The notes under the pieces are model-generated. The model saw only the letters and a list, made by a program, of their open reading frames with translations, did not search any database and was not told the origin of the DNA. Positions 1 to 64,000 of a stretch of 64,000 bases of DNA are shown here, one piece after another; position 1 is the stretch's first letter; every line of letters begins with the position of its first letter. The stretch is taken from NCBI RefSeq assembly GCF_000332235.1, contig NZ_CM001775.1:1828230-1892229 (forward strand). The letters run 5' to 3'. This stretch comes from Geminocystis herdmanii PCC 6308 (GTDB taxonomy: Bacteria; Cyanobacteriota; Cyanobacteriia; Cyanobacteriales; Cyanobacteriaceae). Position numbers and translations under genes: made by a program.

Positions 1-1
1 G

Positions 2-448
2 ATTTGGTTAAGTTTTCTGGAATTAGTAAATCAATATCCCGATGCACCGATATTTCATTATTCTGAGTATGAAAGAGAAACTGTTAAACGTTTAGCTTAT
101 GTTTATCAAACTTCTTCTGCTGATGTACAACCTCTTTTAAAACGCTTATTTGATTTACATAAATTTGTGACAAATTCCTTTTTTTTACCCGTAGAAAATT
201 ACTCTTTAAAATCTGTGGCTAATTGGTTAGGTTTTCGGTGGCGTGATCCTGTGACGGGAAATTTAACTTCTGGTTATCATACAATAGGGGGAGATCAATG
301 TGTTTTCTGGTATGATCAATGGTTAAAGACGTTCGATCGTGAAACGGCGCTGCGCGATCGAACTTGGTTGAATTATATCTTAATCTATAACGAAGATGAC
401 TGTTTAGGCACTTATCAACTCAAAAAATGGTTATCCACCCAAATATAA
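2..448 (+). CDS. TM0106-type RecB-like putative nuclease, C-terminal part (gene runs off the left edge)
   Basis: The frame is open from the first bases of the window, so this is the 3' end of a longer gene; the first ATG-like codon inside it is not the real start. The visible 148 residues read through YSLKSVANWLGFRWRD and end with YNEDDCLGTYQLKKWL. This is the RNase H-like 3'-5' exonuclease segment found at the C terminus of cyanobacterial TM0106/RecB-like nucleases, where the late Asp pair in EDDC belongs to the metal site. The family is thought to act on DNA, but the substrate is unknown. The stop codon TAA is completed by the first base of a MITE-like element that begins at 448. The sequence without the insertion would have read TAG, so the protein end is unchanged. 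Confidence 0.75.
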   Translation: MWLSFLELVNQYPDAPIFHYSEYERETVKRLAYVYQTSSADVQPLLKRLFDLHKFVTNSFFLPVENYSLKSVANWLGFRWRDPVTGNLTSGYHTIGGDQCVFWYDQWLKTFDRETALRDRTWLNYILIYNEDDCLGTYQLKKWLSTQI

Positions 449-639
449 CCTGAGTTCGACATAAAATGATGAAGAATAAGAGGGGGAAGAGGGAGGAGAG
501 GGGGAGGAGAGGGAAGAAAATGCTTTAAAACCTTCATTAAATTTAGTAAATAAATCTAAAAAATCAATCTTTGATAAGTTTGAGTCAAATCTTAATATTA
601 TTTTATCGATTTAGTCTAAATTTTATCTCGAACTGAGGT
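448..639 (+). mobile_element. MITE-like element, family A, copy 1
   Basis: The left end ACCTGAGTTCGACATAAAAT (448-467) is an imperfect inverted repeat of the right end ATTTTATCTCGAACTGAGGT (620-639). The element is flanked by the 7-bp direct repeat AAATATA at 441-447 and 640-646, which is what a target-site duplication looks like. There is no coding frame inside. A purine-only tract (about 478-515) follows the left end. A second copy lies inverted at 40178-40381, and a partial copy at about 14478-14562. The rest of the 449-895 gap holds no gene that I can see. Confidence 0.75.
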
Positions 640-895
640 AAATATAGCAATCGCTATTTTAGTTAAGGTTTGAGTTAAAATGAAAATAAAATGCCAAAAC
701 TCTATAGTAAAGAGAAAGAATTGTTGATAATTACTCTAGTGCTTTTGTAGAGGAGGGCATTGCCTTTGAATTACTAGCCTAAGGTTATCGACAGACAATA
801 TAGGAGAATTAACTCCTATGCTGTCATTGCGAGGTTTGACATTTAAAGATAGGATTGCTATATTATCTCCTCTTCTGTTTTATCTATCCTTATCC

Positions 896-3800
896 ATGCT
901 CAACTCTGTAATTCGATCGATCTCTAAATCCCCCTTAACCAGCGAATTAATTCAAAAACTCAACCACAGTCAAAAGCTGAATTTACAAGGAGTTGCTCGT
1001 TTACCTAAAGGTTTAGTTACCGCTTCTATTAGTCAAAGTGAACAGAAAAACTTACTTGTAATTTGTGCCACCCTTGAAGAATCAGCCCGTTGGATGGCTA
1101 ATATTGAGGTTATGGGCTATAAACAAGTTTTTTTCTATCCCACCACAGAAGCGAGTCCCTATGAACCTTTTAACAGTGAATCTGAGATGATTTGGGGACA
1201 GATGCAGACCCTTTCAAGCCTAATTGCTCAAGATGTTACAAGCTCTCCTTTAGCGGTTGTCACCACAGAAAAAGCCTTACAACCCCACTTACCACCCCCT
1301 TGCATTTTTGCTGACTATTGCTTAAATTTGAGCAAGGGCATGACTTTAGAGAGTAAGAATATTGATCTAACTTTAACAAGGATGGGGTACGATCGAGTTA
1401 ATTTAGTGGAAATCGAAGGACAATGGAGTAAAAGAGGGGATTTAATCGATATTTTCCCAGTTTCGGCAGAATTACCCGTCAGATTAGATTTTTTTGGCGA
1501 TGAATTGGAGTCTATTCGAGAATTTGATCCTGTTACTCAACGAAGTTTAGATAAGATAGACGAATTAACTCTGACTCCCACTACATGGACGGGGATAATT
1601 AGTCAGAATTTGCCTAGTATAGAAATTATTAAACCATATATTAGCACTAAGGAGCAAGAAAATTTAGATAATGGTATTTATCCCGAAGCTATGAGTCGTT
1701 TTTTAGGGTGCGCTTTTCATGGTGAAAATGGTCATGTTGCCTCGATTTTAGACTATTTTCCTGAGAATTCGATCGTTGCCATTGATGAGGTAGAACAATG
1801 TACTGCCCATAGCCGTATTTGGGTGGAACAAGCGCAAGAAAAATGGCAATTAATTAATGAATCTGTTATTCTCCCTGACGGAATAATCCCCCCTAACCCC
1901 AAGTCTGAGGAAGAAAAATTAAGCCCCCTTGCCCCCAAATCTGGGGGTAAAAATGAAGTCTCTAATATTGGGGATTTAGGGGCGATTCCGAAAATTCATC
2001 GAGATTTTTCCACATCTTTAGAGTTAATTAAATATCCCCAAATTTATCTCTCAGAAATTGCCTTAGAAGTTATCGAAACGGACATCCCAACTCTTAATTT
2101 ATCTTCTCGCCCTTTGCCTGTTTCTCCCCATCAATTTGCTAAATTAGCAGAAATTTTAAGAGGTAAAAAAGAGGTTTATAATACCATCGATTTAGGTAAG
2201 TATAATAAATGGTTAATTTCTGCTCAACCTTCTCGCTCGATCGCATTATTACAAGAACATGACTGCCCTGCTCAATTGATTACTAATGCTGTTGATTTTG
2301 GTTCGATCGAAAAACTGCAACGTCAAAATATTTCTGTTGGTTTAAAATACTCTGGACAAGCAGAATTAGAAGGTTTTATTTTACCTACTTTTCGCATTGC
2401 TATTATAACCGATCGAGAGTTTTTTGGACAACATAATTTAGCTAGTCCTACCTATATCAGAAAACGCCGTCAAGCAGCTTCAAAACAAGTTGATTTAGAC
2501 AAGTTAAGACCAAAAGATTTTATTGTTCATAAATATTATGGATTAGGACAGTTTTTAAACTTAGAAATTTGTGAAGGAAGAGAGTATTTAGCTATTCAAT
2601 ATCTCGATGGTTTATTAAGAGTTCCAGCTGATGCTTTAGAATTGGTATCTCGCTATAGACATACAGGAGAAGGCACTCCTAAGTTAAATAAAATGTCGGG
2701 GAGAGACTGGGTAAATGTCAAAAATAAAGTTAGAAAATCTATTAAAAAATTAGCGGTTGATTTAGTTAAATTATACGCAAAAAGAGCAGAATTAGAGGGA
2801 CATTCCTGCCTCGAAGATACCCCTTGGCAAAGAGAATTAGAAGACTCTTTTCCCTATCAACCAACCCCTGATCAAATCAAGGCGATTCAGGATGTTAAAA
2901 GAGATTTAGAAAGCGATCGACCTATGGATAGGTTAGTGTGTGGAGATGTGGGTTTTGGCAAAACAGAAGTGGCAATTAGAGCAATTTTTAAGATGGTAAC
3001 AGCAGGTAATAAACAAGTGGTTTTTATTGCACCTACCACTATTTTATCCCAACAACATTATCATACTTTAGTGGAAAGATTTTCTCCTTATCCTATCAAT
3101 ATAGGTTTATTAAATCGCTTCCGCACTGAATCAGAAAAAGTGGAAATTATCAAAAAATTGGCAACGGGAGAATTAGATATTGTGGTGGGTACTCAAGGGG
3201 TTTTAAGTAATAAAATTAAGTATAAAGATTTGGGTTTATTAGTAGTGGATGAAGAACAAAGATTTGGGGTGAATCAGAAAGAAAAAATTAAAGCAATGAA
3301 AACTTCGATCGATGTTTTAACCCTCAGTGCCACACCGATTCCTCGTACTCTTTATATGTCCATTTCGGGGGTGCGAGAAATGAGTTTAATTACCACTCCT
3401 CCCCCTAGTCGTCGCCCTATCAAAACCCATATTTTACCCTTTAATCAAGGGGCGATTCGTACTGCCATTCGCAATGAATTAGACAGGGGAGGACAAATTT
3501 TCTACGTTTTACCCCGTATTGAGGGCATGGAAGACGTTATCAAAATGCTTCAAGCCATGATTCCTAGCCTAAGAATTGCCATCGCCCATGGGCAAATGCA
3601 CCAAGGGGAATTGGAAACCACCATGTTGACGTTTAATAATGGGGATGTGGATTTGCTAGTATGCACGACTATCGTTGAGTCTGGTTTAGATATTCCTCGT
3701 GTGAATACTATCATCATCGAAGATGCTCAAAAATTCGGACTAGCCCAATTATATCAGCTTAGGGGGCGAGTAGGTCGATCGGGCATTCAAGCCCATGCTT

Positions 3801-4489
3801 GGTTACTATATCCTGACAAGGAGACTTTATCGGAGGTGGCGTTAAAAAGATTACGCGCCTTGCAGGAGTTTACACAACTCGGTTCGGGTTATCATTTAGC
3901 TATGCGTGATATGGAAATTCGTGGAGTGGGCAGTCTCCTTGGCGCCGAGCAATCTGGGCAAGTGGAAGCCATCGGTTTTGAGATGTACACGGAAATGTTG
4001 AAAGAGGCTATCAACGAAATTCAAGGGCAGGAAATTCCCACCGTGGAAGACACCCAAATTGATATACCCCTCACGGCTTTAATCCCCACTCGTTATATCC
4101 CTGATTTAGAACAAAAAATGGATGCTTACCGCTCGATCGCAACTGTATCTAGTCAGAAGGAAATCAAGCAAATTGAAGCGGATTGGCTAGACAGATATGG
4201 TGATATTCCCGAACCAGCACAACAATTATTACAAGTAGCTCAATTGAAATTAAGGGCAAGATCGATCGGCTTTTCACGGATAAAACTAGAGGGGAAACAA
4301 AATGTTATCCTTGAAACACCAATGCAAGAACCAGCATGGCAATTATTAAATGCTAAGTTGCCAAAACATTTGCAACATCGTTTTGTCTATGGCAAAAACA
4401 AGGTAATCGTCAGAGGTTTAGGTGCGATGAAAGCCAGTCAACAATTAGACAGTCTTAACAGTTGGTTTAACTATCTTGTCGTAGATTAA
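896..4489 (+). CDS. mfd: Transcription-repair coupling factor Mfd
   Basis: Mfd is the ATP-driven DNA translocase that removes RNA polymerase stalled at lesions and recruits UvrA. The order is typical: a UvrB-like N-terminal module, the RNA-polymerase-interacting region around [14 protein letters not shown], then the RecG-like helicase core with GDVGFGKT at about residues 683-690, DEEQRFG near 785 and a LRGRVGRSG motif VI, and a C-terminal TRCF domain. The frame is open from 818, but I chose the ATG at 896. It gives [18 protein letters not shown], which matches the usual cyanobacterial N terminus and gives 1197 residues, normal for the family. Residues about 331-364 are an in-frame insertion made of a C/G-rich inverted repeat, reported separately. 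Confidence 0.96.
1888..1986. repeat. Repeat element inserted in frame inside mfd
   Basis: The arms CCCCTAACCCCAA (1890-1902) and TTGGGGATTTAGGGG (1968-1982) are near-complementary and enclose a second hairpin, CCCCC-AAATCT-GGGGG, at 1932-1947. Its composition is unlike the surrounding AT-rich coding sequence. It resembles C-run/G-run repeats that are common between cyanobacterial genes, but here it is translated without a stop as a proline-, lysine- and glycine-rich linker between the UvrB-like module and the next domain of Mfd. Confidence 0.6.
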
Positions 4490-4560
4490 GTATTTCAATA
4501 TTTTTATTCAAAAAAAATGTAGAATATTATCTCTATTACATAAAAATTATTGTAAAAATT

Positions 4561-5019
4561 ATGCCTAAAGTTGTTTTAGTACATCCTCAAATACCTCCCA
4601 ATACGGGAAATATTGCTCGAACCTGTGCGGCGACTGAAACAGAATTACATCTAGTCGCACCTTTAGGCTTTGAAATTAGCGATCGATATTTAAAAAGAGC
4701 TGGTTTAGACTACTGGCCCCATGTTAAACTAACATATCATCAAAGTCCCCAACATTTTATTAAAACGGCTAGAGAAAAAGGTGGAAGAATAATTGGTTTA
4801 AGTGTCAGAGGCAAACAAAACTATCTTGAGTGTCAATTTCAACCCGATGATTGGCTTTTATTTGGCAGTGAAACCGATGGTTTACCCCCAGAAGTATTAA
4901 AAGAATGTGACTTAACTTGCTTTATCACTATGAAAAGTCCCCATGTACGCAGTTTGAACTTGTCCGTAAGCACCTCGATCGTGCTATTTGAATCAATACG
5001 ACAGACAGTAAATAATTGA
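4561..5019 (+). CDS. trmL: tRNA (cytidine(34)-2'-O)-methyltransferase TrmL
   Basis: This is a SPOUT-class S-adenosylmethionine methyltransferase of 152 residues, the usual TrmL length. Motif 1 is PPNTGNIARTCA (residues 12-23), motif 2 GSETDGLPPEV (102-112) and motif 3 NLSVSTSIVLFE (133-144), which together form the trefoil-knot cofactor site. TrmL enzymes methylate the wobble ribose of tRNA-Leu isoacceptors. It lies 71 bases after mfd on the same strand. The spacer shows no clear terminator, so cotranscription with mfd is possible. No extra RNA-binding domain is present, as expected for TrmL and unlike the longer TrmH proteins. Confidence 0.92.
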   Translation: MPKVVLVHPQIPPNTGNIARTCAATETELHLVAPLGFEISDRYLKRAGLDYWPHVKLTYHQSPQHFIKTAREKGGRIIGLSVRGKQNYLECQFQPDDWLLFGSETDGLPPEVLKECDLTCFITMKSPHVRSLNLSVSTSIVLFESIRQTVNN

Positions 5020-5044
5020 GAATGGAGAATGGAAAATGGAGAAT

Positions 5045-5076
5045 TAAGCTAAAACGCATTTAACTTGCATTTCTTA
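5045..5076. repeat. Left-end fragment of MITE-like family B
   Basis: TAAGCTAAAACGCAT followed by TTAACTTGCATTT matches the left end of the complete family B copy at 54135-54260 almost base for base. No matching right end is visible before the DUF151 gene, so this appears to be a truncated copy in the 3' spacer of trmL. Confidence 0.5.
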
Positions 5077-5224
5077 TTAACTGTTATACAAAACTTAATC
5101 ATAGTTGATTATTTAACTAAAACATTGGTTTTAGAGTTAATCGCTCTTGAAAATAACTAAAACTCTTACCTATTCCCTATTCCCTCTCCTCAACCATTCT
5201 TACTCATTACCGATTACCACCCTC

Positions 5225-5725
5225 TTATTCTTCTCCTGCTTGTTGCGCCCGACGAATCAACTCATCGGGGCTTAAATTAGCAACAAAATCCTTAAAGGCT
5301 TCCCTTTCTTCCTCGTCAGCGTCTCTATCGACGGGGATAGAAGCATCTAAAATAACTTCTTCCATTACCCAAATAGGGCAATTATATCTCACGGCTAGGG
5401 CAATAGCATCACTGGGGCGACAATCGATATTTTTCTCCTTTTTACCCATTTTCATACATAAAAGAGCATAAAAAGTATTATCTTGTAGAGTACTGATAAT
5501 GACTTTATCTAATTTTAAATTCCATGCACGAAATATATTTACCATTAAATCATGGGTGATAGGTCTTGGTGTTGGTTGGTGTTCCAATGCCCCTATAATA
5601 GATCTAGCTTGATCTTGTCCTATATATATAGGTAAGGCACGGCGTTCTGTGGCATCTTTTAGTAGTACTATAGGACTGCGAGTTACCGCATCTAAAGCAA
5701 TAGCCGCTACCCTCATCTCGATCAT
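5225..5725 (-). CDS. Bifunctional nuclease family protein (DUF151)
   Basis: The 166-residue protein is almost entirely a BFN/DUF151 domain, with the conserved RRALPIYIGQDQARSI (about 28-43) and CRPSDAIALAVR (about 100-111). The family is conserved in cyanobacteria and plants. Some plant members have been reported with RNase and DNase activity, but the role in cyanobacteria is not settled. A short acidic tail (DADEEEREAF) follows the domain. The gene points away from nagA, with a 137-bp divergent spacer that probably holds both promoters. The ATG at 5725 fits the family start MIEMRVAAIALD. Confidence 0.88.
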   Translation of the reverse strand: MIEMRVAAIALDAVTRSPIVLLKDATERRALPIYIGQDQARSIIGALEHQPTPRPITHDLMVNIFRAWNLKLDKVIISTLQDNTFYALLCMKMGKKEKNIDCRPSDAIALAVRYNCPIWVMEEVILDASIPVDRDADEEEREAFKDFVANLSPDELIRRAQQAGEE

Positions 5726-5862
5726 CGATTTATCCCTCTTGAATATCTCAGTAGGTCAACAATTCTCATTATATGGTAGATTTGCGTGTTTTTTCTCAAA
5801 AATGATTGCCGATAGAGGAAGAAAAATAAAGAAGGTTAATTTTATCTTAATAATTTGAGATT

Positions 5863-7008
5863 ATGAACAAAATAAAAACAACAAAAATTATTAGTAATGC
5901 TAAGTTAATTGGCTATAAAAATTTACAAACAATAACAATAGAAAATAATTTAATTACTAACATTAAAGATAGTTTTTTATTGCCGAAAGGAGATTTAGAT
6001 TTACAAGGTGATTGGCTTTCTTTAGGAGGTGTGGATTTACAAATTAATGGAGGATTAGGGTTAGCTTTTCCTGATTTAACTTTTGAGGATATTCCGAAAT
6101 TGGATCAGATTTGTGCTTATTTGTGGCGAGAGGGCATTGATTATTTTTTACCAACTATTGTTACTACTTCAGTGGCGAAAATTCATCAATCTTTAAAGGT
6201 AATTAATCAATATATAAACTTACCAAAAAAACCTGATACTGCGGAAATTCTTGGGGTACATTTAGAAGGCCCTTTTTTAAATTATGATAAAAGGGGTGCT
6301 CATCCTGCTCAACATTTATTACCTTTAACTTTGGAGAATGTTAAGCTCGTTTTAGGGGATTATAGTCATCTGGTAAAAATTATCACCCTCGCGCCTGAGT
6401 TAGAGGAATCCGACACCGTTATTCCCTATTTGAGTTCGATCGAGATTATAGTTAGTTTAGGACATTCTCAGGCAACAGCATCACAGGCAAAAAAGGCTTT
6501 TAGTCAAGGCGCTTCTATGGTAACTCACGCTTTTAATGCCATGCCAAATTTACATCATCGGCAACCCGGATTATTGGGAGAAGCGATTATTAACCCCAAT
6601 GTTTACTGTGGTTTAATTGCTGACGGTAATCATGTTGATCCCACTATGCTAAACTTGATTTTACGATCGAGCCACTATCAAGAAGGAATTTTTTTAGTCA
6701 GTGATGCCTTATCTCCTATCGGTTTGAGTGATGGAGTTTACCCTTGGGACGATCGAACTATTGAAGTTAAAAATGGCACAGCTAGATTACCAGATGGAAC
6801 TCTATCAGGTACTACTTTACCTTTGTTTGTGGGCGCTCAGAATTTAGTTAAATGGAATATTTGTACTGTAGAACAGTCGATCGAGCTTGTAACTTCAGCC
6901 CCTCGCAAGGCGATAGGGTTATCTTGTTTACAAATAGGCTCTCCAGCTAATTTTATTCGTTGGCATTACAATGAAAGCAGTCAAAAATTACAGTGGCATC
7001 GAGTATAA
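5863..7008 (+). CDS. nagA: N-acetylglucosamine-6-phosphate deacetylase
   Basis: NagA is an amidohydrolase that converts GlcNAc-6-phosphate to glucosamine-6-phosphate and acetate in amino-sugar and peptidoglycan recycling. Visible signatures are GGVDLQINGG (about 55-64), the metal-binding HLEGPFL, SLGHSQATA, HAFNAMPNLHHRQPG and the catalytic Asp in LVSDALSP. The 381-residue length is normal. No nagB or transporter lies next to it; the following gene is a DUF362 protein 72 bp downstream, with a fragment of repeat family C between them. The start ATG follows GATT without a strong ribosome-binding site, which is common in this window. Confidence 0.92.
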   Translation: MNKIKTTKIISNAKLIGYKNLQTITIENNLITNIKDSFLLPKGDLDLQGDWLSLGGVDLQINGGLGLAFPDLTFEDIPKLDQICAYLWREGIDYFLPTIVTTSVAKIHQSLKVINQYINLPKKPDTAEILGVHLEGPFLNYDKRGAHPAQHLLPLTLENVKLVLGDYSHLVKIITLAPELEESDTVIPYLSSIEIIVSLGHSQATASQAKKAFSQGASMVTHAFNAMPNLHHRQPGLLGEAIINPNVYCGLIADGNHVDPTMLNLILRSSHYQEGIFLVSDALSPIGLSDGVYPWDDRTIEVKNGTARLPDGTLSGTTLPLFVGAQNLVKWNICTVEQSIELVTSAPRKAIGLSCLQIGSPANFIRWHYNESSQKLQWHRV

Positions 7009-7020
7009 TCTACAAGTGTC

Positions 7021-7071
7021 AAACATAAATTCTTAACTTATTACTCATTACTCGACTTCGGCAAGAAGTCT
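7021..7071 (+). repeat. Right-half fragment of MITE-like family C
   Basis: The 51 bases from AAACATAAAT to GCAAGAAGTCT match the right half of the full copy at 38951-39046. The left half is missing. The trinucleotide ATT follows immediately, as it does at both full copies. The fragment ends 9 bases before the DUF362 start codon and therefore supplies much of that gene's leader. Confidence 0.6.
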
Positions 7072-7080
7072 ATTTTACCC

Positions 7081-8028
7081 ATGAATAAAGTTTCTTTAAT
7101 ACAAGCTCAATCCTACGATTTACAAGAACTACGCTTATCTTTAGAAGAATTACTAGAGCCATTAGGAGGTATATCTGCTTTCGTCAAAAAAGACGATCGA
7201 GTTTTGCTCAAACCTAATCTCTTAACAGGCTCACGCCCTACGAAAGAATGTACTACTAGAAAAGAAATCGTTTATTGTGTTGCCCAAATGGTGCAAGAAG
7301 TAGGAGGGAAACCCTTTTTAGGAGATAGCCCAGCTTTTGGTAGTGCAAGGGGGGTAGCCAAAGCTAACGGTTACTTGCCTTTGTGTGAAGAATTGAATTT
7401 ACCTATTGTGGAATTTAACGGCAAAAAATACCCCATTGATAACGATAACTTTAAACATCTGCGTCTATCTAAAGAAGCCATGGAAGCGGATGTTATTATT
7501 AATTTGCCAAAAGTCAAATCTCATATGCAGTTAACTGTCACTATGGGGGTGAAAAATCTCTTTGGTTGTGTGCCGGGTAAAATGAAAGCATGGTGGCACA
7601 TGGAAGCAGGAAAAGATGTTAACCGTTTTGGGGAAATGTTGGTAGAAACAGCCCTTGCCATTAATCCCGACTTGACCATTATGGATGGTATTATTGGTCA
7701 TGAAGGTAATGGACCAAGTGGGGGAGAACCTAGAGAATTAGGTGTATTAGGCGCTTCTAATAATGTTTTTGCCCTCGATGTCTCGATCGCTGATATACTA
7801 AATGTATCCTCAGAAATAGTGCCAACATTAAGAGCTCAGAAAAATTTAGGCTTATTAAGTGACATCAAAGACATCGAATTTCCCTTACTCAAACCCCAAG
7901 ATTTAAGCATCGCAAATTGGCAATTACCCTCCGCTTTAATGCCTATTGATTTTGGCTTACCGAGAGTTTTAAAATCCACTTTTAAACACCTTTATATCAA
8001 GTTTATCAAAGAAACTATCAATAATTAG
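7081..8028 (+). CDS. DUF362 domain-containing protein
   Basis: The 315-residue protein carries the DUF362 pattern: VLLKPNLLTG (about 43-52), FLGDSPAFGSARGVAKANGY (about 80-99), the core DVIINLPKVKSHMQLTVTMGVKNLFGCVPG, and GIIGHEGNGPSGGEPRELG. No ferredoxin-type cysteine cluster is present; some longer DUF362 proteins have one. The biochemical function is not established. It may be cotranscribed with nagA, but the two have no obvious pathway link. No signal peptide or membrane segment is visible. Confidence 0.85.
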   Translation: MNKVSLIQAQSYDLQELRLSLEELLEPLGGISAFVKKDDRVLLKPNLLTGSRPTKECTTRKEIVYCVAQMVQEVGGKPFLGDSPAFGSARGVAKANGYLPLCEELNLPIVEFNGKKYPIDNDNFKHLRLSKEAMEADVIINLPKVKSHMQLTVTMGVKNLFGCVPGKMKAWWHMEAGKDVNRFGEMLVETALAINPDLTIMDGIIGHEGNGPSGGEPRELGVLGASNNVFALDVSIADILNVSSEIVPTLRAQKNLGLLSDIKDIEFPLLKPQDLSIANWQLPSALMPIDFGLPRVLKSTFKHLYIKFIKETINN

Positions 8029-8300
8029 GGTGTAATAAAAAAGTCTTTTGATGAGGGTAGGTATCAGGCATCAGGTATCGGGTGTCAGGTTAAAGAATGA
8101 AAAATCAAGGTTTTGATGTTATCGGCAGAAACAATAAGTATAACCGTATTGAAAGAAAATATTTTTATCTGTTCGTAGTGAGGGTTTTAACCCTTGTTCT
8201 TCTTATAATGTTAATGATGAACAAAATTATAAAAGCATTTAATCTTCGATCGAAAGGTAAGATTGCTATATAATGATAAATAAATATTTAAGGACAAAAA

Positions 8301-8939
8301 ATGACATTAACCCTTACAGCAGAAGAACTATTTAGATCAGCTTACGAAAATCGTTATACTTGGGATAAAGATTTCCCCGGTTATACCTGTGACATTACCT
8401 TAACCAACCCTCAAGGTACTTATACTGCAAAGGGTGAAATTAAAGCAAACTTACAGTTTGAAGTATCTGCCATTGAAGACGAGTCAGCAAAAAAAGCCAT
8501 AACAGGGCAATTATGGGAGATTACCATTCACCGTGTTAATCATAGTTTTGAGAAAAGTCACGGGGAAAATACTTTCTCTTTTGGCGAGAAAGATGACAAT
8601 GGCGCTGTAGAAATTCTCGTGGGTGGTGCTGGAGCAGGAAATAAGTATAAAGTACACAATAATACTGTTTCTTTTGTCTATCGTAAAATTGGTAACTCGA
8701 TCGTAGCTATTAACACTTTTGACATTTTAAACACAGAGGAAGGCTATTTATCCCAAGGATATGATTCTATCTATTTAGAGCCTGAAACCAAGCAACCCAA
8801 GGGCGGTAAAACCATTTTTCATGACACCTTTGAGAAAATTGGCGGTTATTATATTCTCACTAATCGTCGCATTACTAGCGAAGAAAATGGAGAATCCATT
8901 GTTACCGAATATCAATTTTCTAACATTGTTTTTAACTAA
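8301..8939 (+). CDS. DUF3386 domain-containing protein
   Basis: The 212-residue soluble-looking protein matches the cyanobacterial and plant-plastid DUF3386 family, with TAEELFRSAYENRYTWDKDF at the N terminus and repeated beta-strand segments such as VSFVYRKIGNSIVAINTFD. Function is unknown. The start is preceded by AAGGAC, a usable ribosome-binding site. The gene stands alone, with a 272-bp upstream spacer that carries short dispersed repeats. Confidence 0.85.
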   Translation: MTLTLTAEELFRSAYENRYTWDKDFPGYTCDITLTNPQGTYTAKGEIKANLQFEVSAIEDESAKKAITGQLWEITIHRVNHSFEKSHGENTFSFGEKDDNGAVEILVGGAGAGNKYKVHNNTVSFVYRKIGNSIVAINTFDILNTEEGYLSQGYDSIYLEPETKQPKGGKTIFHDTFEKIGGYYILTNRRITSEENGESIVTEYQFSNIVFN

Positions 8940-8968
8940 CTTTGTTTAAACCTTGAATGTAATAAACT

Positions 8969-9009
8969 TGTTCTCCTCTCCTATGGGAGAGGGGTTAGGG
9001 GTGAGGGTT
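8969..9009. repeat. Intergenic hairpin repeat CTCTCCTATGGGAGAG
   Basis: CTCTCC and GGGAGAG form a short hairpin followed by GGGGTTAGGGGTGAGGG. This type of sequence occurs between many cyanobacterial genes. It sits 30 bp after the DUF3386 stop and could act as a 3' end structure, but there is no T-run, so I do not call a terminator. Confidence 0.45.
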
Positions 9010-9051
9010 ACAAAATTGTTAAGTTTTATTTAACGAAAAAGGGTTTTGAGG

Positions 9052-9081
9052 TTGCTAAAAACGATCGTTTTCTGTTATAAT
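9052..9081 (+). promoter_or_regulatory. Likely sigma-70-type promoter of tRNA-Ser
   Basis: TTGCTA at 9052-9057 and TATAAT at 9076-9081 are 18 bp apart, and the mature tRNA begins 16 bp after the -10 box. A CGATCG palindrome lies in the spacer. Confidence 0.55.
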
Positions 9082-9096
9082 CTGTAAATGTCTGTT

Positions 9097-9186
9097 GGAG
9101 AGATGGCTGAGCGGTTGAAAGCGGCTTCCTGCTAAGAAGTTGTGGGGTTTATAGCTCCACCGAGGGTTCGAATCCCTCTCTCTCCG
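9097..9186 (+). tRNA. tRNA-Ser (anticodon GCT)
   Basis: The acceptor stem GGAGAGA (9097-9103) pairs fully with TCTCTCC (9179-9185), followed by discriminator G at 9186. The anticodon loop CTGCTAA gives anticodon GCT, reading AGC/AGU serine codons. The extended variable arm (GTGGGG...CTCCAC) is the class II arm expected for tRNA-Ser, and the T loop GGTTCGAAT is standard. CCA is not encoded. Confidence 0.97.
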
Positions 9187-9404
9187 TACTTTATCAGCTT
9201 TGTAGTTAGGCTAGAAAGCCCTAATTTTACTATTAGAGATTGCTTCGTTACGTCGCAATGACTATTTATTTAACGAAGTTAAAACTTACACACTAATAAC
9301 GAGATTCTGTCATTCTGAGCTTAGGAATCTCAAAACCCTATATTTATAGTGTATTATTTAGGTTAGGTAAATCAAAATAAAAAGCTATTTTATCTTTAAA
9401 TTAT

Positions 9405-10733
9405 ATGACGATTGACTATCAATTAATCATCCAAGAATTAAATCCCATCACCATAATTCAGGAAGCGGAAAAAATCAAACAATTATCCTTAGATTATTAC
9501 TATTTTAGTCCGATTTTAGAACCCAAATTGAAAGAAAAAACAGCAGATTTAGTTGTTATTCCTACCACGGAAGAAGAAGTTTTAAAAATAGCTCAAATTT
9601 GTGTAAAATACAAAATACCTTTAACAGTAAGAGGTGCAGGTACAGGAAATTATGGGCAATGTATTCCCTTAAATGGAGGCATTGTTTTAGATATGAGTGA
9701 ATTGAGGAAAATTAAATGGATAAAATCAGGAATTGCCTGTGTGGAAGCAGGGATAAAAATGAGCGTTTTAGAGAGAGAAACTAAAAAGCAAGGATGGGAA
9801 TTAAGAATGATTCCTTCTACTTATAAAATAGCAACTTTAGGGGGTTTTATTGGTGGAGGTAGTGGAGGAATTGGCTCGATAAATTATGGACAATTAAAAG
9901 ATAGAGGAAACTTGCATCGAGTGCGAGTAGTTACGTTGGAAAATGAGCCACGAATTATTGAATTAAGAGGAGATGAAACTAGACAAATTAATCATGCTTA
10001 CGGTACAAATGGCATTATTACAGAATTAGAAATTCCTCTTGCACCTAGTTATAATTGGGTTGATGTGATTGTTACTTTTCAAGATTTTATTTCAGCTTTA
10101 AAATTTGGTCAAGATTTAGCAGATAGTGATGGAATTAATAAAAAACTTATTAGTATTCACGCTAAACCGATTAGTAATTACTTTACCTCTCTTAAATCTT
10201 ATTTGCCTAATGGCGAAGATTGTGCTTTATTAATGATTGAAGAAAATTCTTTATTTGCTTTAGAAGATTTAGTAAAAGAATACCAAGGAGAAATCACCTA
10301 TCGACAAGATTTAGACTTAAAAAGTAATTTTAATTTAATCGAATTTACATGGAATCATACAACTTTTCATGCTCGAAATATTGATGCTAATATCACTTAT
10401 TTACAAACTTTCTTTTTCTCTTTAGAAAAGGTTGAAGAAATGTATAATTATTTTGGTGATGAGGTAATGATGCACATTGAATTTTTAAGGGTAGGAGGAA
10501 AGGCAATTCCTGCGGGTTTACAGTTAGTTAAATATACTAACGAAACCAGACTAAATGAGATTATTAAATATCATGAGGATAATGGGGCTTTTATTGCTAA
10601 TCCTCATACTTATATTTTAGAAGATGGTGGTAGAAAAATAATCGAACCTGAACAACTTAATTTTAAGAAAAAAGTTGATCCTTATGGTTTAATTAATCAA
10701 GGTAAAATGCGATCGTGGGATATTGATAATTAG
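9405..10733 (+). CDS. FAD-binding oxidoreductase (GlcD/vanillyl-alcohol-oxidase-like)
   Basis: The N-terminal half is a PCMH-type FAD-binding domain. VIPTTEEEVLKIAQIC leads to the pyrophosphate loop VRGAGTGNYGQCIPLNGG (about 78-95), and a GGFIGGGSGGIGSINYG segment lies near 150. The C-terminal half would bind the substrate, which cannot be deduced. Members oxidise 2-hydroxy acids such as glycolate or lactate, or more diverse substrates. The 442-residue length is typical, and the frame is intact with no signal peptide. A dispersed 70-bp repeat begins two bases after the stop. Confidence 0.82.
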   Translation: MTIDYQLIIQELNPITIIQEAEKIKQLSLDYYYFSPILEPKLKEKTADLVVIPTTEEEVLKIAQICVKYKIPLTVRGAGTGNYGQCIPLNGGIVLDMSELRKIKWIKSGIACVEAGIKMSVLERETKKQGWELRMIPSTYKIATLGGFIGGGSGGIGSINYGQLKDRGNLHRVRVVTLENEPRIIELRGDETRQINHAYGTNGIITELEIPLAPSYNWVDVIVTFQDFISALKFGQDLADSDGINKKLISIHAKPISNYFTSLKSYLPNGEDCALLMIEENSLFALEDLVKEYQGEITYRQDLDLKSNFNLIEFTWNHTTFHARNIDANITYLQTFFFSLEKVEEMYNYFGDEVMMHIEFLRVGGKAIPAGLQLVKYTNETRLNEIIKYHEDNGAFIANPHTYILEDGGRKIIEPEQLNFKKKVDPYGLINQGKMRSWDIDN

Positions 10734-10734
10734 A

Positions 10735-10806
10735 GTTTGTGCATGGGAATCAAAAGACTATTAAAATCAAAGGTTTAGACATAATACATTAACCAAAAAG
10801 TGAGCA
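10735..10806 (+). repeat. Dispersed 70-bp repeat, copy 1
   Basis: The core TTAAAATCAAAGGTTTAGAC and the following ATAATACATTAACCAAAA recur nearly unchanged at 24001-24072 and 59672-59741. All three copies start shortly after a gene end. No coding frame is present. It may be a remnant of an insertion sequence or a non-autonomous element. Confidence 0.65.
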
Positions 10807-10822
10807 ATAACTCCCGAATTCT

Positions 10823-11983
10823 CTAATTTTCCCCCCCTATTTCTCTATCTAGTAGAATTGTTAAAGTATTAATAGTAAAATCTAAATCTGATTTAGTGGT
10901 ATTTCGATCGAAACTAAAACGTATTCCTTTGATTGCCTCTTTTTCAGAATATCCCATAGCTAATAAAACAGGTGATGGTAGAGTTTTCCCACTACTACAA
11001 GCTGAACCTGCACTAATACCGATACCCTTTAAACTTAAATCTCTGACTATTTTTCGCCCTGTGATACCCTCTTGAGGAAGATTTATGAGAAAACTGGCGT
11101 GATGGGGTAAACGATGAAATAAATCCCCAGTTAAGGTTAAATAAGGGCATTTGGTTAATATTAATTCGATAAAATAGTTTTTTAATTCCCTTAATCTCAT
11201 GGCTTCTGATTCCATGTCTTTTTGTGCCAAACTGGAGGCTAATCCTAGGGATGCAATGGCTGGTATCCCTTGAGTGCCACTACGCAAGTTGTTCTCTTGT
11301 CCTCCACCGTACAACAAAGAATTTAATTTAACCCCTTGTTTAACATATAACGCACCAGAGCCTTGAATACCATAAAATTTATGTCCAGATAAAGATAATA
11401 AATCTACTTGTAAGACTTCCACATCTACGGGTAAACGCCCCACCATTTGTACTGCATCAGTGTGAAACAAGGCTTGAGAATGTTTTTTGGTGACTTCTAC
11501 TAATTTTTTTATAGGTTGAATTGTGCCAACTTCGCTTTGCCCGTAGATAATAGAAACTAAGACAGTATTCGGTAACAAAGCCTTTTGTAAGTCATGGGGG
11601 TTAACTCTCCCTTCTCGATTAACAGGTAATCTTGTGATATGCCATCCTTGTTTTTCTAAAAATTGTACCGGGCGCTCGATCGCACTATGTTCTACACTAG
11701 AGATAATGATATGTTGAGGAGTGTTACATAAAGAAGTAATGCCAAAAATTGCCAAATTATCGGATTCTGTGCCACCAGAAGTGAAAATGATAGAATTAGG
11801 AGAAGAAGCGTTGATTAAATCTGCCACTTGCCACCTTGCTTTTTCTAGTGCCATAGCCCCTCTTTCGCCCCAAGAGTGTAAACTGGAAGGATTACCCCAA
11901 CCGCTAGTTAAAATTTCTGTGACTAATTCAATAACTTCTGGACGGGGAGCAGTGGTTGCACTAGAATCAAGGTAAATGGACAT
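10823..11983 (-). CDS. Cysteine desulfurase, NifS/IscS family
   Basis: This is a PLP-dependent enzyme that removes sulfur from L-cysteine as an enzyme-bound persulfide for Fe-S clusters, tRNA thiolation or other sulfur transfer. The PLP lysine is K202 in SLSGHKF. The persulfide cysteine is C329 in SAGSACSSG, a group I-type mobile loop. HTDAVQ (174-179) holds the PLP-stacking Asp. The length of 386 is normal. It lies 108 bp downstream of a helicase gene on the same strand. The spacer holds a GCGTCTTT repeat, so cotranscription is possible but unproven. Family members include DndA of DNA phosphorothioation, but sequence alone does not separate that role from Fe-S supply. Confidence 0.9.
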   Translation of the reverse strand: MSIYLDSSATTAPRPEVIELVTEILTSGWGNPSSLHSWGERGAMALEKARWQVADLINASSPNSIIFTSGGTESDNLAIFGITSLCNTPQHIIISSVEHSAIERPVQFLEKQGWHITRLPVNREGRVNPHDLQKALLPNTVLVSIIYGQSEVGTIQPIKKLVEVTKKHSQALFHTDAVQMVGRLPVDVEVLQVDLLSLSGHKFYGIQGSGALYVKQGVKLNSLLYGGGQENNLRSGTQGIPAIASLGLASSLAQKDMESEAMRLRELKNYFIELILTKCPYLTLTGDLFHRLPHHASFLINLPQEGITGRKIVRDLSLKGIGISAGSACSSGKTLPSPVLLAMGYSEKEAIKGIRFSFDRNTTKSDLDFTINTLTILLDREIGGEN

Positions 11984-12062
11984 GGTATAAACAGTAAAAG
12001 TTTTTTTTGTGAAGGTAGCAGATTAGGAGAGTAGGAGACACGAGAAATATTTATAATCAAAT

Positions 12063-12089
12063 TTTGCGTCTTTGCGTCTTTGCGTGAGA
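12063..12089. repeat. GCGTCTTT tandem repeat (dispersed family)
   Basis: TTTGCGTCTTTGCGTCTTTG and the following bases repeat an 8-bp unit about three times between the helicase and cysteine desulfurase genes. The reverse complement (ACGCAAAGACGCAAAG) occurs at about 25193-25220, and a diverged copy at 30014-30043. Confidence 0.6.
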
Positions 12090-12091
12090 TT

Positions 12092-13585
12092 CTAATTATT
12101 TAGGGTTAAAGCAAAATTATCTTGTAAAGTCGTCAGAATTTCCATAGCGCTTTGTGCATTATTAGCTAAGGAGGCAAACTCCATAAATCTTTTTAACTCT
12201 TTTTTGAGCAAATTTCTTTCAATTTCCCATACTTCTCGTTCTAATATTGGAGGTATCACTATCATATCAAATAAAGTTGCTTCTTTTTTGCCGTGGTAAG
12301 GGCGCAAAATTCTGCCTCGCCGTTGGATAAATTGACGGGGATTACTACTACTGGCTAAAATCACGGCATTTTCAATCATAGGAATATCGATACCTTCATC
12401 TAAGCAACGAATGGCGACTATTCCTTGTAATTCTCCTGATTTTAACTGTTTTTTGATTGTTTCTCTTTCTTCTACGGGGGTTTCGGCGGTGTAGGTATTG
12501 ACTCGATAGTTTAATTCGTTTCCTAAAATTCTCGTTACTGCTTCGAGTTGTCTCTCGTTTTGATTGACGTTACCATCTCCGCAGTAAAATAATGTTGCTT
12601 TCATGGTTAATCTCTCTTTCATCAAGGCTTTTAAGGCGATTAATTTATTACTAGCTGTGGCAACTAATCTCGATCGTCTCAACAATAATGCTTTAAGATT
12701 ATGATTATCCTCAAGGTTATTATTTTCTGATAATGCCCAACCTATTTTTTTTGTTAATTTAGCATAATGGAAGGCTTCTTGATCAGTTAATTCTACTAAG
12801 ATAGGATGATAATTATATTTAACTAAAGCCTGTTTTTCGATGGCATTTTTGAGGGTAAATTCTGGTTTTAAAACCTTGCCAAAATAATCTATTAAAAAAT
12901 CTGTGCCATCTTCGTCAAAATGTCTTTCAGGAGTAGCAGATAAAGCTAATCTTAATCCTATATTAGCAGGTAAAGATGATAATAAACGAGGTGAGCCTAA
13001 ATTATGGGCTTCGTCTCCAACAATTAAAGTTTTCTCAGGAAAAAAGGTTAATTGACTTTGAAATCGATCGCCCATAAAGGTAGAATAAGTTGTGATTATG
13101 GTTAAAAATTTTTGATTATTATTATGGATATTATAAAGTTGTCGAGATAATTCTCCATGCCAATTATGGGCATTTTCAAAGGCTAAAATTGGAAATAAGT
13201 TAAATTTTTCTGCTTCTTGTGTCCATTGTAAAACAAGGTGACGAAAAGGGCAAATTACTAATAAAACTTGTAAGTTAATTTGGTGATATAATTCTGTATT
13301 AATGGCTAATGCTGTAATGGTTTTTCCGCTACCTGTTGCCATTTTTAGGATACCACGCCCTCGATTTTTTAACCAGTTTTCGATCGCCTGTTTTTGATAG
13401 TCTCTCAAGATTAAATCATCAGGATATTGAGGGATTCCTGTTATATCTTTTTGATGATGATAGACATATCTTTTTTCGGCTAATTTATAACTATATTTTT
13501 CTCGAAAATTTTGAGCTAATTTATCCCAATTAATTTGTAAAATATAGTCTTGTTGGCAAGATAAAAAATCCTTTGATGATTCCAT
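12092..13585 (-). CDS. DEAD/DEAH-box superfamily 2 helicase, restriction-like
   Basis: The 497-residue protein has motif Q-like LRDYQKQAIENW, Walker A MATGSGKT (82-89), Walker B DEAH (191-194), SAT (216-218), then a C-terminal helicase lobe with RCLDEGIDIPMIENAVILAS and QFIQRRGRILRPY. It resembles the helicase part of type III and phosphorothioation-linked restriction enzymes (the family called DNA phosphorothioation system restriction enzyme), but no nuclease motif is evident and no dndB-E genes are in the window. It could equally be a stand-alone DNA or RNA helicase. The only close neighbour on its strand is the cysteine desulfurase downstream. Confidence 0.75.
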   Translation of the reverse strand: MESSKDFLSCQQDYILQINWDKLAQNFREKYSYKLAEKRYVYHHQKDITGIPQYPDDLILRDYQKQAIENWLKNRGRGILKMATGSGKTITALAINTELYHQINLQVLLVICPFRHLVLQWTQEAEKFNLFPILAFENAHNWHGELSRQLYNIHNNNQKFLTIITTYSTFMGDRFQSQLTFFPEKTLIVGDEAHNLGSPRLLSSLPANIGLRLALSATPERHFDEDGTDFLIDYFGKVLKPEFTLKNAIEKQALVKYNYHPILVELTDQEAFHYAKLTKKIGWALSENNNLEDNHNLKALLLRRSRLVATASNKLIALKALMKERLTMKATLFYCGDGNVNQNERQLEAVTRILGNELNYRVNTYTAETPVEERETIKKQLKSGELQGIVAIRCLDEGIDIPMIENAVILASSSNPRQFIQRRGRILRPYHGKKEATLFDMIVIPPILEREVWEIERNLLKKELKRFMEFASLANNAQSAMEILTTLQDNFALTLNN

Positions 13586-13779
13586 AAAATATACTTTTTT
13601 GCGTATTTACATCTTGGGAATAAAGAATAGACAAGATTAATTATAATATAGCAATTCTAAATCATTCGTAACAAATTAAATATTAGTCAATAATCTTGAA
13701 TTATTTATTAATTTTCAATTCTTAATTCTTAATTCTCAATTCTCCATTCTCAATTCTCCATTCTCCATTCTTAATTCTT

Positions 13780-14430
13780 ATGTCTTTATTCGATAACCTT
13801 TTAATTTTAGTGTGTCATGGTGCAGAATTTCAAGCGGTAAATAAAGGATTTAATTCAAGATTAATTAAGCCCAAAATTATTAGTTTACCCATAGGAATAA
13901 ATCCTGTAAATGAACATTTAAAAAGTATTAAATATCAAGAAAATTTTGTCTTATTAATTGGTTTAAGTGGCAGTTTATCTCTTCAATATAAGGTGGGAGA
14001 TGTGGTGATTTATGAAAGCTCTAGTTATGTTAATAAGGATAAAATAATTGAAACAAAAGAGTGCGATCGAACCCTAAATAATTGGTTAAAAAAAACATTA
14101 AACGTGCCAATTGTCAAGGGAATTACTACGGATAAATTAATTAATTCTTCAGTAGAAAAAGCAAATCTTAGCTCATGGGGTGATGTGGTGGATATGGAAA
14201 GTTTCGCCGTTATGAGTAATTTTGATTGTGTATCAGTGGTAAGAGTTATTAGTGATAATTATGATGATAATTTACCAGATTTAAACAGTGCTATCACTCA
14301 AGAAGGCACATTAGATAATTTTAAAATGTCTAGGGCATTTATACAAGAACCATTGAAGGCGATAACTTTGATAAAAAATGCTTTATTTAGTTTAAAACAA
14401 CTAGAAAAAGTTAGTAAAAATATTGCTTAA
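13780..14430 (+). CDS. Nucleoside phosphorylase/nucleosidase superfamily-like protein
   Basis: The 216-residue protein looks like a compact PNP/UDP phosphorylase-fold enzyme. LILVCHGAEFQAVNKG at the N terminus, LIGLSGSLSLQYKVGDVVIYESS (about 66-88) and VVDMESFAVMSNF with VVRVISDNYDDN correspond to the conserved glycine-rich loop, the ME substrate-binding motif and the SD motif of the fold. The N-terminal half is shorter than in typical MTA/SAH nucleosidases, so the substrate is uncertain. The leader consists of a run of AATTCTCCATTCTCAATTC-type repeats (13718-13778) that ends at the start codon. Confidence 0.7.
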   Translation: MSLFDNLLILVCHGAEFQAVNKGFNSRLIKPKIISLPIGINPVNEHLKSIKYQENFVLLIGLSGSLSLQYKVGDVVIYESSSYVNKDKIIETKECDRTLNNWLKKTLNVPIVKGITTDKLINSSVEKANLSSWGDVVDMESFAVMSNFDCVSVVRVISDNYDDNLPDLNSAITQEGTLDNFKMSRAFIQEPLKAITLIKNALFSLKQLEKVSKNIA

Positions 14431-14477
14431 AAAAGATACAAATGTTCATTAATTAAATAAGAGTAACTTATTTTCTA

Positions 14478-14562
14478 AAATTAATTTTGTATAAGTTTAA
14501 ATCAATTCTTCCTACTATCTCCTGTATCCAATCTCCTATCTCCTACCTTTATCTAAAATTTT
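14478..14562 (-). repeat. Partial copy of MITE-like family A
   Basis: The stretch from GTATAAGTTTAAATCAATTC through the TATCTCC-rich tract to AAAATTTTATG matches the right half of the family A copy at 40178-40381. The terminal CGAACTGAGGT is missing, so the copy is truncated or diverged at its end. Confidence 0.55.
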
Positions 14563-14571
14563 ATGCTTCAT

Positions 14572-15501
14572 TTATATACAAGCGAGAAGAGTTTGTTCTA
14601 CAGATTCCGCTAAAGCCTCTAAATGGTATCCCCCTTCTAACCCAAATACTATTTTTCGGGTGATTTTTAAACAATATTGAGTTAAAGTATAGTAGTCTTG
14701 AGGAAATAAAGAAACTGACGCAAGAGGATCATCATGATTAGCATCATATCCAGCACTGACAATTAATAAGTCTGGTTGAAATTCGCTGATAAAGGGAATC
14801 ACTTTATGTTCAAAAGATTCTTTGTATTCCTTGATCGTACTTCCAGCCTTGAGGGGAATATTTAAAACATTATTGTAGTGACCTCGATCGAACTCTTGTC
14901 CAGTCCCCGGATAACAAGGGTATTGATGTAAAGAACAGTAAATAATATTCGGATTATGGGCAATAATTTCTTCTGTACCGTTACCATGGTGTACATCCCA
15001 ATCTAAAATTGCGACTTTTTTAAAACCTTGAGATAGGGCATAGTTAGCGGCAATGGCAGCATTGGAAAAAAGACAAAAACCCATGCCAACGGTAGAAGTA
15101 GCATGATGACCGGGAGGACGTGCTAAAATGAAACAAGGTTCACTATCTTTTAAAACCTCATTAACACCATCTAACCAAGCACTCACGGCTAAGAGTGCCA
15201 CATCATAACTTTGAGCCGAAACAGGAGTATCTTCGTCTAATTTGCCTCCCCCACGATGAGCAATAGTTCGTACTTTTTCAATATAGTTACTATCATGGAT
15301 TTTTTGAACCCAATACATAGCTTGACTTTGCTCGATCGTGAAAGTTTGCCGAGCGATCGAACTTGGTTCTAACCATTGTATTTTATCCTGACAAACCCCC
15401 GTTATTAACCGTTGTTGAATTGCCGTTAACCGTTGAGGGCATTCTGGATGAAAATGCCCCGTCTTATGATCTAAAAATCGGGGTGAAAAAACAACTTTCA
15501 A
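14572..15501 (-). CDS. Histone deacetylase family / acetoin-utilisation-like amidohydrolase
   Basis: This is a zinc-dependent deacetylase-fold protein of 309 residues. The tandem catalytic histidines are H132-H133 in RPPGHHAT. The zinc ligands are D169 and H171 in DWDVHHG and D258 in ANHDDPLA, so the active site looks complete. Bacterial members act on acetylpolyamines, acetylated small molecules or acetyl-lysine; the substrate here is unknown. The gene lies 47 bp downstream of rne on the same strand and may be transcribed with it. In many cyanobacteria rne is followed by rnhB instead, and rnhB is absent here. Confidence 0.88.
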   Translation of the reverse strand: MKVVFSPRFLDHKTGHFHPECPQRLTAIQQRLITGVCQDKIQWLEPSSIARQTFTIEQSQAMYWVQKIHDSNYIEKVRTIAHRGGGKLDEDTPVSAQSYDVALLAVSAWLDGVNEVLKDSEPCFILARPPGHHATSTVGMGFCLFSNAAIAANYALSQGFKKVAILDWDVHHGNGTEEIIAHNPNIIYCSLHQYPCYPGTGQEFDRGHYNNVLNIPLKAGSTIKEYKESFEHKVIPFISEFQPDLLIVSAGYDANHDDPLASVSLFPQDYYTLTQYCLKITRKIVFGLEGGYHLEALAESVEQTLLACI

Positions 15502-15548
15502 GATATTAAATAGGGAATAGTGGATTGTTAATTATTAATTATTCATTG

Positions 15549-17672
15549 TTATTCGTTTTCCATCACTGCAGACGATCGAGAGGTACGACGACGACGGGTA
15601 CGAACTACAGGTAAATCGCTCATCTTAGCTTCTTTAATTAAAGCCTCTGTAATAGTTTCAGGTTCAGAAATCAGACTTTGGTAAGGCTCAAAATCTGTAC
15701 TTACCTCATCTTTTTCTTCCTCCTCTGTGTCTAAATCTAAATTCTGAGAAATCATCGGTGCTTCTTCCTCAGAATCATTGTCCATTTCCACACTGCTATA
15801 AATTATGGCATCATCATCAGTATCTGGAGACACCAAATTAGCGATCGCATCTAATAAAGGAGATTTTGATTCTTCCTCATCATCAAGAACATAATTTTCT
15901 GTATCTTCAAATATATCTGTTTGATTAGTGTCTTTTTCATCATTAGGAGATTTCACATACACCATCAGTGCTTTTGGATCTTTAAATTCTTGCTCTAAAC
16001 GCAATATCGGAGAAACCCCCATTAAAGCATAAATTTCTTGTTCTACTTCTGTCATCTCTACCACCACCTTCTCTAACTTACTCTCATCTCGATTATGACG
16101 AGGCAATACTCCACGTTCTTTTTTAGTTTCACGAGAAGGAGTTATTCGTTCGCGCTGTGAGGTTTCACGTTCGGGCTTAACCTCAGCTTCCGTTAAATTA
16201 TTAGTAGTTGACACTAACATCCCTTCATCTTTCAAGGGAGTTTCACGGCGACGACGGCGACGACGAGCTGCACCATTTTGATCTTGGTAACTAGGATGAT
16301 TAATTAATTCCGTATCCTCTAAATCATTAGTATAATCTTCTCCAAGAATAATTTTGTCCTCAAGAATTGGTTTATCCTGATTTTTATTGGCAATAATTGG
16401 AGTGTAATAATTAGAAGGTAAAGGATCAACATCATGATGACCGGGTAAATGGGCGACTAATCCTGATCCGTTGCAGTGGGAGCAAGGTTGTCCAAATAAT
16501 TCATAAATATTTTTACCCTGACGTTTACGGGTTAACTCCACTAATCCTAACTCTGACAATTGAGCAATTTGAGGTCGAGCTTTATCGGTTTTCAGTACTC
16601 TATTAAAATGTTCTAGTAACTTCAATTTATCTCGACGAGAATCCATATCAATGAAGTCCACCACAATCACACCGCCAATATTACGCAACTTCAATTGACG
16701 AGCAATTTCGATGGCAGCCTCGTAATTAGTCCATAATACTGTTTCCCTAGAAGTCGCCGAATGGGTAAACGAACCAGAGTTAACATCAATCACCGTTAAC
16801 GCTTCTGTCGGTTCAATAATAACATAACCCCCAGAAGGCAATTCTACCCTTGACTTCAACGCCTCTTTGATAGCCGCATTCACTCGGAAAAAATCTAAAA
16901 TCGGTGTAGCTTCTTGATGGGCATTGATCAAAATCCCCTCTGGTGAGAGTCCAGCCCCCCAATTCATTAACTGTTTTTTCACCCTTTTTACACTATCTTC
17001 CGAGTCCACCACAATACGATTAACTTCATCAGTGTACATATCTCGTAGCACTCTCTGAATGAAATCATCATCTCGATTTAATAAAGCTGGAGGACTGATA
17101 TAGTTAGCTTCCTGCTGTATTTTGTCCCACTGTTTTTGTAATAAGTCTAAATCTTCAATAATTGCCTCTTCCGCCGTTCCTTCCGCCTCAGTTCGCACTA
17201 ATAATCCCATTCCTGATGGTTTGAGCAAAATAGCTAAAGCGCGTAATCGATTACGTTCATTATCATTTTTGATGCGACGAGATAAACTAACCCCTTTACC
17301 ATAGGGCATCAAGACTAAATAACGACCGGGAAGACTAATATTTCCCGTCAAACGAGGACCTTTAGAGCCTGTCGGCTCTTTCATTACTTGCACTAATACT
17401 TTTTGTTGAGGTGACAGTAATTCTGTAATCGCACCTGCGGTTTTTCTTAGACGTAAAGGACCTAAATCTGTTACATGAATAAAACCATTTTTTTCTGCAT
17501 CACCAATATTAACAAAAGCCGCATCTATCCCTGAAATGACGTTTTCTACTGTCCCTAAATAAATATCTCCTACCTGTTGATTGCCTGTGGCAACTACTAA
17601 TTCTTGAATTTGATCTTCAGCAAATACCGCTGCGATATGGTGTTTTTCTGCAATAATAATTTGTTTTGGCAT
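15549..17672 (-). CDS. rne: Ribonuclease E/G
   Basis: This is the endoribonuclease of bulk mRNA decay and rRNA/tRNA processing. The catalytic half holds an S1 domain (about 36-115), the 5' sensor region, catalytic D296 (VIDVNSG) and D339 (VVDFIDM) with the same 43-residue spacing as in E. coli, and the zinc-link C397-x-x-C400. The C-terminal 300 residues are acidic and low-complexity, with an arginine cluster AARRRRRRRETP and a final RTRRRRTSRSSA. The latter resembles the arginine-rich peptide by which cyanobacterial RNase E binds polynucleotide phosphorylase. The length of 707 is normal for cyanobacteria. The long upstream spacer is consistent with an autoregulatory leader. Confidence 0.96.
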   Translation of the reverse strand: MPKQIIIAEKHHIAAVFAEDQIQELVVATGNQQVGDIYLGTVENVISGIDAAFVNIGDAEKNGFIHVTDLGPLRLRKTAGAITELLSPQQKVLVQVMKEPTGSKGPRLTGNISLPGRYLVLMPYGKGVSLSRRIKNDNERNRLRALAILLKPSGMGLLVRTEAEGTAEEAIIEDLDLLQKQWDKIQQEANYISPPALLNRDDDFIQRVLRDMYTDEVNRIVVDSEDSVKRVKKQLMNWGAGLSPEGILINAHQEATPILDFFRVNAAIKEALKSRVELPSGGYVIIEPTEALTVIDVNSGSFTHSATSRETVLWTNYEAAIEIARQLKLRNIGGVIVVDFIDMDSRRDKLKLLEHFNRVLKTDKARPQIAQLSELGLVELTRKRQGKNIYELFGQPCSHCNGSGLVAHLPGHHDVDPLPSNYYTPIIANKNQDKPILEDKIILGEDYTNDLEDTELINHPSYQDQNGAARRRRRRRETPLKDEGMLVSTTNNLTEAEVKPERETSQRERITPSRETKKERGVLPRHNRDESKLEKVVVEMTEVEQEIYALMGVSPILRLEQEFKDPKALMVYVKSPNDEKDTNQTDIFEDTENYVLDDEEESKSPLLDAIANLVSPDTDDDAIIYSSVEMDNDSEEEAPMISQNLDLDTEEEEKDEVSTDFEPYQSLISEPETITEALIKEAKMSDLPVVRTRRRRTSRSSAVMENE

Positions 17673-18410
17673 TCAATTCCCTCAAAAAATTTGATAATAG
17701 TTTAGTGTGTGTGCCTTCGTTATTTATGGCTTTTGGAAAAATACCTATGATTTCTATGCTCAAACTACGTTTAAAAAAATAAGTAGTTTGAGTAAAACAT
17801 GGTTTTATTAAATAGATTTAGAATTATTTTTAAGAACAAATAGAGCTTGTGATTTTGTTTAAGACTTTCAGTAATAACCGATTCCTAATTATTTCTATAA
17901 AGTGCGGAATTTTATGAAGATAAAAAATTTTTTAGTAATTTATGGAGGCTAGACTTATCAAAATTAAAGCCATTTAATCTCACTCCGAAAGCATCTATTC
18001 ATGGACAGCATGACTTGAATATACTTAAGTCAAGTATGATTTAAAATTAATTTTATCTTAGGTACAATTCCGAGGAACACATTCTGAAATCTTGTCTTAA
18101 TATTTTTAGTCTCTATTTCTTCTTTTTCGATCGATCACTTTTATTACAACCAAAAAATTATACTCCCAACGATAGGATTATTTTGGGGTTTGTCATAATT
18201 ACTTTTTATTTAAGTCATAGAAAGTAACTTATCATTATTTTATAATACTTCCTTAAAAGGAATATGTGTTTTATATTCATGGAGTACCGGAAAATAATTA
18301 TTGTAGTCAAACAAATATTTTAATCAAGACTATCGGGACTATATTATCCGTAAACGTCAAATAAAGTTTTTTTCAGAATAATTGCAATTATAACAAAAAA
18401 CGCACTAATA
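17673..18410 (-). promoter_or_regulatory. Long rne upstream region, probable promoter and 5' leader
   Basis: About 740 bases upstream of rne hold no convincing gene. The stretch is strongly AT-rich with several T-runs on the coding strand. Cyanobacterial rne genes often have a long leader that RNase E cleaves to control its own level. I infer the same here from the spacing and composition only; the promoter position cannot be fixed. Confidence 0.45.
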
Positions 18411-18440
18411 GACAATTAACAATTAACAATTAACAATTAA
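18411..18440. repeat. AACAATT heptamer tandem repeat
   Basis: The unit TTAACAA repeats about four times just before the minisatellite. Similar runs occur upstream of psbY at about 61980-62010. Confidence 0.7.
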
Positions 18441-18633
18441 CACCTTATCCACCTGTCCCCCTATTCACCTGTCCACCTGTCCACCTGTCCCCCTATTCAC
18501 CTGTCCACCTGTCCACCTGTCCACCTGTCCACCTGTCCACCTATTCACCTGTCCACCTGTCCACCTGTCCACCTGTCCACCTGTCCACCTGTCCCCCTGT
18601 CCACCTATCCACCTATCCCCCTATTCACCTGTC
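18441..18633. repeat. Minisatellite of 9-bp unit CCACCTGTC
   Basis: About twenty consecutive 8-9 bp units, mostly CCACCTGTC with variants CCCCCTATT and CCACCTATC, fill nearly 190 bp between the amt stop codon and the rne upstream region. Short runs of the same unit recur at 45788-45815 and 34171-34183. The tract has no spacers, so it is not a CRISPR array, and no gene crosses it. Confidence 0.92.
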
Positions 18634-18638
18634 TTTTT

Positions 18639-20126
18639 TTAATTTTCGATCGTCGGAAGGATAGTTCCCATTTCTCCTTCTAATTCTAAGAAGCCACTAT
18701 AAGCCTCCATACCATGTTCACCAATATCTAAACCTAAATATTCTTCTTCTTGAGATACTCTTAAGCCTAGGGTTACTTTCAGTAAGTTCCAAAATAGAAT
18801 ACTAAAAACGATCATTGTAATACCAACTGATACAATACCTAGTAATTGCGCGCCTAATAAGTTAAAGTTGCCACTACTAAATAAACCTGATATATTTTCA
18901 TTTTCTGTGATGATGGAATCGGCAAATAATCCTACGGCGATCGTACCCCAAATACCATTCACTAAATGTACAGACACAGCTCCTACAGGATCATCGATTT
19001 TGAGACTATCGAGGAAATACACCGCAAAAACCACTAAGATTCCACCGAAAGCACCAATTAAAATAGCACTAGAGTAACTAACCATAGAACACCCGGCGGT
19101 GATGGCAACTAATCCTGATAAGATACCGTTAATTGTCAAGGATAAATCAGGTTTTCCTGCCAAAATCCAACTGCTAATAGTGGCGGTGATAGCACCAGAG
19201 GCGGCGGCTAAATTGGTTACAACTGCAATATAAGCAATATCTTCTCCTACTGCCATAGTAGAGCCGGGGTTGAAGCCAAACCAACCAATCCAGAGAATGA
19301 AACAGCCAAGGGTGGCGATACTTAAATTATGTCCGGGTAAGGGCATTATACCCCCTCCTGCTTGATATTTTCCCAGTCTAGGTCCTAAAATCATTGCTCC
19401 TGTTAAAGCACACCACCCCCCTACAGAATGCACTGCGGTTGAACCGGCGAAATCTTGAAAACCTATTTTCGATAACCAACCGCCTCCCCAAATCCAATGA
19501 CCAATAATTGGGTATGCGATCGCAACTAGAAAAATACTAAACAGCACAAAATCAATAAATTTTATTCTTTCTGCTACTGCACCCGATACGATGGTAGCAG
19601 CAGTACCAGCGAAAGCTACTTGAAATAGAAATTTAGCGGATAGGGGTACACCAGCCCAATTCAAAGCACCATAAACTCCCTCATAGGCATCCCCTATGGC
19701 TGGACTATTATCAGTACCATTTAAGAAAAATCCTTGTAAACCAATAAAGCCGTTACCATCTCCAAACATTAAGCCAAAACCTAATACCCAAAATGCGATC
19801 GTAGATACAGCGAAAACAATCAAATTTTTTGATAACATATTAACGGCATTTTTGCGACGACAAAAACCCGTTTCTAACATGGCAAAACCTGCATTCATCA
19901 AGATTACTAAGACGGAGGCTAAAACTACCCATAAAGTATCTAAACCAACTTTTAATTCTCCTGTAATAGTTTGCAAATCTTTAGCTGTATCTTGAGCATA
20001 AACGGCATAACTAGAACTTAATAAAAGAATGGCACTTAAAACAACACAACCTTGCCAACTGTAGGATTGTTTAATTTTCTTAATAATTATATTGAGTCTT
20101 TTTTGATTTGTTCTAATTTTTAGCAT
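18639..20126 (-). CDS. amt: Ammonium transporter, Amt family
   Basis: This is an inner-membrane ammonium channel of 495 residues. A basic N-terminal stretch and a hydrophobic segment ending in YAVYAQ look like a signal peptide. Eleven Amt membrane segments follow. The twin pore histidines are in AVHSVGGW and SVHLVNGIWG, and NAGFAMLETGF and GFNPGSTM are family signatures. The C-terminal tail ends in ELEGEMGTILPTIEN. No glnK/glnB gene lies beside it. I did not find a GTA-N8-TAC NtcA box in the 220-bp upstream spacer, where a copy of MITE-like family B lies, so nitrogen control cannot be claimed from sequence. Confidence 0.95.
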   Translation of the reverse strand: MLKIRTNQKRLNIIIKKIKQSYSWQGCVVLSAILLLSSSYAVYAQDTAKDLQTITGELKVGLDTLWVVLASVLVILMNAGFAMLETGFCRRKNAVNMLSKNLIVFAVSTIAFWVLGFGLMFGDGNGFIGLQGFFLNGTDNSPAIGDAYEGVYGALNWAGVPLSAKFLFQVAFAGTAATIVSGAVAERIKFIDFVLFSIFLVAIAYPIIGHWIWGGGWLSKIGFQDFAGSTAVHSVGGWCALTGAMILGPRLGKYQAGGGIMPLPGHNLSIATLGCFILWIGWFGFNPGSTMAVGEDIAYIAVVTNLAAASGAITATISSWILAGKPDLSLTINGILSGLVAITAGCSMVSYSSAILIGAFGGILVVFAVYFLDSLKIDDPVGAVSVHLVNGIWGTIAVGLFADSIITENENISGLFSSGNFNLLGAQLLGIVSVGITMIVFSILFWNLLKVTLGLRVSQEEEYLGLDIGEHGMEAYSGFLELEGEMGTILPTIEN

Positions 20127-20206
20127 TATCCTCGCCTAAATTTTGACTTCCACATTATAAAGTCTATAGAAAATTTTTTTAGCATCAATTTTTACAAATA
20201 TTTAAT

Positions 20207-20336
20207 TAAGTTAAAACTCATTAACTTATAGATTTTTAGATTAGTAGAAAACGAATAAAATTTTTAGCTGTTTGTTGCCTTTTGCCTTTTGTCTGTTGCC
20301 TACCTTTATCTTTCAATTTAGAAGTGTCCTAATTTA
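20207..20336 (+). mobile_element. MITE-like element, family B, copy upstream of amt
   Basis: The left end TAAGTTAAAACTCATTAACTT (from 20207) and right end GAAGTGTCCTAATTTA (to 20336) are degenerate inverted repeats. Both match the ends of the 126-bp copy at 54135-54260, and the TTGCCTTTTGCC-type interior matches too. The element is 130 bp long with no frame. It separates amt from the next gene on the same strand. Confidence 0.6.
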
Positions 20337-20347
20337 ATTATTGTGTT

Positions 20348-21955
20348 CTAAATGCGTGTATTATAAATCATAATTAATTGTCTTTGGGGATTATATACTT
20401 CTACCATAATTTGATATTTTGTACTTATATATTGATAATTTTTTTCAACTTGCTCAATGTGGGTATTTATCTGTTGTTTTTGTTGATCATTATTGGTTAA
20501 ACTGTTAAGACTTGATAGTTTAGATATTTTTTGTAAATATTCTTGATTTAAAAAGATTTTAACGGTATTTGGTTCTACACTATAGCTACACTTTAACTCG
20601 CTATTATTGCAGATAGTATCTAATTCGGCTTTAATTTCTTGTTTAACAAGGGCTTTTTTTAGTTGTGATTTAGCTGTTTCTAGTTGTTTATTAGTACTGG
20701 TTTCTAAATTTTTAGCTTCTTGGGCGGTGAAGGTTTCGGGAGCAATTTTTTTTAATTCTTTTAAAGCATTTTCCCATGCAGAAACTGCTTTTGTCCATTG
20801 ATTATTTTTTTGTGATTCTAAGGCTTCGTTGATATTTTTTTTTGCTTGATTTTTAATATTGAGAGCATTTTTTTCTTTGGTAATTTGTTTTTGTATTTCC
20901 ATTAAATTGAGGAGATAACTATTTAAAAGGGTTTCTTTTTCTTGATAGGCTTTCGTTAAGGGTTCGATCGATTCTACTTGTTTTATTGCAGTCTGCCAAC
21001 TTTTTTCAATATTTTCTAAGTCTGTTAAACTGCTAATTTCTTTTTGTTTATTTTCTATAGTTGTAGCTAAGTTTTGAGCATTAATTAAATTTTCTTGTCC
21101 TTGTTTTTCTCTGCTAATATTATTATCAGCAATGGTTAGTTGATTTTGATAAAGATTTAATTTTTCGTTTTTAAAGTTGGCTAAAATATCGATATTTAAA
21201 CTATTCATAAGTTCGATCGATTCCTGCCAAAAACCTTTAATTCTAATCCATTCATCCAGAGATAAAGGAAGATTTTGAGTTAAATTTGTTGAGTCTTTTT
21301 CTAACTGTAAAGCACCCAAGACATTATCTAATTGACTAACTTTCTTATCATATTTTTCTATAAAAGAAGTGGCTTCTTCATGGTATTTTGACCAACGGGG
21401 AATTCTTTTTAACTCATTAATTTCTAATATTAAGCCTAGTTGTAAAGCCTTGATATTTTCTTCCGTTAAATTTTGATAATTAGCTTCAAATTGATTAGAA
21501 ATTGATGTCTCTGTTTCAGTAATAACGCTACATTCTCCTAACACACAAGGGCGAGTAAAATAGTAAAAAATTCCGATAATACCTAAGGAGATTCCTCCTA
21601 AAAGAGAGACAATAAACCCAACAGAAAAATTTTGAGAGCTATAATATTTTTTTTGCTTAATATCTTCTAAATTATGTTCAATACTGTTGTAATAAATTTC
21701 ATTGGCATCATTAATATTGCGAATCAAAAAGTTATCCACAATCTGATATTCTTCTAAGGTGTCTTTGATTCGATCGATCACTTCCGTAATAGATTCACTA
21801 ATTAAAATGACTAAGTAATTATCTTCCTTAAAACAGTCAATTTCAATTCGGTCGAGATTATCAAACTCACCATTAATTATCTCATGAAATTTATGGTTTA
21901 AAGTTTCACAATCAAGGTTGTCACCAATAGCAGTTTTAATCATAGTGAATTTCAC
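20348..21955 (-). CDS. Uncharacterised single-pass membrane protein with coiled coil
   Basis: I do not recognise this 535-residue protein. Residues 1-105 form an acidic soluble domain. One clear membrane segment, FSVGFIVSLLGGISLGIIGI, follows at about 109-128, and a short cysteine pair lies after it in RPCVLGEC. Residues about 150-450 are rich in Glu, Lys, Gln and Leu with helical periodicity and many glutamines, suggesting a long coiled coil or TPR-like helical stalk. The final 90 residues contain another Cys pair (CNNSELKC). A GTT-rich T-tract strand bias reflects the lysine-rich coding content. The second methionine, 12 bases in, is an equally plausible start. Neighbours give no hint of function. 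Confidence 0.7.
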   Translation of the reverse strand: MKFTMIKTAIGDNLDCETLNHKFHEIINGEFDNLDRIEIDCFKEDNYLVILISESITEVIDRIKDTLEEYQIVDNFLIRNINDANEIYYNSIEHNLEDIKQKKYYSSQNFSVGFIVSLLGGISLGIIGIFYYFTRPCVLGECSVITETETSISNQFEANYQNLTEENIKALQLGLILEINELKRIPRWSKYHEEATSFIEKYDKKVSQLDNVLGALQLEKDSTNLTQNLPLSLDEWIRIKGFWQESIELMNSLNIDILANFKNEKLNLYQNQLTIADNNISREKQGQENLINAQNLATTIENKQKEISSLTDLENIEKSWQTAIKQVESIEPLTKAYQEKETLLNSYLLNLMEIQKQITKEKNALNIKNQAKKNINEALESQKNNQWTKAVSAWENALKELKKIAPETFTAQEAKNLETSTNKQLETAKSQLKKALVKQEIKAELDTICNNSELKCSYSVEPNTVKIFLNQEYLQKISKLSSLNSLTNNDQQKQQINTHIEQVEKNYQYISTKYQIMVEVYNPQRQLIMIYNTRI

Positions 21956-22100
21956 AAACAGTTAGTATAAAAATCTTATTTTCGGAGGAAATTGTCATTT
22001 TAGAGGATAATTTAATTAGATAATTATATAGCACGATCGTCTGAGCATCATCTGAAAACATTAAAAATTATTAAAAACCTAATCATTACCAGACAATGAG

Positions 22101-22130
22101 TTAGCTAAGACACATTTAACTTAAGTAGAT
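22101..22130. repeat. Fragment related to MITE-like family B left end
   Basis: TTAGCTAAGACACATTTAAC resembles the family B left terminal repeat. It has no partner end nearby. Confidence 0.35.
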
Positions 22131-22186
22131 TATTTAATTCTCATCATCGTTAAAGTTACCATAAAATAAAGTTCGATCGAAATACC

Positions 22187-22774
22187 ATGAATAAAAAAAT
22201 CACTTGGCAGACAAAATCCGAAAATCCCCATAACCTCACCAATTTACAATTAATTAGTCAATGGTGGTCAAATCTTGGTACAAAACCAGTAAAATTAGCC
22301 CAAAGATTAATTCCCACCAGTGGCAACCTTGACGATATAAATTGGGAAACCCAAAGATTTGACGAAGAATTTACCCTCGACTCACCTCAACTAAGAGGCA
22401 TCACCCTTTATGGCAAGAAACAAGGAGAAGAAAAAGAATTTGGTTACACCCCCCATAAAATAGAATTAGATGCAGATTTTCACCAATTAGACATATATCT
22501 TCAATCTCAATCCAATCTCATCATTCGCTTTACCACAAATATTATCCAATATCCCACCCTATCCCTATCAGAAGTAGAAATAGTCAGTAATCCATCAGGA
22601 AAAAATCATGTAATTCTCCTGAGAAATCATGAACAAAAAATGGACATTACTTTTAATTTAAACCCCAATCAACAACTATATTTACTCTCTCAATTAGCCA
22701 AAACTTTAAAACACAATCCTCAAATTAATATTTCACCAGAAACCTTAGAAGAATTAATTACATTGTCAAAATAG
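22187..22774 (+). CDS. Uncharacterised cyanobacterial protein
   Basis: The 195-residue protein has no domain that I recognise. It begins with a polar region containing SQWWSNLGTKPVKLAQRLIP. The middle is rich in alternating hydrophobic residues (HQLDIYLQSQSNLIIRFTTN) suggesting beta strands, and a helical C terminus follows. No signal peptide or membrane segment is present. Codon use and AT content match the neighbours. It stands alone, 231 bp after the divergent 535-residue gene. Confidence 0.65.
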   Translation: MNKKITWQTKSENPHNLTNLQLISQWWSNLGTKPVKLAQRLIPTSGNLDDINWETQRFDEEFTLDSPQLRGITLYGKKQGEEKEFGYTPHKIELDADFHQLDIYLQSQSNLIIRFTTNIIQYPTLSLSEVEIVSNPSGKNHVILLRNHEQKMDITFNLNPNQQLYLLSQLAKTLKHNPQINISPETLEELITLSK

Positions 22775-23022
22775 ATTTTGTAAAATTTAATAAATAAAAT
22801 ACTATCAATTTTCAAGAAACTAGGTAAATAGACTCATTCCTTAGTAGAATTGATAGTAAAATTTATTTTTCCCAAATATAATTATCAGAATTATGTATTG
22901 ATAATAACATTTTATATAAAAGATTACAAAACTGTAGAAAATCTCCACAAAATCTCCACAATTTTTTCTTAAATTAGAGTTAAATCAAAGATAACAATAA
23001 TTGAAAAGCTGAGGTAAAACCT

Positions 23023-23973
23023 ATGAATAACTTAATCAAAGAAATTAATCAGCGTTACCTCTTAGGGGAAAGAAATTTTCATAGTCACAATTGGTCTAAC
23101 ATTAATCTACAAGGAATTAATTTAAGCGGAGTTAATTTAAAAAATAGTGATTTAAGTTTTGTTAATTTTGAGAATGCTAATTTAGAAAATGCTAATCTCA
23201 GTAAATGTAACTTAAAAGGTGCTAACTTAAAAGGTGCTAATTTAAAAAATGCTATTTTAGATGAAAGTGATTTAAGTTTTTCTAAACTCCATCAAGCTAA
23301 CTTAAATAATGTTCATGGTAAAAAAGTTAATTTTCGTCAAGCTCATCTCAATAATGCTAGTCTCGAAAAAGCCTATTTAAGTTGTGCTAATTTTACCCAA
23401 GCCTCTCTCAATAATTGCAATCTATCCCATGGTAATATGCGTAAAGCTGAATTAAAAAACGCATTTTTAACCGGTGCTAATTTAACTCAAACCTATATGG
23501 GCGAATCTAATATAACGGGTACTTGTTTTACTTCTGCGATAATAAATAAAACTTATTTTAGAGAAGCACAATACGATAAAAATACTCAATTCGATAGTAA
23601 ATTAAATCAGGAAGAAATGGGTTTAATTTATGTGGAATATAATGAAGTCGCCCTAGCAGATGTTTTAAACGCTATCAACTATATCAGCTCTTGTAGCACG
23701 AAGTATTTGGGGGTAGGTTTAGTAACCAAATATTGGCATTCTTCCAAGCCCAATAATGAATGGTTAAGTAAGTTTCAAATCAATAATCAAGGTAGGATTA
23801 TCTATCTAGGTACAGAAACAGAATTGCTCAATGATTTTCAAATACAATGGTATCATCAATGGGTGAGGGAGTATTTTAAGTCTTGTTCTTTTATTATTAA
23901 TAATTTTTCTCAATTAATTCAAACAGATTTATCATCTTCTCCTTACCATTTACATTTACCTTTAGTCGCATAA
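23023..23973 (+). CDS. Pentapeptide-repeat protein with unique C-terminal domain
   Basis: Residues about 28-185 consist of some thirty A(N/D)LxX repeats such as ANLENANLSKCNLKGANLKG, which fold into a right-handed quadrilateral beta helix. The last 110 residues (from about 205) are not repetitive and include EVALADVLNAINYISS and a tryptophan-rich QWYHQWVREYFKSC, a likely separate domain of unknown role. There is no signal peptide, so a cytoplasmic location is likely. Pentapeptide proteins are very common in cyanobacteria and function cannot be assigned from the repeat. Confidence 0.88.
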   Translation: MNNLIKEINQRYLLGERNFHSHNWSNINLQGINLSGVNLKNSDLSFVNFENANLENANLSKCNLKGANLKGANLKNAILDESDLSFSKLHQANLNNVHGKKVNFRQAHLNNASLEKAYLSCANFTQASLNNCNLSHGNMRKAELKNAFLTGANLTQTYMGESNITGTCFTSAIINKTYFREAQYDKNTQFDSKLNQEEMGLIYVEYNEVALADVLNAINYISSCSTKYLGVGLVTKYWHSSKPNNEWLSKFQINNQGRIIYLGTETELLNDFQIQWYHQWVREYFKSCSFIINNFSQLIQTDLSSSPYHLHLPLVA

Positions 23974-24000
23974 TATTTTTTGTTAATAGACAATTCTAGA

Positions 24001-24072
24001 TAGGGTCGGCTGAAAAAAATCAGAAGGCTATTAAAATCAAGGGTTTAGACAAACTACATTGACAAAAAAAGT
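24001..24072 (+). repeat. Dispersed 70-bp repeat, copy 2
   Basis: TAGGGTCGGCTGAAAAAAAT followed by TTAAAATCAAGGGTTTAGAC matches copies at 10735-10806 and 59672-59741 with a few substitutions. It begins 28 bp after the pentapeptide gene stop. Confidence 0.6.
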
Positions 24073-24153
24073 GTGGCAAAATAAGGGGTGAGCGAAAAAA
24101 ATGGTTGGTAAATTACCATAAATTTGGCTTGAAGTAATGAGTAATAAGTAATA

Positions 24154-24340
24154 GTGCGATTCGTTCGCTAGAAACTAGATTTATTATCTAGGGGATTAGC
24201 GGTAATGTATCTATTTTAGTACATTGACAACTTAATCATCATGTAGGTGTAAGTCCCATTGAAAGGAACACACTCTTGGTAATAACATCTAACGACACTA
24301 ATTTGTCACCGATGACAATTAATTTGGCACTGTACAAGTA
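24154..24340 (+). mobile_element. Truncated 5' end of a group II intron (relic)
   Basis: GTGCGATTCG at 24154 matches the GUGCG 5' end of group II introns. It is followed by hairpins expected of domain I (CTAGAT/ATCTAG at 24172-24198; AATGTA/TACATT near 24203-24228) and by GGTGTAAGTCCC near 24246, a sequence typical of cyanobacterial group II introns. The similarity ends before the tRNA-Thr 3' end. No reverse transcriptase frame or domain V/VI is visible, so this is a fragment about 190 bp long. Confidence 0.6.
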
Positions 24341-24345
24341 TAAAA

Positions 24346-24417
24346 AGCCTTTGACGAGGATTGAACTCGTGACCTCACCCTTACCAAGGGTGTGCTCTAC
24401 CACTGAGCTACAAAGGC
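24346..24417 (-). tRNA. tRNA-Thr (anticodon GGT)
   Basis: On the minus strand the acceptor stem GCCTTTG pairs with CAAAGGC, the anticodon loop is TTGGTAA and the T arm contains GTTCAATCC. The discriminator is U. The tRNA is 72 nt without an encoded CCA. It lies 2 bp downstream of tRNA-Tyr, so both are surely cotranscribed. Confidence 0.96.
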
Positions 24418-24419
24418 GA

Positions 24420-24501
24420 TGGGCCGAGCTGGATTTGAACCAGCGTAGGCATAGCCAGCGGATTTACAGTCCGCCCCCATTAACCACTCGGGCATCGACC
24501 C
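24420..24501 (-). tRNA. tRNA-Tyr (anticodon GTA)
   Basis: On the minus strand GGGTCGA pairs with TCGGCCC (one G-U pair), and the anticodon stem-loop GGACTGTAAATCC gives anticodon GTA. A long variable arm is present, as expected for bacterial tRNA-Tyr. The discriminator is A. It is first in the Tyr-Thr pair, an arrangement known from other cyanobacteria. Confidence 0.96.
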
Positions 24502-24656
24502 GTTTGTTTTCACATTTAATTATTATATCTAACTTTTTGGGAAAATGCCAATAATTTTGAAAATAAATTGGAAATTTGGTTTTTATAGAAAGTTTTAACA
24601 ATTGACTACTAAGATTTAAGGGATAATGGGATGTAATAAATACATTCAATTTAATT

Positions 24657-25166
24657 ATGACTAAGTTACGCAATATTCTTATTGGTGCAGGTATCGCTAC
24701 AGTGGGTGCGATCGGAGTTAAAAAAGCTGTGGATTATTTTCAGGAGAAAAAACAGCAAGAAGTGGTTAATCAATTACCTGAAGATGCTTCTATTTCTAAT
24801 CCTCAAGAAGAAGTCGCTTTTGCAGTGGTGGAAACTAATTCTGTACAAGGTTTTTTGGATAAAACTTTCGGCACGGTAGGACGTTATCAACCTAATCGAT
24901 CGCCTAAAGTTTTTGAGTATCAAGATAAAAATTATATGGTAATTTGGGCTTATGATCAACAAAAATCGAAAAATCAAATGTTGGTTTTTGTTTATACTGA
25001 TAAGGGACGAGAAATGATTGGTAGTGTGGGTTATACCGCTTCTGAAACTGATTATCGTTTAACCATGGAAAACACTCCTTTTGCTGTAATTATCAATGGC
25101 AAAAAACTTCAGTCTGGAGAAGGGGAAACTTCTGGCACTAATGATGTGGATTTTGTTTTGGCTTAG
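24657..25166 (+). CDS. Uncharacterised membrane-anchored protein
   Basis: The 169-residue protein starts with a hydrophobic segment (ILIGAGIATVGAIGVKKAVD, residues 6-25) followed by lysine- and glutamine-rich helix. This suggests an N-terminal anchor or uncleaved signal. The rest (about 45-169) is predicted mixed alpha/beta, with NYMVIWAYDQQKSKNQMLVFVYTD and a C-terminal glycine-rich strand. No known domain is recognised. It diverges from the tRNA-Tyr/Thr unit. The ATG follows an AATTT leader without a strong ribosome-binding site. Confidence 0.7.
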   Translation: MTKLRNILIGAGIATVGAIGVKKAVDYFQEKKQQEVVNQLPEDASISNPQEEVAFAVVETNSVQGFLDKTFGTVGRYQPNRSPKVFEYQDKNYMVIWAYDQQKSKNQMLVFVYTDKGREMIGSVGYTASETDYRLTMENTPFAVIINGKKLQSGEGETSGTNDVDFVLA

Positions 25167-25192
25167 AAATTACAAATATTAATGTATAATTT

Positions 25193-25220
25193 CACGCAAA
25201 GACGCAAAGACGCAAAGAAA
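25193..25220. repeat. ACGCAAAG tandem repeat (dispersed family)
   Basis: ACGCAAAGACGCAAAGACGC and the following AAAGAA are the reverse complement of the repeat at 12063-12089. It lies in the 3' spacer of the preceding gene. Confidence 0.6.
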
Positions 25221-25271
25221 GAAGAACGCAAAGGGTTATTGTAAAGTCATTATCTTAACTTCATAAGGGAA

Positions 25272-25292
25272 GGGTTGAATAATATTCAACCC
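25272..25292. repeat. Palindrome GGGTTGAAT/ATTCAACCC, copy 1
   Basis: The two 9-base arms are separated by 3 bases. It lies between convergent genes (25166 and 25319), where it could serve as a bidirectional transcript end. Further copies are at 42409, 48686 and 50177. Confidence 0.65.
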
Positions 25293-25318
25293 CTACGATC
25301 GTATTTTTCTGAAGCTCT

Positions 25319-25957
25319 CTAAGAGTTTGCGGTTTGTCCAATACGGGGTTCTGTTCCTGCTATAATTCGATCGATATTGCTACGGTGACGAATAATGACA
25401 TAACTGGCGGCAATAATAGCAAAACCGATATAGGGTATCGTGGGTAAGAAAATCCACATCAAAATATTAACACCGATCGAGGCGGAAATAGAACTAATTG
25501 AGACAATTCTAGTTATCGCTAATACGCTTAAAAATACCGCAAAAGTACCTAAACCCACATAAGGATTCATCGTCAATAAAATTCCTAAACTGATGGCGGC
25601 GGATTTTCCTCCTGCAAAGTTTAACCAAATGGATTTACTATGCCCAATCACTGCTATTAATGCACATACAGCAATTAACCAGTCTTGCCATTGAGGGGGT
25701 AATATCTCACTATAGTCATACAACAATTTAACGGCTAATACGGCTAATACTCCTTTGAGCATATCAATAATTAAGACGGCGATCGCCGCTCCTTTGCCGA
25801 CATTTCTGAGTACATTTGTCGCTCCTGTTGAACCTGATCCCATTTCTCGAATATCAATACCTTTTAACATACGAGCTAGTATATACCCAGTGGGAAATGA
25901 ACCGAGTAAATAAGCGACTAAAATAAGGCTAATAGCAATTAATAAGGAAGTTGTCAT
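25319..25957 (-). CDS. plsY: Glycerol-3-phosphate acyltransferase PlsY
   Basis: PlsY is an integral membrane enzyme that transfers an acyl group from acyl-phosphate to glycerol-3-phosphate in phospholipid synthesis. Of the three cytoplasmic motifs, SFPTGYIL leads to GSGSTGATNVLRN (about 40-52), a variant of GSGNxGATN. GHSKSIWLNFAGGKSAA is motif 2 and the last loop carries IIRHRSNIDRIIAGTEPRIG. Five to six membrane segments are visible and the length of 212 is normal. It is divergent from gmhB, with a 54-bp spacer. Confidence 0.94.
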   Translation of the reverse strand: MTTSLLIAISLILVAYLLGSFPTGYILARMLKGIDIREMGSGSTGATNVLRNVGKGAAIAVLIIDMLKGVLAVLAVKLLYDYSEILPPQWQDWLIAVCALIAVIGHSKSIWLNFAGGKSAAISLGILLTMNPYVGLGTFAVFLSVLAITRIVSISSISASIGVNILMWIFLPTIPYIGFAIIAASYVIIRHRSNIDRIIAGTEPRIGQTANS

Positions 25958-26011
25958 AAATAGTTAATAATAAATAGTTAATCAAATTTAATTGTTAACT
26001 GTCAATCATAG

Positions 26012-26563
26012 ATGAAAGCATTATTTTTAGATAGGGATGGGGTGGTAATAGAATATATCCCTTATCTTAGTAAACCTGAACAAGTGAAAATTCCTCAAGG
26101 TGCGATCGAGGCTCTCAAATTATGGCAAGATCAAGGTTATCGTTTAGTTATTGTCACCAATCAATCGGGCATTAGTCGAGGTTATTTCACTTATGATGAT
26201 GTCATGGCGATTCATCAAAAAATTTTAGAAGAATATGGTCAATTTGGGATACAATTCGCAGATATTTTAATGTGTCCTCATCAACCTGCTGATAATTGTC
26301 ATTGTCGTAAGCCCTCTCCTTATCTTTTAGAGACTTATAGTCAACATCAAAATATTGATTTAGCTCGATCGTACTTTATTGGCGATGCCCCTAGTGATAT
26401 AGAATGTGCTATTAATGCCCAATGTCAACCAGTATTAGTGTTAACGGGTAGAGGAAAAGAAACCTTGCAACATCTATCTAAATATTCAATCCCTATCCCC
26501 GTTTTTAATTCTCTGGGTGGCACAGTAAAATTAATAAATAATGAATCCCTCAGTGAAGTATAG
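26012..26563 (+). CDS. gmhB: HAD-family D-glycero-D-manno-heptose-1,7-bisphosphate 7-phosphatase (GmhB-like)
   Basis: The HAD motif I is LDRDGVV at residues 5-11, motif II is VTNQSGISRGY, and motif III/IV is FIGDAPSDIECA. The zinc-binding set C-x-H...C-x-C (CPHQPADNCHCRKP) is the hallmark of GmhB. The reaction removes the 7-phosphate on the way to ADP-heptose. Motif IV reads GDAPSDIE where GDxxxD is usual, which keeps both aspartates. No other heptose genes are nearby. The 183-residue length is normal. Confidence 0.88.
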   Translation: MKALFLDRDGVVIEYIPYLSKPEQVKIPQGAIEALKLWQDQGYRLVIVTNQSGISRGYFTYDDVMAIHQKILEEYGQFGIQFADILMCPHQPADNCHCRKPSPYLLETYSQHQNIDLARSYFIGDAPSDIECAINAQCQPVLVLTGRGKETLQHLSKYSIPIPVFNSLGGTVKLINNESLSEV

Positions 26564-26677
26564 AATTTATTGGTGAGAAGAAGGTATTAGGTTTTACAAT
26601 ATTTGTGAAAGCGTTTTAATTCCTCATTCTTAATTCTTAATTCTTAATTCTCAATTCTCAATTCTCAATTAATTTAT

Positions 26678-27604
26678 ATGGTTTTTTTCTCAACTAACGA
26701 CACCTTTACCGCCAAAGCACAAAATATTCTCGAAGCTACATGGAGAGAATTTCCAAGCCTTGCCAAAAATCAAATCGCTTTAACATGGATTGTTTATGAT
26801 GAACCTGTTATCGTTAATACTGGAGGCGCTTTATCTTCTCAAGAATTTTGGCAATATCCCCTCCAAGGTTTTAGTTATCGGGGGGAAGAAAAAATTTACC
26901 CTGCCAGTGTGGTTAAGTTATTCTATCTAGTCGCTATTTATGAATGGTTAGAGGGGGGAATGATTAGCGAATCTCCTGAGTTGAATCGTGCTATTAGAGA
27001 TATGATTGTGGATTCTAGTAATGATGCCACCAGTTATATTGTGGATATGCTTAGTGGTACTACTTCAGGAGTGGAGTTGTCGATCGAACCTTTTGAAACA
27101 TGGAAATATCAAAGAAATATCGTTAATCGTTATTATCAATCTCTAGGCTGGAAAGAATTAGCGACTATCAATGTTAATCAAAAAACATGGTGTGATGGCG
27201 CTTATGGTAGAGAAAGGATGTTTTTAGGGGAAACTTATGATAATCGTAATATGTTAACCACTAATGCCGTGGCAAGATTGCTTCATAGTATCATCGGTGG
27301 AGTTGCGGTGTCTTCTACTGCCTCTCAAAAAATGATGGATTTACTTAAAAGAGATGTGACTTGTAAAACTTTAGAGAAGGGGGAAGAGGAAAATCAAATT
27401 AATGGCTTTTTAGGGGAGAGTTTACCTAATAATAGTAGTTTATGGTCAAAGGCAGGATGGACTTCTACCGTACGCCATGATTGTGCTTATATTGAAATGC
27501 TCGATCGAAATCCTTATCTATTAATAGTATTCACGGAAGGAAAAGAAAACAGTCAAAACCGTGACATAATTCCCTTTATTTCTGCCCAATTTGCCCAAAT
27601 ATAG
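26678..27604 (+). CDS. Serine hydrolase, class A beta-lactamase-like fold
   Basis: The 308-residue protein has a penicillin-interacting enzyme pattern: S77-x-x-K80 in YPASVVKLFYL, SND at 114-116 where class A enzymes have SDN, and KAGWTS near 260 in place of KTG. No signal peptide is visible, so it may be cytoplasmic, unlike true beta-lactamases. Such proteins occur in many cyanobacteria without known resistance function. The leader from about 26620 consists of TTAATTC and CTCAATT repeats that end just before the start codon. Confidence 0.78.
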   Translation: MVFFSTNDTFTAKAQNILEATWREFPSLAKNQIALTWIVYDEPVIVNTGGALSSQEFWQYPLQGFSYRGEEKIYPASVVKLFYLVAIYEWLEGGMISESPELNRAIRDMIVDSSNDATSYIVDMLSGTTSGVELSIEPFETWKYQRNIVNRYYQSLGWKELATINVNQKTWCDGAYGRERMFLGETYDNRNMLTTNAVARLLHSIIGGVAVSSTASQKMMDLLKRDVTCKTLEKGEEENQINGFLGESLPNNSSLWSKAGWTSTVRHDCAYIEMLDRNPYLLIVFTEGKENSQNRDIIPFISAQFAQI

Positions 27605-27667
27605 CATTCCTTTGATTCAGGTTATAATGAATTATCTTAATCCATTATTACTCTCTTAATACAATCA

Positions 27668-28444
27668 ATGACGCAATCATTAACTATTAACCATACTCAA
27701 GAAACTAATCCTACCCTACAAACTGGCTTAATTCATTCTGTCGAAAGCTGTGGCACAGTGGACGGTCCGGGTATTCGTTTTGTGATTTTTACCCAAGGAT
27801 GCCCTTTAAGATGCTTATATTGTCATAACCCAGACTGTCGGCATTTTGAAGACGGAAAAACTGTTAGTGTTGACGAATTAGTCAACGAAATTGAGAAGTA
27901 TCGATCGTACTTTGAGTATTCTGGTGGTGGTGTTACTGTAACGGGAGGAGAGCCATTAATGCAACCAGAATTTGTGAAAGCTATTTTTGAAAAATGTAAA
28001 AAAATAGGTATTCATACAGTTTTAGACACTTCTGGTTATGTGAATTTAAACAGTGCAAAACCCGTTTTAGAATATACTGATTTAGTGTTGTTAGATATTA
28101 AATCTTTTGATGAAACAATTTATCATAAGTTGACTAATGTTTCCCTCGAACCTACCTTGATTTTTGCTCGTTATTTAGCAGAGATAAATAAACCCACATG
28201 GATTAGATTTGTCTTAGTACCTAATTTAACAGATGCTGATCATAATGTTCATGGATTAGCTGAATTTATTTCTCATTTTAAAAATGTTCAAAAAGTAGAG
28301 GTTTTACCCTTCCATAAAATGGGAGAATATAAATGGGAAACCTTAGGCTATGATTATCAATTAAAAGATACTGAACCTCCTTCTCCTGAATTAATCACTA
28401 AAGTTACTAATATTTTTAAAAGTTATGGTTTAACCGTACAATAG
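27668..28444 (+). CDS. pflA: Pyruvate formate-lyase activating enzyme (radical SAM)
   Basis: The Cx3Cx2C cluster that binds the 4Fe-4S is C45, C49, C52 in GCPLRCLYCHN, followed by GGGVTVTGGEPLMQ and LLDIKSFD. The enzyme would use S-adenosylmethionine to install a glycyl radical on pyruvate formate-lyase. No glycyl radical enzyme gene is in this window, so its partner must be elsewhere, or this activase serves another protein. It lies 63 bp after the serine hydrolase on the same strand and may share a transcript. The length of 258 is close to that of E. coli PflA. Confidence 0.9.
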   Translation: MTQSLTINHTQETNPTLQTGLIHSVESCGTVDGPGIRFVIFTQGCPLRCLYCHNPDCRHFEDGKTVSVDELVNEIEKYRSYFEYSGGGVTVTGGEPLMQPEFVKAIFEKCKKIGIHTVLDTSGYVNLNSAKPVLEYTDLVLLDIKSFDETIYHKLTNVSLEPTLIFARYLAEINKPTWIRFVLVPNLTDADHNVHGLAEFISHFKNVQKVEVLPFHKMGEYKWETLGYDYQLKDTEPPSPELITKVTNIFKSYGLTVQ

Positions 28445-28516
28445 ACATCAAAATTGATAAAAAGAGGGTTAAAACTCTTACTACAAACTTTTTTAAAATC
28501 TGCTCTATAATTTGCG

Positions 28517-29977
28517 ATGAAACGTCATTTATTTTTTCTTTTAAGTTACATTTTTTTATTTCTACCCTTACCTATATCAGCCCAAGAATCTGTTAATATT
28601 AAGGAGAAAAAAATCTGTGCCAGTAATCTTAATCAAGAAATAGAATCGATTATTAATCAACCCTCACGACAAAAAGAAACTTGGGGAGTTGTTATCGAAA
28701 ATCTTAAAGATAATCAAGTTTTATATCAAGTAAATGAGAATAAATTTTTTATTCCTGCATCGAATATTAAGTTATTAACTACAGCTTCTATTTTATGGAA
28801 ATTAGGAGCAGATTTTAGCATTAATACTCCTGTTTATATTGTAAGAGAGTCCACGAATACTAATGTTAGTCAAAACTCGATCGATAGTTTAATTATAGAA
28901 GGAAAAGGAGATCCAACTTTTTCACAGCAACAGTTAAATATTATCGCTGAAAAACTAAAGGAAGAAGGAATAAAAGAAGTTAATAATCTAGTATTAATGG
29001 ATGGCTATTTATCACAACCAACAACTAATTATACATGGGAATTTGAAGATATTTACTTTTATTTTGCCGTACCAGTTAACAGTTTAATTTTAAATAATAA
29101 TACCGTGAATTTTACCTTAAATCATGGTAACATTAATCAGCAACCTTCTTTACAATGGTCAGATGAATTAGCAGGAAAACAAATAAGGGTTGAAAATAAT
29201 GTCTATACTAGAGATGAAAATACCGAATTTAACATTACCATTTTGCCTTTATTGGCTCATTCCAGCTTAAGAATGACGGGAGATTTTCCTTTAAATAAAC
29301 AATCAAATACTTGGCGATTAGCAATCCCAAATCCTGCCCAATATTTTCAAGAATCACTGATTAAAACCTTAAATAATTATGATATTAAAGTTAAAAATAG
29401 TCAAATTATTAACTATGGTGAAAAGTTAGATAAAAATAAACAATTTCTCTTAGAAATCGACTCTCCTCCTTTATCAGAATTGATTAAAACTACCAATCAA
29501 GATAGCAACAATTTATATGCAGAAGTCCTATTAAAATATTTAGCTGATTCATCGGCAAGTGAATGGGAAAATTTAGCTAAAATAACGAAAGAATTAGGTA
29601 TATCAGAAGACAATTATAAAATAAAAGATGGTTCGGGTTTATCCCGACATAATCTCATTACTCCTGTAAGTTTAGTGACGATTTTAAAAGTAATGAATAA
29701 TAGTCAATATAAAGAGATTTTTTATAATTCTCTTGCCGTAGCAGGAGAAAATGGTACATTAAAAAATCGATTTGTTAATACCAATATTGCTAATAATTTA
29801 TCGGGCAAAACAGGTACATTAACAGGAGTAGCATCTTTATCCGGATACTTAAAAACACCCCATTATGATAATTTAGCTTTTACGATTATTGTTAATCAAT
29901 CTATAGCCAATTCTACGACTTTAAGGAACTCGATCGATCAAATTGTTTTATTATTAGGACAAGTAGAAAAATGTTAA
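28517..29977 (+). CDS. dacB: D-alanyl-D-alanine carboxypeptidase/endopeptidase, PBP4 family
   Basis: This is a class C low-molecular-weight penicillin-binding protein that trims or cleaves peptidoglycan crosslinks in the periplasm. A signal peptide covers residues 1-22 (cut probable after SAQ). Motif SxxK is S82-x-x-K85 in PASNIKLL, SxN is in DSNNLYAEV and KTG in LSGKTGTLTG. The length of 486 is normal for S13 peptidases. It is 72 bp from pflA on the same strand. Confidence 0.92.
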   Translation: MKRHLFFLLSYIFLFLPLPISAQESVNIKEKKICASNLNQEIESIINQPSRQKETWGVVIENLKDNQVLYQVNENKFFIPASNIKLLTTASILWKLGADFSINTPVYIVRESTNTNVSQNSIDSLIIEGKGDPTFSQQQLNIIAEKLKEEGIKEVNNLVLMDGYLSQPTTNYTWEFEDIYFYFAVPVNSLILNNNTVNFTLNHGNINQQPSLQWSDELAGKQIRVENNVYTRDENTEFNITILPLLAHSSLRMTGDFPLNKQSNTWRLAIPNPAQYFQESLIKTLNNYDIKVKNSQIINYGEKLDKNKQFLLEIDSPPLSELIKTTNQDSNNLYAEVLLKYLADSSASEWENLAKITKELGISEDNYKIKDGSGLSRHNLITPVSLVTILKVMNNSQYKEIFYNSLAVAGENGTLKNRFVNTNIANNLSGKTGTLTGVASLSGYLKTPHYDNLAFTIIVNQSIANSTTLRNSIDQIVLLLGQVEKC

Positions 29978-30013
29978 TACCTGCCTTTTCTATGATGCCT
30001 AATAAAAATATAT

Positions 30014-30043
30014 TTTGCGTCCTTCTGTGCGTCTTTGCATAAG
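30014..30043. repeat. Diverged GCGTCTTT repeat copy
   Basis: TTTTGCGTCCTTCTGTGCGT and the following CTTTGC resemble the repeat at 12063-12089. It lies between convergent genes. Confidence 0.4.
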
Positions 30044-30064
30044 AAAAATTAAATCTTAAAATTA

Positions 30065-30271
30065 TCAAAAAACCTCTCTTTCTTGCCCAATCCACCACTC
30101 GCCTAAATTCATCATATCCTGCTGAATATCTTTTAGTTGAATTAAATATTCTTCAGGGGATAAAAATGCTTTATTTTCTGCCAATTTTTGCAGTCTTAAT
30201 TGTACCAATAACCAAGGTTTAGAAATACCATTAGTTTGTTCGATATATTTAGCTAATTCATCACTATTCAT
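30065..30271 (-). CDS. Small uncharacterised conserved-looking protein
   Basis: The frame opens with TTG at 30277, but the ATG at 30271 gives the more natural start MNSDELAKYIEQ and 68 residues. The protein is helical and acidic, with W at two positions (KPWLLVQLRLQKLAEN, GEWWIGQE). It resembles short cyanobacterial hypothetical proteins, but I cannot assign a domain. It lies alone between convergent dacB and divergent DUF3370 genes. Confidence 0.6.
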   Translation of the reverse strand: MNSDELAKYIEQTNGISKPWLLVQLRLQKLAENKAFLSPEEYLIQLKDIQQDMMNLGEWWIGQEREVF

Positions 30272-30413
30272 GGGCAATAATTAAAAATAAATAATTAAAC
30301 ATCTTATAACAATTTGCTCATTATCAGTTAAAATAATGGAACTTTTCTGTTCATGATTAAGTCTCTTTTCTATATTTTCAAAATCTTATAATTTTTCTCG
30401 ATCGAATGATACT

Positions 30414-31751
30414 ATGCTAGAATTATTACCGCTTTTTTTTCCTGTTATTCCCACTGCTATTTATAGTCAAACTACCCAAAAGAGCGAAATTGTCGCCGAA
30501 AATCAATTAGTTAGCCCGTTACCCGGAGAATTAAACAACATACCCGTGTTCAACAGTAATAGCCCAGAATTAGTATTAGGAGAAGGAATATTACTCTCTA
30601 CCTTTCCTTCCGATAACAAAAGCGATGAAAACGCCCATTTAAACTTTCCCTTTGAAGGAAGATTCGATATTTTTGCTCACCATGTTTCTAAACCACCAAC
30701 GGAAGACGACAAAAGAACTTTATACTTAGGCATCATCGTTCATAATCCCACCTCTGAACCAGTCTCGATCGACATTTTACAGGGAGCAAGTTATTTAAGT
30801 CAACCCGATGCACCTTTTATCACCCTTCCCTCCAAAGTAGAAGGAAGTAACATTTATGCAGGACCGGGTAGTAGAGTTATGGGAGATATTTTACGAGGAA
30901 AACGTCAAGAAATCTTCCCTCCCAACATCATAATTCCAGCAGGGGAAAGTCGAATGTTATTAAATCTCCCCATTCCCATACATTCTCTTACCCCCCCTCT
31001 TAACGGTCGATCGAGCTATATGAGATTATATAGTAGTGGTAAAGTCTATGTAGCCAGTCTCGCCATGTATCAAGACACCGAAGACAACCCTCCAAGCCTT
31101 TCTCAATGGGAAAACTTATTAACCAACGCTTCCCTATCCACTCCCAGAGACAAAGCGCCCACTCCTCCTGAAGCCCAAGGGCAAAGAATCTATGGTAGAG
31201 TTGCAGGAGTATCTCAAGGGAATATGTGGAAAACCGACTTAACCGACTCCCCTTCAACCCCCTTATTAACTATTCCCAATGCTGGAGAAGCCTTTTCCTA
31301 TGGTTTAAGTACCCTTGTTGGTGGTACACTGGGAACAAATCAAGTACAAACTGCTCCCCTTTTAGTAAGATACCCCGATACTGCCTACAGTGCCCACGGT
31401 AACTATAGCTTACAGTATAGCCTCACTTTACCCTTATTTAACCCCAATAACGAAGCCAAAACCGTTAATATTGCCATTTCAACCCCCGTCAAACAAGACA
31501 CCCCCGGAGTTAACTTTTTAAATCCCCTACCCACCCAAACCTTTTTTCGAGGTTTAGTACAGGTAAAATATAACGATGATAATAATATTCCCCGTTTACA
31601 ATACTTTCATTTAGTGCAAAAAAGAGGCGAAAAAGGCGAAAATTTAGTTACCGTAACCATCCCCCCCCAAAGTCAAAAATTAGTCTCCGTTGATTTTCTC
31701 TATCCTCCCGATGCCACACCTCCGCAAATTTTAACCGTATCCACTCAATAA
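30414..31751 (+). CDS. DUF3370 domain-containing protein
   Basis: The 445-residue protein matches the cyanobacterial DUF3370 family: PVFNSNSPELV, HLNFPFEGRFDIFAHHVSK (about 78-96), TLYLGIIVHNPT and GVSQGNMWKTDL. The N terminus (LLPLFFPVIPTAIYS) is a likely signal peptide, suggesting periplasmic or surface location. A slightly longer start upstream cannot be excluded. Function is unknown. Proline-rich beta-strand segments dominate. Confidence 0.85.
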   Translation: MLELLPLFFPVIPTAIYSQTTQKSEIVAENQLVSPLPGELNNIPVFNSNSPELVLGEGILLSTFPSDNKSDENAHLNFPFEGRFDIFAHHVSKPPTEDDKRTLYLGIIVHNPTSEPVSIDILQGASYLSQPDAPFITLPSKVEGSNIYAGPGSRVMGDILRGKRQEIFPPNIIIPAGESRMLLNLPIPIHSLTPPLNGRSSYMRLYSSGKVYVASLAMYQDTEDNPPSLSQWENLLTNASLSTPRDKAPTPPEAQGQRIYGRVAGVSQGNMWKTDLTDSPSTPLLTIPNAGEAFSYGLSTLVGGTLGTNQVQTAPLLVRYPDTAYSAHGNYSLQYSLTLPLFNPNNEAKTVNIAISTPVKQDTPGVNFLNPLPTQTFFRGLVQVKYNDDNNIPRLQYFHLVQKRGEKGENLVTVTIPPQSQKLVSVDFLYPPDATPPQILTVSTQ

Positions 31752-31896
31752 AAATGTTACATAATTAATATATCATTAGGATCAGCAGGACTGGTAAACA
31801 CAAAATATATAATACCCGATCCTAAAAGTGCGATCGCCAAACTAAATAATATCACCCATCGATCATTGGTTAGAAGTTAAGGCTAAAAGCAAGGTG

Positions 31897-32016
31897 TCAT
31901 TTGTTTTTCCTTTTATTGTCAATACCTACCACATCTAAACCCAACTTAGCAAAGTATTTCACCGATTCCGAACCGATTAACCCTGCTGAACCAGTGATTA
32001 AGATAATATTACTCAT
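31897..32016 (-). pseudogene. Truncated NAD-dependent epimerase/dehydratase, N-terminal remnant
   Basis: On the minus strand an ATG at 32016 opens 39 codons reading [20 protein letters not shown] and then [10 protein letters not shown]. This is the GxxGxxG Rossmann start and acidic end of strand 2 of a nucleotide-sugar epimerase. It stops at TGA (31897-31899), where the usual next residues diverge. The remaining 280 or so residues are absent, so this is a 5' gene remnant. Just past it (31755-31860, minus) an open stretch reads VILFSLAIALLGSGIIYFVF without a clear start; it may be a fragment of a membrane protein. Confidence 0.65.
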
Positions 32017-32039
32017 GGTTCGATCGAACTTCCTTAATT

Positions 32040-32482
32040 AATTCTGTATTCATGAGACTTGATCACTGACAATAATATTTATAATAAGATTTTTTCAGAA
32101 AAACGTAAAATATTGCCAAAGTTTGTTACAATTTGTTAAAAGGCATCAATTTTTCAAGGGAAGATGTTTACATTTTCTCCCAAATTACCTTAGTCGATGT
32201 CTATAATCTCTATGGTGAAATTGAGATAAATCAATAAACTTTGTCAGTAAACTGAAAAAAATCAATTCCGTTTGCTCATCGCTATCTCAAGGAAGAGTAT
32301 CTTTAGAAGTAAGAATCGGAAAGTAAGGACTAATGCCATAATCCATCAATTATGAAATGTTTAGTCAAGTGTATATCATTAATCTCAACCCCTTACCGTT
32401 ACCAGTTTTGCTTCTCGTGATTGTTTTCCCCTTCATCTGTCGAGACATTTTAAGTTAAACAATTCATATTTAATCATTACAG
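32040..32482 (+). promoter_or_regulatory. Probable crhR promoter and long 5' leader
   Basis: About 440 bases upstream of the RNA helicase lack a gene. Cyanobacterial crhR is cold- and redox-regulated with a structured leader, so a long leader fits. No specific element can be named with confidence. The spacer also shows AAGGAAGAG and CTCGTGATTGTTTTCCCC segments without clear dyads. Confidence 0.35.
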
Positions 32483-33970
32483 ATGACAACTTCTTTCGCA
32501 AGTTTAGGACTTTCAGAATCTCTCGTTAATCAAGTGGAAAATCTTGGTTTTACTACTCCCACAAAGATTCAAACTTTAGCTATCCCTGAATTAATTTTAG
32601 GACGTGATGTAGTGGGACAATCACAAACTGGTACGGGTAAAACTGCCGCCTATTCTCTCCCTATCCTCGATCGAATCGATCGAACTTCAAAAGAGGTTCA
32701 AGCCCTGATTTTAGCTCCCACCAGAGAGTTAGCCCAACAGGTAGCCGAAGCCCTTAAAGATTTAATTGGTAAAGAACGTATTTATGTTTTAACCGTGTAT
32801 GGTGGACAATCTATGGAGCGTCAAATTCGCTTCTTAGAAAAAGGCGCTCATATCGTGGTGGGAACTCCCGGACGTATTATCGACTTATTGCATCGCAAAC
32901 ATTTAAAACTAGATCATTTAAAATATGTTGTGTTGGATGAAGCTGACGAAATGTTAAGCATGGGCTTCATCGATGATGTTAAACAAATTTTATCCACTAC
33001 CCCCGCCGATCGTCAAACTACTTGTTTTTCAGCAACAATGCCCCGGGAGATTAAGCAATTAGTCAACGAATTTATGACTGATCCTGTTAGTATTATGGGA
33101 GAAAAACCCCAAGATACTCCTTCTCGCATTGATCAAGTGGTGTATATGGTGCCTCGTGGTTGGTCAAAAGTCAAGGCAATTCAACCAATTTTAGAAATTG
33201 AAGACCCCCAAACTGCTATTATTTTTGTACGCACTAAACGTACCGCCTCTGAAGTAACCGCCAAATTACAAGAAGCAGGGCAAAGTGTGGACGAGTATCA
33301 TGGTGATTTGAGCCAACAACAACGGGAGCGTTTAATTCAGCGTTGGCGTGAAGGTAAAATTAAGGTAGTAGTTGCCACGGACATCGCCGCTCGTGGTTTA
33401 GATGTATCGGACTTAACCCACGTTTTCAACTACGATTTACCTGATAACAGTGAGACTTATATTCACCGTATCGGGCGTACAGGAAGGGCAGGAAAAGAGG
33501 GTAAAGCCATTGCCTTAGTTGAACCTAGCGATCGTCGTTTACTACGTCAAATTGAGCGTCGTGTGAATCAAGCTATCCGTGTAGAGCAAATTCCTAATCG
33601 CTCGACAGTGGAAGCCAAACGGATGGAAAAACTCACGGAACAAATTAAGGAATCCCTCGCTGGTGAAAGATTAGCTTCTTTCTTACCTTTAATCAAAGAG
33701 TTACATGGTGAATACGAACCTAGTGCGATCGCTGCGGCAACCTTACAAATTTTGTATGATGCTAATTGCCCCGCATGGTTACAACAGGATTGGGAAATTC
33801 CCCCCGAAGCATCTTTAAAACCCAATATTGCAGGAAAAGGTAAGCCCTCCCCTTCTGGACGTAAATATGGAAGTCGTGGCAGTGGTAGTTTTGAACGGAA
33901 ACAAAGCTATAGTGCAACAGGTGGCGGAAAACCTAAGCGTAATTACGATCGACCTGTCAAAGTAAGATAA
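32483..33970 (+). CDS. crhR: DEAD-box RNA helicase, CrhR type
   Basis: This 495-residue RNA helicase closely follows Synechocystis CrhR in length and order. It has an N-terminal Q motif (FTTPTKIQ), Walker A SQTGTGKT (47-54), DEAD (152-155), CFSATMPRE, then DIAARGLDV and YIHRIGRTGRAG in the second lobe. The extended C-terminal domain contains NRSTVEAKRMEKL, SFLPLIKEL and a Gly/Lys/Arg-rich tail. CrhR rearranges RNA duplexes during cold and redox stress. In Synechocystis it follows rimO; rimO is not present here. Confidence 0.93.
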   Translation: MTTSFASLGLSESLVNQVENLGFTTPTKIQTLAIPELILGRDVVGQSQTGTGKTAAYSLPILDRIDRTSKEVQALILAPTRELAQQVAEALKDLIGKERIYVLTVYGGQSMERQIRFLEKGAHIVVGTPGRIIDLLHRKHLKLDHLKYVVLDEADEMLSMGFIDDVKQILSTTPADRQTTCFSATMPREIKQLVNEFMTDPVSIMGEKPQDTPSRIDQVVYMVPRGWSKVKAIQPILEIEDPQTAIIFVRTKRTASEVTAKLQEAGQSVDEYHGDLSQQQRERLIQRWREGKIKVVVATDIAARGLDVSDLTHVFNYDLPDNSETYIHRIGRTGRAGKEGKAIALVEPSDRRLLRQIERRVNQAIRVEQIPNRSTVEAKRMEKLTEQIKESLAGERLASFLPLIKELHGEYEPSAIAAATLQILYDANCPAWLQQDWEIPPEASLKPNIAGKGKPSPSGRKYGSRGSGSFERKQSYSATGGGKPKRNYDRPVKVR

Positions 33971-34359
33971 ATTTGTTAGGAAATTAGGAATTAGAAATTA
34001 GGTAGGGTTTGCTGAGTAAGACTAGATAATACTTAGATTACCTGAGTGAGCTATAAAAATAGATGAGGGCTGACTTGGAAGACAGGCAGACAGGAAGATT
34101 GTATTTCTTGTGAATGAATAAAATTCTCTCAAAAGTACATCAAATATTAAGAATTTTTCTTCCATTCGACTTGTCCACCTGTCTAGTTTTTATCATTTTC
34201 TTTATTAGGAGAAATAATGAAGCATCAAGGTTTTGATGTTTTATGTGTTGAACAAGTCCCCTAAAAGAGAAAAACCCTTGGGAGTCTTGCCATGTTTCGA
34301 CCCCAAAGGCTTTTCTATTTGATTTCCTCACACCCAATCGGATACTTTGATCCTTTATG
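33971..34359. other. Intergenic spacer crhR-ruvB with repeat fragments
   Basis: No gene is supported. TAGGGTTTGCTGAGTAAG (about 34003) matches the first bases of the dispersed 70-bp repeat, and TTGTCCACCTGTCT (34171) is a short copy of the CCACCTGTC unit. CATCAAGGTTTTGATG (about 34213) is a dispersed word also present near 8105 and, inverted, near 54100. Confidence 0.5.
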
Positions 34360-35463
34360 TTAAACAGTATATCCTTTTTCAAAAAGTTTGTCAAGGGAAA
34401 GTCCAAAATTAATTTTTAAATGGTGATAAGCCTTGTCTGTCACCACTCTCCCCCTGGTGGTGCGATTAATAAAACCGATTTGCAGAAGGTAAGGTTCATA
34501 TACCTCCTCGATGGTTTTGGCATCTTCCCCGGTAGCGGCGGCAATCGCCTCTAATCCCACAGGACCTCCTTTAAATTGTTCTATCATGGTGGTTAATACC
34601 AGTCTATCTGTCCAATCTAACCCCAATCGATCGACATTGTGCAAATCTAAGGCTTCCGAGGCTAACACTTCATTAATGGAAGACTGATGTTTGACTTGTA
34701 CATAATCCCTTACCCTTCGCAATAAACGGTTACTAATCCTTGGTGTTCCCCTTGACCTACGAGCTATTTCCTGCGCACCACCTTGATCAATATCTAACTT
34801 CAAAATAGCACTCGATCGAAGTATTATTTCTGTTAACTCGTCTATCTCATAAAATTTTAACCGTTGAATTAAGCCAAATCGATCGCGCAGGGGAGAAGTT
34901 AACGAGCCGATTTTCGTAGTCGCACCAATGAGAGTAAAAGGAGATAAAGGAATACTGCGGATTTTTGCTGCTTGTCCTTTCCCGATGGTTACATCCAAAC
35001 GACTATCTTCCATCGCAGGATAAAGCAATTCTTCTGTAACACGATTTAGGCGATGAATCTCATCAATAAACAAAATATCCCCTGCTTGAAGGCTCACCAA
35101 TAGCCCCGTAATATCCCTCGGACGCTCTAAGGCTGGAGCGGCAGTAATCTTGCAATTTACCCCCATTTCTTGAGCCAAAATTAAAGACATGGTAGTTTTG
35201 CCTAATCCGGGAGGTCCATATAATAGTATATGATCCAAAGGTTCTTTTCTTTGTTTGGCTGCCTCAATGGCAATGGAAATCACCCCTTTTAAGTCTTTTT
35301 GTCCAATATAATCTTCAAAACGGTGAGGGCGAATTTTATCTTCATTTTCTCCCAAATCTTCCACTATTTCTGTGGGTAACAATAATTTTTTTTTCTCTTT
35401 ATTGTCAGAGGTTTCACTTTTTCTTTGTTGTGGAAGATTCGAGTTCGATCGTTTTATTGCCAT
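34360..35463 (-). CDS. ruvB: Holliday junction branch migration helicase RuvB
   Basis: RuvB is the hexameric AAA+ motor that drives Holliday junction migration with RuvA. Walker A GPPGLGKT is at 83-90, Walker B FIDEIH at 132-137, and [17 protein letters not shown] holds sensor 1 and the arginine finger. A winged-helix DNA-binding domain ends the protein. The frame is open to 35508, but the ATG at 35463 gives [15 protein letters not shown], the likelier start (367 residues). A polar linker of about 40 residues precedes the core, as in other cyanobacteria. Confidence 0.95.
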
Positions 35464-35520
35464 AATTGAAACACGTTTATTAGTCAATCTTATGTCATTG
35501 GGAGGCACGAAGCAATCCCC

Positions 35521-36258
35521 CTATTCCTCCGTAAGCATTTGTCGAAAACCGACTACTTTACCAATAATAGCGATGGCAGGGGCAGTAAAACCAGTTTTTT
35601 CTACTCGATCGAGCATATCTCCTAGAGTACCATATAACTCCTCCTGTTCTGGTCTTGTACCCCAACGAATCAAAGCTATTTCTGTATCTTCTGCTAATCC
35701 TGCTGACAATAATTGAGGGATGATATAACTTAAATTGTGAATCCCCATATAGATTACGATGGTTTCTGAACCTTGCGCAATGGCTTTCCAGTTCACTTCA
35801 GGGCGATATTTTCCTGCGGATTCATGACCAGTTACAAAAGTAACCGAAGAACTGTAATCTCGGTGGGTAACAGGAATATTCGCATAGGCAGGGGCAGCAA
35901 TTCCTGCGGTGATACCCGGCACGATTTCCACTTCAATACCCTCTTTGATCAAATCCTGCATTTCTTCCCCCCCTCGTCCGAAAACAAAAGGATCACCACC
36001 TTTCAATCTTACTACGATTGCATGATCTTTGGCTTTTTCAATCAATAACTGATTAGTGTCACACTGCAATAGAGAATGATTACCCCGCCGTTTTCCTGCA
36101 TTAATTTTTTCAGCATAAGGGCTAATCATCGCCAAAATTTCTTCACTAACTAAGGCATCATAAATCACCACATCAGCCAATTCTAACAGAGTTTTCCCCT
36201 TTATAGTTAACAATCCAGCGTCACCCGGTCCTGCACCTACTAAATAAACTTTACCCAC
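35521..36258 (-). CDS. cobA: Uroporphyrinogen-III C-methyltransferase
   Basis: CobA transfers two methyl groups from S-adenosylmethionine to uroporphyrinogen III to make precorrin-2, the branch to sirohaem and cobalamin. The signatures are VYLVGAGPGDAGLLTIKG at the N terminus, VVRLKGGDPFVFGRGGEE (about 82-99) and PGITAGIAAPAYANIPVTHR. The length of 245 indicates the single-domain enzyme without CysG oxidase/ferrochelatase domains. It lies 57 bp upstream of ruvB on the same strand. Confidence 0.95.
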   Translation of the reverse strand: MGKVYLVGAGPGDAGLLTIKGKTLLELADVVIYDALVSEEILAMISPYAEKINAGKRRGNHSLLQCDTNQLLIEKAKDHAIVVRLKGGDPFVFGRGGEEMQDLIKEGIEVEIVPGITAGIAAPAYANIPVTHRDYSSSVTFVTGHESAGKYRPEVNWKAIAQGSETIVIYMGIHNLSYIIPQLLSAGLAEDTEIALIRWGTRPEQEELYGTLGDMLDRVEKTGFTAPAIAIIGKVVGFRQMLTEE

Positions 36259-36455
36259 GCACTATTCTTAAATTTTGTTACAGTTTAAATATGATAGTGT
36301 ATATTAACCAATCTTTACAGTAGCGAAATGTACTAAATCGATGGAGGTTTTGTAAAGTAACTCTTTTTTATTAGACATCCACCAGATTTGAGGTAGAAAC
36401 GTAAAATTTTAGGTCTCTACAATAGTTTTAGTCATTAAAAAATGAAAGTGAAAAC

Positions 36456-36842
36456 TTATAATATTTTTTTGATTAAATCACCTAAATTAAGGGGATTAAA
36501 AGGCTTATAAATAACTCCCTTTGCCCCTAGTTTTTTCCAGTTAAATTTTTCGTCAGATTGTGCCGTTAAAAAGATAACAGGAATCTGGGAAATTTTTGGT
36601 ATAGATTGCAACTTTTTCATCGTCAATTCTCCGTTATGTTCGGGCATTAAATAATCTAATAAAATTAAATCTAAATTATCTTCTTTTTCTGCTATTTGTA
36701 TTCCCTGTAAACCAGAATCAACCGTAATTACTAACCATTGATTAATCATTTCTAAAGACATTTTTATCAATTCTTGCATCTCTTTAGTATCATCAATAAC
36801 TAAAATCTTAATAGTTTTATTATCATTAGAATAGTTCATCAT
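36456..36842 (-). CDS. Single-domain response regulator (CheY-like)
   Basis: A receiver domain of 128 residues only. The acidic pocket is VIDDTKEM, the phospho-acceptor Asp is in LILLDYLMPEHNG, the conserved Thr in IFLTAQS and the Lys in GVIYKPFNP. No output domain is present. It begins 17 bp after the end of the large response regulator gene on the same strand, so the two are almost certainly cotranscribed and may share a phosphorelay through the Hpt domain of the larger protein. Confidence 0.9.
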   Translation of the reverse strand: MMNYSNDNKTIKILVIDDTKEMQELIKMSLEMINQWLVITVDSGLQGIQIAEKEDNLDLILLDYLMPEHNGELTMKKLQSIPKISQIPVIFLTAQSDEKFNWKKLGAKGVIYKPFNPLNLGDLIKKIL

Positions 36843-36859
36843 ATAGTTATCAAGTTTAT

Positions 36860-38746
36860 TTACTGTGCGGAATTGAATCTTTTTAAATGAGTCATAATTC
36901 TTGGATATAATTCTAAATCAATTTTCGATTTACTGATAAAATCATCCGCCCCTGCTTCCACAAATTGATTAATAATATCAGGTTTCAGATTTCCTGTTAA
37001 AAATATAATCGGTATAGATTGTAAAAAGGGATCTTTTTTGATAATTTTACATATATCTAATCCATTTAGTTTTGGCATTTGTAAATCGAGAATAATTAAT
37101 TCTGGTTTAATTTTAGTTATTTCCTCTAAAAAAGTTTCACTATCGGATATAGTTTGAATATTAATAGGTAATTTATTTGAAATTAATTTTTGTTTTAAAA
37201 CTTCTGTAAATCTAACATCATCGTCAATAATTAAAATATCATATAAATAATTAGTCTCAGATATATGATGATTATTCGATAAGATAGTTTTAATATTTTC
37301 CCAAAGAATTTCCAGAGAATTATTTTTATTTAAAAAGGCACTTATAGGATATTTAGAACAATATAAACGATTTTCTAAACTATCATTTTTACTATAAATT
37401 ATCGTCTTTGTTTTATTTTCTTTCTTCTTTAAATAATCTAAAATTTTGATTAATTGATTAGACGAATTTTTTTTCCACTCCGTTTCTAAAATTACTAAAT
37501 TATATTGTTTTTCTTTAAGGTATTTTAATCCTGATTCGATCGTATAGACAAAATTAAAATTAACTTGAGGATTATCCATAAAAAGGATTAAATTATTACT
37601 TAGTTTAATATCCTCATCAATCACTAAAATTTCTATCTTTTCTTGAGAAAATAAATGTTTAGTCAGATTTTGTTGATTGGCAGAAGTAGCTATTTCTCCC
37701 GACGGAAATAAATTAGTTTCTAAATCATTTAACAACTTCATGATAGTTGATTTAATTTCTTGATTTTGTAAATTATCTCGATTATTTTTCAACAGATTTT
37801 CGATTTCTTTAGAAATTTTACTAGCAGTATCAAAACCAAGACTACCGAGAAAACCAACAAAATTATGCACAATCCGTATAGCTTGATCAATATCTAACTC
37901 TTTATTGTTACCCTCTATATAATCAGATAATTTTTGACAATCTTCAGCGATACTTTTTTGGTTATCTAACCACATTTTTTTCATTAAAGATTTCAATTCA
38001 TTTTCTTTACTTTCTTTTTGTTTTTTCTCATTTAATAAAAACTCATTTTCTGTTTTAGTTATCAATTTTTCTTTAATCTGTTTTAAACGATAACCCATAC
38101 CATACACTGTTTCTATAAAATCTTTTTCTGCTCCTTTTTCTTCTAATTTTTTTCTTAAAGATTTAATATGAGTTCTTAATGTACTTTCAGTTGGAGTAGC
38201 CTCAATATCCCAAAGTCGATCGATAATTGAATCGGAACTAAATACTCTATTAGGAGTACTTAAAAAAACCTGTAAAATTTTAAATTCTGTAGGGGTTAAA
38301 TGGATAGTGTTATCACAATAAAAAAGTTGTTTTTCTTCAGGTATCATTACTAGATTATTCCATTTAAGATGAGAGGATTGTATTTGATTATCTCGTCTTA
38401 ATAATGCTTTTACCCTTACTAATAATTCTTGAAAATCAAAAGGTTTAATTAAATAATCATCAGCACCAGATTCAAAGGCTTTTATTTTATCATTTTGATT
38501 ACTTAATGCTGTGATAAATAAAATAGCAATATTAATCCCCCCCCTCCGTAAATCTCGACAAATATCGATACCATTTTTTTTGGGTAACATCACATCTAAA
38601 ATTAAAACATCATAGGATTCTTTTGTGAGTTTTTCTGCTATCTCAAATCCAGTATTAACCACATCAACTAATTCTGCTTCAGGTAATAAATAATCGTGAA
38701 TTAATTTTCCTAAACGTTCATCATCTTCCGCTAAAAGAATTTTCAT
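36860..38746 (-). CDS. Multidomain response regulator: REC, OmpR-type winged helix, Hpt, degenerate REC, REC
   Basis: Starting at the ATG at 38746 (628 residues; the frame is open to 38767), the first receiver has D51 in LILDVMLP and K101 in DDYLIKPF. A winged-helix domain (about 125-225, with TPTEFKILQVFL and TVYGMGYRLKQI) should bind DNA. An Hpt domain (about 265-345) has its candidate His in IRIVHNFVGF. A second receiver (about 375-495) keeps the DED pocket but has Glu in place of the phospho-acceptor Asp (LVILETEW). The third (about 505-625) has all key residues (LIILDLQMP, FLTGN, DFISK). It is likely a transcription factor fed by a multistep phosphorelay. The partner kinase is not in the window. 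Confidence 0.88.
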   Translation of the reverse strand: MKILLAEDDERLGKLIHDYLLPEAELVDVVNTGFEIAEKLTKESYDVLILDVMLPKKNGIDICRDLRRGGINIAILFITALSNQNDKIKAFESGADDYLIKPFDFQELLVRVKALLRRDNQIQSSHLKWNNLVMIPEEKQLFYCDNTIHLTPTEFKILQVFLSTPNRVFSSDSIIDRLWDIEATPTESTLRTHIKSLRKKLEEKGAEKDFIETVYGMGYRLKQIKEKLITKTENEFLLNEKKQKESKENELKSLMKKMWLDNQKSIAEDCQKLSDYIEGNNKELDIDQAIRIVHNFVGFLGSLGFDTASKISKEIENLLKNNRDNLQNQEIKSTIMKLLNDLETNLFPSGEIATSANQQNLTKHLFSQEKIEILVIDEDIKLSNNLILFMDNPQVNFNFVYTIESGLKYLKEKQYNLVILETEWKKNSSNQLIKILDYLKKKENKTKTIIYSKNDSLENRLYCSKYPISAFLNKNNSLEILWENIKTILSNNHHISETNYLYDILIIDDDVRFTEVLKQKLISNKLPINIQTISDSETFLEEITKIKPELIILDLQMPKLNGLDICKIIKKDPFLQSIPIIFLTGNLKPDIINQFVEAGADDFISKSKIDLELYPRIMTHLKRFNSAQ

Positions 38747-38950
38747 AATTATAAAATGTTTCTTCAATATTCGATCGAATATCCTAGTATTAAGTAATTT
38801 ATGCTAGAAATAAATCTTAAAATATTTAAGAAATAAATGTTATTGACTCTTATCAGTATTTTTACTCATAACCATTATATACCTCATGGACATTGTTATC
38901 GGGAGCAGTCTTCTTTAGTTGGGTTACACATTCTTTCAGATTTATTCATT

Positions 38951-39046
38951 AGACACGAGTGCAAAATAAAAAGTAAAATCTATTTTAGGGTGGAAAACAT
39001 AAATTTCTTAACTTATTACTTATTACTCGACTTCTGCAAGAAGTCT
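38951..39046 (+). mobile_element. MITE-like element, family C, copy A
   Basis: The 96-bp element starts AGACACGAGTGCA and ends TGCAAGAAGTCT, degenerate inverted ends, and is flanked by ATT on both sides (38948-38950, 39047-39049). An inverted copy lies at 49901-50002 and a half copy at 7021-7071. It sits 9 bp before the thiE start and reads through in frame with it, which makes an artificial 73-codon extension. Confidence 0.7.
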
Positions 39047-39055
39047 ATTAATTTT

Positions 39056-40069
39056 ATGGTGAATCAACAAACAGCAATTTATCGTATATTAGACGCAAAT
39101 CTCGATCGAGCCAGAGAAGGCTTAAGAATTATCGAAGAATGGTGTCGTTTCGGCTTAAATGACAAAGACACTGCCAGTAATTGTAAACAAATGCGTCAAG
39201 AATTAGGCAGTTGGCATTCCCCCCAATTACGCACCGCCAGAGATACCCCCAATGATGTCGGTACAGATTTAACCCACCCCCAAGAAGAAGAAAGAGAAAG
39301 TTTAGACGACTTATTACAAGCGAATTTGTGTCGAGTACAAGAAGCATTGAGAGTATTAGAAGAATACGCTAAATTGTACGATGGAGAATTTGCCGCCGCC
39401 ATGAAACAAATGCGATACCAAGTCTATACCCTCGAAAGTAATCTATTCGGGCAATCTCGTTTTAAATTATTGGCACAATGTTCATTATATTTAGTCACTT
39501 CTCCTGTGGATAACTTTTTCACCGTGGTAGAATCTGCTCTCAAAGGAGGGTTAAAAATATTACAATATCGTCACAAAGATCAAGATGACTTAGTCAAACT
39601 CAAAGAAGCCTATAAATTAAAACAATTATGTAATAATTATGGTGCTTTATTCATAGTGAACGATCGCATTGACTTAGCTATGGCGGTTAACGCCGATGGA
39701 GTACACTTAGGACAAACAGACTGCCCCGTTGGTTTAGCCCGTCAACTCCTCGGATCGGGTAAAATTATTGGTAAATCCACCACTAATCCCCAAGAAATGG
39801 CAAAAGCTATCAGTGATGGTGCAGATTATATCGGAGTTGGACCCGTTTATGAAACCCCCACCAAAGCAGGAAAAAAACCAGCAGGGCTAGAATATGTACG
39901 CTATGCGCAAAACAACGCTACAATTCCTTGGTTTGCCATTGGCGGTATCGACAGTAATAATATCAGAGATGTCATCAAAGCAGGAGCGAAAAGAATCGCT
40001 GTTGTCAGGGAAATTATGAAAGCTGAAAACCCTACAGAAACCACTAAAACCCTCCTGAAAAACTTTTAA
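39056..40069 (+). CDS. thiE: Thiamine phosphate synthase with cyanobacterial N-terminal extension
   Basis: ThiE couples hydroxymethylpyrimidine diphosphate and thiazole phosphate. The TIM-barrel motifs are in the C-terminal part: ILQYRHKDQDD, FIVNDRIDLAMAVNADGVHL and the phosphate loop IGVGPVYETPTKAGKK. Residues 1-130 form the helical domain found in cyanobacterial ThiE (AIYRILDANLDRAREGLRII). The frame is open from 38837, but the upstream part is MITE-like family C sequence, so I chose the ATG at 39056 (337 residues). No TPP riboswitch is visible upstream. Confidence 0.93.
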   Translation: MVNQQTAIYRILDANLDRAREGLRIIEEWCRFGLNDKDTASNCKQMRQELGSWHSPQLRTARDTPNDVGTDLTHPQEEERESLDDLLQANLCRVQEALRVLEEYAKLYDGEFAAAMKQMRYQVYTLESNLFGQSRFKLLAQCSLYLVTSPVDNFFTVVESALKGGLKILQYRHKDQDDLVKLKEAYKLKQLCNNYGALFIVNDRIDLAMAVNADGVHLGQTDCPVGLARQLLGSGKIIGKSTTNPQEMAKAISDGADYIGVGPVYETPTKAGKKPAGLEYVRYAQNNATIPWFAIGGIDSNNIRDVIKAGAKRIAVVREIMKAENPTETTKTLLKNF

Positions 40070-40112
40070 ATAAGAGAATGGAGAATTGAGAATTAAAAAC
40101 TCATCAATTTTT

Positions 40113-40160
40113 CTTCTAATCCCCTAATCCCCTAATTCCCTAATTCCCTAATCCCCTACC
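40113..40160. repeat. CCCCTAAT octamer tandem repeat
   Basis: The unit CCCTAATC/CCCTAATT repeats about five times between thiE and the MITE at 40178. A closely related CCCCCAAT run lies at 53391-53440. Confidence 0.7.
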
Positions 40161-40177
40161 CATCTTCACCCAGATTT

Positions 40178-40381
40178 ACCTGAGTTCGAGATTAAAAATC
40201 TTTTAGAATAAAGGCTATTGAGTAATAAGTGTTCAAATTTTAGGTACGGAAAATCATTAAATAAAGGTAAATAATAGCAAAAAATGAATTTTTCATAAGT
40301 TTAAATCAATTCTTATTACTATCTCCTGTATCCTATCTCCTATCTCCTCCCCTTATCTCAAATTTTATGTCGAACTGAGGT
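40178..40381 (-). mobile_element. MITE-like element, family A, copy 2
   Basis: The left end ACCTGAGTTCGAGAT (40178) and the right end ATTTTATGTCGAACTGAGGT (40362-40381) are inverted repeats. The 6-bp direct repeat AGATTT lies immediately outside on both sides (40172-40177 and 40382-40387). The element is 204 bp long and lies in the opposite orientation to the copy at 448-639. Its TATCTCC-rich tract corresponds to the purine tract of that copy. It is located between the convergent thiE and prmA genes. Confidence 0.75.
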
Positions 40382-40398
40382 AGATTTCTATAATTGAC

Positions 40399-41295
40399 TC
40401 AAAACACATTAGGGAGACGACGAGCATTTAAACAACTCCACTCTCCCCTTTTCCACAAAGAAGCGATCGTCCAGCCGTCTTGTTCTAGTAAGTTAGCAAT
40501 TTCAAGGGATTGATCCACTAAAATACCGCTTAAAGTAATCCAACCGTCGGGCTTAATCATTTTGCTCATATCAGGAATCATGGTTTTAATCACTTCCGCC
40601 AAAATATTGCACACAATACCATCAAACTTGAGTCCGTGTATCAACATTAATTGATCAATACTACCTAGAAAAACTTCGATTCCTTCCACATGATTCAACG
40701 CACTATTTTCTTTTGTAGCTTTAATGGCTAAAGGATCAATATCTGTAGCATATACTTCCTTTGCCCCTAACAATTTCGCCCCGATGGACAAAATCCCCGA
40801 ACCGCAACCAATATCAGCAATAATCAACTCTTTTTCCGGCTCATCTAATCTCATTTCTAAGGACTCTAAACATAGCTGAGTTGTAGCATGAACACCTGTA
40901 CCAAATGCCGAACCCGGATCAAGTCTAATAATGATTCTTTCAGACTCTTGAGGAGTTTCAATCCATGCAGGATAAATGGAAAATCGATCGCCTATATCCA
41001 TGGGTTGCCAATGGTTTTTCCAACTACTAGCCCAATCCTCATCATCAATCAACTGCCATGTAATAGGGGGACATTCAAAGCCTTGCAAAAGACAATCTTG
41101 TTTTAACCAAAGAGATAATGCTGCCAAGTCCACTGTTTCTTTTGTGATGGAAGGAATGTAGGCTTTAATAAACCAAAAATCATTCTCTTTCATTAAAGCC
41201 GTACCCTGACAGCCAAATTCTTGTAAACGCCAAAAGATAGTATCCTCTAATGCTGATACATGATTAATTTTGATTTCCCACCAAGGAGTTGTCAT
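40399..41295 (-). CDS. prmA: Ribosomal protein L11 methyltransferase PrmA
   Basis: PrmA trimethylates ribosomal protein L11 using S-adenosylmethionine. The N-terminal substrate-recognition domain spans about 1-100. The linker LDPGSAFGTGVHATTQLCLE is a PrmA signature, and the SAM motif is IADIGCGSGILSIGA, with VCNILAEVI as motif IV. The length of 298 is normal. It is divergent from the InrS-type regulator, with a 356-bp spacer carrying two palindromes. Confidence 0.94.
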   Translation of the reverse strand: MTTPWWEIKINHVSALEDTIFWRLQEFGCQGTALMKENDFWFIKAYIPSITKETVDLAALSLWLKQDCLLQGFECPPITWQLIDDEDWASSWKNHWQPMDIGDRFSIYPAWIETPQESERIIIRLDPGSAFGTGVHATTQLCLESLEMRLDEPEKELIIADIGCGSGILSIGAKLLGAKEVYATDIDPLAIKATKENSALNHVEGIEVFLGSIDQLMLIHGLKFDGIVCNILAEVIKTMIPDMSKMIKPDGWITLSGILVDQSLEIANLLEQDGWTIASLWKRGEWSCLNARRLPNVF

Positions 41296-41508
41296 GATGA
41301 TTTAATAATAAAAAATGTATATTTTGTCCGTTAGGTTAAATCTCTGAAATCCAACACTATTTAATTCGATCGTCAGAAATTATAATAAATGTTTAGAGAT
41401 ATTAATAATTATATGGGTTTTGTTTCCTTCCGAAAAATTTATTCTTAGAGTTGTCCATAATAATGATTCATTTATAAGAGTAGGAATAAGTTGTTAATCA
41501 ATAACCCA

Positions 41509-41528
41509 CAGTGTAATAAATTACACTG
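41509..41528. promoter_or_regulatory. Perfect palindrome CAGTGTAATAAATTACACTG
   Basis: Two 9-base arms are separated by AA. It lies in the divergent spacer between prmA and the InrS-type gene, about 125 bp upstream of the latter. It could be an operator for a dimeric regulator or an RNA hairpin; no T-run follows. Confidence 0.5.
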
Positions 41529-41541
41529 CTAACGAAATAGC

Positions 41542-41557
41542 GTTCAATAAATTGAAC
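41542..41557. promoter_or_regulatory. Second perfect palindrome GTTCAATAAATTGAAC
   Basis: It has 7-base arms around AA and the same AATAAATT centre as the palindrome 13 bp to its left. The outer arms differ, so this is not a simple duplication. It is a candidate operator half of a pair. Confidence 0.5.
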
Positions 41558-41651
41558 TCCAAATTTTTAATTGCTAAATTCTTCATCATCGAACTCAGAA
41601 GATTATGGGGAGTTCACGTTAAAATAAAACTAATCCATAAGCATAAATTCC

Positions 41652-41984
41652 ATGACACAGACTTTTCCTGATAATCACACCCATTCTCATACTCATTCTC
41701 ATCATGGTCATATCCATAGTGAAGAATCCCAGAAAAAAATTATTAATCGTTTATCTCGCATTGAAGGTCATGTGAGGGGAATTAAGAATATGATAAGTGA
41801 GGGGAGAGATTGTCCAGAAGTTTTAATTCAGGTTGCCGCCATTCGAGGTGCATTGGATAGGGTTGCTAGACTTATTCTTGATGAACATTTGAGCGAATGT
41901 ATCACCCGTGCCGCTAAAGATGGTAGTATTGATCAAGAAATTGATGCCTTAAAATCTGCACTCGATCGATTTTTACCATCTTAA
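41652..41984 (+). CDS. inrS: CsoR/RcnR-family metal-sensing repressor, InrS type
   Basis: This is a 110-residue all-helical DUF156 repressor. The metal-ligand set H22, C54, H79, C83 corresponds, with an offset of one, to the nickel ligands of Synechocystis InrS. The N terminus is His-rich (HTHSHTHSHHGHIHSEE), another Ni-related feature. InrS represses a nickel exporter gene until Ni(II) binds. No exporter gene lies in this window, so its target must be distant or the role may differ (Co or Cu sensing is less likely given the ligand set). The long divergent spacer holds two palindromes. Confidence 0.85.
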   Translation: MTQTFPDNHTHSHTHSHHGHIHSEESQKKIINRLSRIEGHVRGIKNMISEGRDCPEVLIQVAAIRGALDRVARLILDEHLSECITRAAKDGSIDQEIDALKSALDRFLPS

Positions 41985-42045
41985 CAACTAAAGTGTTATA
42001 ATTTTTTATGAGGATCAAGATTTAGTGATCAATATTCGGTATAAT

Positions 42046-42057
42046 CAAGTAATAATC
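42046..42057 (+). promoter_or_regulatory. Possible extended -10 promoter for the 52-residue gene
   Basis: CGGTATAATC contains a consensus TATAAT with an upstream G. It lies about 140 bp before the start codon at 42192. No good -35 is visible. Confidence 0.3.
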
Positions 42058-42191
42058 TTAACTCTCTACAAAAAACCTACTTCAAGGAATGTGCAATTTA
42101 ATATTGATGCTTTCATGGAAAAGGAATTCTACAGCTTCTAGTTATCTAAAATATTGACATTAGAAGTAACTTATTTATTTACGAGGACATA

Positions 42192-42350
42192 ATGGCTAAA
42201 AGTAATCCTAAAAAAGAAAAAGCAGAACGTAACAAGGCTTACGCACGACAGTTTAGAAAAAAAACTACTGGTTTTAATTCCAAGTTTAAAAGAAAAGACT
42301 ACAACGGTAATGGAGGAAATCGAACCTCAGAAGACAGTCAAGAGCAATAA
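42192..42350 (+). CDS. Small basic protein, 52 residues, uncharacterised
   Basis: An ATG with upstream GAGGACAT opens a 52-codon frame ending in TAA. The product is strongly basic in its first 36 residues (KSNPKKEKAERNKAYARQF, then KFKRKD) and polar in its tail. It would bind nucleic acid readily, but no fold is recognised. Similar short Lys/Arg-rich proteins with ERNKAYARQFRKK are seen in cyanobacterial genomes in my recollection. The strong ribosome-binding site supports it as a real gene. Confidence 0.7.
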   Translation: MAKSNPKKEKAERNKAYARQFRKKTTGFNSKFKRKDYNGNGGNRTSEDSQEQ

Positions 42351-42408
42351 ATAGTGAGTCATAACTCATAAGTAACGACTTTTCCCGAAAAAATCGTTAT
42401 TCTTGTTT

Positions 42409-42437
42409 GTAGGGGTTGAATATTATTCAACCCCTAC
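42409..42437. repeat. Palindrome GTAGGGGTTGAAT/ATTCAACCCCTAC, copy 2
   Basis: Two perfect 13-base arms surround ATT. It lies between convergent genes ending at 42350 and 42496. This is the most complete of four copies in the window. Confidence 0.8.
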
Positions 42438-42495
42438 TGAGTTTTAGATATAAGCAAGAGTTAGCAATTTAATGGCTTGGTTATTTTGTGAAGTA

Positions 42496-43653
42496 TCAAA
42501 TTTGTTTAAGACAATTTACCAATGCGTCAATTTCTGATTCAAGGGTGAAATAATGGACACAGGCACGGATACAATAAGGACTAACTAAGGTACGCAAGTA
42601 AAAGCCTTTTTCTTCTAAGATTTTGACAACTTTATCGGCATCTTGTCCGTTTCTCAGGTAAAACGACACTAATCCAGACTCTGGCAAACTATGTTTTAAG
42701 CATTCTATACCGTCAATCTCTCTTAATTTTGACCACAAATAACCGCTTAATTGACAAATTTTTTGATACCGTTGCTCAATACTACCCCATTTTTGATGAA
42801 GTTCGATCGAGCTTTTTAAAGCCAAAAATAAAGGATAAGCGGAAGTTGCCACCTCATAACGACTGCCATCATCCGTAAAAGGTAAATCAGATTTACTATA
42901 GTTTAAACTTCGCCAACCGATAAAAGTGGGAGGCAACTGAGAAATTAAATCTTGACGCACATAAAGAAACCCAACACCTCCTGCACCACATAACCATTTA
43001 TGCCCTGTACAACCATAATAATCTACCTGACTTTCAAGCAAATTTAAGGGTAAACTTCCTGCCGATTGCGCACCATCCACTAAAACTTGTATGGCATGGG
43101 AAGAATAGTTATGACATAATGACACAATCTCTTTTAAGGGTAAAACTTGCCCCGTATTCCATAAAATGTGACTTATAACCAACAATTTTGTTTTGGCGGT
43201 GAGATGATTTTCGATGACAGTCAGGGGATTACCTTCATTAAGAGTAGCAACTATGGGGCAAGTAACAATTTTAACTCCAAAACGGCGACTAATTTCTTTA
43301 ATGATAGCAATTACTCCCGGATGTTCGGCATCGGTGAATAAGATTTCGTCTCCTTCTTGCCACTTTATCCCCCAAAGAGGAATATTACAACTGGCGGTGA
43401 CATTTTCGGTTAAAGCAATGGTATCAGGGGTTACGCCGATTTCAGATGCGATCGCACTCTTAGTGTCATGAATAGTCTGATAAATCCAACTATTGATTTT
43501 GACACCGAAAGGACCTACTTTTTCAATGTAATTATAACTATCGATGATTTTTTGTAAGCTCGATCGAGGTAGAATACCTTGACCACCAAAATTAAAATAA
43601 CATTTATCTTGTAAACCAGTAAATTCTTCTCTGTGGGATAAAATATCGAACAT
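42496..43653 (-). CDS. L-cysteine/cystine lyase C-DES type, class V aminotransferase fold
   Basis: The 385-residue PLP enzyme is very similar in layout to cyanobacterial C-DES: CYFNFGGQGILPRSS at the N terminus, TDAEHPGVIAIIKEI, ILWNTGQVLPL, VDGAQSAGSLPL (192-203) and the PLP lysine K219 in TGHKWLCGAGGVGFLYV. C-DES cleaves cystine to cysteine persulfide, pyruvate and ammonia and can supply sulfur for Fe-S clusters. It lacks the mobile-loop persulfide cysteine motif SACSSG of NifS enzymes. It is 38 bp downstream of pyrD on the same strand. Confidence 0.87.
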   Translation of the reverse strand: MFDILSHREEFTGLQDKCYFNFGGQGILPRSSLQKIIDSYNYIEKVGPFGVKINSWIYQTIHDTKSAIASEIGVTPDTIALTENVTASCNIPLWGIKWQEGDEILFTDAEHPGVIAIIKEISRRFGVKIVTCPIVATLNEGNPLTVIENHLTAKTKLLVISHILWNTGQVLPLKEIVSLCHNYSSHAIQVLVDGAQSAGSLPLNLLESQVDYYGCTGHKWLCGAGGVGFLYVRQDLISQLPPTFIGWRSLNYSKSDLPFTDDGSRYEVATSAYPLFLALKSSIELHQKWGSIEQRYQKICQLSGYLWSKLREIDGIECLKHSLPESGLVSFYLRNGQDADKVVKILEEKGFYLRTLVSPYCIRACVHYFTLESEIDALVNCLKQI

Positions 43654-43689
43654 AATATTTAGGGTGTTAGGTATGGCGTGTTAATCAAT

Positions 43690-43722
43690 TTTCAATTCTT
43701 AATTCTCCATTCTCCATTCTCC
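43690..43722. repeat. Dispersed GAGAATG repeat forming the pyrD 3' end
   Basis: The run ATTCTCCATTCTCCATTCTC belongs to a heptamer-type family also seen at 5020-5046, 13718-13778, 26620-26675, 40075-40097 and 61928-61960. Here it covers the last codons and stop of pyrD (minus strand). Confidence 0.75.
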
Positions 43723-44846
43723 ATTATTCCCACGGCTTGGGATAAATGATTGAATCCATTGTCAGCTAATTTTTGAGTTAATCCTTGTAAAATTTCCTTG
43801 ACAACCCAAGGACCTTCATAAATCCAACCACTATAAAATTGTAATAAACTCGCCCCTGCCGTGATTTTTTCCCATGCTGATTCTGTGTCAGAAATACCGC
43901 CTACCCCAATAATGGGCAAATTTCCCCCAGTTTCTCTATATATAAACCGAATTACCTCCGTCGATCGAATTCTCAAAGGTTTTCCACTAATTCCTCCTGC
44001 TTCCTCCGTAATGGGCTTTCCCGTAGCTGGTAAAATCTTGGTTTTTAATCCGTCTCTTTTGATAGTGGTATTTGTAGCAACAATTCCCGATAAATTATAT
44101 TGCTGAGATACCCGTAAAATTGACCTTATCTCTTCCCATTCCAAATCAGGGGCAATTTTGATCAAAATCGGCTTTTTGCCGTTATTTTCAGCTTGTAAAC
44201 CCTCTAGGATTGGCTCTAATTGTTCCCCACCCTGAAGCGATCGAAGTCCGGGGGTATTCGGAGAACTAACATTCACCACAAAATAGTCAGCATAAGGACA
44301 TAAAAGGCGAAAACTACCGACATAATCTTCCGTAGCTTGATCTAATTCTGTAATTTTTGATTTACATAAATTAATGCCAATGGGGATAGTAGAAGGATGT
44401 TTTTCCCGTGTCTGCTGAAGTCGTAGTGCGATCGTCTCAGCCCCATCATTATTTGCCCCCATACGATTAAGAATTGCCTTATCCGCAGGTAAGCGAAACA
44501 TTCGAGGGGAAGGATTACCTTTTTGAGCATAAAGGGTGACAGCCCCTAACTCCGCAAAACTAAAGCCAAAACTTGACCAAATTCCCGTCGCTTGGGCATT
44601 TTTATCAAATCCGGGCGCTAAACCTAAAGGATGAGAAAAGTTGAGATTCCATAGAGATTGAGATAAAGAAGCATCACTATAACAGAAAGATTTTTCTATT
44701 TCCTTAATTATTGATTTTCCCAAGAAATTATCTCGTTGAAAATCTAATTGTTGTAATAGATTGAGACTTTGTACATGGGCAAACTCTGGATTGGTTTTAA
44801 GGGAGGCAAAAAACGCAGGATAGAAAGGTTTAAGAAAATTTAACAT
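43692..44846 (-). CDS. pyrD: Dihydroorotate dehydrogenase (quinone), class 2
   Basis: PyrD oxidises dihydroorotate to orotate in pyrimidine synthesis with a quinone acceptor. The N-terminal helical membrane-binding segment ([16 protein letters not shown]) marks class 2. FMN and substrate motifs include [34 protein letters not shown] with the catalytic Ser, IKIAPDL and GGISGKPLR. The last ten or so residues ([10 protein letters not shown]) and the stop codon are encoded by the dispersed ATGGAGAA repeat, so the original C terminus has been replaced or extended by repeat sequence. Confidence 0.94.
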
Positions 44847-45247
44847 TGGTTAAGAATGATTAAGAAATCCAATACATTTTAGTAGTTTTAATGAGTTTTT
44901 TCAAAGATTAACTTACATTATGGCAATAAAACTAAATATTTTTTTTCTAATAAGTGCTTAACAAAATAATTCCATTTTCACTATATTTAAGATAGGTTTT
45001 TGTTGATCCCCATTGTATATTTCTATACATTATTTCTTTGATCAACTAAAAGTTCATCTAACTTTACCTAAATCAAAGAACATATTTAGAACTGTTAAGC
45101 AATAGTTAAAACAATATAAAATTTAAAACCTTTAAAAAAACCCTATTTCCTTAGATACAAATGGGTTTTAGCTCAAAAAGCCTTGATCCCAGATAGTTGA
45201 TAATAGAGAAAGAGAAAAAACTGTTAAAAAATTTTTATAGTAAGAAA
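44847..45247. other. Divergent spacer, no feature identified
   Basis: This 400-base AT-rich stretch must hold the promoters of pyrD (minus) and the cysteine-rich gene (plus). I see no frame, RNA gene or clear dyad in it. Confidence 0.4.
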
Positions 45248-45553
45248 ATGAAACCTCAAAATAATTGTAATTCAGCTTGTCGTCATTGCCAATTTTATAA
45301 CCCAGAGGGAAGACGAGGGGGACTATGTTCTCAACTAGGAGTAACGGTTCAAGCCGAGTGGAAATCTTGTCACTTAGCAACCCCAGCTTTTAATACTGAA
45401 TGGCAACCTCTCCCTGAAATCGCACTGTTAGAAAAATCTTTCTCTTTAGGATGCGCTACTCCTCAAACTAATTTAGTAGTTGAGTCCGTTTCTATCGTTC
45501 ATCATGGAACAAACGTATTATCTGAAGTACTTGTTTCTAAATCTATCAAATAA
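45248..45553 (+). CDS. Uncharacterised cysteine-rich small protein
   Basis: The frame is open from 45197, but the ATG at 45248 gives MKPQNNCNSACRHCQFYNPE, the more natural start (101 residues). Five cysteines cluster in the first half (C-x3-C-x2-C, then C in GGLCSQLG and C in WKSCHLATP). This resembles a metal-binding or Fe-S-like module found in short cyanobacterial proteins with the phrase FYNPEGRRGG. The function is unknown. There is no membrane segment. Confidence 0.72.
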   Translation: MKPQNNCNSACRHCQFYNPEGRRGGLCSQLGVTVQAEWKSCHLATPAFNTEWQPLPEIALLEKSFSLGCATPQTNLVVESVSIVHHGTNVLSEVLVSKSIK

Positions 45554-45640
45554 ACAATATTTATTTATATATATATTTACTAGATTAGAATTATATCTTA
45601 TTTTAGTTATTATATCGTGGCTGTTTTTTGCTCTATTCAT

Positions 45641-45745
45641 TCAATCATTCATTTTCTTCACTCCGCTAAACAACATAAATAAACCGCCTAATATAATAGC
45701 TAAAGCCAGTATTCCTAAAATTAAATCTAATTTATTTGTTTCCAT
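45641..45745 (-). CDS. Putative single-helix small membrane protein, 34 residues
   Basis: An ATG at 45745 opens METNKLDLILGILALAIILG, continuing GLFMLFSGVKKMND before the stop. One ideal membrane helix is flanked by a charged N terminus and a basic C terminus (positive-inside). Its size is in the range of photosystem and cytochrome small subunits, but it matches none that I recall. No strong ribosome-binding site precedes the ATG. It could be an overlooked small gene or chance. Confidence 0.4.
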   Translation of the reverse strand: METNKLDLILGILALAIILGGLFMLFSGVKKMND

Positions 45746-45787
45746 TTGTTTTTTGTTATTTTGCCCTTCAAATTAATAACTCTTTTT

Positions 45788-45822
45788 GTCCACCTGTCCA
45801 CCTGTCCACCTGTCTTCTTGTC
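45788..45822. repeat. CCACCTGTC short tandem repeat
   Basis: Three units of CCACCTGTC plus a diverged CTTCTTGTC, the same unit as the minisatellite at 18441-18633. It lies 8 bp before the menB stop codon. Confidence 0.75.
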
Positions 45823-45829
45823 GAGAAAA

Positions 45830-46663
45830 TTAGGGTAGCCAAGGATATTGACGAAAATTTGGCGATCGCTTCTCTAAAAAAGCCTGTTTTCCTTCTGTAC
45901 CTTCTTCTGTGAGATAATATAGTAAAGTAGCATTTCCTGCTAATTCTTGTAACCCTGCTTGTCCATCACAATCAGCATTGAAAGCGGATTTTAAGCAACG
46001 AATCGCCGTAGGACTTTTTTCGAGGATTTCTTGCGCCCATTTAATGCCTTCAGGTTCTAATTGCTCAATGGGAACAACCGTATTAACTAATCCCATATCT
46101 AAGGCTTCCTGAGCATTGTATTGACGGCACAAAAACCAGATTTCCCTAGCTTTTTTTTGTCCGACGATACGAGCGAGATAACTAGCACCAAAACCACCGT
46201 CAAAACTCCCTACTTTTGGTCCTGTTTGCCCGAAAATGGCGTTATCGGCGGCGATCGAGAGATCACAAATCAAATGCAATACATGACCACCTCCGATGGC
46301 ATATCCGCCCACTAAGGCGATAACTACTTTAGGAATGGTGCGGATTAAGCGTTGTAAATCTAAAACATTTAAACGGGGTACACCATCATTGCCGATATAT
46401 CCTGCTTTACCCCTGACACTTTGATCTCCCCCTGAGCAAAAAGCGTATTTGCCGTCAGTATGAGGACCTGCACCCGTAAGCAAAATGACTCCAATAGTTT
46501 GATCTTCTCTGGCATCACAAAAAGCTGAGTAAAGTTCAAATACAGTTTGTGGTCGAAAAGCGTTACGTTTATGGGGACGATTAATAACTATTTTGGCAAT
46601 ACCATCATATTTAAAATATAAAATATCCTGATATTGTCCAATATTTTCCCAGTTTACACTCAT
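45830..46663 (-). CDS. menB: 1,4-dihydroxy-2-naphthoyl-CoA synthase
   Basis: MenB closes the second ring in phylloquinone (vitamin K1) synthesis, needed for photosystem I. The crotonase fold shows [41 protein letters not shown] and [14 protein letters not shown], all MenB signatures. The length of 277 is normal. It is monocistronic, with no other men genes nearby. Confidence 0.96.
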
Positions 46664-46751
46664 TCCAAGTTTATGTGACTAATTTTTTAAGCTCGATCGA
46701 CTATTATACTCTGTAAATCAAATTTTCACTTGAGAAACGACATTACAACAG

Positions 46752-48551
46752 TTAAATGCCGTAAATTTTCATGACTAATAAAGGAACAATAATAGTTAAA
46801 GTAATTGTCAAAGGTAAACCAACACGGGTATAGTCTAAAAATTTATAACCACCGGGAGCGTATATCATTGTATTGGTTTGGTATCCGATCGGAGCTAAAT
46901 AACTATTAGAAGCCGCAAACGTTACCACATACATAAAAGATAAAGCATCTAATCCCATACTTTCAGCAACCTTAACCGCAATGGGTATCATTAAAACCAC
47001 TGCAGCATTATTCGATAAAACCTCCGTTAACATGGAAGTCGAAAAATAGAATAACACGAGAATCCAATAAGGAGAGAAATTTCCAGCTACTCTTAACAAA
47101 TTGTCTGCTAACCATTGATTTGTACCCGAATTATCCATAGCAATACCAAGGGGGATTAATCCTGCTAATAAGAAAATAATATCCCATCGTACCGAGCCAT
47201 AAATTTCCCCCGGTTTAAGACATCCAGTAATTACCATTAAGATAACCCCTGCTAAACTACTGACTAAAATCGGTACAATATCAAAAGCGGAAATTAAAAT
47301 AACTCCCACAATAATCCCTAAAGAAATCCAAACTTTTTCTTGTCTTAAACTTTCCCTATTTTTTTCTTCTAAAACTAATAATTCCCTAGTAGTTTGTAAA
47401 CCAATAAAACTCTCTTTTGGTGCTTGAATTAATAATAAATCTCCAAATTTTAAAGTAACTTTTCCTAGTCTTTCTCTAATTAACTCTTCTCCTCGTCTAA
47501 TAGCTAATACTGTACAATTATACCGTTGACGAAAACGCAAATCTTTTAAAGTTGTACCAATTAAACGAGAATTAGATAGTATTAAAACCTCTGCAATTTT
47601 TTCTGCTTCTTGACTATTTTCTTTCTCCATTTCTGTTGAGTTAAATTTAAAATCTGCTAAAATTTCTACTCCTCTTTCATCTTTAATATTAAGTAAACTA
47701 TTGCGACTTCCTCTGACTAATAAAATATCTCCTAAAGCTAAAACTTTGTCAGCTAAGGGGGGGGGGAAATGCTCATCGTTACGGATTATTTCTAAGACAT
47801 CTAAATCAAATTTTCTCTGAATTTCACTACTGCGTAATGTTTGCCCGATTAAACTGGAGTTAGGGGGAATAATCATTTCACTGACGTATTCTTTTAATTC
47901 GTAATCTTCACTTAAAGACTCTCCTCCTGCTGGTTTTCTGGCAGGTAATAATTTTGGGGCGGCTAAAGAAATATAAACTAAACCAATAAAGAAGACGGGT
48001 AAACCTAAAGCGGTAAATTGAAAGATAGTAAACTCAGGATAGCCTAATTGTACGGCGACACCACTGGCTAAAATGTTGGTAGATGTGCCGATTAGAGTAA
48101 TTAACCCTCCTAATATTGTCATAAAAGACATGGGAATTAAGAGTTTAGAAACGGAGGTTTTTGTTTGTTTACTCCATTGTTCGACGATGGGCAAAAAAAT
48201 CGCTACCACTGCGGTATTATTGATAAAAGCACTAATAGGTCCTACTACCATTCCTAAGGTGAAAATCTGTCGAGAGGGGTTTTTTCCTCCCCACTTAATT
48301 AACCAATCTCTAACTACGTTTAAGATTCCTGTTTTGGTGATACCTGCGCTAAGGATAAACATTGCCATAACGGTAATAGTGGCGGAGTTGCCGAATCCTG
48401 AGATACCTTCATTGGGGGTTACTAATCCTAATAACATTAACACTACTGTAATAGATAAAGCGGTTAAGTCAACGGGCAACCATTCAGCGATGAAGGCGAT
48501 TAAGGCAATGATTAAAACGGTGATGGTGAGAAAGATTGGTGATATATCCAT
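46752..48551 (-). CDS. SLC13/DASS-family anion transporter with two TrkA-C (RCK_C) domains
   Basis: The 599-residue protein has membrane segments on both sides of a soluble middle part (about 200-400). That part holds two TrkA-C domains, seen as SLIGQTLRSSEIQRKFDLDVL and RLIGTTLKDLRFRQRYNCTVL. FINNTAVVAIFLP and SNNAAVVLMIPIAV are the twin SNT-like motifs of divalent-anion/Na+ symporters. Relatives carry sulfate, phosphate or dicarboxylates; the substrate here is not determinable. The RCK_C domains may bind a regulatory ligand. Confidence 0.88.
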   Translation of the reverse strand: MDISPIFLTITVLIIALIAFIAEWLPVDLTALSITVVLMLLGLVTPNEGISGFGNSATITVMAMFILSAGITKTGILNVVRDWLIKWGGKNPSRQIFTLGMVVGPISAFINNTAVVAIFLPIVEQWSKQTKTSVSKLLIPMSFMTILGGLITLIGTSTNILASGVAVQLGYPEFTIFQFTALGLPVFFIGLVYISLAAPKLLPARKPAGGESLSEDYELKEYVSEMIIPPNSSLIGQTLRSSEIQRKFDLDVLEIIRNDEHFPPPLADKVLALGDILLVRGSRNSLLNIKDERGVEILADFKFNSTEMEKENSQEAEKIAEVLILSNSRLIGTTLKDLRFRQRYNCTVLAIRRGEELIRERLGKVTLKFGDLLLIQAPKESFIGLQTTRELLVLEEKNRESLRQEKVWISLGIIVGVILISAFDIVPILVSSLAGVILMVITGCLKPGEIYGSVRWDIIFLLAGLIPLGIAMDNSGTNQWLADNLLRVAGNFSPYWILVLFYFSTSMLTEVLSNNAAVVLMIPIAVKVAESMGLDALSFMYVVTFAASNSYLAPIGYQTNTMIYAPGGYKFLDYTRVGLPLTITLTIIVPLLVMKIYGI

Positions 48552-48639
48552 TTTTAAGAATTAAAAATTAAAAATTAAGAATGAGGAATGAAGAATGGGA
48601 TAGATGTTAATCAATAGACATCTCCATTAATTCTGAAAA

Positions 48640-48662
48640 CAAGGGCTGAAGCCCTTACTACA
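48640..48662. repeat. Palindrome AAGGGCTGAAGCCCTT with TACTACAA tail
   Basis: AAGGGCT-GA-AGCCCTT is a hairpin followed by ACTACAA. Related hairpins are at about 8174-8197 (inverted) and 28464-28488. It is a dispersed family. Confidence 0.6.
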
Positions 48663-48685
48663 AACAAATGAAAAATAAATGTGGA

Positions 48686-48710
48686 AGGGTTGAATATTAT
48701 TCAACCCCTA
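48686..48710. repeat. Palindrome AGGGTTGAAT/ATTCAACCCCTA, copy 3
   Basis: It is the same family as 42409-42437 with a shorter left arm, located between manC and the SLC13 gene. Confidence 0.65.
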
Positions 48711-48803
48711 CAAGGAAATAAAATTTTTTTCTGGCAAAGTCTATGACTTATTCTTAACTTAGGATACAATCTTATCTTATGTTCGATCGAACTGGAGAAA
48801 ATT

Positions 48804-49868
48804 TTAAAGAAAATTTTGACTCTCTTTTTTTTGTTGCAAAAGTTTCAAGGCTTTTTTGATGTCTTGGGTTTTATTTTTGTTAACTACTAGGGTTGCGTTA
48901 CCCTGTCTAACTATCACCACATCTTCTAAGCCTATCGTCATAATAATTTCATCCTCTTGATTGTTATAAATAATCGAGTTATTTGTCTCGAAATTGATAT
49001 GATTGCCGATGACGATGTTATTATCTTCACTGGTTAATAATCTTTCTAAGGCATTCCAATCGCCTAAATCATCCCAATCAAAATCGGCGGGGATGATATG
49101 CGCAAGGGTGGTTTTTTCCATTAAGGCGTAATCAATGCTAATTTTTTCGAGATTGTTATAGGCTTGTTTTCCTTTTTCTTGCAATGGTTGTAAAATTTCG
49201 GGCGCATATTTAGCTAATTCTTTTAATACCACTTGGGTTTTAAAGATAAACATTCCGCTATTCCAACTATATCTACCCGTGGCAATAAATTTTTCGGCAG
49301 TAGTTCGATCGGGCTTTTCGGTAAAACGAGTTACTCTATAAATGGGGGTATTGTCTTTTTCTGTGGCAACTTCTCCTTGCTCAATATAGCCGTAACCCGT
49401 GCTAGGATAATCAGGTTTGATACCTAAAGTCATAATGACTTCGTTTTGGTTCGCAAAATTAACCCCAAGATTGATGATTCTCTCAAATTCTGGTTGATTA
49501 CCAATATAATGATCGGCTGGGAAAAAGCCGATAACGGAGTCTTCTCCATAGTGACTATTAATATATAGACTAGCCCAAGTGATGGCGGGGGCGGTGTCTT
49601 TTCCTTCGGGTTCGACTAAAATATTCTCTATAGGTAATTCTGGTAATTGTTGCTTGACTCCTTCGGCTAATAATTCGGAGGTGATGACGATGATATTTTC
49701 CCAACCTCCTGCTAAGGATAGTAAACGAAGGGCGGTATTTTGTAATAAACTTTTTCCAGTTCGATCGAGACAAAGAAATTGTTTAGGATATTGTAAACGA
49801 CTTAGAGGCCAAAATCTTTCGCCTTTGCCTCCGGCTAAAATCACGGGGATAAATTTTTGAGTAGTCAT
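48804..49868 (-). CDS. manC: Mannose-1-phosphate guanylyltransferase
   Basis: The enzyme makes GDP-mannose from mannose-1-phosphate and GTP for glycans and exopolysaccharide. The nucleotidyltransferase signature is ILAGGKGERFWPLSRLQYPK (11-30), with VEPEGKDTAPA, FFPADHYI and FTEKPDR following. The length of 354 indicates the single-domain form without phosphomannose isomerase. A family C MITE lies 32 bp upstream of its start. Confidence 0.94.
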   Translation of the reverse strand: MTTQKFIPVILAGGKGERFWPLSRLQYPKQFLCLDRTGKSLLQNTALRLLSLAGGWENIIVITSELLAEGVKQQLPELPIENILVEPEGKDTAPAITWASLYINSHYGEDSVIGFFPADHYIGNQPEFERIINLGVNFANQNEVIMTLGIKPDYPSTGYGYIEQGEVATEKDNTPIYRVTRFTEKPDRTTAEKFIATGRYSWNSGMFIFKTQVVLKELAKYAPEILQPLQEKGKQAYNNLEKISIDYALMEKTTLAHIIPADFDWDDLGDWNALERLLTSEDNNIVIGNHINFETNNSIIYNNQEDEIIMTIGLEDVVIVRQGNATLVVNKNKTQDIKKALKLLQQKKESQNFL

Positions 49869-49900
49869 ATCAGGATTAAATTATTCGTAACAAGGGCATT

Positions 49901-50002
49901 AGACTTCTTGCAGAAGTGGAGTAATGAGTAATGAGTAATAAGTTAATAAATTTATATTTTTCACCCTAAAACAGATTTTACTTTTTATTTTGCAAGGGGT
50001 CT
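49901..50002 (-). mobile_element. MITE-like element, family C, copy B
   Basis: In reverse orientation to copy A, the ends are AGACTTCTTGCA (49901) and TGCAAGGGGTCT (to 50002), a 12-bp inverted repeat with two mismatches. ATT flanks both sides, as at copy A. The interior matches copy A in about 90 of 96 positions by eye. It lies in the divergent manC-rpiA spacer. Confidence 0.72.
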
Positions 50003-50069
50003 ATTATTTCCTGTTCATTTTCTACTGTCAACTATCCTCTGTCAACATTAAACCCTACCTGAAAAAGCG

Positions 50070-50153
50070 GCAAACCTTGTACCCGTAGGTGCAAACCTTG
50101 TACCCGTAGGTGCAAACCTTGCACCCGTAGGTGCAAACCTTGCACCCCTACTT
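50070..50153. repeat. 21-bp tandem repeat, four copies
   Basis: The unit, GCAAACCTTG followed by (T/C)ACCCGTAGGT, occurs four times head to tail, the last copy diverged. There are no spacers and no cas genes. It lies in the manC-rpiA spacer. Confidence 0.85.
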
Positions 50154-50176
50154 GAATACTTTGTTTTCTGTGGGCA

Positions 50177-50200
50177 AGGGTTGAATATTATTCAAGCCCT
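50177..50200. repeat. Palindrome AGGGTTGAAT/ATTCAAGCCCT, copy 4
   Basis: It is the same family as 42409-42437, with one arm base changed, and lies about 85 bp before the rpiA start. Confidence 0.6.
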
Positions 50201-50285
50201 ACAAACTTGCCTATTCTTCATTCCCTTGTTAATCGATCGACAATCACAGATAATGGTCAAATATTAATTATCTTAAAATGTAACT

Positions 50286-50990
50286 ATGACTACAGACCCA
50301 GTAATAATAATGAAACAAGAAGTAGGCAAAATCGCTGCTTCTAAGGTACAATCTAATTCGATCGTAGGACTGGGAACAGGTTCAACTACAGCCTACGCCA
50401 TTCAATATATCGGGGAAAGACTAGCTAACGGTGATTTAACTAATATTGTTGGTATTCCGACTTCCTTTCAAGCGGAAGTTTTAGCTAAACAATACGGTAT
50501 TCCTTTAACGACTCTGGATGCGATCGATCATATAGATGTCGCCATTGATGGTGCAGACGAAGTTGATCCTCACAAAAACTTAATCAAAGGGGGAGGCGCT
50601 GCGCATACTAGGGAGAAAGTAGTGGACAGTTTAGCAAAAGAATTTATCGTAGTGGTAGATGGTGGTAAGTTAGTTGATCAGTTAGGCTCAACTTTTTTGT
50701 TACCTGTAGAAGTTATCCCCATGGCGGTTACTCCTGTGATGCGTCAATTAGCGGATTTAGGCGGTAAACCTGAGTTAAGAATGGGTATCAGAAAAGCTGG
50801 TCCAGTGGTGACAGATCAAGGTAATCTAGTTATTGATGTTAAGTTCGATCGCATTGACAACCCTGCGGAGTTAGAAATGAAAATTAATAACCTACCCGGA
50901 GTATTGGAAAATGGTTTATTTGTCGGAGTTGCCGATGTAATTCTTGTCGGAGAAATTATCGATGGAAAACCCTCGGTGAGAGAGTTTTAA
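50286..50990 (+). CDS. rpiA: Ribose-5-phosphate isomerase A
   Basis: RpiA interconverts ribose-5-phosphate and ribulose-5-phosphate in the pentose phosphate pathway and Calvin cycle. The key motifs are [14 protein letters not shown] (about 24-37), [24 protein letters not shown] (about 86-109, with the catalytic Asp, Lys and Glu) and [12 protein letters not shown]. The length of 234 is normal. The start is ATG after AATGTAACT; no ribosome-binding site is obvious. Confidence 0.96.
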
Positions 50991-51083
50991 CTTAGTTAGG
51001 TGTTGGGTATAGCCCTTTCAATTCTTATAGTAAAAGGCTGAATCTAACACCTAGTATTCACCCAAAAAGCTAGGAGGTAACGC

Positions 51084-52781
51084 CTAATTTTTTGAAAGTT
51101 GTGTGCCAAAAATTAATTGGTAATTATTATTAATAAATTGTGCAAATTTCTCTTGTAGAATAGGTGCTGATTTATCGGTAATAATATGGGTTTTAAATTC
51201 TTGCCCTTCGCTTAAATGTTTCCCGTAAGCTGATTGAAGATAAACTCGGTAATTTTCATCGTTTTGTAAGTGGGTTTGAAAAAAGGCTAAAGCCATAGAA
51301 TTAGTGTAACTTTCTAATAGGTAGGGTGCAGGAAGAGTTAAATTGCCTACGGTATTCACCAAGTCTGTAATACCCGCATCTAACTGGGAAAAGTCCACAT
51401 GGGCTTGACCTTCTTGTAATTGAAAATAAGTATCTGTACTGTTAATATGGGGAAAAGTTCGTGCTTGTTCAAAAACGAAGGGAGTCGCTGGATCGTAGCT
51501 ACCTGCTGCCACAAAAGTGGGTATAGTGACGTTATTTAATCCTTTTGCCCCAAAAATGGCGGCGTTGACGGCATTAACGGTAAAAACGGCTTTAACTCTC
51601 GTATCTCGAAAATCATAGTCTTTTCTGGGTAGATTTAAGGCACGACATTGTAATAATAGGGCATTATTCAAATTGCCAAAGGCTAAATTACAGGCATTTT
51701 CTAGGTTGTCAAAGTCAATTTTTGCTCCTCCTACTGCTAAGGCTGTATAACCGCCAAAGGAATGCCCCCCTACTCCTACATTGTCTAAGTTTAAGTTACC
51801 GCCAAATTGACTGGGATTTAAACGGGTTAATTCGTCTAATAAAAATGTTATATCTAAAGGTCGATCGATAAATTCTTCTAGGATAAATATTTGACGGGAA
51901 AATCCTGCTAGAAAATTCTCGGTTTGTTTTATATCACTACCTATATGCTGAGGCATGGCGACAACATAACCGTAAGAGGCTAAATGTTTGGCGATGGAGG
52001 CAAAATCTTCGGGACGAGAACTTAAACCGTGAGAAAATATAATGACAGGGGTATTTGCGGTTAACTGTTGCGGTTGATATAATTCCACATAAAATCGGCG
52101 ATTTCTTTTTTGATCAAATAGATTTAAGGTGGTGTTAGTAACTGCTTTTGAGCCTTGTTGACGAATGTCTGGTAATTTACTAAAGTCCATGTTACCTGCA
52201 GATTCAGCTTCGATCGAGGCTAAATTAGCTATTTCCGTGGCGAAAAACTCACTACCTTCAATCACTAAATTAACTTGCTCTACATACCTTAAAACTTGAC
52301 GGATATTAAGCTGAACATCAACGGATATATTCTGAATCACATTCATTAAACTTAAACCGTCTTTTTCCATAGCGGCTTTAACTAAAGCTCCCCGAAGAAT
52401 ATATCTACCATTACGCCCTCCCCTTACGTTGATAACTGAACCAAAATAGTTAAGTAATCGTTCCCCTTCATAAGTGTTCAAAATACGAGAAATTAAAGTA
52501 GGATCAACTTGTACGGGAGTAGTTAAGGCTTTGCGGAATAAGGCAGTTTGTTCTTCATCAACCCTAGCCAGATTGAGATAAAAACCTAAATTTTGGTTAA
52601 CTGTACCATCAAGGGCGAATTGTTCTAAAGATTCTACCCGTAAGTTAGCAATAAATGGACTGTAAACAAAGAAAATACTATCAGCAGAATAGACTTTTTT
52701 AATGTCTAATACCCCTAAACTGAGAAGACTTAAAGTTATAGCGGTGAGTTTACGAGAAAAAGATCGATCGAAAAAGCTCAT
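51084..52781 (-). CDS. Exported alpha/beta hydrolase with N-terminal DUF1400 domain
   Basis: The frame is open from 52829, but the ATG at 52781 gives MSFFDRSFSRKLTAITLSLL, a signal-peptide-like start (565 residues). Residues about 30-175 form a DUF1400 domain, a family found mainly in cyanobacteria (VYSPFIANLRVESLEQFA). The hydrolase domain follows, with FSHGLSSRPEDF (oxyanion loop) and the nucleophile in GGHSFGGYTALA. It is likely periplasmic. Related enzymes cleave esters such as PAF-type lipids, but the substrate is unknown. It is convergent with rpiA. Confidence 0.85.
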   Translation of the reverse strand: MSFFDRSFSRKLTAITLSLLSLGVLDIKKVYSADSIFFVYSPFIANLRVESLEQFALDGTVNQNLGFYLNLARVDEEQTALFRKALTTPVQVDPTLISRILNTYEGERLLNYFGSVINVRGGRNGRYILRGALVKAAMEKDGLSLMNVIQNISVDVQLNIRQVLRYVEQVNLVIEGSEFFATEIANLASIEAESAGNMDFSKLPDIRQQGSKAVTNTTLNLFDQKRNRRFYVELYQPQQLTANTPVIIFSHGLSSRPEDFASIAKHLASYGYVVAMPQHIGSDIKQTENFLAGFSRQIFILEEFIDRPLDITFLLDELTRLNPSQFGGNLNLDNVGVGGHSFGGYTALAVGGAKIDFDNLENACNLAFGNLNNALLLQCRALNLPRKDYDFRDTRVKAVFTVNAVNAAIFGAKGLNNVTIPTFVAAGSYDPATPFVFEQARTFPHINSTDTYFQLQEGQAHVDFSQLDAGITDLVNTVGNLTLPAPYLLESYTNSMALAFFQTHLQNDENYRVYLQSAYGKHLSEGQEFKTHIITDKSAPILQEKFAQFINNNYQLIFGTQLSKN

Positions 52782-52930
52782 ACAAAATTTAAAGGATAAT
52801 TTATTATTTATTATCAATGAAAAAAGCAAGATGAAAACATAATTATTGAATAGACGATCGAGCCTTCTTATTACAAAACTTAACCCGATAGAAATAATCT
52901 ATAATTAAAGTCACTCAAAAATAGGAGGAT

Positions 52931-53398
52931 ATGGTAATGGTAGCCCAATTAATCAAAAACCAAACAAATTTGTACGATACTGACTATCATCTTTGGATAT
53001 TAGAAACCGTTAAAAAACTAGAAAATGGTGATTTTAATTCTGTAGATTGGGAAAATTTAATTGAAGAGGTATTAGGTTTGAGTCGAAGTGATAAAAGAAA
53101 ACTGGAAAGTCTGTTAATGAGGTTAATGGAACATCTTTTGAAGTTGGGTTATTGGGAATTAGAAAAAGAAACAAATAAAGGGCATTGGCAAGGAGAAATC
53201 CGTAATTTTCGTAAACTAATCAAAAAAGAATTAAAAGCGAGTCCGAGTCTTAAACGCTATTTACAAGAGATATTTGAAGAATCTTATCAAGATAGTCGAG
53301 AAATTGTCAGCGATAAATCTCAACTACCTCTTAATACCTTTCCCGAAAAGCCCATAGCATCTTTAGAAGAAATTCTCGATGAAAACTGGCTTCCCTAA
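52931..53398 (+). CDS. DUF29 domain-containing protein
   Basis: The 155-residue protein is a DUF29 family member: NLYDTDYHLWILETVKKLE, DWENLIEEVLGLSRSDKRKL and HLLKLGYWELE. The family is expanded in cyanobacteria, with no known biochemical role. A strong AGGAGG (52923-52928) favours the first ATG at 52931, although the second methionine (52937) is possible. The gene ends within a CCCCCAAT tandem repeat. Confidence 0.88.
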   Translation: MVMVAQLIKNQTNLYDTDYHLWILETVKKLENGDFNSVDWENLIEEVLGLSRSDKRKLESLLMRLMEHLLKLGYWELEKETNKGHWQGEIRNFRKLIKKELKASPSLKRYLQEIFEESYQDSREIVSDKSQLPLNTFPEKPIASLEEILDENWLP

Positions 53399-53440
53399 TC
53401 CCCCTAATCCCCCAATCCCCCAATCCCCCAATCCCCCAAT
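53391..53440. repeat. AATCCCCC octamer tandem repeat
   Basis: About five units AATCCCCC/AATCCCCT lie between the convergent DUF29 and aroK stop codons, overlapping the end of the first. Confidence 0.85.
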
Positions 53441-53997
53441 TAATTCATATCGGGATTAAATTCGGGTTTCACATGGTGGGGAATTTCTGTGAATATCTTA
53501 TTAACAATATCCTCTGGAGTATCTCGATCGAACACAGTAATAATAATATCAGCTTGTTGATATAAATACTCTCTCTGTTGTCTCAAATCCGTCAATTTAG
53601 TCACTAAATCTTCTTCTTGTAATAATGGGCGAGTGTTGTCTTCTGCCAGTCTTTCAGTTAAAACATCAATAGGTACATCTAACCAAATCACCATACCATC
53701 CCGTAAATGACTCCAGTTGTCTTGACGAAGAATGATACCTCCCCCCGTAGCGATAACAGTGCGAGTATAAGCAGAAACTTCTTTTAACACATCATTTTCT
53801 AAGGTACGAAAACTAGCCTCCCCTTCCTCCGCAAAAATTTGCGTAATGGTTTTATTACTAAGGGTTTCAATAATGGCATCGGTATCTAAAAAACGATAAT
53901 GTAACTTTTTAGCCAATAATTCACCTACGGTAGTTTTTCCCGAACCCATCATACCAATTAAATAAACATTTAATCCTCTTAAAATATCCATTAACAA
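53440..53997 (-). CDS. aroK: Shikimate kinase
   Basis: AroK phosphorylates shikimate in the chorismate pathway. The P-loop GMMGSGKT is at 15-22, the shikimate-binding D in FLDTDAIIE, and ATGGGIILR and DNTRPLLQ (adenine/lid region) are all present. The length of 185 is normal. The second methionine (MDILRGLN), two codons in, is the more usual start. It is monocistronic. Confidence 0.95.
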   Translation of the reverse strand: MLMDILRGLNVYLIGMMGSGKTTVGELLAKKLHYRFLDTDAIIETLSNKTITQIFAEEGEASFRTLENDVLKEVSAYTRTVIATGGGIILRQDNWSHLRDGMVIWLDVPIDVLTERLAEDNTRPLLQEEDLVTKLTDLRQQREYLYQQADIIITVFDRDTPEDIVNKIFTEIPHHVKPEFNPDMN

Positions 53998-54134
53998 TAA
54001 TTAAACCTCTTGAGAAAATAAAAATAATTTACCACAAAACAAAAATTCTCCCTTATTTGATTAAGAATAAATTTGTTTAATTTTGTCTATACCAAGTCTC
54101 AAAACCTTGATTTTTCATTCTTTAACCTAATACC

Positions 54135-54260
54135 TAAGCTAAAACGCATTTAACTTGCATTTTTTACTAATTTTTAAAATGGCTACAACTCTTAATTATT
54201 GCCTCTTGCCTTTTGCCTTTTGCCTACCGTTATCAGTAAACTTAGATGCGTCCTAGCTTA
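54135..54260 (+). mobile_element. MITE-like element, family B, best copy
   Basis: The left end TAAGCTAAAACGCAT (54135) and the right end ATGCGTCCTAGCTTA (to 54260) are inverted repeats that extend to 22 bp with four mismatches. The interior contains the low-complexity TTGCCTTTTGCC run. No target duplication is apparent. A second full copy is at 20207-20336 and a left-end copy at 5045-5076. It occupies part of the 370-bp aroK-comB spacer. Confidence 0.65.
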
Positions 54261-54262
54261 AC

Positions 54263-54297
54263 ACCTTCTTCCGTCAAAACACTTTTTCAGCAACGTC
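54263..54297. repeat. Dispersed TAACACCTTC(T)TCCGTCAAAA repeat
   Basis: The segment TAACACCTTCTTCCGTCAAA and following ACACTTTTTCA recurs at about 63670-63705 with few changes. It has no dyad and its function is unknown. Confidence 0.5.
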
Positions 54298-54367
54298 TAT
54301 GTTGAAAATGAAAGTTTCTATGATATAATCCCCTAGTCCTAATTAATATATCATTGCCTAATTTACC

Positions 54368-55099
54368 GTGAAAATTTCTGTTTATCATACCCCAGAATCT
54401 ACTCCCGATAATGATATTCCTGATTGTGCCATCGTGATTGATGTATTGAGAGCTACAACAACTATTAATACTGCTTTAAATAATGGTGTAAAATCTGTCA
54501 AGGCTTTTAGTGATGTAGATTTATTATTAGCAGAAAGTAGTCTTTTACCAAGGGATTCCTATTTAACTTTAGGGGAAAGAGGAGGTAAAAAAGTCGATCG
54601 ATGCGATTTTGGTAATTCTCCTTTAGACTGTACTAGGGAAACTGTGGCAAATAAACAATTATTTATTACTACAACTAACGGCACTCGTGCGTTACAAAGA
54701 GTTAAAGAGGCTTCTACTTTAATCACAGGAGCGATTATTAATTATAGTGCCGTGGTGAATTATGTAAAAACAGCACAACCTGAAACTGTTTGGTTACTTG
54801 GTTCGGGATGGGAAGGTGGTTATTCTTTAGAGGATACCGTATGCGCAGGAGCGATCGCATCTGGATTAGTTGATTTAAGTGATACGGAGTCGATTGGTAA
54901 TGATGAAGTAGTAGCTTCGATCGCGCTGTATCATCAATGGAAAGATAATTTATTGGGATTATTTCGTTTATCCAGTCATGGACAAAGATTATTAAAATTA
55001 AATTTAGATGATGATTTAAAATATTGTTCTGAGCCTAATATTATCTCTACTTTTGGCATCCAAACCGAAAAAGGTGTTTTGACTTTACATACTACTTAA
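54368..55099 (+). CDS. comB: 2-phosphosulfolactate phosphatase (ComB family)
   Basis: The 243-residue protein matches Com[21 protein letters not shown] at the N terminus, [26 protein letters not shown] and [20 protein letters not shown]. In methanogens ComB makes 3-sulfolactate for coenzyme M. The family is common in cyanobacteria, where the physiological role is unclear because coenzyme M is not made. The start codon is GTG at 54368; I see no ATG that would serve better. It is monocistronic. Confidence 0.88.
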
Positions 55100-55296
55100 G
55101 ACTTCAAACGCTAAAATAAGTGTTTTTTGTGATATTTTTTGTAATTAAATTTTTTTTTGCCAAAATTTGCATAAATTAGGAAAGTTCTCCTGATAAGTAA
55201 ATAAGAATGAAAATTTATCCATAATCAGATTTTTCCTGATAGGTAAGTCTCAATTGGATAAGTTGTTCACTTTTTACTATATTAAGGAGTTTTTTC

Positions 55297-56481
55297 ATGA
55301 ACGATCGATCGAATCCAGAGAATAAACCATTAAAAGCTACGGAAAGAGTCAGTAATACAAAACCAAAACCTCGTCTTTTTTCTCAAGAGGAGTTAAATTC
55401 ATCTCCTTGGGGAAAATTCATCTTATTTTTAAATCAATCTTACGATAATTTTATTCCTCATAATTTTGATAAACAAAAAAGACAATTAAAAATAGTAGAA
55501 ATTCAGAAAAAAATTCTTACAATTTTAGAAAGTAAACAATATCAGACGTGGAATAATTTACTTGATAATCTGGATTTTAATGATTATGAATATGATATTG
55601 CTGAAAATTTCTGTTTTCATCTTTCTCACAAATATTCCGATGATAATATTGAAAAATTTTTGGAAAAATGGGAAAATTATTTGACTAATTTTGTCAGTTT
55701 ATTTGAACATTATTTTAACAATATTGAAGCCCCAGATTTAGTTAAATTAAATCAAATAGCAGATATTATTGATCAATTTAATAAGTCGAAAGAACGTACT
55801 TTTTGGTTTATTATTTTGTTACCTAAATTTATCGATGATAACTCTAAAAAAATATTAATTAACTGTATTGGTTATCAAGAAATAATTAAGTTTGGGGCTT
55901 TTGAAGACTTAAAAGAATTTGGTTATAAACTACAAAAAAAGTTTGCTTTAACTCGTACCGCTATTAAAGATCGTACTGCTCAAAATTTAGTACAGGAATT
56001 AGGGGAAGTTGAGAGTAAATTTAAGGGCGAAATACAACAGCTAGAATTGAAGATTAAACAGTTAGAAAATGAGTTAGAAGAAACTCAAAGAAATTCTTTT
56101 CAAAATGCTGTTTATGATTTGGCAAAATCTTTACAGGATAATCAACAACAACCAGTATTAAGTCAATTATTTATTCTTTATAAAAAGCTAGATAATTGTT
56201 TAGAAAATAATGAGAGTTTATCCCCTACGGATACTTTAACTTACTTTATCACGATCGAATCTTTATTGACGGCATTTAAACAGTTAAATATTAGTCAATT
56301 TCCCGAAAAAATTGAGGGAACTTTTGAGATTACGGGGGAAGATTTAGATAACAATAAATATAACTACACATCTGGCTCTCAATTTGTGAGTAAAGACGAT
56401 AAAAAAATTGTCAAATGTATTGCCCCCGGTTGGAAAGTGGACGATCGAATTGTGACTCCTGCCAAAGTAGAAGAAGCATAA
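55297..56481 (+). CDS. GrpE-like nucleotide exchange factor with novel N-terminal domain
   Basis: This is a 394-residue protein. Residues about 30-215 are an all-helical acidic domain that I do not recognise. A coiled coil follows at about 230-270 (ELGEVESKFKGEIQQLELKI). The C-terminal part ends in CIAPGWKVDDRIVTPAKVEEA-like sequence, the arrangement of the GrpE beta head (canonical ending GYxxxDRVLRPAxV). AAGGAG lies 10 bases before the ATG. It is 39 bp upstream of the NYN-Hsp70 gene on the same strand. This makes it the probable exchange factor for that Hsp70, but the assignment of the head is by pattern only. Confidence 0.7.
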   Translation: MNDRSNPENKPLKATERVSNTKPKPRLFSQEELNSSPWGKFILFLNQSYDNFIPHNFDKQKRQLKIVEIQKKILTILESKQYQTWNNLLDNLDFNDYEYDIAENFCFHLSHKYSDDNIEKFLEKWENYLTNFVSLFEHYFNNIEAPDLVKLNQIADIIDQFNKSKERTFWFIILLPKFIDDNSKKILINCIGYQEIIKFGAFEDLKEFGYKLQKKFALTRTAIKDRTAQNLVQELGEVESKFKGEIQQLELKIKQLENELEETQRNSFQNAVYDLAKSLQDNQQQPVLSQLFILYKKLDNCLENNESLSPTDTLTYFITIESLLTAFKQLNISQFPEKIEGTFEITGEDLDNNKYNYTSGSQFVSKDDKKIVKCIAPGWKVDDRIVTPAKVEEA

Positions 56482-56520
56482 TTAATAATATTAAAAACTA
56501 GCAAAAAAGGTACAAAAAAT

Positions 56521-59500
56521 ATGAATAGAATTGCAATTTTATTGGATTTAGATAACATTAAACCTAAGTTAGATATAGTCGAAGATATTTGTAAAAAACA
56601 CGGCTCGATCGTCATGCGTCGTGCCTTTTCTAATACCCCTTCGGTTTTAACTGCCTATGGTAGTAAATTTCGAGAATTTGACTATCGTTTTGAATTAACC
56701 CCCGGTTTAACCCCCGTATCTCAAGAGGTGGACAATCTCATTTTTCAAACCGCAGAAGAATTAATTAACAATAGTAAATTAAACATTAATACCATTGCTA
56801 TAGTAAGCAATGATAATGATTATTCTCGCTTATTTAATAAACTTAAATCTCGAAAAATTAAAACGATTATTATAGGTACAAATATCGGCAATAAATGTCG
56901 TGAAACTGCTGATTATGTAGAGATTCTCAAGGATGTAATGCGATCGCAATGTGTCGGCATCGATTTAGGCACGACAAACACAGTTATTTCTTTGACAACC
57001 TTTAATGAAATGACGAAGCAATATAACGCTGCAGTGTTAGAAGTTCCTTTGAAAGACGAAAATTCTAGTCTCGTACGCAAAGCAACCATCCCCTCTAGTG
57101 TCAGATTCAACAGTCTTGACAATGGAGAAATCGGAGGGCATATTAAAAATAACGCCTATGCTTTCCGAGATCAAACTATTTTGGCATGGAAACATAACAT
57201 GGGGGATTCCGATAACGGGAAACCCTTTTATTATCAACTTACATCGGGAGAAATTACTCCAGAAATGGCGGCTTCTCAAGTGTTGGCTTTTTGTCGTCAT
57301 CACTTATTAGAAAGATATGGTAGTGTGGAAGGAGTCGTCATTACTCATCCAGCTTCCTATGAATCCGATGCCATTGAAGCCACCCGTAAGGCAACCGTGT
57401 TGGCAGGTTGGCAAGAAGCTGAAGTTGTTTTGTTATCTGAACCTCAAGCCGCTTTATACGATTTCCTTCACTCCATGCAAAAAGGCGATATTCCTCCTCG
57501 TTTTGATGTGAATACTCCTTCTAATATTATGGTGTATGACTTAGGTGGCGGTACTTTAGATGTTACTCTCCACGAGGTACAATGGTCAGACAAGCATAAT
57601 AATTTTGTAATTAATGATATTGCGATCGGCTCTCGCACAAGGGTAGGGGGAGACAAAATAGATAAATTAATCGCTGATTATATCTTAGATTATGGTTTGA
57701 ATAATGTTGAAATATCTAGCGTCGATCGAGATAAATTAAGTTATGAATTGCCCATTTATGCAGAAAAATTCAAGAAATTATGGGGAGGAGAATATATTTA
57801 TGCAAGGGAGAAACAAGACTTTAAAATGTCCTTTCAAGGGACTTTTTTAGAAGGAAATGTCCCCATTCGTCACAATATCGACACAGAAAAAATGAAAGGT
57901 ATTTTACAAGAATTATTATGCCCAGATTTAACCATTGATTTACTAGAAAGTATGAATCCCGATACTGCCTTTAATGAGAGTCCTTTTGTCGATCGATTTG
58001 ATACCTTTATTGTACCGATTTTGGACGTATTATTAAAAGCTAAAGCTACTTTAAAACAAGTGCCGAAAGTAGATGCAATTTTACTTAATGGCGGGATGAC
58101 TTATTTTCCCTTAATTAAAGAAAGATTAAGAGAATTTTTCGGAGATATTTTGATTCTCGATGAAGGAAATCCAGATTTAGCAGTAGCGAGAGGAGCTAGT
58201 TTATTTGCTTCGGGAGCTTTAACTTCCGTTGAAAGAGTAAACCCAACAAATATTTATTTAGAAGCCATTACTAATGGTAATAGTAAACTAAATTTATTAA
58301 TTGCTCAAGGACAAAAATACCCCTATAAAACCTGTATCAAAGATACTTTTAAATTACCTCAAAAAGATTCAGGTAATTTGATGTTTAAAATCTGGGTAGG
58401 TATGGGTAATAAAATTAATATTAATACCAAACAAGAACGATCGAGACAAGTGGCATTAAAAAATATTTTTGCCTCTAATTTAAAACAAGGAGATTTGTTA
58501 GATTTAGAAGTAGAATATACCTTTGATGAAAGACTATTATTAACCTTAGTTTCTCAAAAAAATCAAAACGCCAGATTTAAAATTGAGGTTGCTTCAGATT
58601 CCCATGATGTAGAGGAAATTATCAAAATTTCTAATCCGATTAATCTACAAACTCTTATCCCACAAATATCCCGTACTCGTCACGGAAAAACTATTGAGCC
58701 TAATCTTCGAGTTGATTTTAAACATTGGGAAGATGTTGCCATTCAATTAGATAAAAATTTTAATAATGGCAGACTACACGATCGAAGACGAGATTTAGTC
58801 AAGCAAACTACAATAGCCGTTAATCGTAGTCAAATCATCGATGATTTAATTCGTTGGTTAGAAATTGATAATTTTTTCAACTCTCCTTCCTTTGCCACTA
58901 AAACTGTGGTTGCTGTATCCTCTTTAGGAGAAATTCTTTCATCCATTAACCTCGATGAATCTCCCAATGTTAAAGCATCTGAAGGTAAGTTAGAACAATG
59001 GGTACAAATGAAAATTAATCAAGACTTAAACCGATCGGACGATCGATTATACCAAGCCATTGTCAACTTACCCGGTAAATTATATTGGAGTGGTTTTGAT
59101 CAAAAATTGATTGAAGGGTTTAAATGTTTTCAAACAGAAGCAAAAGCCTTAGTCTTTTTAAATTCCCTCGGTAAATGTGGAGAATGTAATACTTATAATT
59201 TAAACTTTTTACGCCATGTCATCAAAACAGGGAAGCACATGGCACATCGGCAAAAAGCCTCTTGGGCTTTAGCTCGTTTAATCAGCCCTGGGCAACCTTT
59301 ACAATGGCGTATTGATTTTAAAGAGGTAAATTCGATCGCACAATTTGCCCTTGATCAATTATATGGCATCACAAAACAACCTCAAGTAGCATTAGATTTA
59401 TTAAGTTGTTTATCTCAATGTTTAGCGTGGCAACTATTAGACTATCAATTAGAAACATCTATTTATCAGCGAGTAGGGCAATTAAAAACAACAGAGTTGC

Positions 59501-59652
59501 CAGTTTATGGTAATCTCAGTGGTTTTTCTCACATTGAATCGGTATTCAAAAATCGATTAGATTTATTATCCAAAATGTTAGACATTAACACTATCTCTGA
59601 TAAAGATTCCACAGAAATTAAACAGTGGCTATTAGAATCCATTAAAGAATAA
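56521..59652 (+). CDS. Fusion of NYN/PIN-like nuclease domain with Hsp70 (DnaK-like) chaperone
   Basis: In this 1043-residue protein, residues 1-140 form a NYN domain: LLDLDNIKP with D9 and D11, EVDNLIFQTAEE, SNDNDY with D98 and D100, and a final TADYVEIL. These acidic residues are the expected metal-binding site of LabA/PIN-type RNases. At 145 an Hsp70 ATPase starts abruptly with VGIDLGTTNT, followed by MVYDLGGGTLDVTLHEV, AIGSRTRVGGDKIDKLI and LNGGMTYFPLIKERL. A short beta-type substrate domain (about 600-700) leads to a long helical C-terminal region (about 720-1043) that resembles the DUF3731 region of atypical bacterial Hsp70s. No J-domain gene is adjacent. The GrpE-like gene upstream suggests a dedicated nucleotide exchange partner. 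Nuclease substrate and client are unknown. Confidence 0.85.
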   Translation: MNRIAILLDLDNIKPKLDIVEDICKKHGSIVMRRAFSNTPSVLTAYGSKFREFDYRFELTPGLTPVSQEVDNLIFQTAEELINNSKLNINTIAIVSNDNDYSRLFNKLKSRKIKTIIIGTNIGNKCRETADYVEILKDVMRSQCVGIDLGTTNTVISLTTFNEMTKQYNAAVLEVPLKDENSSLVRKATIPSSVRFNSLDNGEIGGHIKNNAYAFRDQTILAWKHNMGDSDNGKPFYYQLTSGEITPEMAASQVLAFCRHHLLERYGSVEGVVITHPASYESDAIEATRKATVLAGWQEAEVVLLSEPQAALYDFLHSMQKGDIPPRFDVNTPSNIMVYDLGGGTLDVTLHEVQWSDKHNNFVINDIAIGSRTRVGGDKIDKLIADYILDYGLNNVEISSVDRDKLSYELPIYAEKFKKLWGGEYIYAREKQDFKMSFQGTFLEGNVPIRHNIDTEKMKGILQELLCPDLTIDLLESMNPDTAFNESPFVDRFDTFIVPILDVLLKAKATLKQVPKVDAILLNGGMTYFPLIKERLREFFGDILILDEGNPDLAVARGASLFASGALTSVERVNPTNIYLEAITNGNSKLNLLIAQGQKYPYKTCIKDTFKLPQKDSGNLMFKIWVGMGNKININTKQERSRQVALKNIFASNLKQGDLLDLEVEYTFDERLLLTLVSQKNQNARFKIEVASDSHDVEEIIKISNPINLQTLIPQISRTRHGKTIEPNLRVDFKHWEDVAIQLDKNFNNGRLHDRRRDLVKQTTIAVNRSQIIDDLIRWLEIDNFFNSPSFATKTVVAVSSLGEILSSINLDESPNVKASEGKLEQWVQMKINQDLNRSDDRLYQAIVNLPGKLYWSGFDQKLIEGFKCFQTEAKALVFLNSLGKCGECNTYNLNFLRHVIKTGKHMAHRQKASWALARLISPGQPLQWRIDFKEVNSIAQFALDQLYGITKQPQVALDLLSCLSQCLAWQLLDYQLETSIYQRVGQLKTTELPVYGNLSGFSHIESVFKNRLDLLSKMLDINTISDKDSTEIKQWLLESIKE

Positions 59653-59671
59653 TTCCCATGGTTTATTACTT

Positions 59672-59741
59672 AGGGTTTGCTGAATAAGTCAGAAAACTAT
59701 AAAAATCAAAGGTTTAGACATAATACATTAACCAAAAGCTG
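59672..59741 (+). repeat. Dispersed 70-bp repeat, copy 3
   Basis: TAGGGTTTGCTGAATAAGTC followed by AAAAATCAAAGGTTTAGACA is the best copy of the family at 10735 and 24001. It starts 20 bp after the Hsp70 stop. The rest of the spacer up to the ferredoxin shows no gene. Confidence 0.65.
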
Positions 59742-59924
59742 ATTTCTGAGTCATTATTTAGTCATAAGTAAAATAAAAATATAGTAATTCTATTTTATAA
59801 GTGGTAAGTATTTACTCATTACTCAGAAATCGTTTTTTATCCCACCCATTTTTTCCCTCACCCCACCGAGCATCTCTTTACTGATACAATTAAAGATTGT
59901 GAATAAATATATAAAAAAATTTTT

Positions 59925-60251
59925 ATGACTAATATCTATACGGTAGAAATTATTAATGAAGGTAAAACTTATACTTTACAAGTACCTGAAGATCAAAAAA
60001 TATTAGATGTAGCCGATCGAGAAAACGTACAAATACCTAATTCTTGCAATGCGGGAGTTTGTACGACTTGTGCCGCCAAGATTATTTCTGGAGAAGTTGA
60101 ACAAGGAGAAGGCATGGGCTTATCTCCTGAGTTACAAGCCGAAGGTTACGCTTTATTGTGTGTGTCTTATCCTCGTTCTAATTTGAAAGTAGAGACAGGG
60201 AAGGAAGATGAAGTGTACGATCGACAATTTGGTAGAGCGATTGACTTTTAA
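59925..60251 (+). CDS. Plant-type [2Fe-2S] ferredoxin
   Basis: The 108-residue protein has the cluster ligands C41, C46, C49 and C79 in the pattern C-x4-C-x2-C-x29-C (PNSCNAGVCTTCAAKI). It is an electron carrier of the photosynthetic ferredoxin fold. The C-terminal extension KEDEVYDRQFGRAIDF after the fold distinguishes it from the major PetF and resembles minor ferredoxins of cyanobacteria. The usual acidic partner-binding surface is present in part. The stop is immediately followed by the IS607 element. Confidence 0.93.
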   Translation: MTNIYTVEIINEGKTYTLQVPEDQKILDVADRENVQIPNSCNAGVCTTCAAKIISGEVEQGEGMGLSPELQAEGYALLCVSYPRSNLKVETGKEDEVYDRQFGRAIDF

Positions 60252-60299
60252 CGAAAAACTTACTAAACTTAGTTATAGTTTACTATATAGTTAAGTTTT

Positions 60300-60914
60300 A
60301 TGGTTTATAGACCCCATGAATTTGCCAAATTAATTGGAAGATCGGTTTCAACCCTTAGAAGATGGGATTTTGAAGGAAGGTTAGTCGCAAAAAGAACCAT
60401 TGGAAATCAACGTTATTACGATGAAAATGATTTACAATTAGCACTTAATCTTCCTACTTCTTTGGATGAAAGAAAAACTGTTGTTTATTGTCGAGTATCT
60501 TCATCAGGGCAAAAGGATGATTTAAACTCCCAAATTAAAGCGATGGAATCTTTTTGTTTAGGTGGTGGGATTCCAGTAGATGAGTGGATTACAGAAATCG
60601 ACGGAGGATTAAACTTTAAGCGTAAAAAGTTTTTATTGATTATGAAAGGTATTAGACTGGGGGAAATTAATCATTTAATTGTCGCCCATAAAGACCGATT
60701 AGTTCGCTTTGGCTTCGACTTTTTTGAAGAATATTGTCAATGGTACGGCTGTAAATTAACCGTAGCAAATCAACAATCCTTATCTCCAGAACAAGAAATG
60801 GTAGAAGATTTGTTAGCTATTGTTCAGACTTTTTCTTGTCGTTTATACGGTTTAAGAAGCTACTCAAAAAAACTTCAAGAAATCTTAACAACTGATACTT
60901 TACAATCTCCCTAG
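60300..60914 (+). CDS. tnpA: IS607-family transposase TnpA (serine recombinase)
   Basis: The 204-residue protein has an N-terminal MerR-like helix-turn-helix (FAKLIGRSVSTLRRWDFEGR, then NQRYY) and a serine resolvase catalytic domain with R65 and the nucleophile region S67 in VVYCRVSSSGQKDDL. The conserved AHKDRLVRFGF is also intact. IS607 transposases act by a serine-recombinase mechanism with short or no target specificity. The frame is complete, so this copy may still encode an active enzyme. It is followed by tnpB after 40 bp. Confidence 0.93.
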   Translation: MVYRPHEFAKLIGRSVSTLRRWDFEGRLVAKRTIGNQRYYDENDLQLALNLPTSLDERKTVVYCRVSSSGQKDDLNSQIKAMESFCLGGGIPVDEWITEIDGGLNFKRKKFLLIMKGIRLGEINHLIVAHKDRLVRFGFDFFEEYCQWYGCKLTVANQQSLSPEQEMVEDLLAIVQTFSCRLYGLRSYSKKLQEILTTDTLQSP

Positions 60915-60954
60915 ATATTGTTATACTTCATTAAGTTAGTAAAGTTTAATTATT

Positions 60955-61860
60955 ATGTTTAGTCTTAAGCTAGAACTGAAATTAAATAACAAAGAGAAAA
61001 CTCTTATGGCATAGCACGCTGGGTTCTCTCGCTTTGTTTATAATTATGGTTTAGCGTTAATGGGAATGATTAATCATCAGGAAATTAAGGGAAGTTCTAG
61101 CTATAAGATTGACACTATTAAAAAATTATTTACTAACTACACTAAGAAGCAACCAGAATATGCTTGGTGTAATAATCTTAGTTCTAGGGTATATCAAAAT
61201 GCTTTTCGAGATTTGAAAACTGCCTATTCACGGTACTTTCAAGGGTTAGGGGAGCAACCTGTCTTTAAAAGGAAGAAAGATAAACAATCATTTAGAGTCG
61301 AGTCGAGTAATGGTAAAGTATTATTAGAAGCAGGAAAAATCATCAAAATACCAACTTTAGGTACTTTTAGATTGAAGGAGGCAATTCCTTTTTCTTGTGT
61401 TTCTCAAACTTTTACTATTAGTAAATCGGCGGATAAATGGTTTGTTAGTTTCTCTATTGATGGGGATAGATTACCACCGAGAATCCATCCCGTAATTGAA
61501 CCTGTTGGCATTGACTTAGGCTGTAAAACTTTTGCGACTCTAAGTGATGGAAATGTAGCTGATTTGGGAATGTATGAGTTTAAACGTCAACTAACTTATA
61601 AAGCTCTGTGGTATGCTAATCGTGTTGATATAATCGATCAATGGTATCCATCGTCAAAAAAATGTAGTAATTGTGAGCAGAAAAAAGAAACTTTGTCTTT
61701 GTCTGACAGGCTATATACTTGTGATGAGTGTGGTTTTGAGTGTGATCGTGATTTGAATGCCTCGATCAACTTGGAAAAAGCACCTGAAGAAGTAATTATA
61801 GAAAAAATAGGTTGGGTTACAGCCGAATTAACGTCTGTGGACAGTATCAAGCCGACTTGA
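60955..61860 (+). pseudogene. tnpB: TnpB (RNA-guided nuclease of IS607), inactivated twice
   Basis: The frame starts at ATG 60955 (MFSLKLELKLNNKEKTLMA) and is cut by TAG at 61012-61014, where relatives have Gln, then stays open in the same frame to 61860. RuvC-I Asp (VGIDLGCK, codon 187) and RuvC-III Asp (CDRDLNAS, codon 266) and the C-x2-C zinc ribbon are present. However, the 80 residues between them are far fewer than the roughly 170 of ISDra2 TnpB, so the segment with the second catalytic Glu is deleted (junction near 61555). An alternative start at 61060 would give a 266-residue catalytically dead protein, so a repurposed role cannot be excluded. Confidence 0.85.
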
Positions 61861-61927
61861 CTGGTAGAAGCAGAAAGTAAACGCTATAGTGAGTAACTAT
61901 AGATAAGTTTTATATAACAGTAAGCTA

Positions 61928-62010
61928 AGAATTGAGAATTGAGAATTGAGAATGGAAAATTAATAACGAAGTGATTTGTTGTTAATTGTTCATTGTTAAT
62001 TGTTAATTGA
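61928..62010. repeat. Low-complexity repeats between IS607 and psbY
   Basis: GAATTGAGAATTGAGAATTG and a following TTGTTAATTGTTCATTGTTA run are members of the dispersed heptamer-type repeats. No gene is present. Confidence 0.6.
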
Positions 62011-62079
62011 TTTAATAATTGCAACAAATGTTATCATTTTTCTAATAAAGAGAATTATTAAATACTGGAGTATAAGATT

Positions 62080-62205
62080 ATGGATTTTGATTGGAGATTA
62101 TTAGTTGTTCTATTACCTTTAGGAGTTGCTGGTGGTTGGGCAGTTTATAACATTGGTGCATTAGCTATCACTCAAGCACAAAAATTCTTAAAAAAACAAA
62201 GCTAA
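62080..62205 (+). CDS. psbY: Photosystem II protein PsbY
   Basis: A 41-residue frame begins MDFDWRLLVVLLPLGVAGGW and continues AVYNIGALAITQAQKFLKK. The short acidic and aromatic N terminus, the single membrane helix with WAVYNIG and the basic tail are those of cyanobacterial PsbY, a peripheral PSII subunit near cytochrome b559. CTGGAG nine bases before the ATG is a suitable ribosome-binding site. The gene is short and easily missed in automatic annotation. Confidence 0.88.
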   Translation: MDFDWRLLVVLLPLGVAGGWAVYNIGALAITQAQKFLKKQS

Positions 62206-62240
62206 GTTAAGAATGAGGAATTAGGAATAAGGAATTAGAA

Positions 62241-63620
62241 ATGAAAAACATAGTTCAACAAGAAACAATAGTGGCGATAGCTTCCGCCGTTGTACCGAAT
62301 CAAGGTAGTATCGGCATCGTCAGGTTAAGCGGTGTCACTGCCTTAGAGATTACTCAAAAAATTTTTATACCCCAAGGTAAGCCGTCTTGGAAATCCCATC
62401 AAATCCTTTACGGTTATATTCAACATCCTGATACCCAACAAATTATCGATGAAGTTTTAGTATTATTGATGTTATCTCCTCGATCGTACACTAGAGAGGA
62501 TGTCATCGAGATTCATTGTCACGGGGGAATTATTCCTGTACAGCAAATATTGGAATTGTGTTTGGAATGCGGTGCAAGACTTGCTAATGCAGGAGAGTTT
62601 ACTTTAAGAGCCTTTTTAAATGGTAGAATCGACTTAACCCAAGCTGAAAGTATCTCAGAAATTGTCGGGGCAAAATCTCCTCAAGCCTCCCATGTTGCTT
62701 TATCAGGATTACGGGGAAAACTGGCGCAACCCATTCGAGAAATGCGCTCTAGTTTACTCGATATTTTGGCGGAAGTTGAGGCAAGAATTGACTTTGAAGA
62801 CGATTTACCTCCCCTTGATGAAGCGCAAATTAGAGAGGATTTAGAAGTTAGTCTGTCTCAAGTTAAACACATTTTAGCCACAAAAGATCAAGGGGAGTTG
62901 TTGCGTAGTGGGGTAAAAGTTGCGATCGTAGGTCGTCCAAATGTAGGTAAATCAAGCCTTTTAAATGCTTGGAGTAAAACCGATCGAGCTATTGTCACGG
63001 ATTTACCCGGAACGACTCGTGATGTGGTAGAATCTCAGTTAGTGGTGCAAGGTATCCCCATTCAAGTTTTAGATACCGCAGGAATCAGGGAAACGGAAGA
63101 CACTGTAGAAAAAATTGGGGTTGCTCGATCGTTACAAGCGGTATCCCAAGCGGATTTAATTTTATTTACCATCGATGCTAGTGTCGGATGGACTCTGGAG
63201 GATGAAGAAATTTATCGACAAATCAAAGACTTAAATCTGATCCTCGTCATCAATAAAACCGATATAGCACCATCAGAAGGGGTCAAATACCCCGATGAAA
63301 TTAATCAAATAGTACCCACCGCAGGGGCACTCAATCAAGGCATATACGCCCTAGAAACTGCCATCATTGACACCATTAAAAAGGGAGAAACCACCGCAGG
63401 AGATTTAGATATTGCCATTAATCAACGTCAAGCCGCCGCCCTAACTCGTGCTAAAATTGCCCTGATTCAAGTACAAGAGACAATGGAAAATCAGTTACCC
63501 CTAGATTTTTGGACTATTGATTTACGCATTGCCATTCAAGCATTAGGGGAGATTACAGGGGAAGAAGTGACAGAATCTGTACTCGATCGAATTTTTAGCC
63601 GTTTTTGTATAGGGAAATAA
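62241..63620 (+). CDS. mnmE: tRNA modification GTPase MnmE
   Basis: With MnmG, MnmE makes the 5-carboxymethylaminomethyl modification at wobble uridine 34. The N-terminal tetrahydrofolate-binding domain begins [20 protein letters not shown]. The G domain has G1 GRPNVGKSS (231-239), G3 DTAG and G4 NKTD. The C-terminal FCIGK contains the invariant functional Cys. The length of 459 is normal. It begins 35 bp after psbY on the same strand. Confidence 0.96.
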
Positions 63621-63786
63621 GAAGTGAACTACCCGTTTCTAGCACCGATTAATCAAGTTATATCATAAACCTTAACACCTTCCTTCATCAAAAAAACTTT
63701 TTAACCAACCCCTAATTATCGATGAAAAACGGTTCTTGATTTTGGTATATTTAATGTATAAACCAACGATCTCAAACCAAAACTAT

Positions 63787-64000
63787 ATGATTACCCAGAA
63801 AATTTGTATGTGGGGAAATTCATTGGGAATTAGACTTCCTCAAGCCATAACTCAGCAAGTGAAATTACAAGAAGGGGAATTATTAAATATTGTTATTGAA
63901 GATAATAAAATTATCCTTACTCCAGCAAAACCAAAATATACCCTTGAGGAATTGCTGAAAAATGCCACCTCTGTCATGCAACATGATGAATTAGATTGGG
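63787..64000 (+). CDS. AbrB/MazE-family antitoxin-like protein (cut by the right edge)
   Basis: The visible 71 codons read MITQKICMWGNSLGIRLPQA, then QEGELLNIVIEDNKIILTPA and a helical LEELLKNA segment. This is the swapped-hairpin AbrB fold of MazE antitoxins followed by a toxin-neutralising tail. The reading frame runs off the window, so the stop and any mazF-like toxin partner are not visible. A plausible -10 (TATATTTAATGT) lies about 30 bases upstream. Confidence 0.8.
   Translation, partial: MITQKICMWGNSLGIRLPQAITQQVKLQEGELLNIVIEDNKIILTPAKPKYTLEELLKNATSVMQHDELDW

Follow-up and report, generated by a model that had tools for sequence, protein, structure and literature searches.

The window, a stretch of 64,000 nucleotides from Geminocystis herdmanii PCC 6308, contains two adjacent open reading frames on the forward strand. 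The upstream gene (55297–56481, + strand) encodes a protein of 394 aa whose C-terminal end is a GrpE domain. After a gap of 39 bp, the second gene (56521–59652, + strand) encodes a protein of 1043 aa, in which a NYN domain, an Hsp70 and a helical tail are fused. An earlier note, made from the sequence, had described the two frames and the gap, together with the residues D9, D11, D98 and D100 and the motif VGIDLGTTNT from residue 145, all of which were verified. About 470 further residues, which that note did not discuss, follow the Hsp70 ATPase. All three proposed domains (NYN, Hsp70 and GrpE-like) score above the Pfam cut-offs and are kept in relatives.

The fusion is real. Ten genomes besides that of the window contain full-length relatives with 47–67% identity (order and phylum searches combined), which rules out that a sequencing or assembly error joined two genes. 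An ordinary DnaK/GrpE operon was also rejected, as the other Hsp70 places of the genome match the fusion at 17.8–30 bits only and the best GrpE of the genome (147.5 bits) is located elsewhere. Six-frame searches of the genome gave the same two places above cut-off.

Domains of the two proteins

Residues 1–140 of the fusion (56521–56940, + strand) form a predicted NYN (PIN-like RNase) domain with the acidic residues D9, D11, D71, D98 and D100. As had been expected for this region, it matches PF01936 (residues 3–131; 31.8 bits against a cut-off of 24.2), which is also found in 13 of 14 fusion relatives at E ≤ 0.01. The TIGR00288 NYN model is matched by 12/12 relatives at E ≤ 0.1, with scores far under the model's own cut-off. 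The structure model of the domain is of low confidence (pLDDT 49.7); its top PDB match is 2qip (E 0.027), a NYN-family structure that a canonical NYN protein of the same genome matches at 3.4e-17. The NYN profile retrieved nothing from the PDB sequences up to E 1. When the profile was aligned to two LabA-like proteins with hhalign, one did not outperform the best-scoring of ten shuffles (L063; P 0.067 versus 0.064) and the other gave a partial alignment of 44 columns (L064; P 0.0034).

The active-site set of acids, which we take from what is known of the family and from a comparison with two LabA-like proteins that this genome also encodes, includes D71, a further usual NYN acid that the earlier note did not name. 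D9, D11, N12, D71 and D98 are present in all alignment rows that cover these positions. In contrast, D100 is replaced by Gly in 5 of 14 rows, which correspond to 4 of 13 genomes, and the position six residues past D71, where LabA-like proteins have an acid, is Thr in 13 rows and Arg in one. Loss of the aspartates in homologues, listed in the earlier note as evidence against its reading, is thus found for D100 and not for D9, D11, D71 or D98. The predicted RNase catalysis may therefore be weak or lost in some family members. These replacements fit a non-catalytic NYN domain that would serve as an RNA-binding or docking module and make the protein an RNA-regulated chaperone, and the Hsp70 proteins of CoCoNuT systems are argued to bind RNA (PMC11090510). 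We consider such a role improbable, given the five invariant residues and the better conservation of the NYN domain (57–75% identity to the window) compared with the C-terminal domain (34–58%).

The nucleotide-binding (ATPase) domain of Hsp70 occupies residues 144–572 (56950–58236, + strand). PF00012 matches residues 145–573 with 87.9 bits (cut-off 20.6), in agreement with the earlier assignment, and is found in all 14 of 14 fusion relatives at E ≤ 0.01; DnaK structures are matched by profile at 3.1e-23. D148, T151, K224, E307, D340, T345 and D347, which we take to be the catalytic residues by analogy with DnaK, are present in all alignment rows covering them, so that the predicted Hsp70 ATPase is intact in its catalytic residues. 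The following stretch (residues 573–705; 58237–58635, + strand) is called substrate-binding-domain-like by position only; in this linker and SBD-beta region the Pfam match ends at residue 573 and the DnaK profile alignment at approximately residue 584. A search of the window's genome for DUF3731, the mark of the DUF3731 Hsp70s, gave no match at E ≤ 1. The Hsp70 portion of the fusion is matched (114.5 and 75.9 bits) by two PHROG families of phage proteins whose function is unknown.

The C-terminal part (residues 706–1043; 58636–59649, + strand) is helical and possibly ARM/HEAT-like. It matches importin alpha weakly (whole-sequence E 0.014, with no single significant stretch), and helices appear at 770–1042 in a low-confidence structure model; the single-sequence model of the whole fusion protein (pLDDT 34.4) is useless. 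Among 386 cyanobacterial genomes, this domain is found only in the NYN-Hsp70 fusion and in one remnant. Residues 706–1043 evolve faster than the NYN and ATPase parts in three of six pairs (dN/dS 0.49–0.62 versus 0.13–0.30), whereas this difference is mild in L009/L011 and absent in L009/L010 and window/L022.

In the upstream protein, a coiled coil and the GrpE domain span residues 233–391 (55993–56469, + strand). PF01025 matches with 35.2 bits (cut-off 25.8) over model positions 7–161 of 165, and 10 of 13 relatives match at E ≤ 0.01. Residues 1–230 look helical and have no Pfam match above cut-off. Searched against PDB sequences, the GrpE-like family retrieved coiled coils and nothing else (E 0.16 and 0.91). 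The GrpE similarity points to a predicted exchange factor.

Distribution, neighbourhood and plasmid relatives

Fusion relatives are found in 12/195 genomes of the order, in 8/386 genomes of the phylum and in 5 of the 12 listed genomes of the window genome's own family. Three genomes carry broken or partial copies, and a remnant with two stops is present in another. This patchy presence with decaying copies is a pattern as for accessory genes. The co-occurrence foreseen from the single locus was borne out, as the GrpE-like gene lies directly upstream of the fusion in 15/15 loci examined. Among 254 ORFs, these loci have no further gene family in common, the next most frequent being present in six; with the pair alone common to all, there is no conserved J-protein gene next to it.

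A two-gene, patchy and decaying unit with the smaller partner upstream resembles a toxin-antitoxin pair, in which the NYN-Hsp70 protein would be a latent RNase that either its Hsp70 part or the GrpE-like protein keeps in check. This arrangement is very improbable, because both proteins are large, the ATPase is intact and the partner resembles an exchange factor.

The flanking genes are mostly housekeeping-like. PADLOC was run on hand-picked neighbours of three cyanobacterial loci, a biased choice with no baseline; two of these loci have a pair of candidate-defence genes no more than 2 kb away. The upstream protein itself gave no PADLOC match, and the fusion matched only PDC-M61B (17.6 bits) over ATPase residues 332–390; neither passes. 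Phage and plasmid records yielded no copy of the fusion, nor did viral contigs in a less sensitive pattern scan, and a genome-contig scan with a single query sequence returned one locus only. When insertion sites were compared within the genus, relatives of the flanking genes lay more than 2 Mb apart on one contig in G083 and G172 and on different contigs in the fragmented genomes G133 and G117, and no clean insertion site for the pair was demonstrable from these four. The window contains no heat-shock CIRCE element with up to three mismatches allowed, positions 50000–64000 contain no known RNA family at the gathering threshold, and a promoter and terminator scan of 55000–60000 gave counts close to those of shuffles.

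In the plasmid and phage collections, the nearest non-cyanobacterial Hsp70s are on plasmids of Priestia and Klebsiella grimontii, in cassettes composed of a beta-CASP RNase, a coiled-coil protein, an Hsp70 and a HEAT protein. We know of no name for such cassettes. In the tree, their Hsp70s group with the fusion Hsp70 apart from DnaK (support 100/99.7). Because these relatives accompany a beta-CASP RNase, the sequences suggest that the Hsp70 is a module with exchangeable RNases (NYN or beta-CASP). A ShosTA-like defence pair is located 1.6 kb from the Priestia cassette, and the second protein of this pair matches ShosA with 243.7 bits; neighbours of the Klebsiella cassette gave weak PADLOC matches of the coiled-coil type only. 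The GrpE-like protein resembles the plasmid coiled-coil protein weakly (39% probability), and the C-terminal domain has no match to the HEAT proteins of the cassettes. Viral contigs contained no Priestia-type Hsp70, the Klebsiella cassette had no match at the DNA level in E. coli genomes, and beta-CASP relatives on other plasmids had no Hsp70 among their annotated neighbours (three of the four other matches).

The patchy presence and the decay of copies, together with plasmid relatives of which one lies in a defence-type neighbourhood, speak against RNA or ribosome quality control, in which Hsp70 would recognise nascent chains that have aggregated or ribonucleoproteins that are stalled or damaged, and NYN would clear the RNA attached to them, with no antiviral role. 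Nevertheless, the housekeeping-like flanks and the C-terminal part that is not fast-evolving in L009/L010 are consistent with it, and a chaperone and an RNase-type domain in one protein have been hypothesised for sacsin (Hsp90-like, DnaJ and HEPN; PMC3710099). We regard quality control as somewhat unlikely, although it is the best placed of the alternatives.

Proposed function

The predicted NYN domain, the intact Hsp70 ATPase and the large C-terminal half are one conserved polypeptide, which is paired with the GrpE-like protein in every locus examined. Judged from sequence, the pair would be a stand-alone, two-gene, chaperone-controlled RNase with a probability of roughly 0.5. The C-terminal half would bind a client (phage protein, nascent chain or damaged ribonucleoprotein), upon which ATP hydrolysis would close Hsp70. 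The Hsp70 state would expose or position the NYN domain to cut nearby RNA, and the dedicated GrpE-like partner would reset the cycle. Most likely, this client-driven cycle of Hsp70 and its GrpE-like partner would gate RNA cleavage, or deliver it, as part of a response to stress or viruses, and the role is most likely accessory (abortive anti-phage defence or stress-linked translation arrest) rather than general protein folding.

More tentatively, the pair may represent a new class of immune systems that degrade RNA under the gating of a chaperone. Hsp70, a dedicated exchange factor and a recognition half that can change would form the sensor switch, and interchangeable RNases would be the effectors: a fused NYN domain in cyanobacteria and a beta-CASP protein in trans on the Priestia and Klebsiella plasmids. 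If this is right, Hsp70 would be an RNase switch besides a folding machine, its client-binding cycle turned into RNA destruction, and its occurrence with either NYN or beta-CASP would identify the Hsp70 part as a control module that can be reused. The pair would also allow a direct test of chaperones as bacterial sensors of infection or ribonucleoprotein damage.

Comparison with described systems

Full-text literature searches found no description of the NYN-Hsp70 and GrpE-like architecture, in line with the earlier note, which knew of none. The plasmid cassettes share with the pair the nearest Hsp70s outside cyanobacteria in the collections searched, an RNase and a helical-repeat protein in the same cassette. 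However, their RNase is beta-CASP and in trans, their HEAT protein is separate, and the GrpE similarity of their coiled-coil protein is only weak. LabA-like or TIGR00288-type NYN proteins share the fold family and several acidic positions with the fusion, but the two in the window's genome are separate and shorter, while the NYN domain of the fusion has an extra D11, a variable D100 and a fused Hsp70.

Sacsin likewise combines an RNase-type domain (HEPN) with chaperone machinery, but it is eukaryotic, with Hsp90-like and DnaJ parts instead of Hsp70 and GrpE and with HEPN instead of NYN (PMC3710099). Some GAP1-N2 conflict systems are predicted to include Hsp70 and GrpE genes together; they are GTPase-centred with DnaJ or TPR fusions, and the text of PMC7159879 consulted does not mention NYN. 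The gene families common to the 15 cyanobacterial loci include no such GTPase.

Closest in spirit are the predicted RNA-targeting CoCoNuT systems, which include Hsp70 and HEAT proteins (PMC11090510). CnuD and CnuCD of type III resemble the fusion in their Hsp70-like NBD/SBD and HEAT-like helices, within systems that are predicted to target RNA and contain RNases. Type III systems also have McrB/McrC, a UPF1-like helicase, a HEPN or other nuclease effector and degenerate Walker A-like motifs. In contrast, the gene families common to the 15 loci include neither McrB/McrC nor such a helicase or effector, and the phosphate-binding and catalytic positions, instead of the degenerate motif of CnuD, are intact in all covering rows. 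The cyanobacterial pair therefore differs in having no conserved third gene, intact ATPase residues, its own GrpE-like partner and a NYN domain fused to Hsp70.

The GrpE-like gene and the NYN-Hsp70 fusion gene form a conserved pair

As the earlier note had proposed, a GrpE-like gene (55297–56481, + strand, 394 aa) is followed, 39 bp downstream on the same strand, by a gene for a NYN-Hsp70 fusion (56521–59652, 1043 aa); the genome is a single contig of 4.26 Mb. The family assignments hold in Pfam, in which the matches to GrpE (35.2 bits), NYN (31.8 bits) and HSP70 (87.9 bits) exceed the curated cut-offs. Fourteen stretches of 14–20 kb from 13 genomes were compared with the final 20 kb of the window; these 15 loci, from nine genera, hold 254 ORFs of 70 aa or more, most of which do not overlap. 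The GrpE-like and fusion families are the only ones common to all 15 loci, which bears out the suspected co-occurrence, and the next commonest (ABC-type ATPases, by eye) reaches six. The GrpE-like gene lies directly upstream of the fusion on the same strand in 15/15 loci, with a gap of 2–278 bp (the genes are broken in genomes G127 and G180), while the flanking genes vary from genus to genus and are in the majority housekeeping-like in look. The two-gene architecture is real and conserved.

The pair is also patchy in its presence and prone to decay. Fusion relatives are found in 12 of 195 genomes of the order (E ≤ 1e-30) and in 8 of 386 genomes of the phylum (E ≤ 1e-25), every one of the latter in the same order; among the genomes of the window's family listed in the order search, five have the fusion and seven do not. 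Besides the window's, ten genomes carry it at full length, eight from the order search (G064, G041, G146, G023, G167, G025, G181 and G058) and two from the phylum search (G256 and G300). In two of the 12 order genomes (G127 and G180) the copies are broken or partial, and the copy in G117, which is placed in the window's genus, has an in-frame stop close to the C-terminus. A profile of the C-terminal domain (A5), with at most five first-look candidates scored per genome, matches nine of the 386 phylum genomes, the same eight and G006, in which a remnant of 64 residues contains two stops; in this sample, therefore, the domain is confined to the fusion. Searches of 72,556 plasmid records and 50,697 phage records found no place covering 80% of the fusion protein.

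Ten neighbour genes were chosen by eye for naming, and six of them (three loci) were run through PADLOC, a catalogue of defence-system models; the choice is biased and has no baseline. On these terms, an AAA/DUF3226 pair in G058 matches PDC-M38A/B (312.9 and 243.4 bits), an AAA/DUF4276 pair in G256 matches HEC-01A/B (514.1 and 282.5 bits), and of a nucleotidyltransferase/HepT pair in G064 the first gene alone is matched, weakly. Genes for HicA and PemK toxins lie near the pair in two loci, which may be further ones or the same. Just downstream of the pair in the window, 60300–61860 is an IS607-like element that encodes a MerR/resolvase-type protein and, after it, one of OrfB/TnpB type (266 aa, possibly shortened) with a Cas12f1-like TNB domain.

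Domains of the fusion protein

The NYN domain (residues 1–140) is found by Pfam in 13 of the 14 rows of the alignment of relatives (A3, which leaves out the broken G127 copy); one row, L015, lacks the N-terminus and has a short unrelated sequence in its place, so its Glu at position 9 is excluded. Comparison by eye with two canonical NYN proteins from the window's genome (118 and 117 bits) puts D9 in the motif of the first strand, D71 in that of the helix, and both D98 and D100 in SGDGD, a motif that reads SNDND in the fusion. Of the acidic signature named in the earlier note, D9, D11 and D98 are kept in every covering row, as are N12 and D71, but D100 is Gly in 5/14 rows (L022, L013, L014, L015 and L043; 4/13 genomes, since L015 and L043 are two partial G180 copies). 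Six residues beyond D71, 13 rows have Thr and the other one Arg. A low-confidence model of the domain from two sequences (pLDDT 49.7) has 2qip as its top PDB match (E 0.027, TM 0.34; none at E ≤ 0.001), an entry also matched by a canonical NYN protein of the genome (3.4e-17), and so agrees weakly with a NYN fold.

The ATPase (residues 144–572) matches DnaK structures (profile, 3.1e-23), and the fusion can be aligned to the genome's own DnaK as far as about residue 584. D148, T151, K224, E307, D340, T345 and D347, the positions that are catalytic in DnaK, are kept in every covering row, and the site appears intact. Residues 573–705 are assigned to the SBD by position. The tail (706–1043) is helical in a low-confidence model and weakly resembles importin alpha (E 0.014 for the whole sequence, with no individual stretch reaching significance). 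Elsewhere in the genome (L003, L060), the gene for another Hsp70 (731 aa) lies about 5–6 kb from a divergent GrpE gene of only 178 aa; the best GrpE gene, a distinct one, adjoins a DnaK.

dN/dS (Nei-Gojobori, our own script) was estimated for six pairs of fusion genes. In the order NYN, ATPase, 573–705 and 706–1043, the values are 0.02, 0.09, 0.05 and 0.03 for L009/L010; 0.30 (from few changes), 0.23, 0.62 and 0.62 for L016/L048; 0.15, 0.21, 0.42 and 0.49 for L016/L017; 0.30, 0.13, 0.26 and 0.54 for L013/L015 (L015 damaged); 0.07, 0.09, 0.16 and 0.15 for L009/L011; and 0.22, 0.17, 0.20 and 0.20 for the window/L022 (L022 damaged). Three of the six pairs thus show a clearly faster last domain and a fourth a mildly faster one; the other two show no such acceleration, and dN/dS exceeds 1 in no domain of any pair. 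This pattern agrees with the C-terminal half serving in recognition, though it is no proof of it. In the GrpE-like protein, the N-terminal region outpaces the GrpE domain in four pairs out of six, keeps roughly level with it in another and lags behind it in the last. Between L016 and L048 (G181 and G300, one genus), synonymous divergence is 0.23–0.51 at window residues 676–850 and 976–1043 and about 0.03–0.12 outside them, which suggests recombination of the C-terminal half.

On plasmids, Hsp70 relatives share a cassette with another RNase

The best plasmid match to the Hsp70 part is on Priestia megaterium pNCT2_2 (29.1% over residues 134–610, E 4e-35), in an operon for an MBL/beta-CASP/RMMBL protein, a 476-aa protein, an Hsp70 (583 aa) and a HEAT protein (domains by Pfam). 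Klebsiella grimontii pNY3A carries the cassette in the same order, with the Hsp70 annotated as two ORFs, and each of its four products is related to its counterpart in Priestia; relatives of the HEAT and 476-aa proteins occur only on these two plasmids among 72,556. In an unrooted ATPase tree of 19 sequences (long rows Per_hsp, L003 and L006 dropped, partial copies L022, L015 and L043 unused), both plasmid Hsp70s group with 11 NYN-Hsp70s (branch support 100/99.7), opposite three DnaKs of the window's genome, two haloarchaeal Hsp70s and one Nostoc plasmid Hsp70, although the tool warns of long branches meeting. An earlier tree that kept the long rows recovered this split (100/99) and placed Per_hsp with the NYN-Hsp70s. 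At their far C-terminal end, the 476-aa-type proteins may be akin to the same end of the GrpE-like family, a likeness that is suggestive only (probability 39%, single-comparison E 0.0003; Pfam finds no GrpE in these proteins).

The Priestia cassette sits in a defence-type neighbourhood: a HAD-type gene (weak PsyrT/ShosT matches) and a DprA-like gene matching ShosA (243.7 bits, PADLOC) lie 1.6 kb beyond the HEAT gene and two small genes. The run of genes after the cassette (L030:11643–15826) encodes, in order, a protein whose PADLOC matches are weak and of coiled-coil type, a small protein, the HAD-type protein and the DprA-like protein. The Klebsiella cassette is bounded by integrase and HNH endonuclease genes, and the three genes after it have no PADLOC matches or weak, coiled-coil-type ones. 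Two other plasmid rows were seen: TPR, DnaJ-domain, GrpE, Hsp70 and TPR genes close to an integrase in Nostoc sp. UHCC 0302 (L049:2218–8220), a mobile mini-chaperone set, and adjacent vWA, Hsp70 and GrpE genes, GrpE on the opposite strand, on a haloarchaeal plasmid (L032:4636–8859), which resemble predicted conflict systems.

Proposed function and nearest known systems

The pair most likely encodes a client-driven, Hsp70-gated putative RNase with a dedicated exchange factor. Client binding would drive the Hsp70 part, which may in turn gate RNA cleavage by the predicted NYN domain, and the GrpE-like protein would act as the exchange factor of NYN-Hsp70 alone; the role would be an accessory one, in stress or antiviral response. 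A full-text literature search, judged by titles and abstract starts and covering few subscription papers or preprints, returned no description of the NYN-Hsp70 fusion or of the beta-CASP/Hsp70/HEAT cassette. The closest published systems that this search brought up are three. CnuD of type III CoCoNuTs combines Hsp70 and HEAT in predicted RNA-targeting systems; its ATP site is degenerate, whereas that of NYN-Hsp70 is intact, and its partner genes are not conserved beside our pair (PMC11090510). Some predicted GAP1-N2 conflict systems carry both Hsp70 and GrpE (PMC7159879), and sacsin is a chaperone bearing a HEPN domain (PMC3710099).
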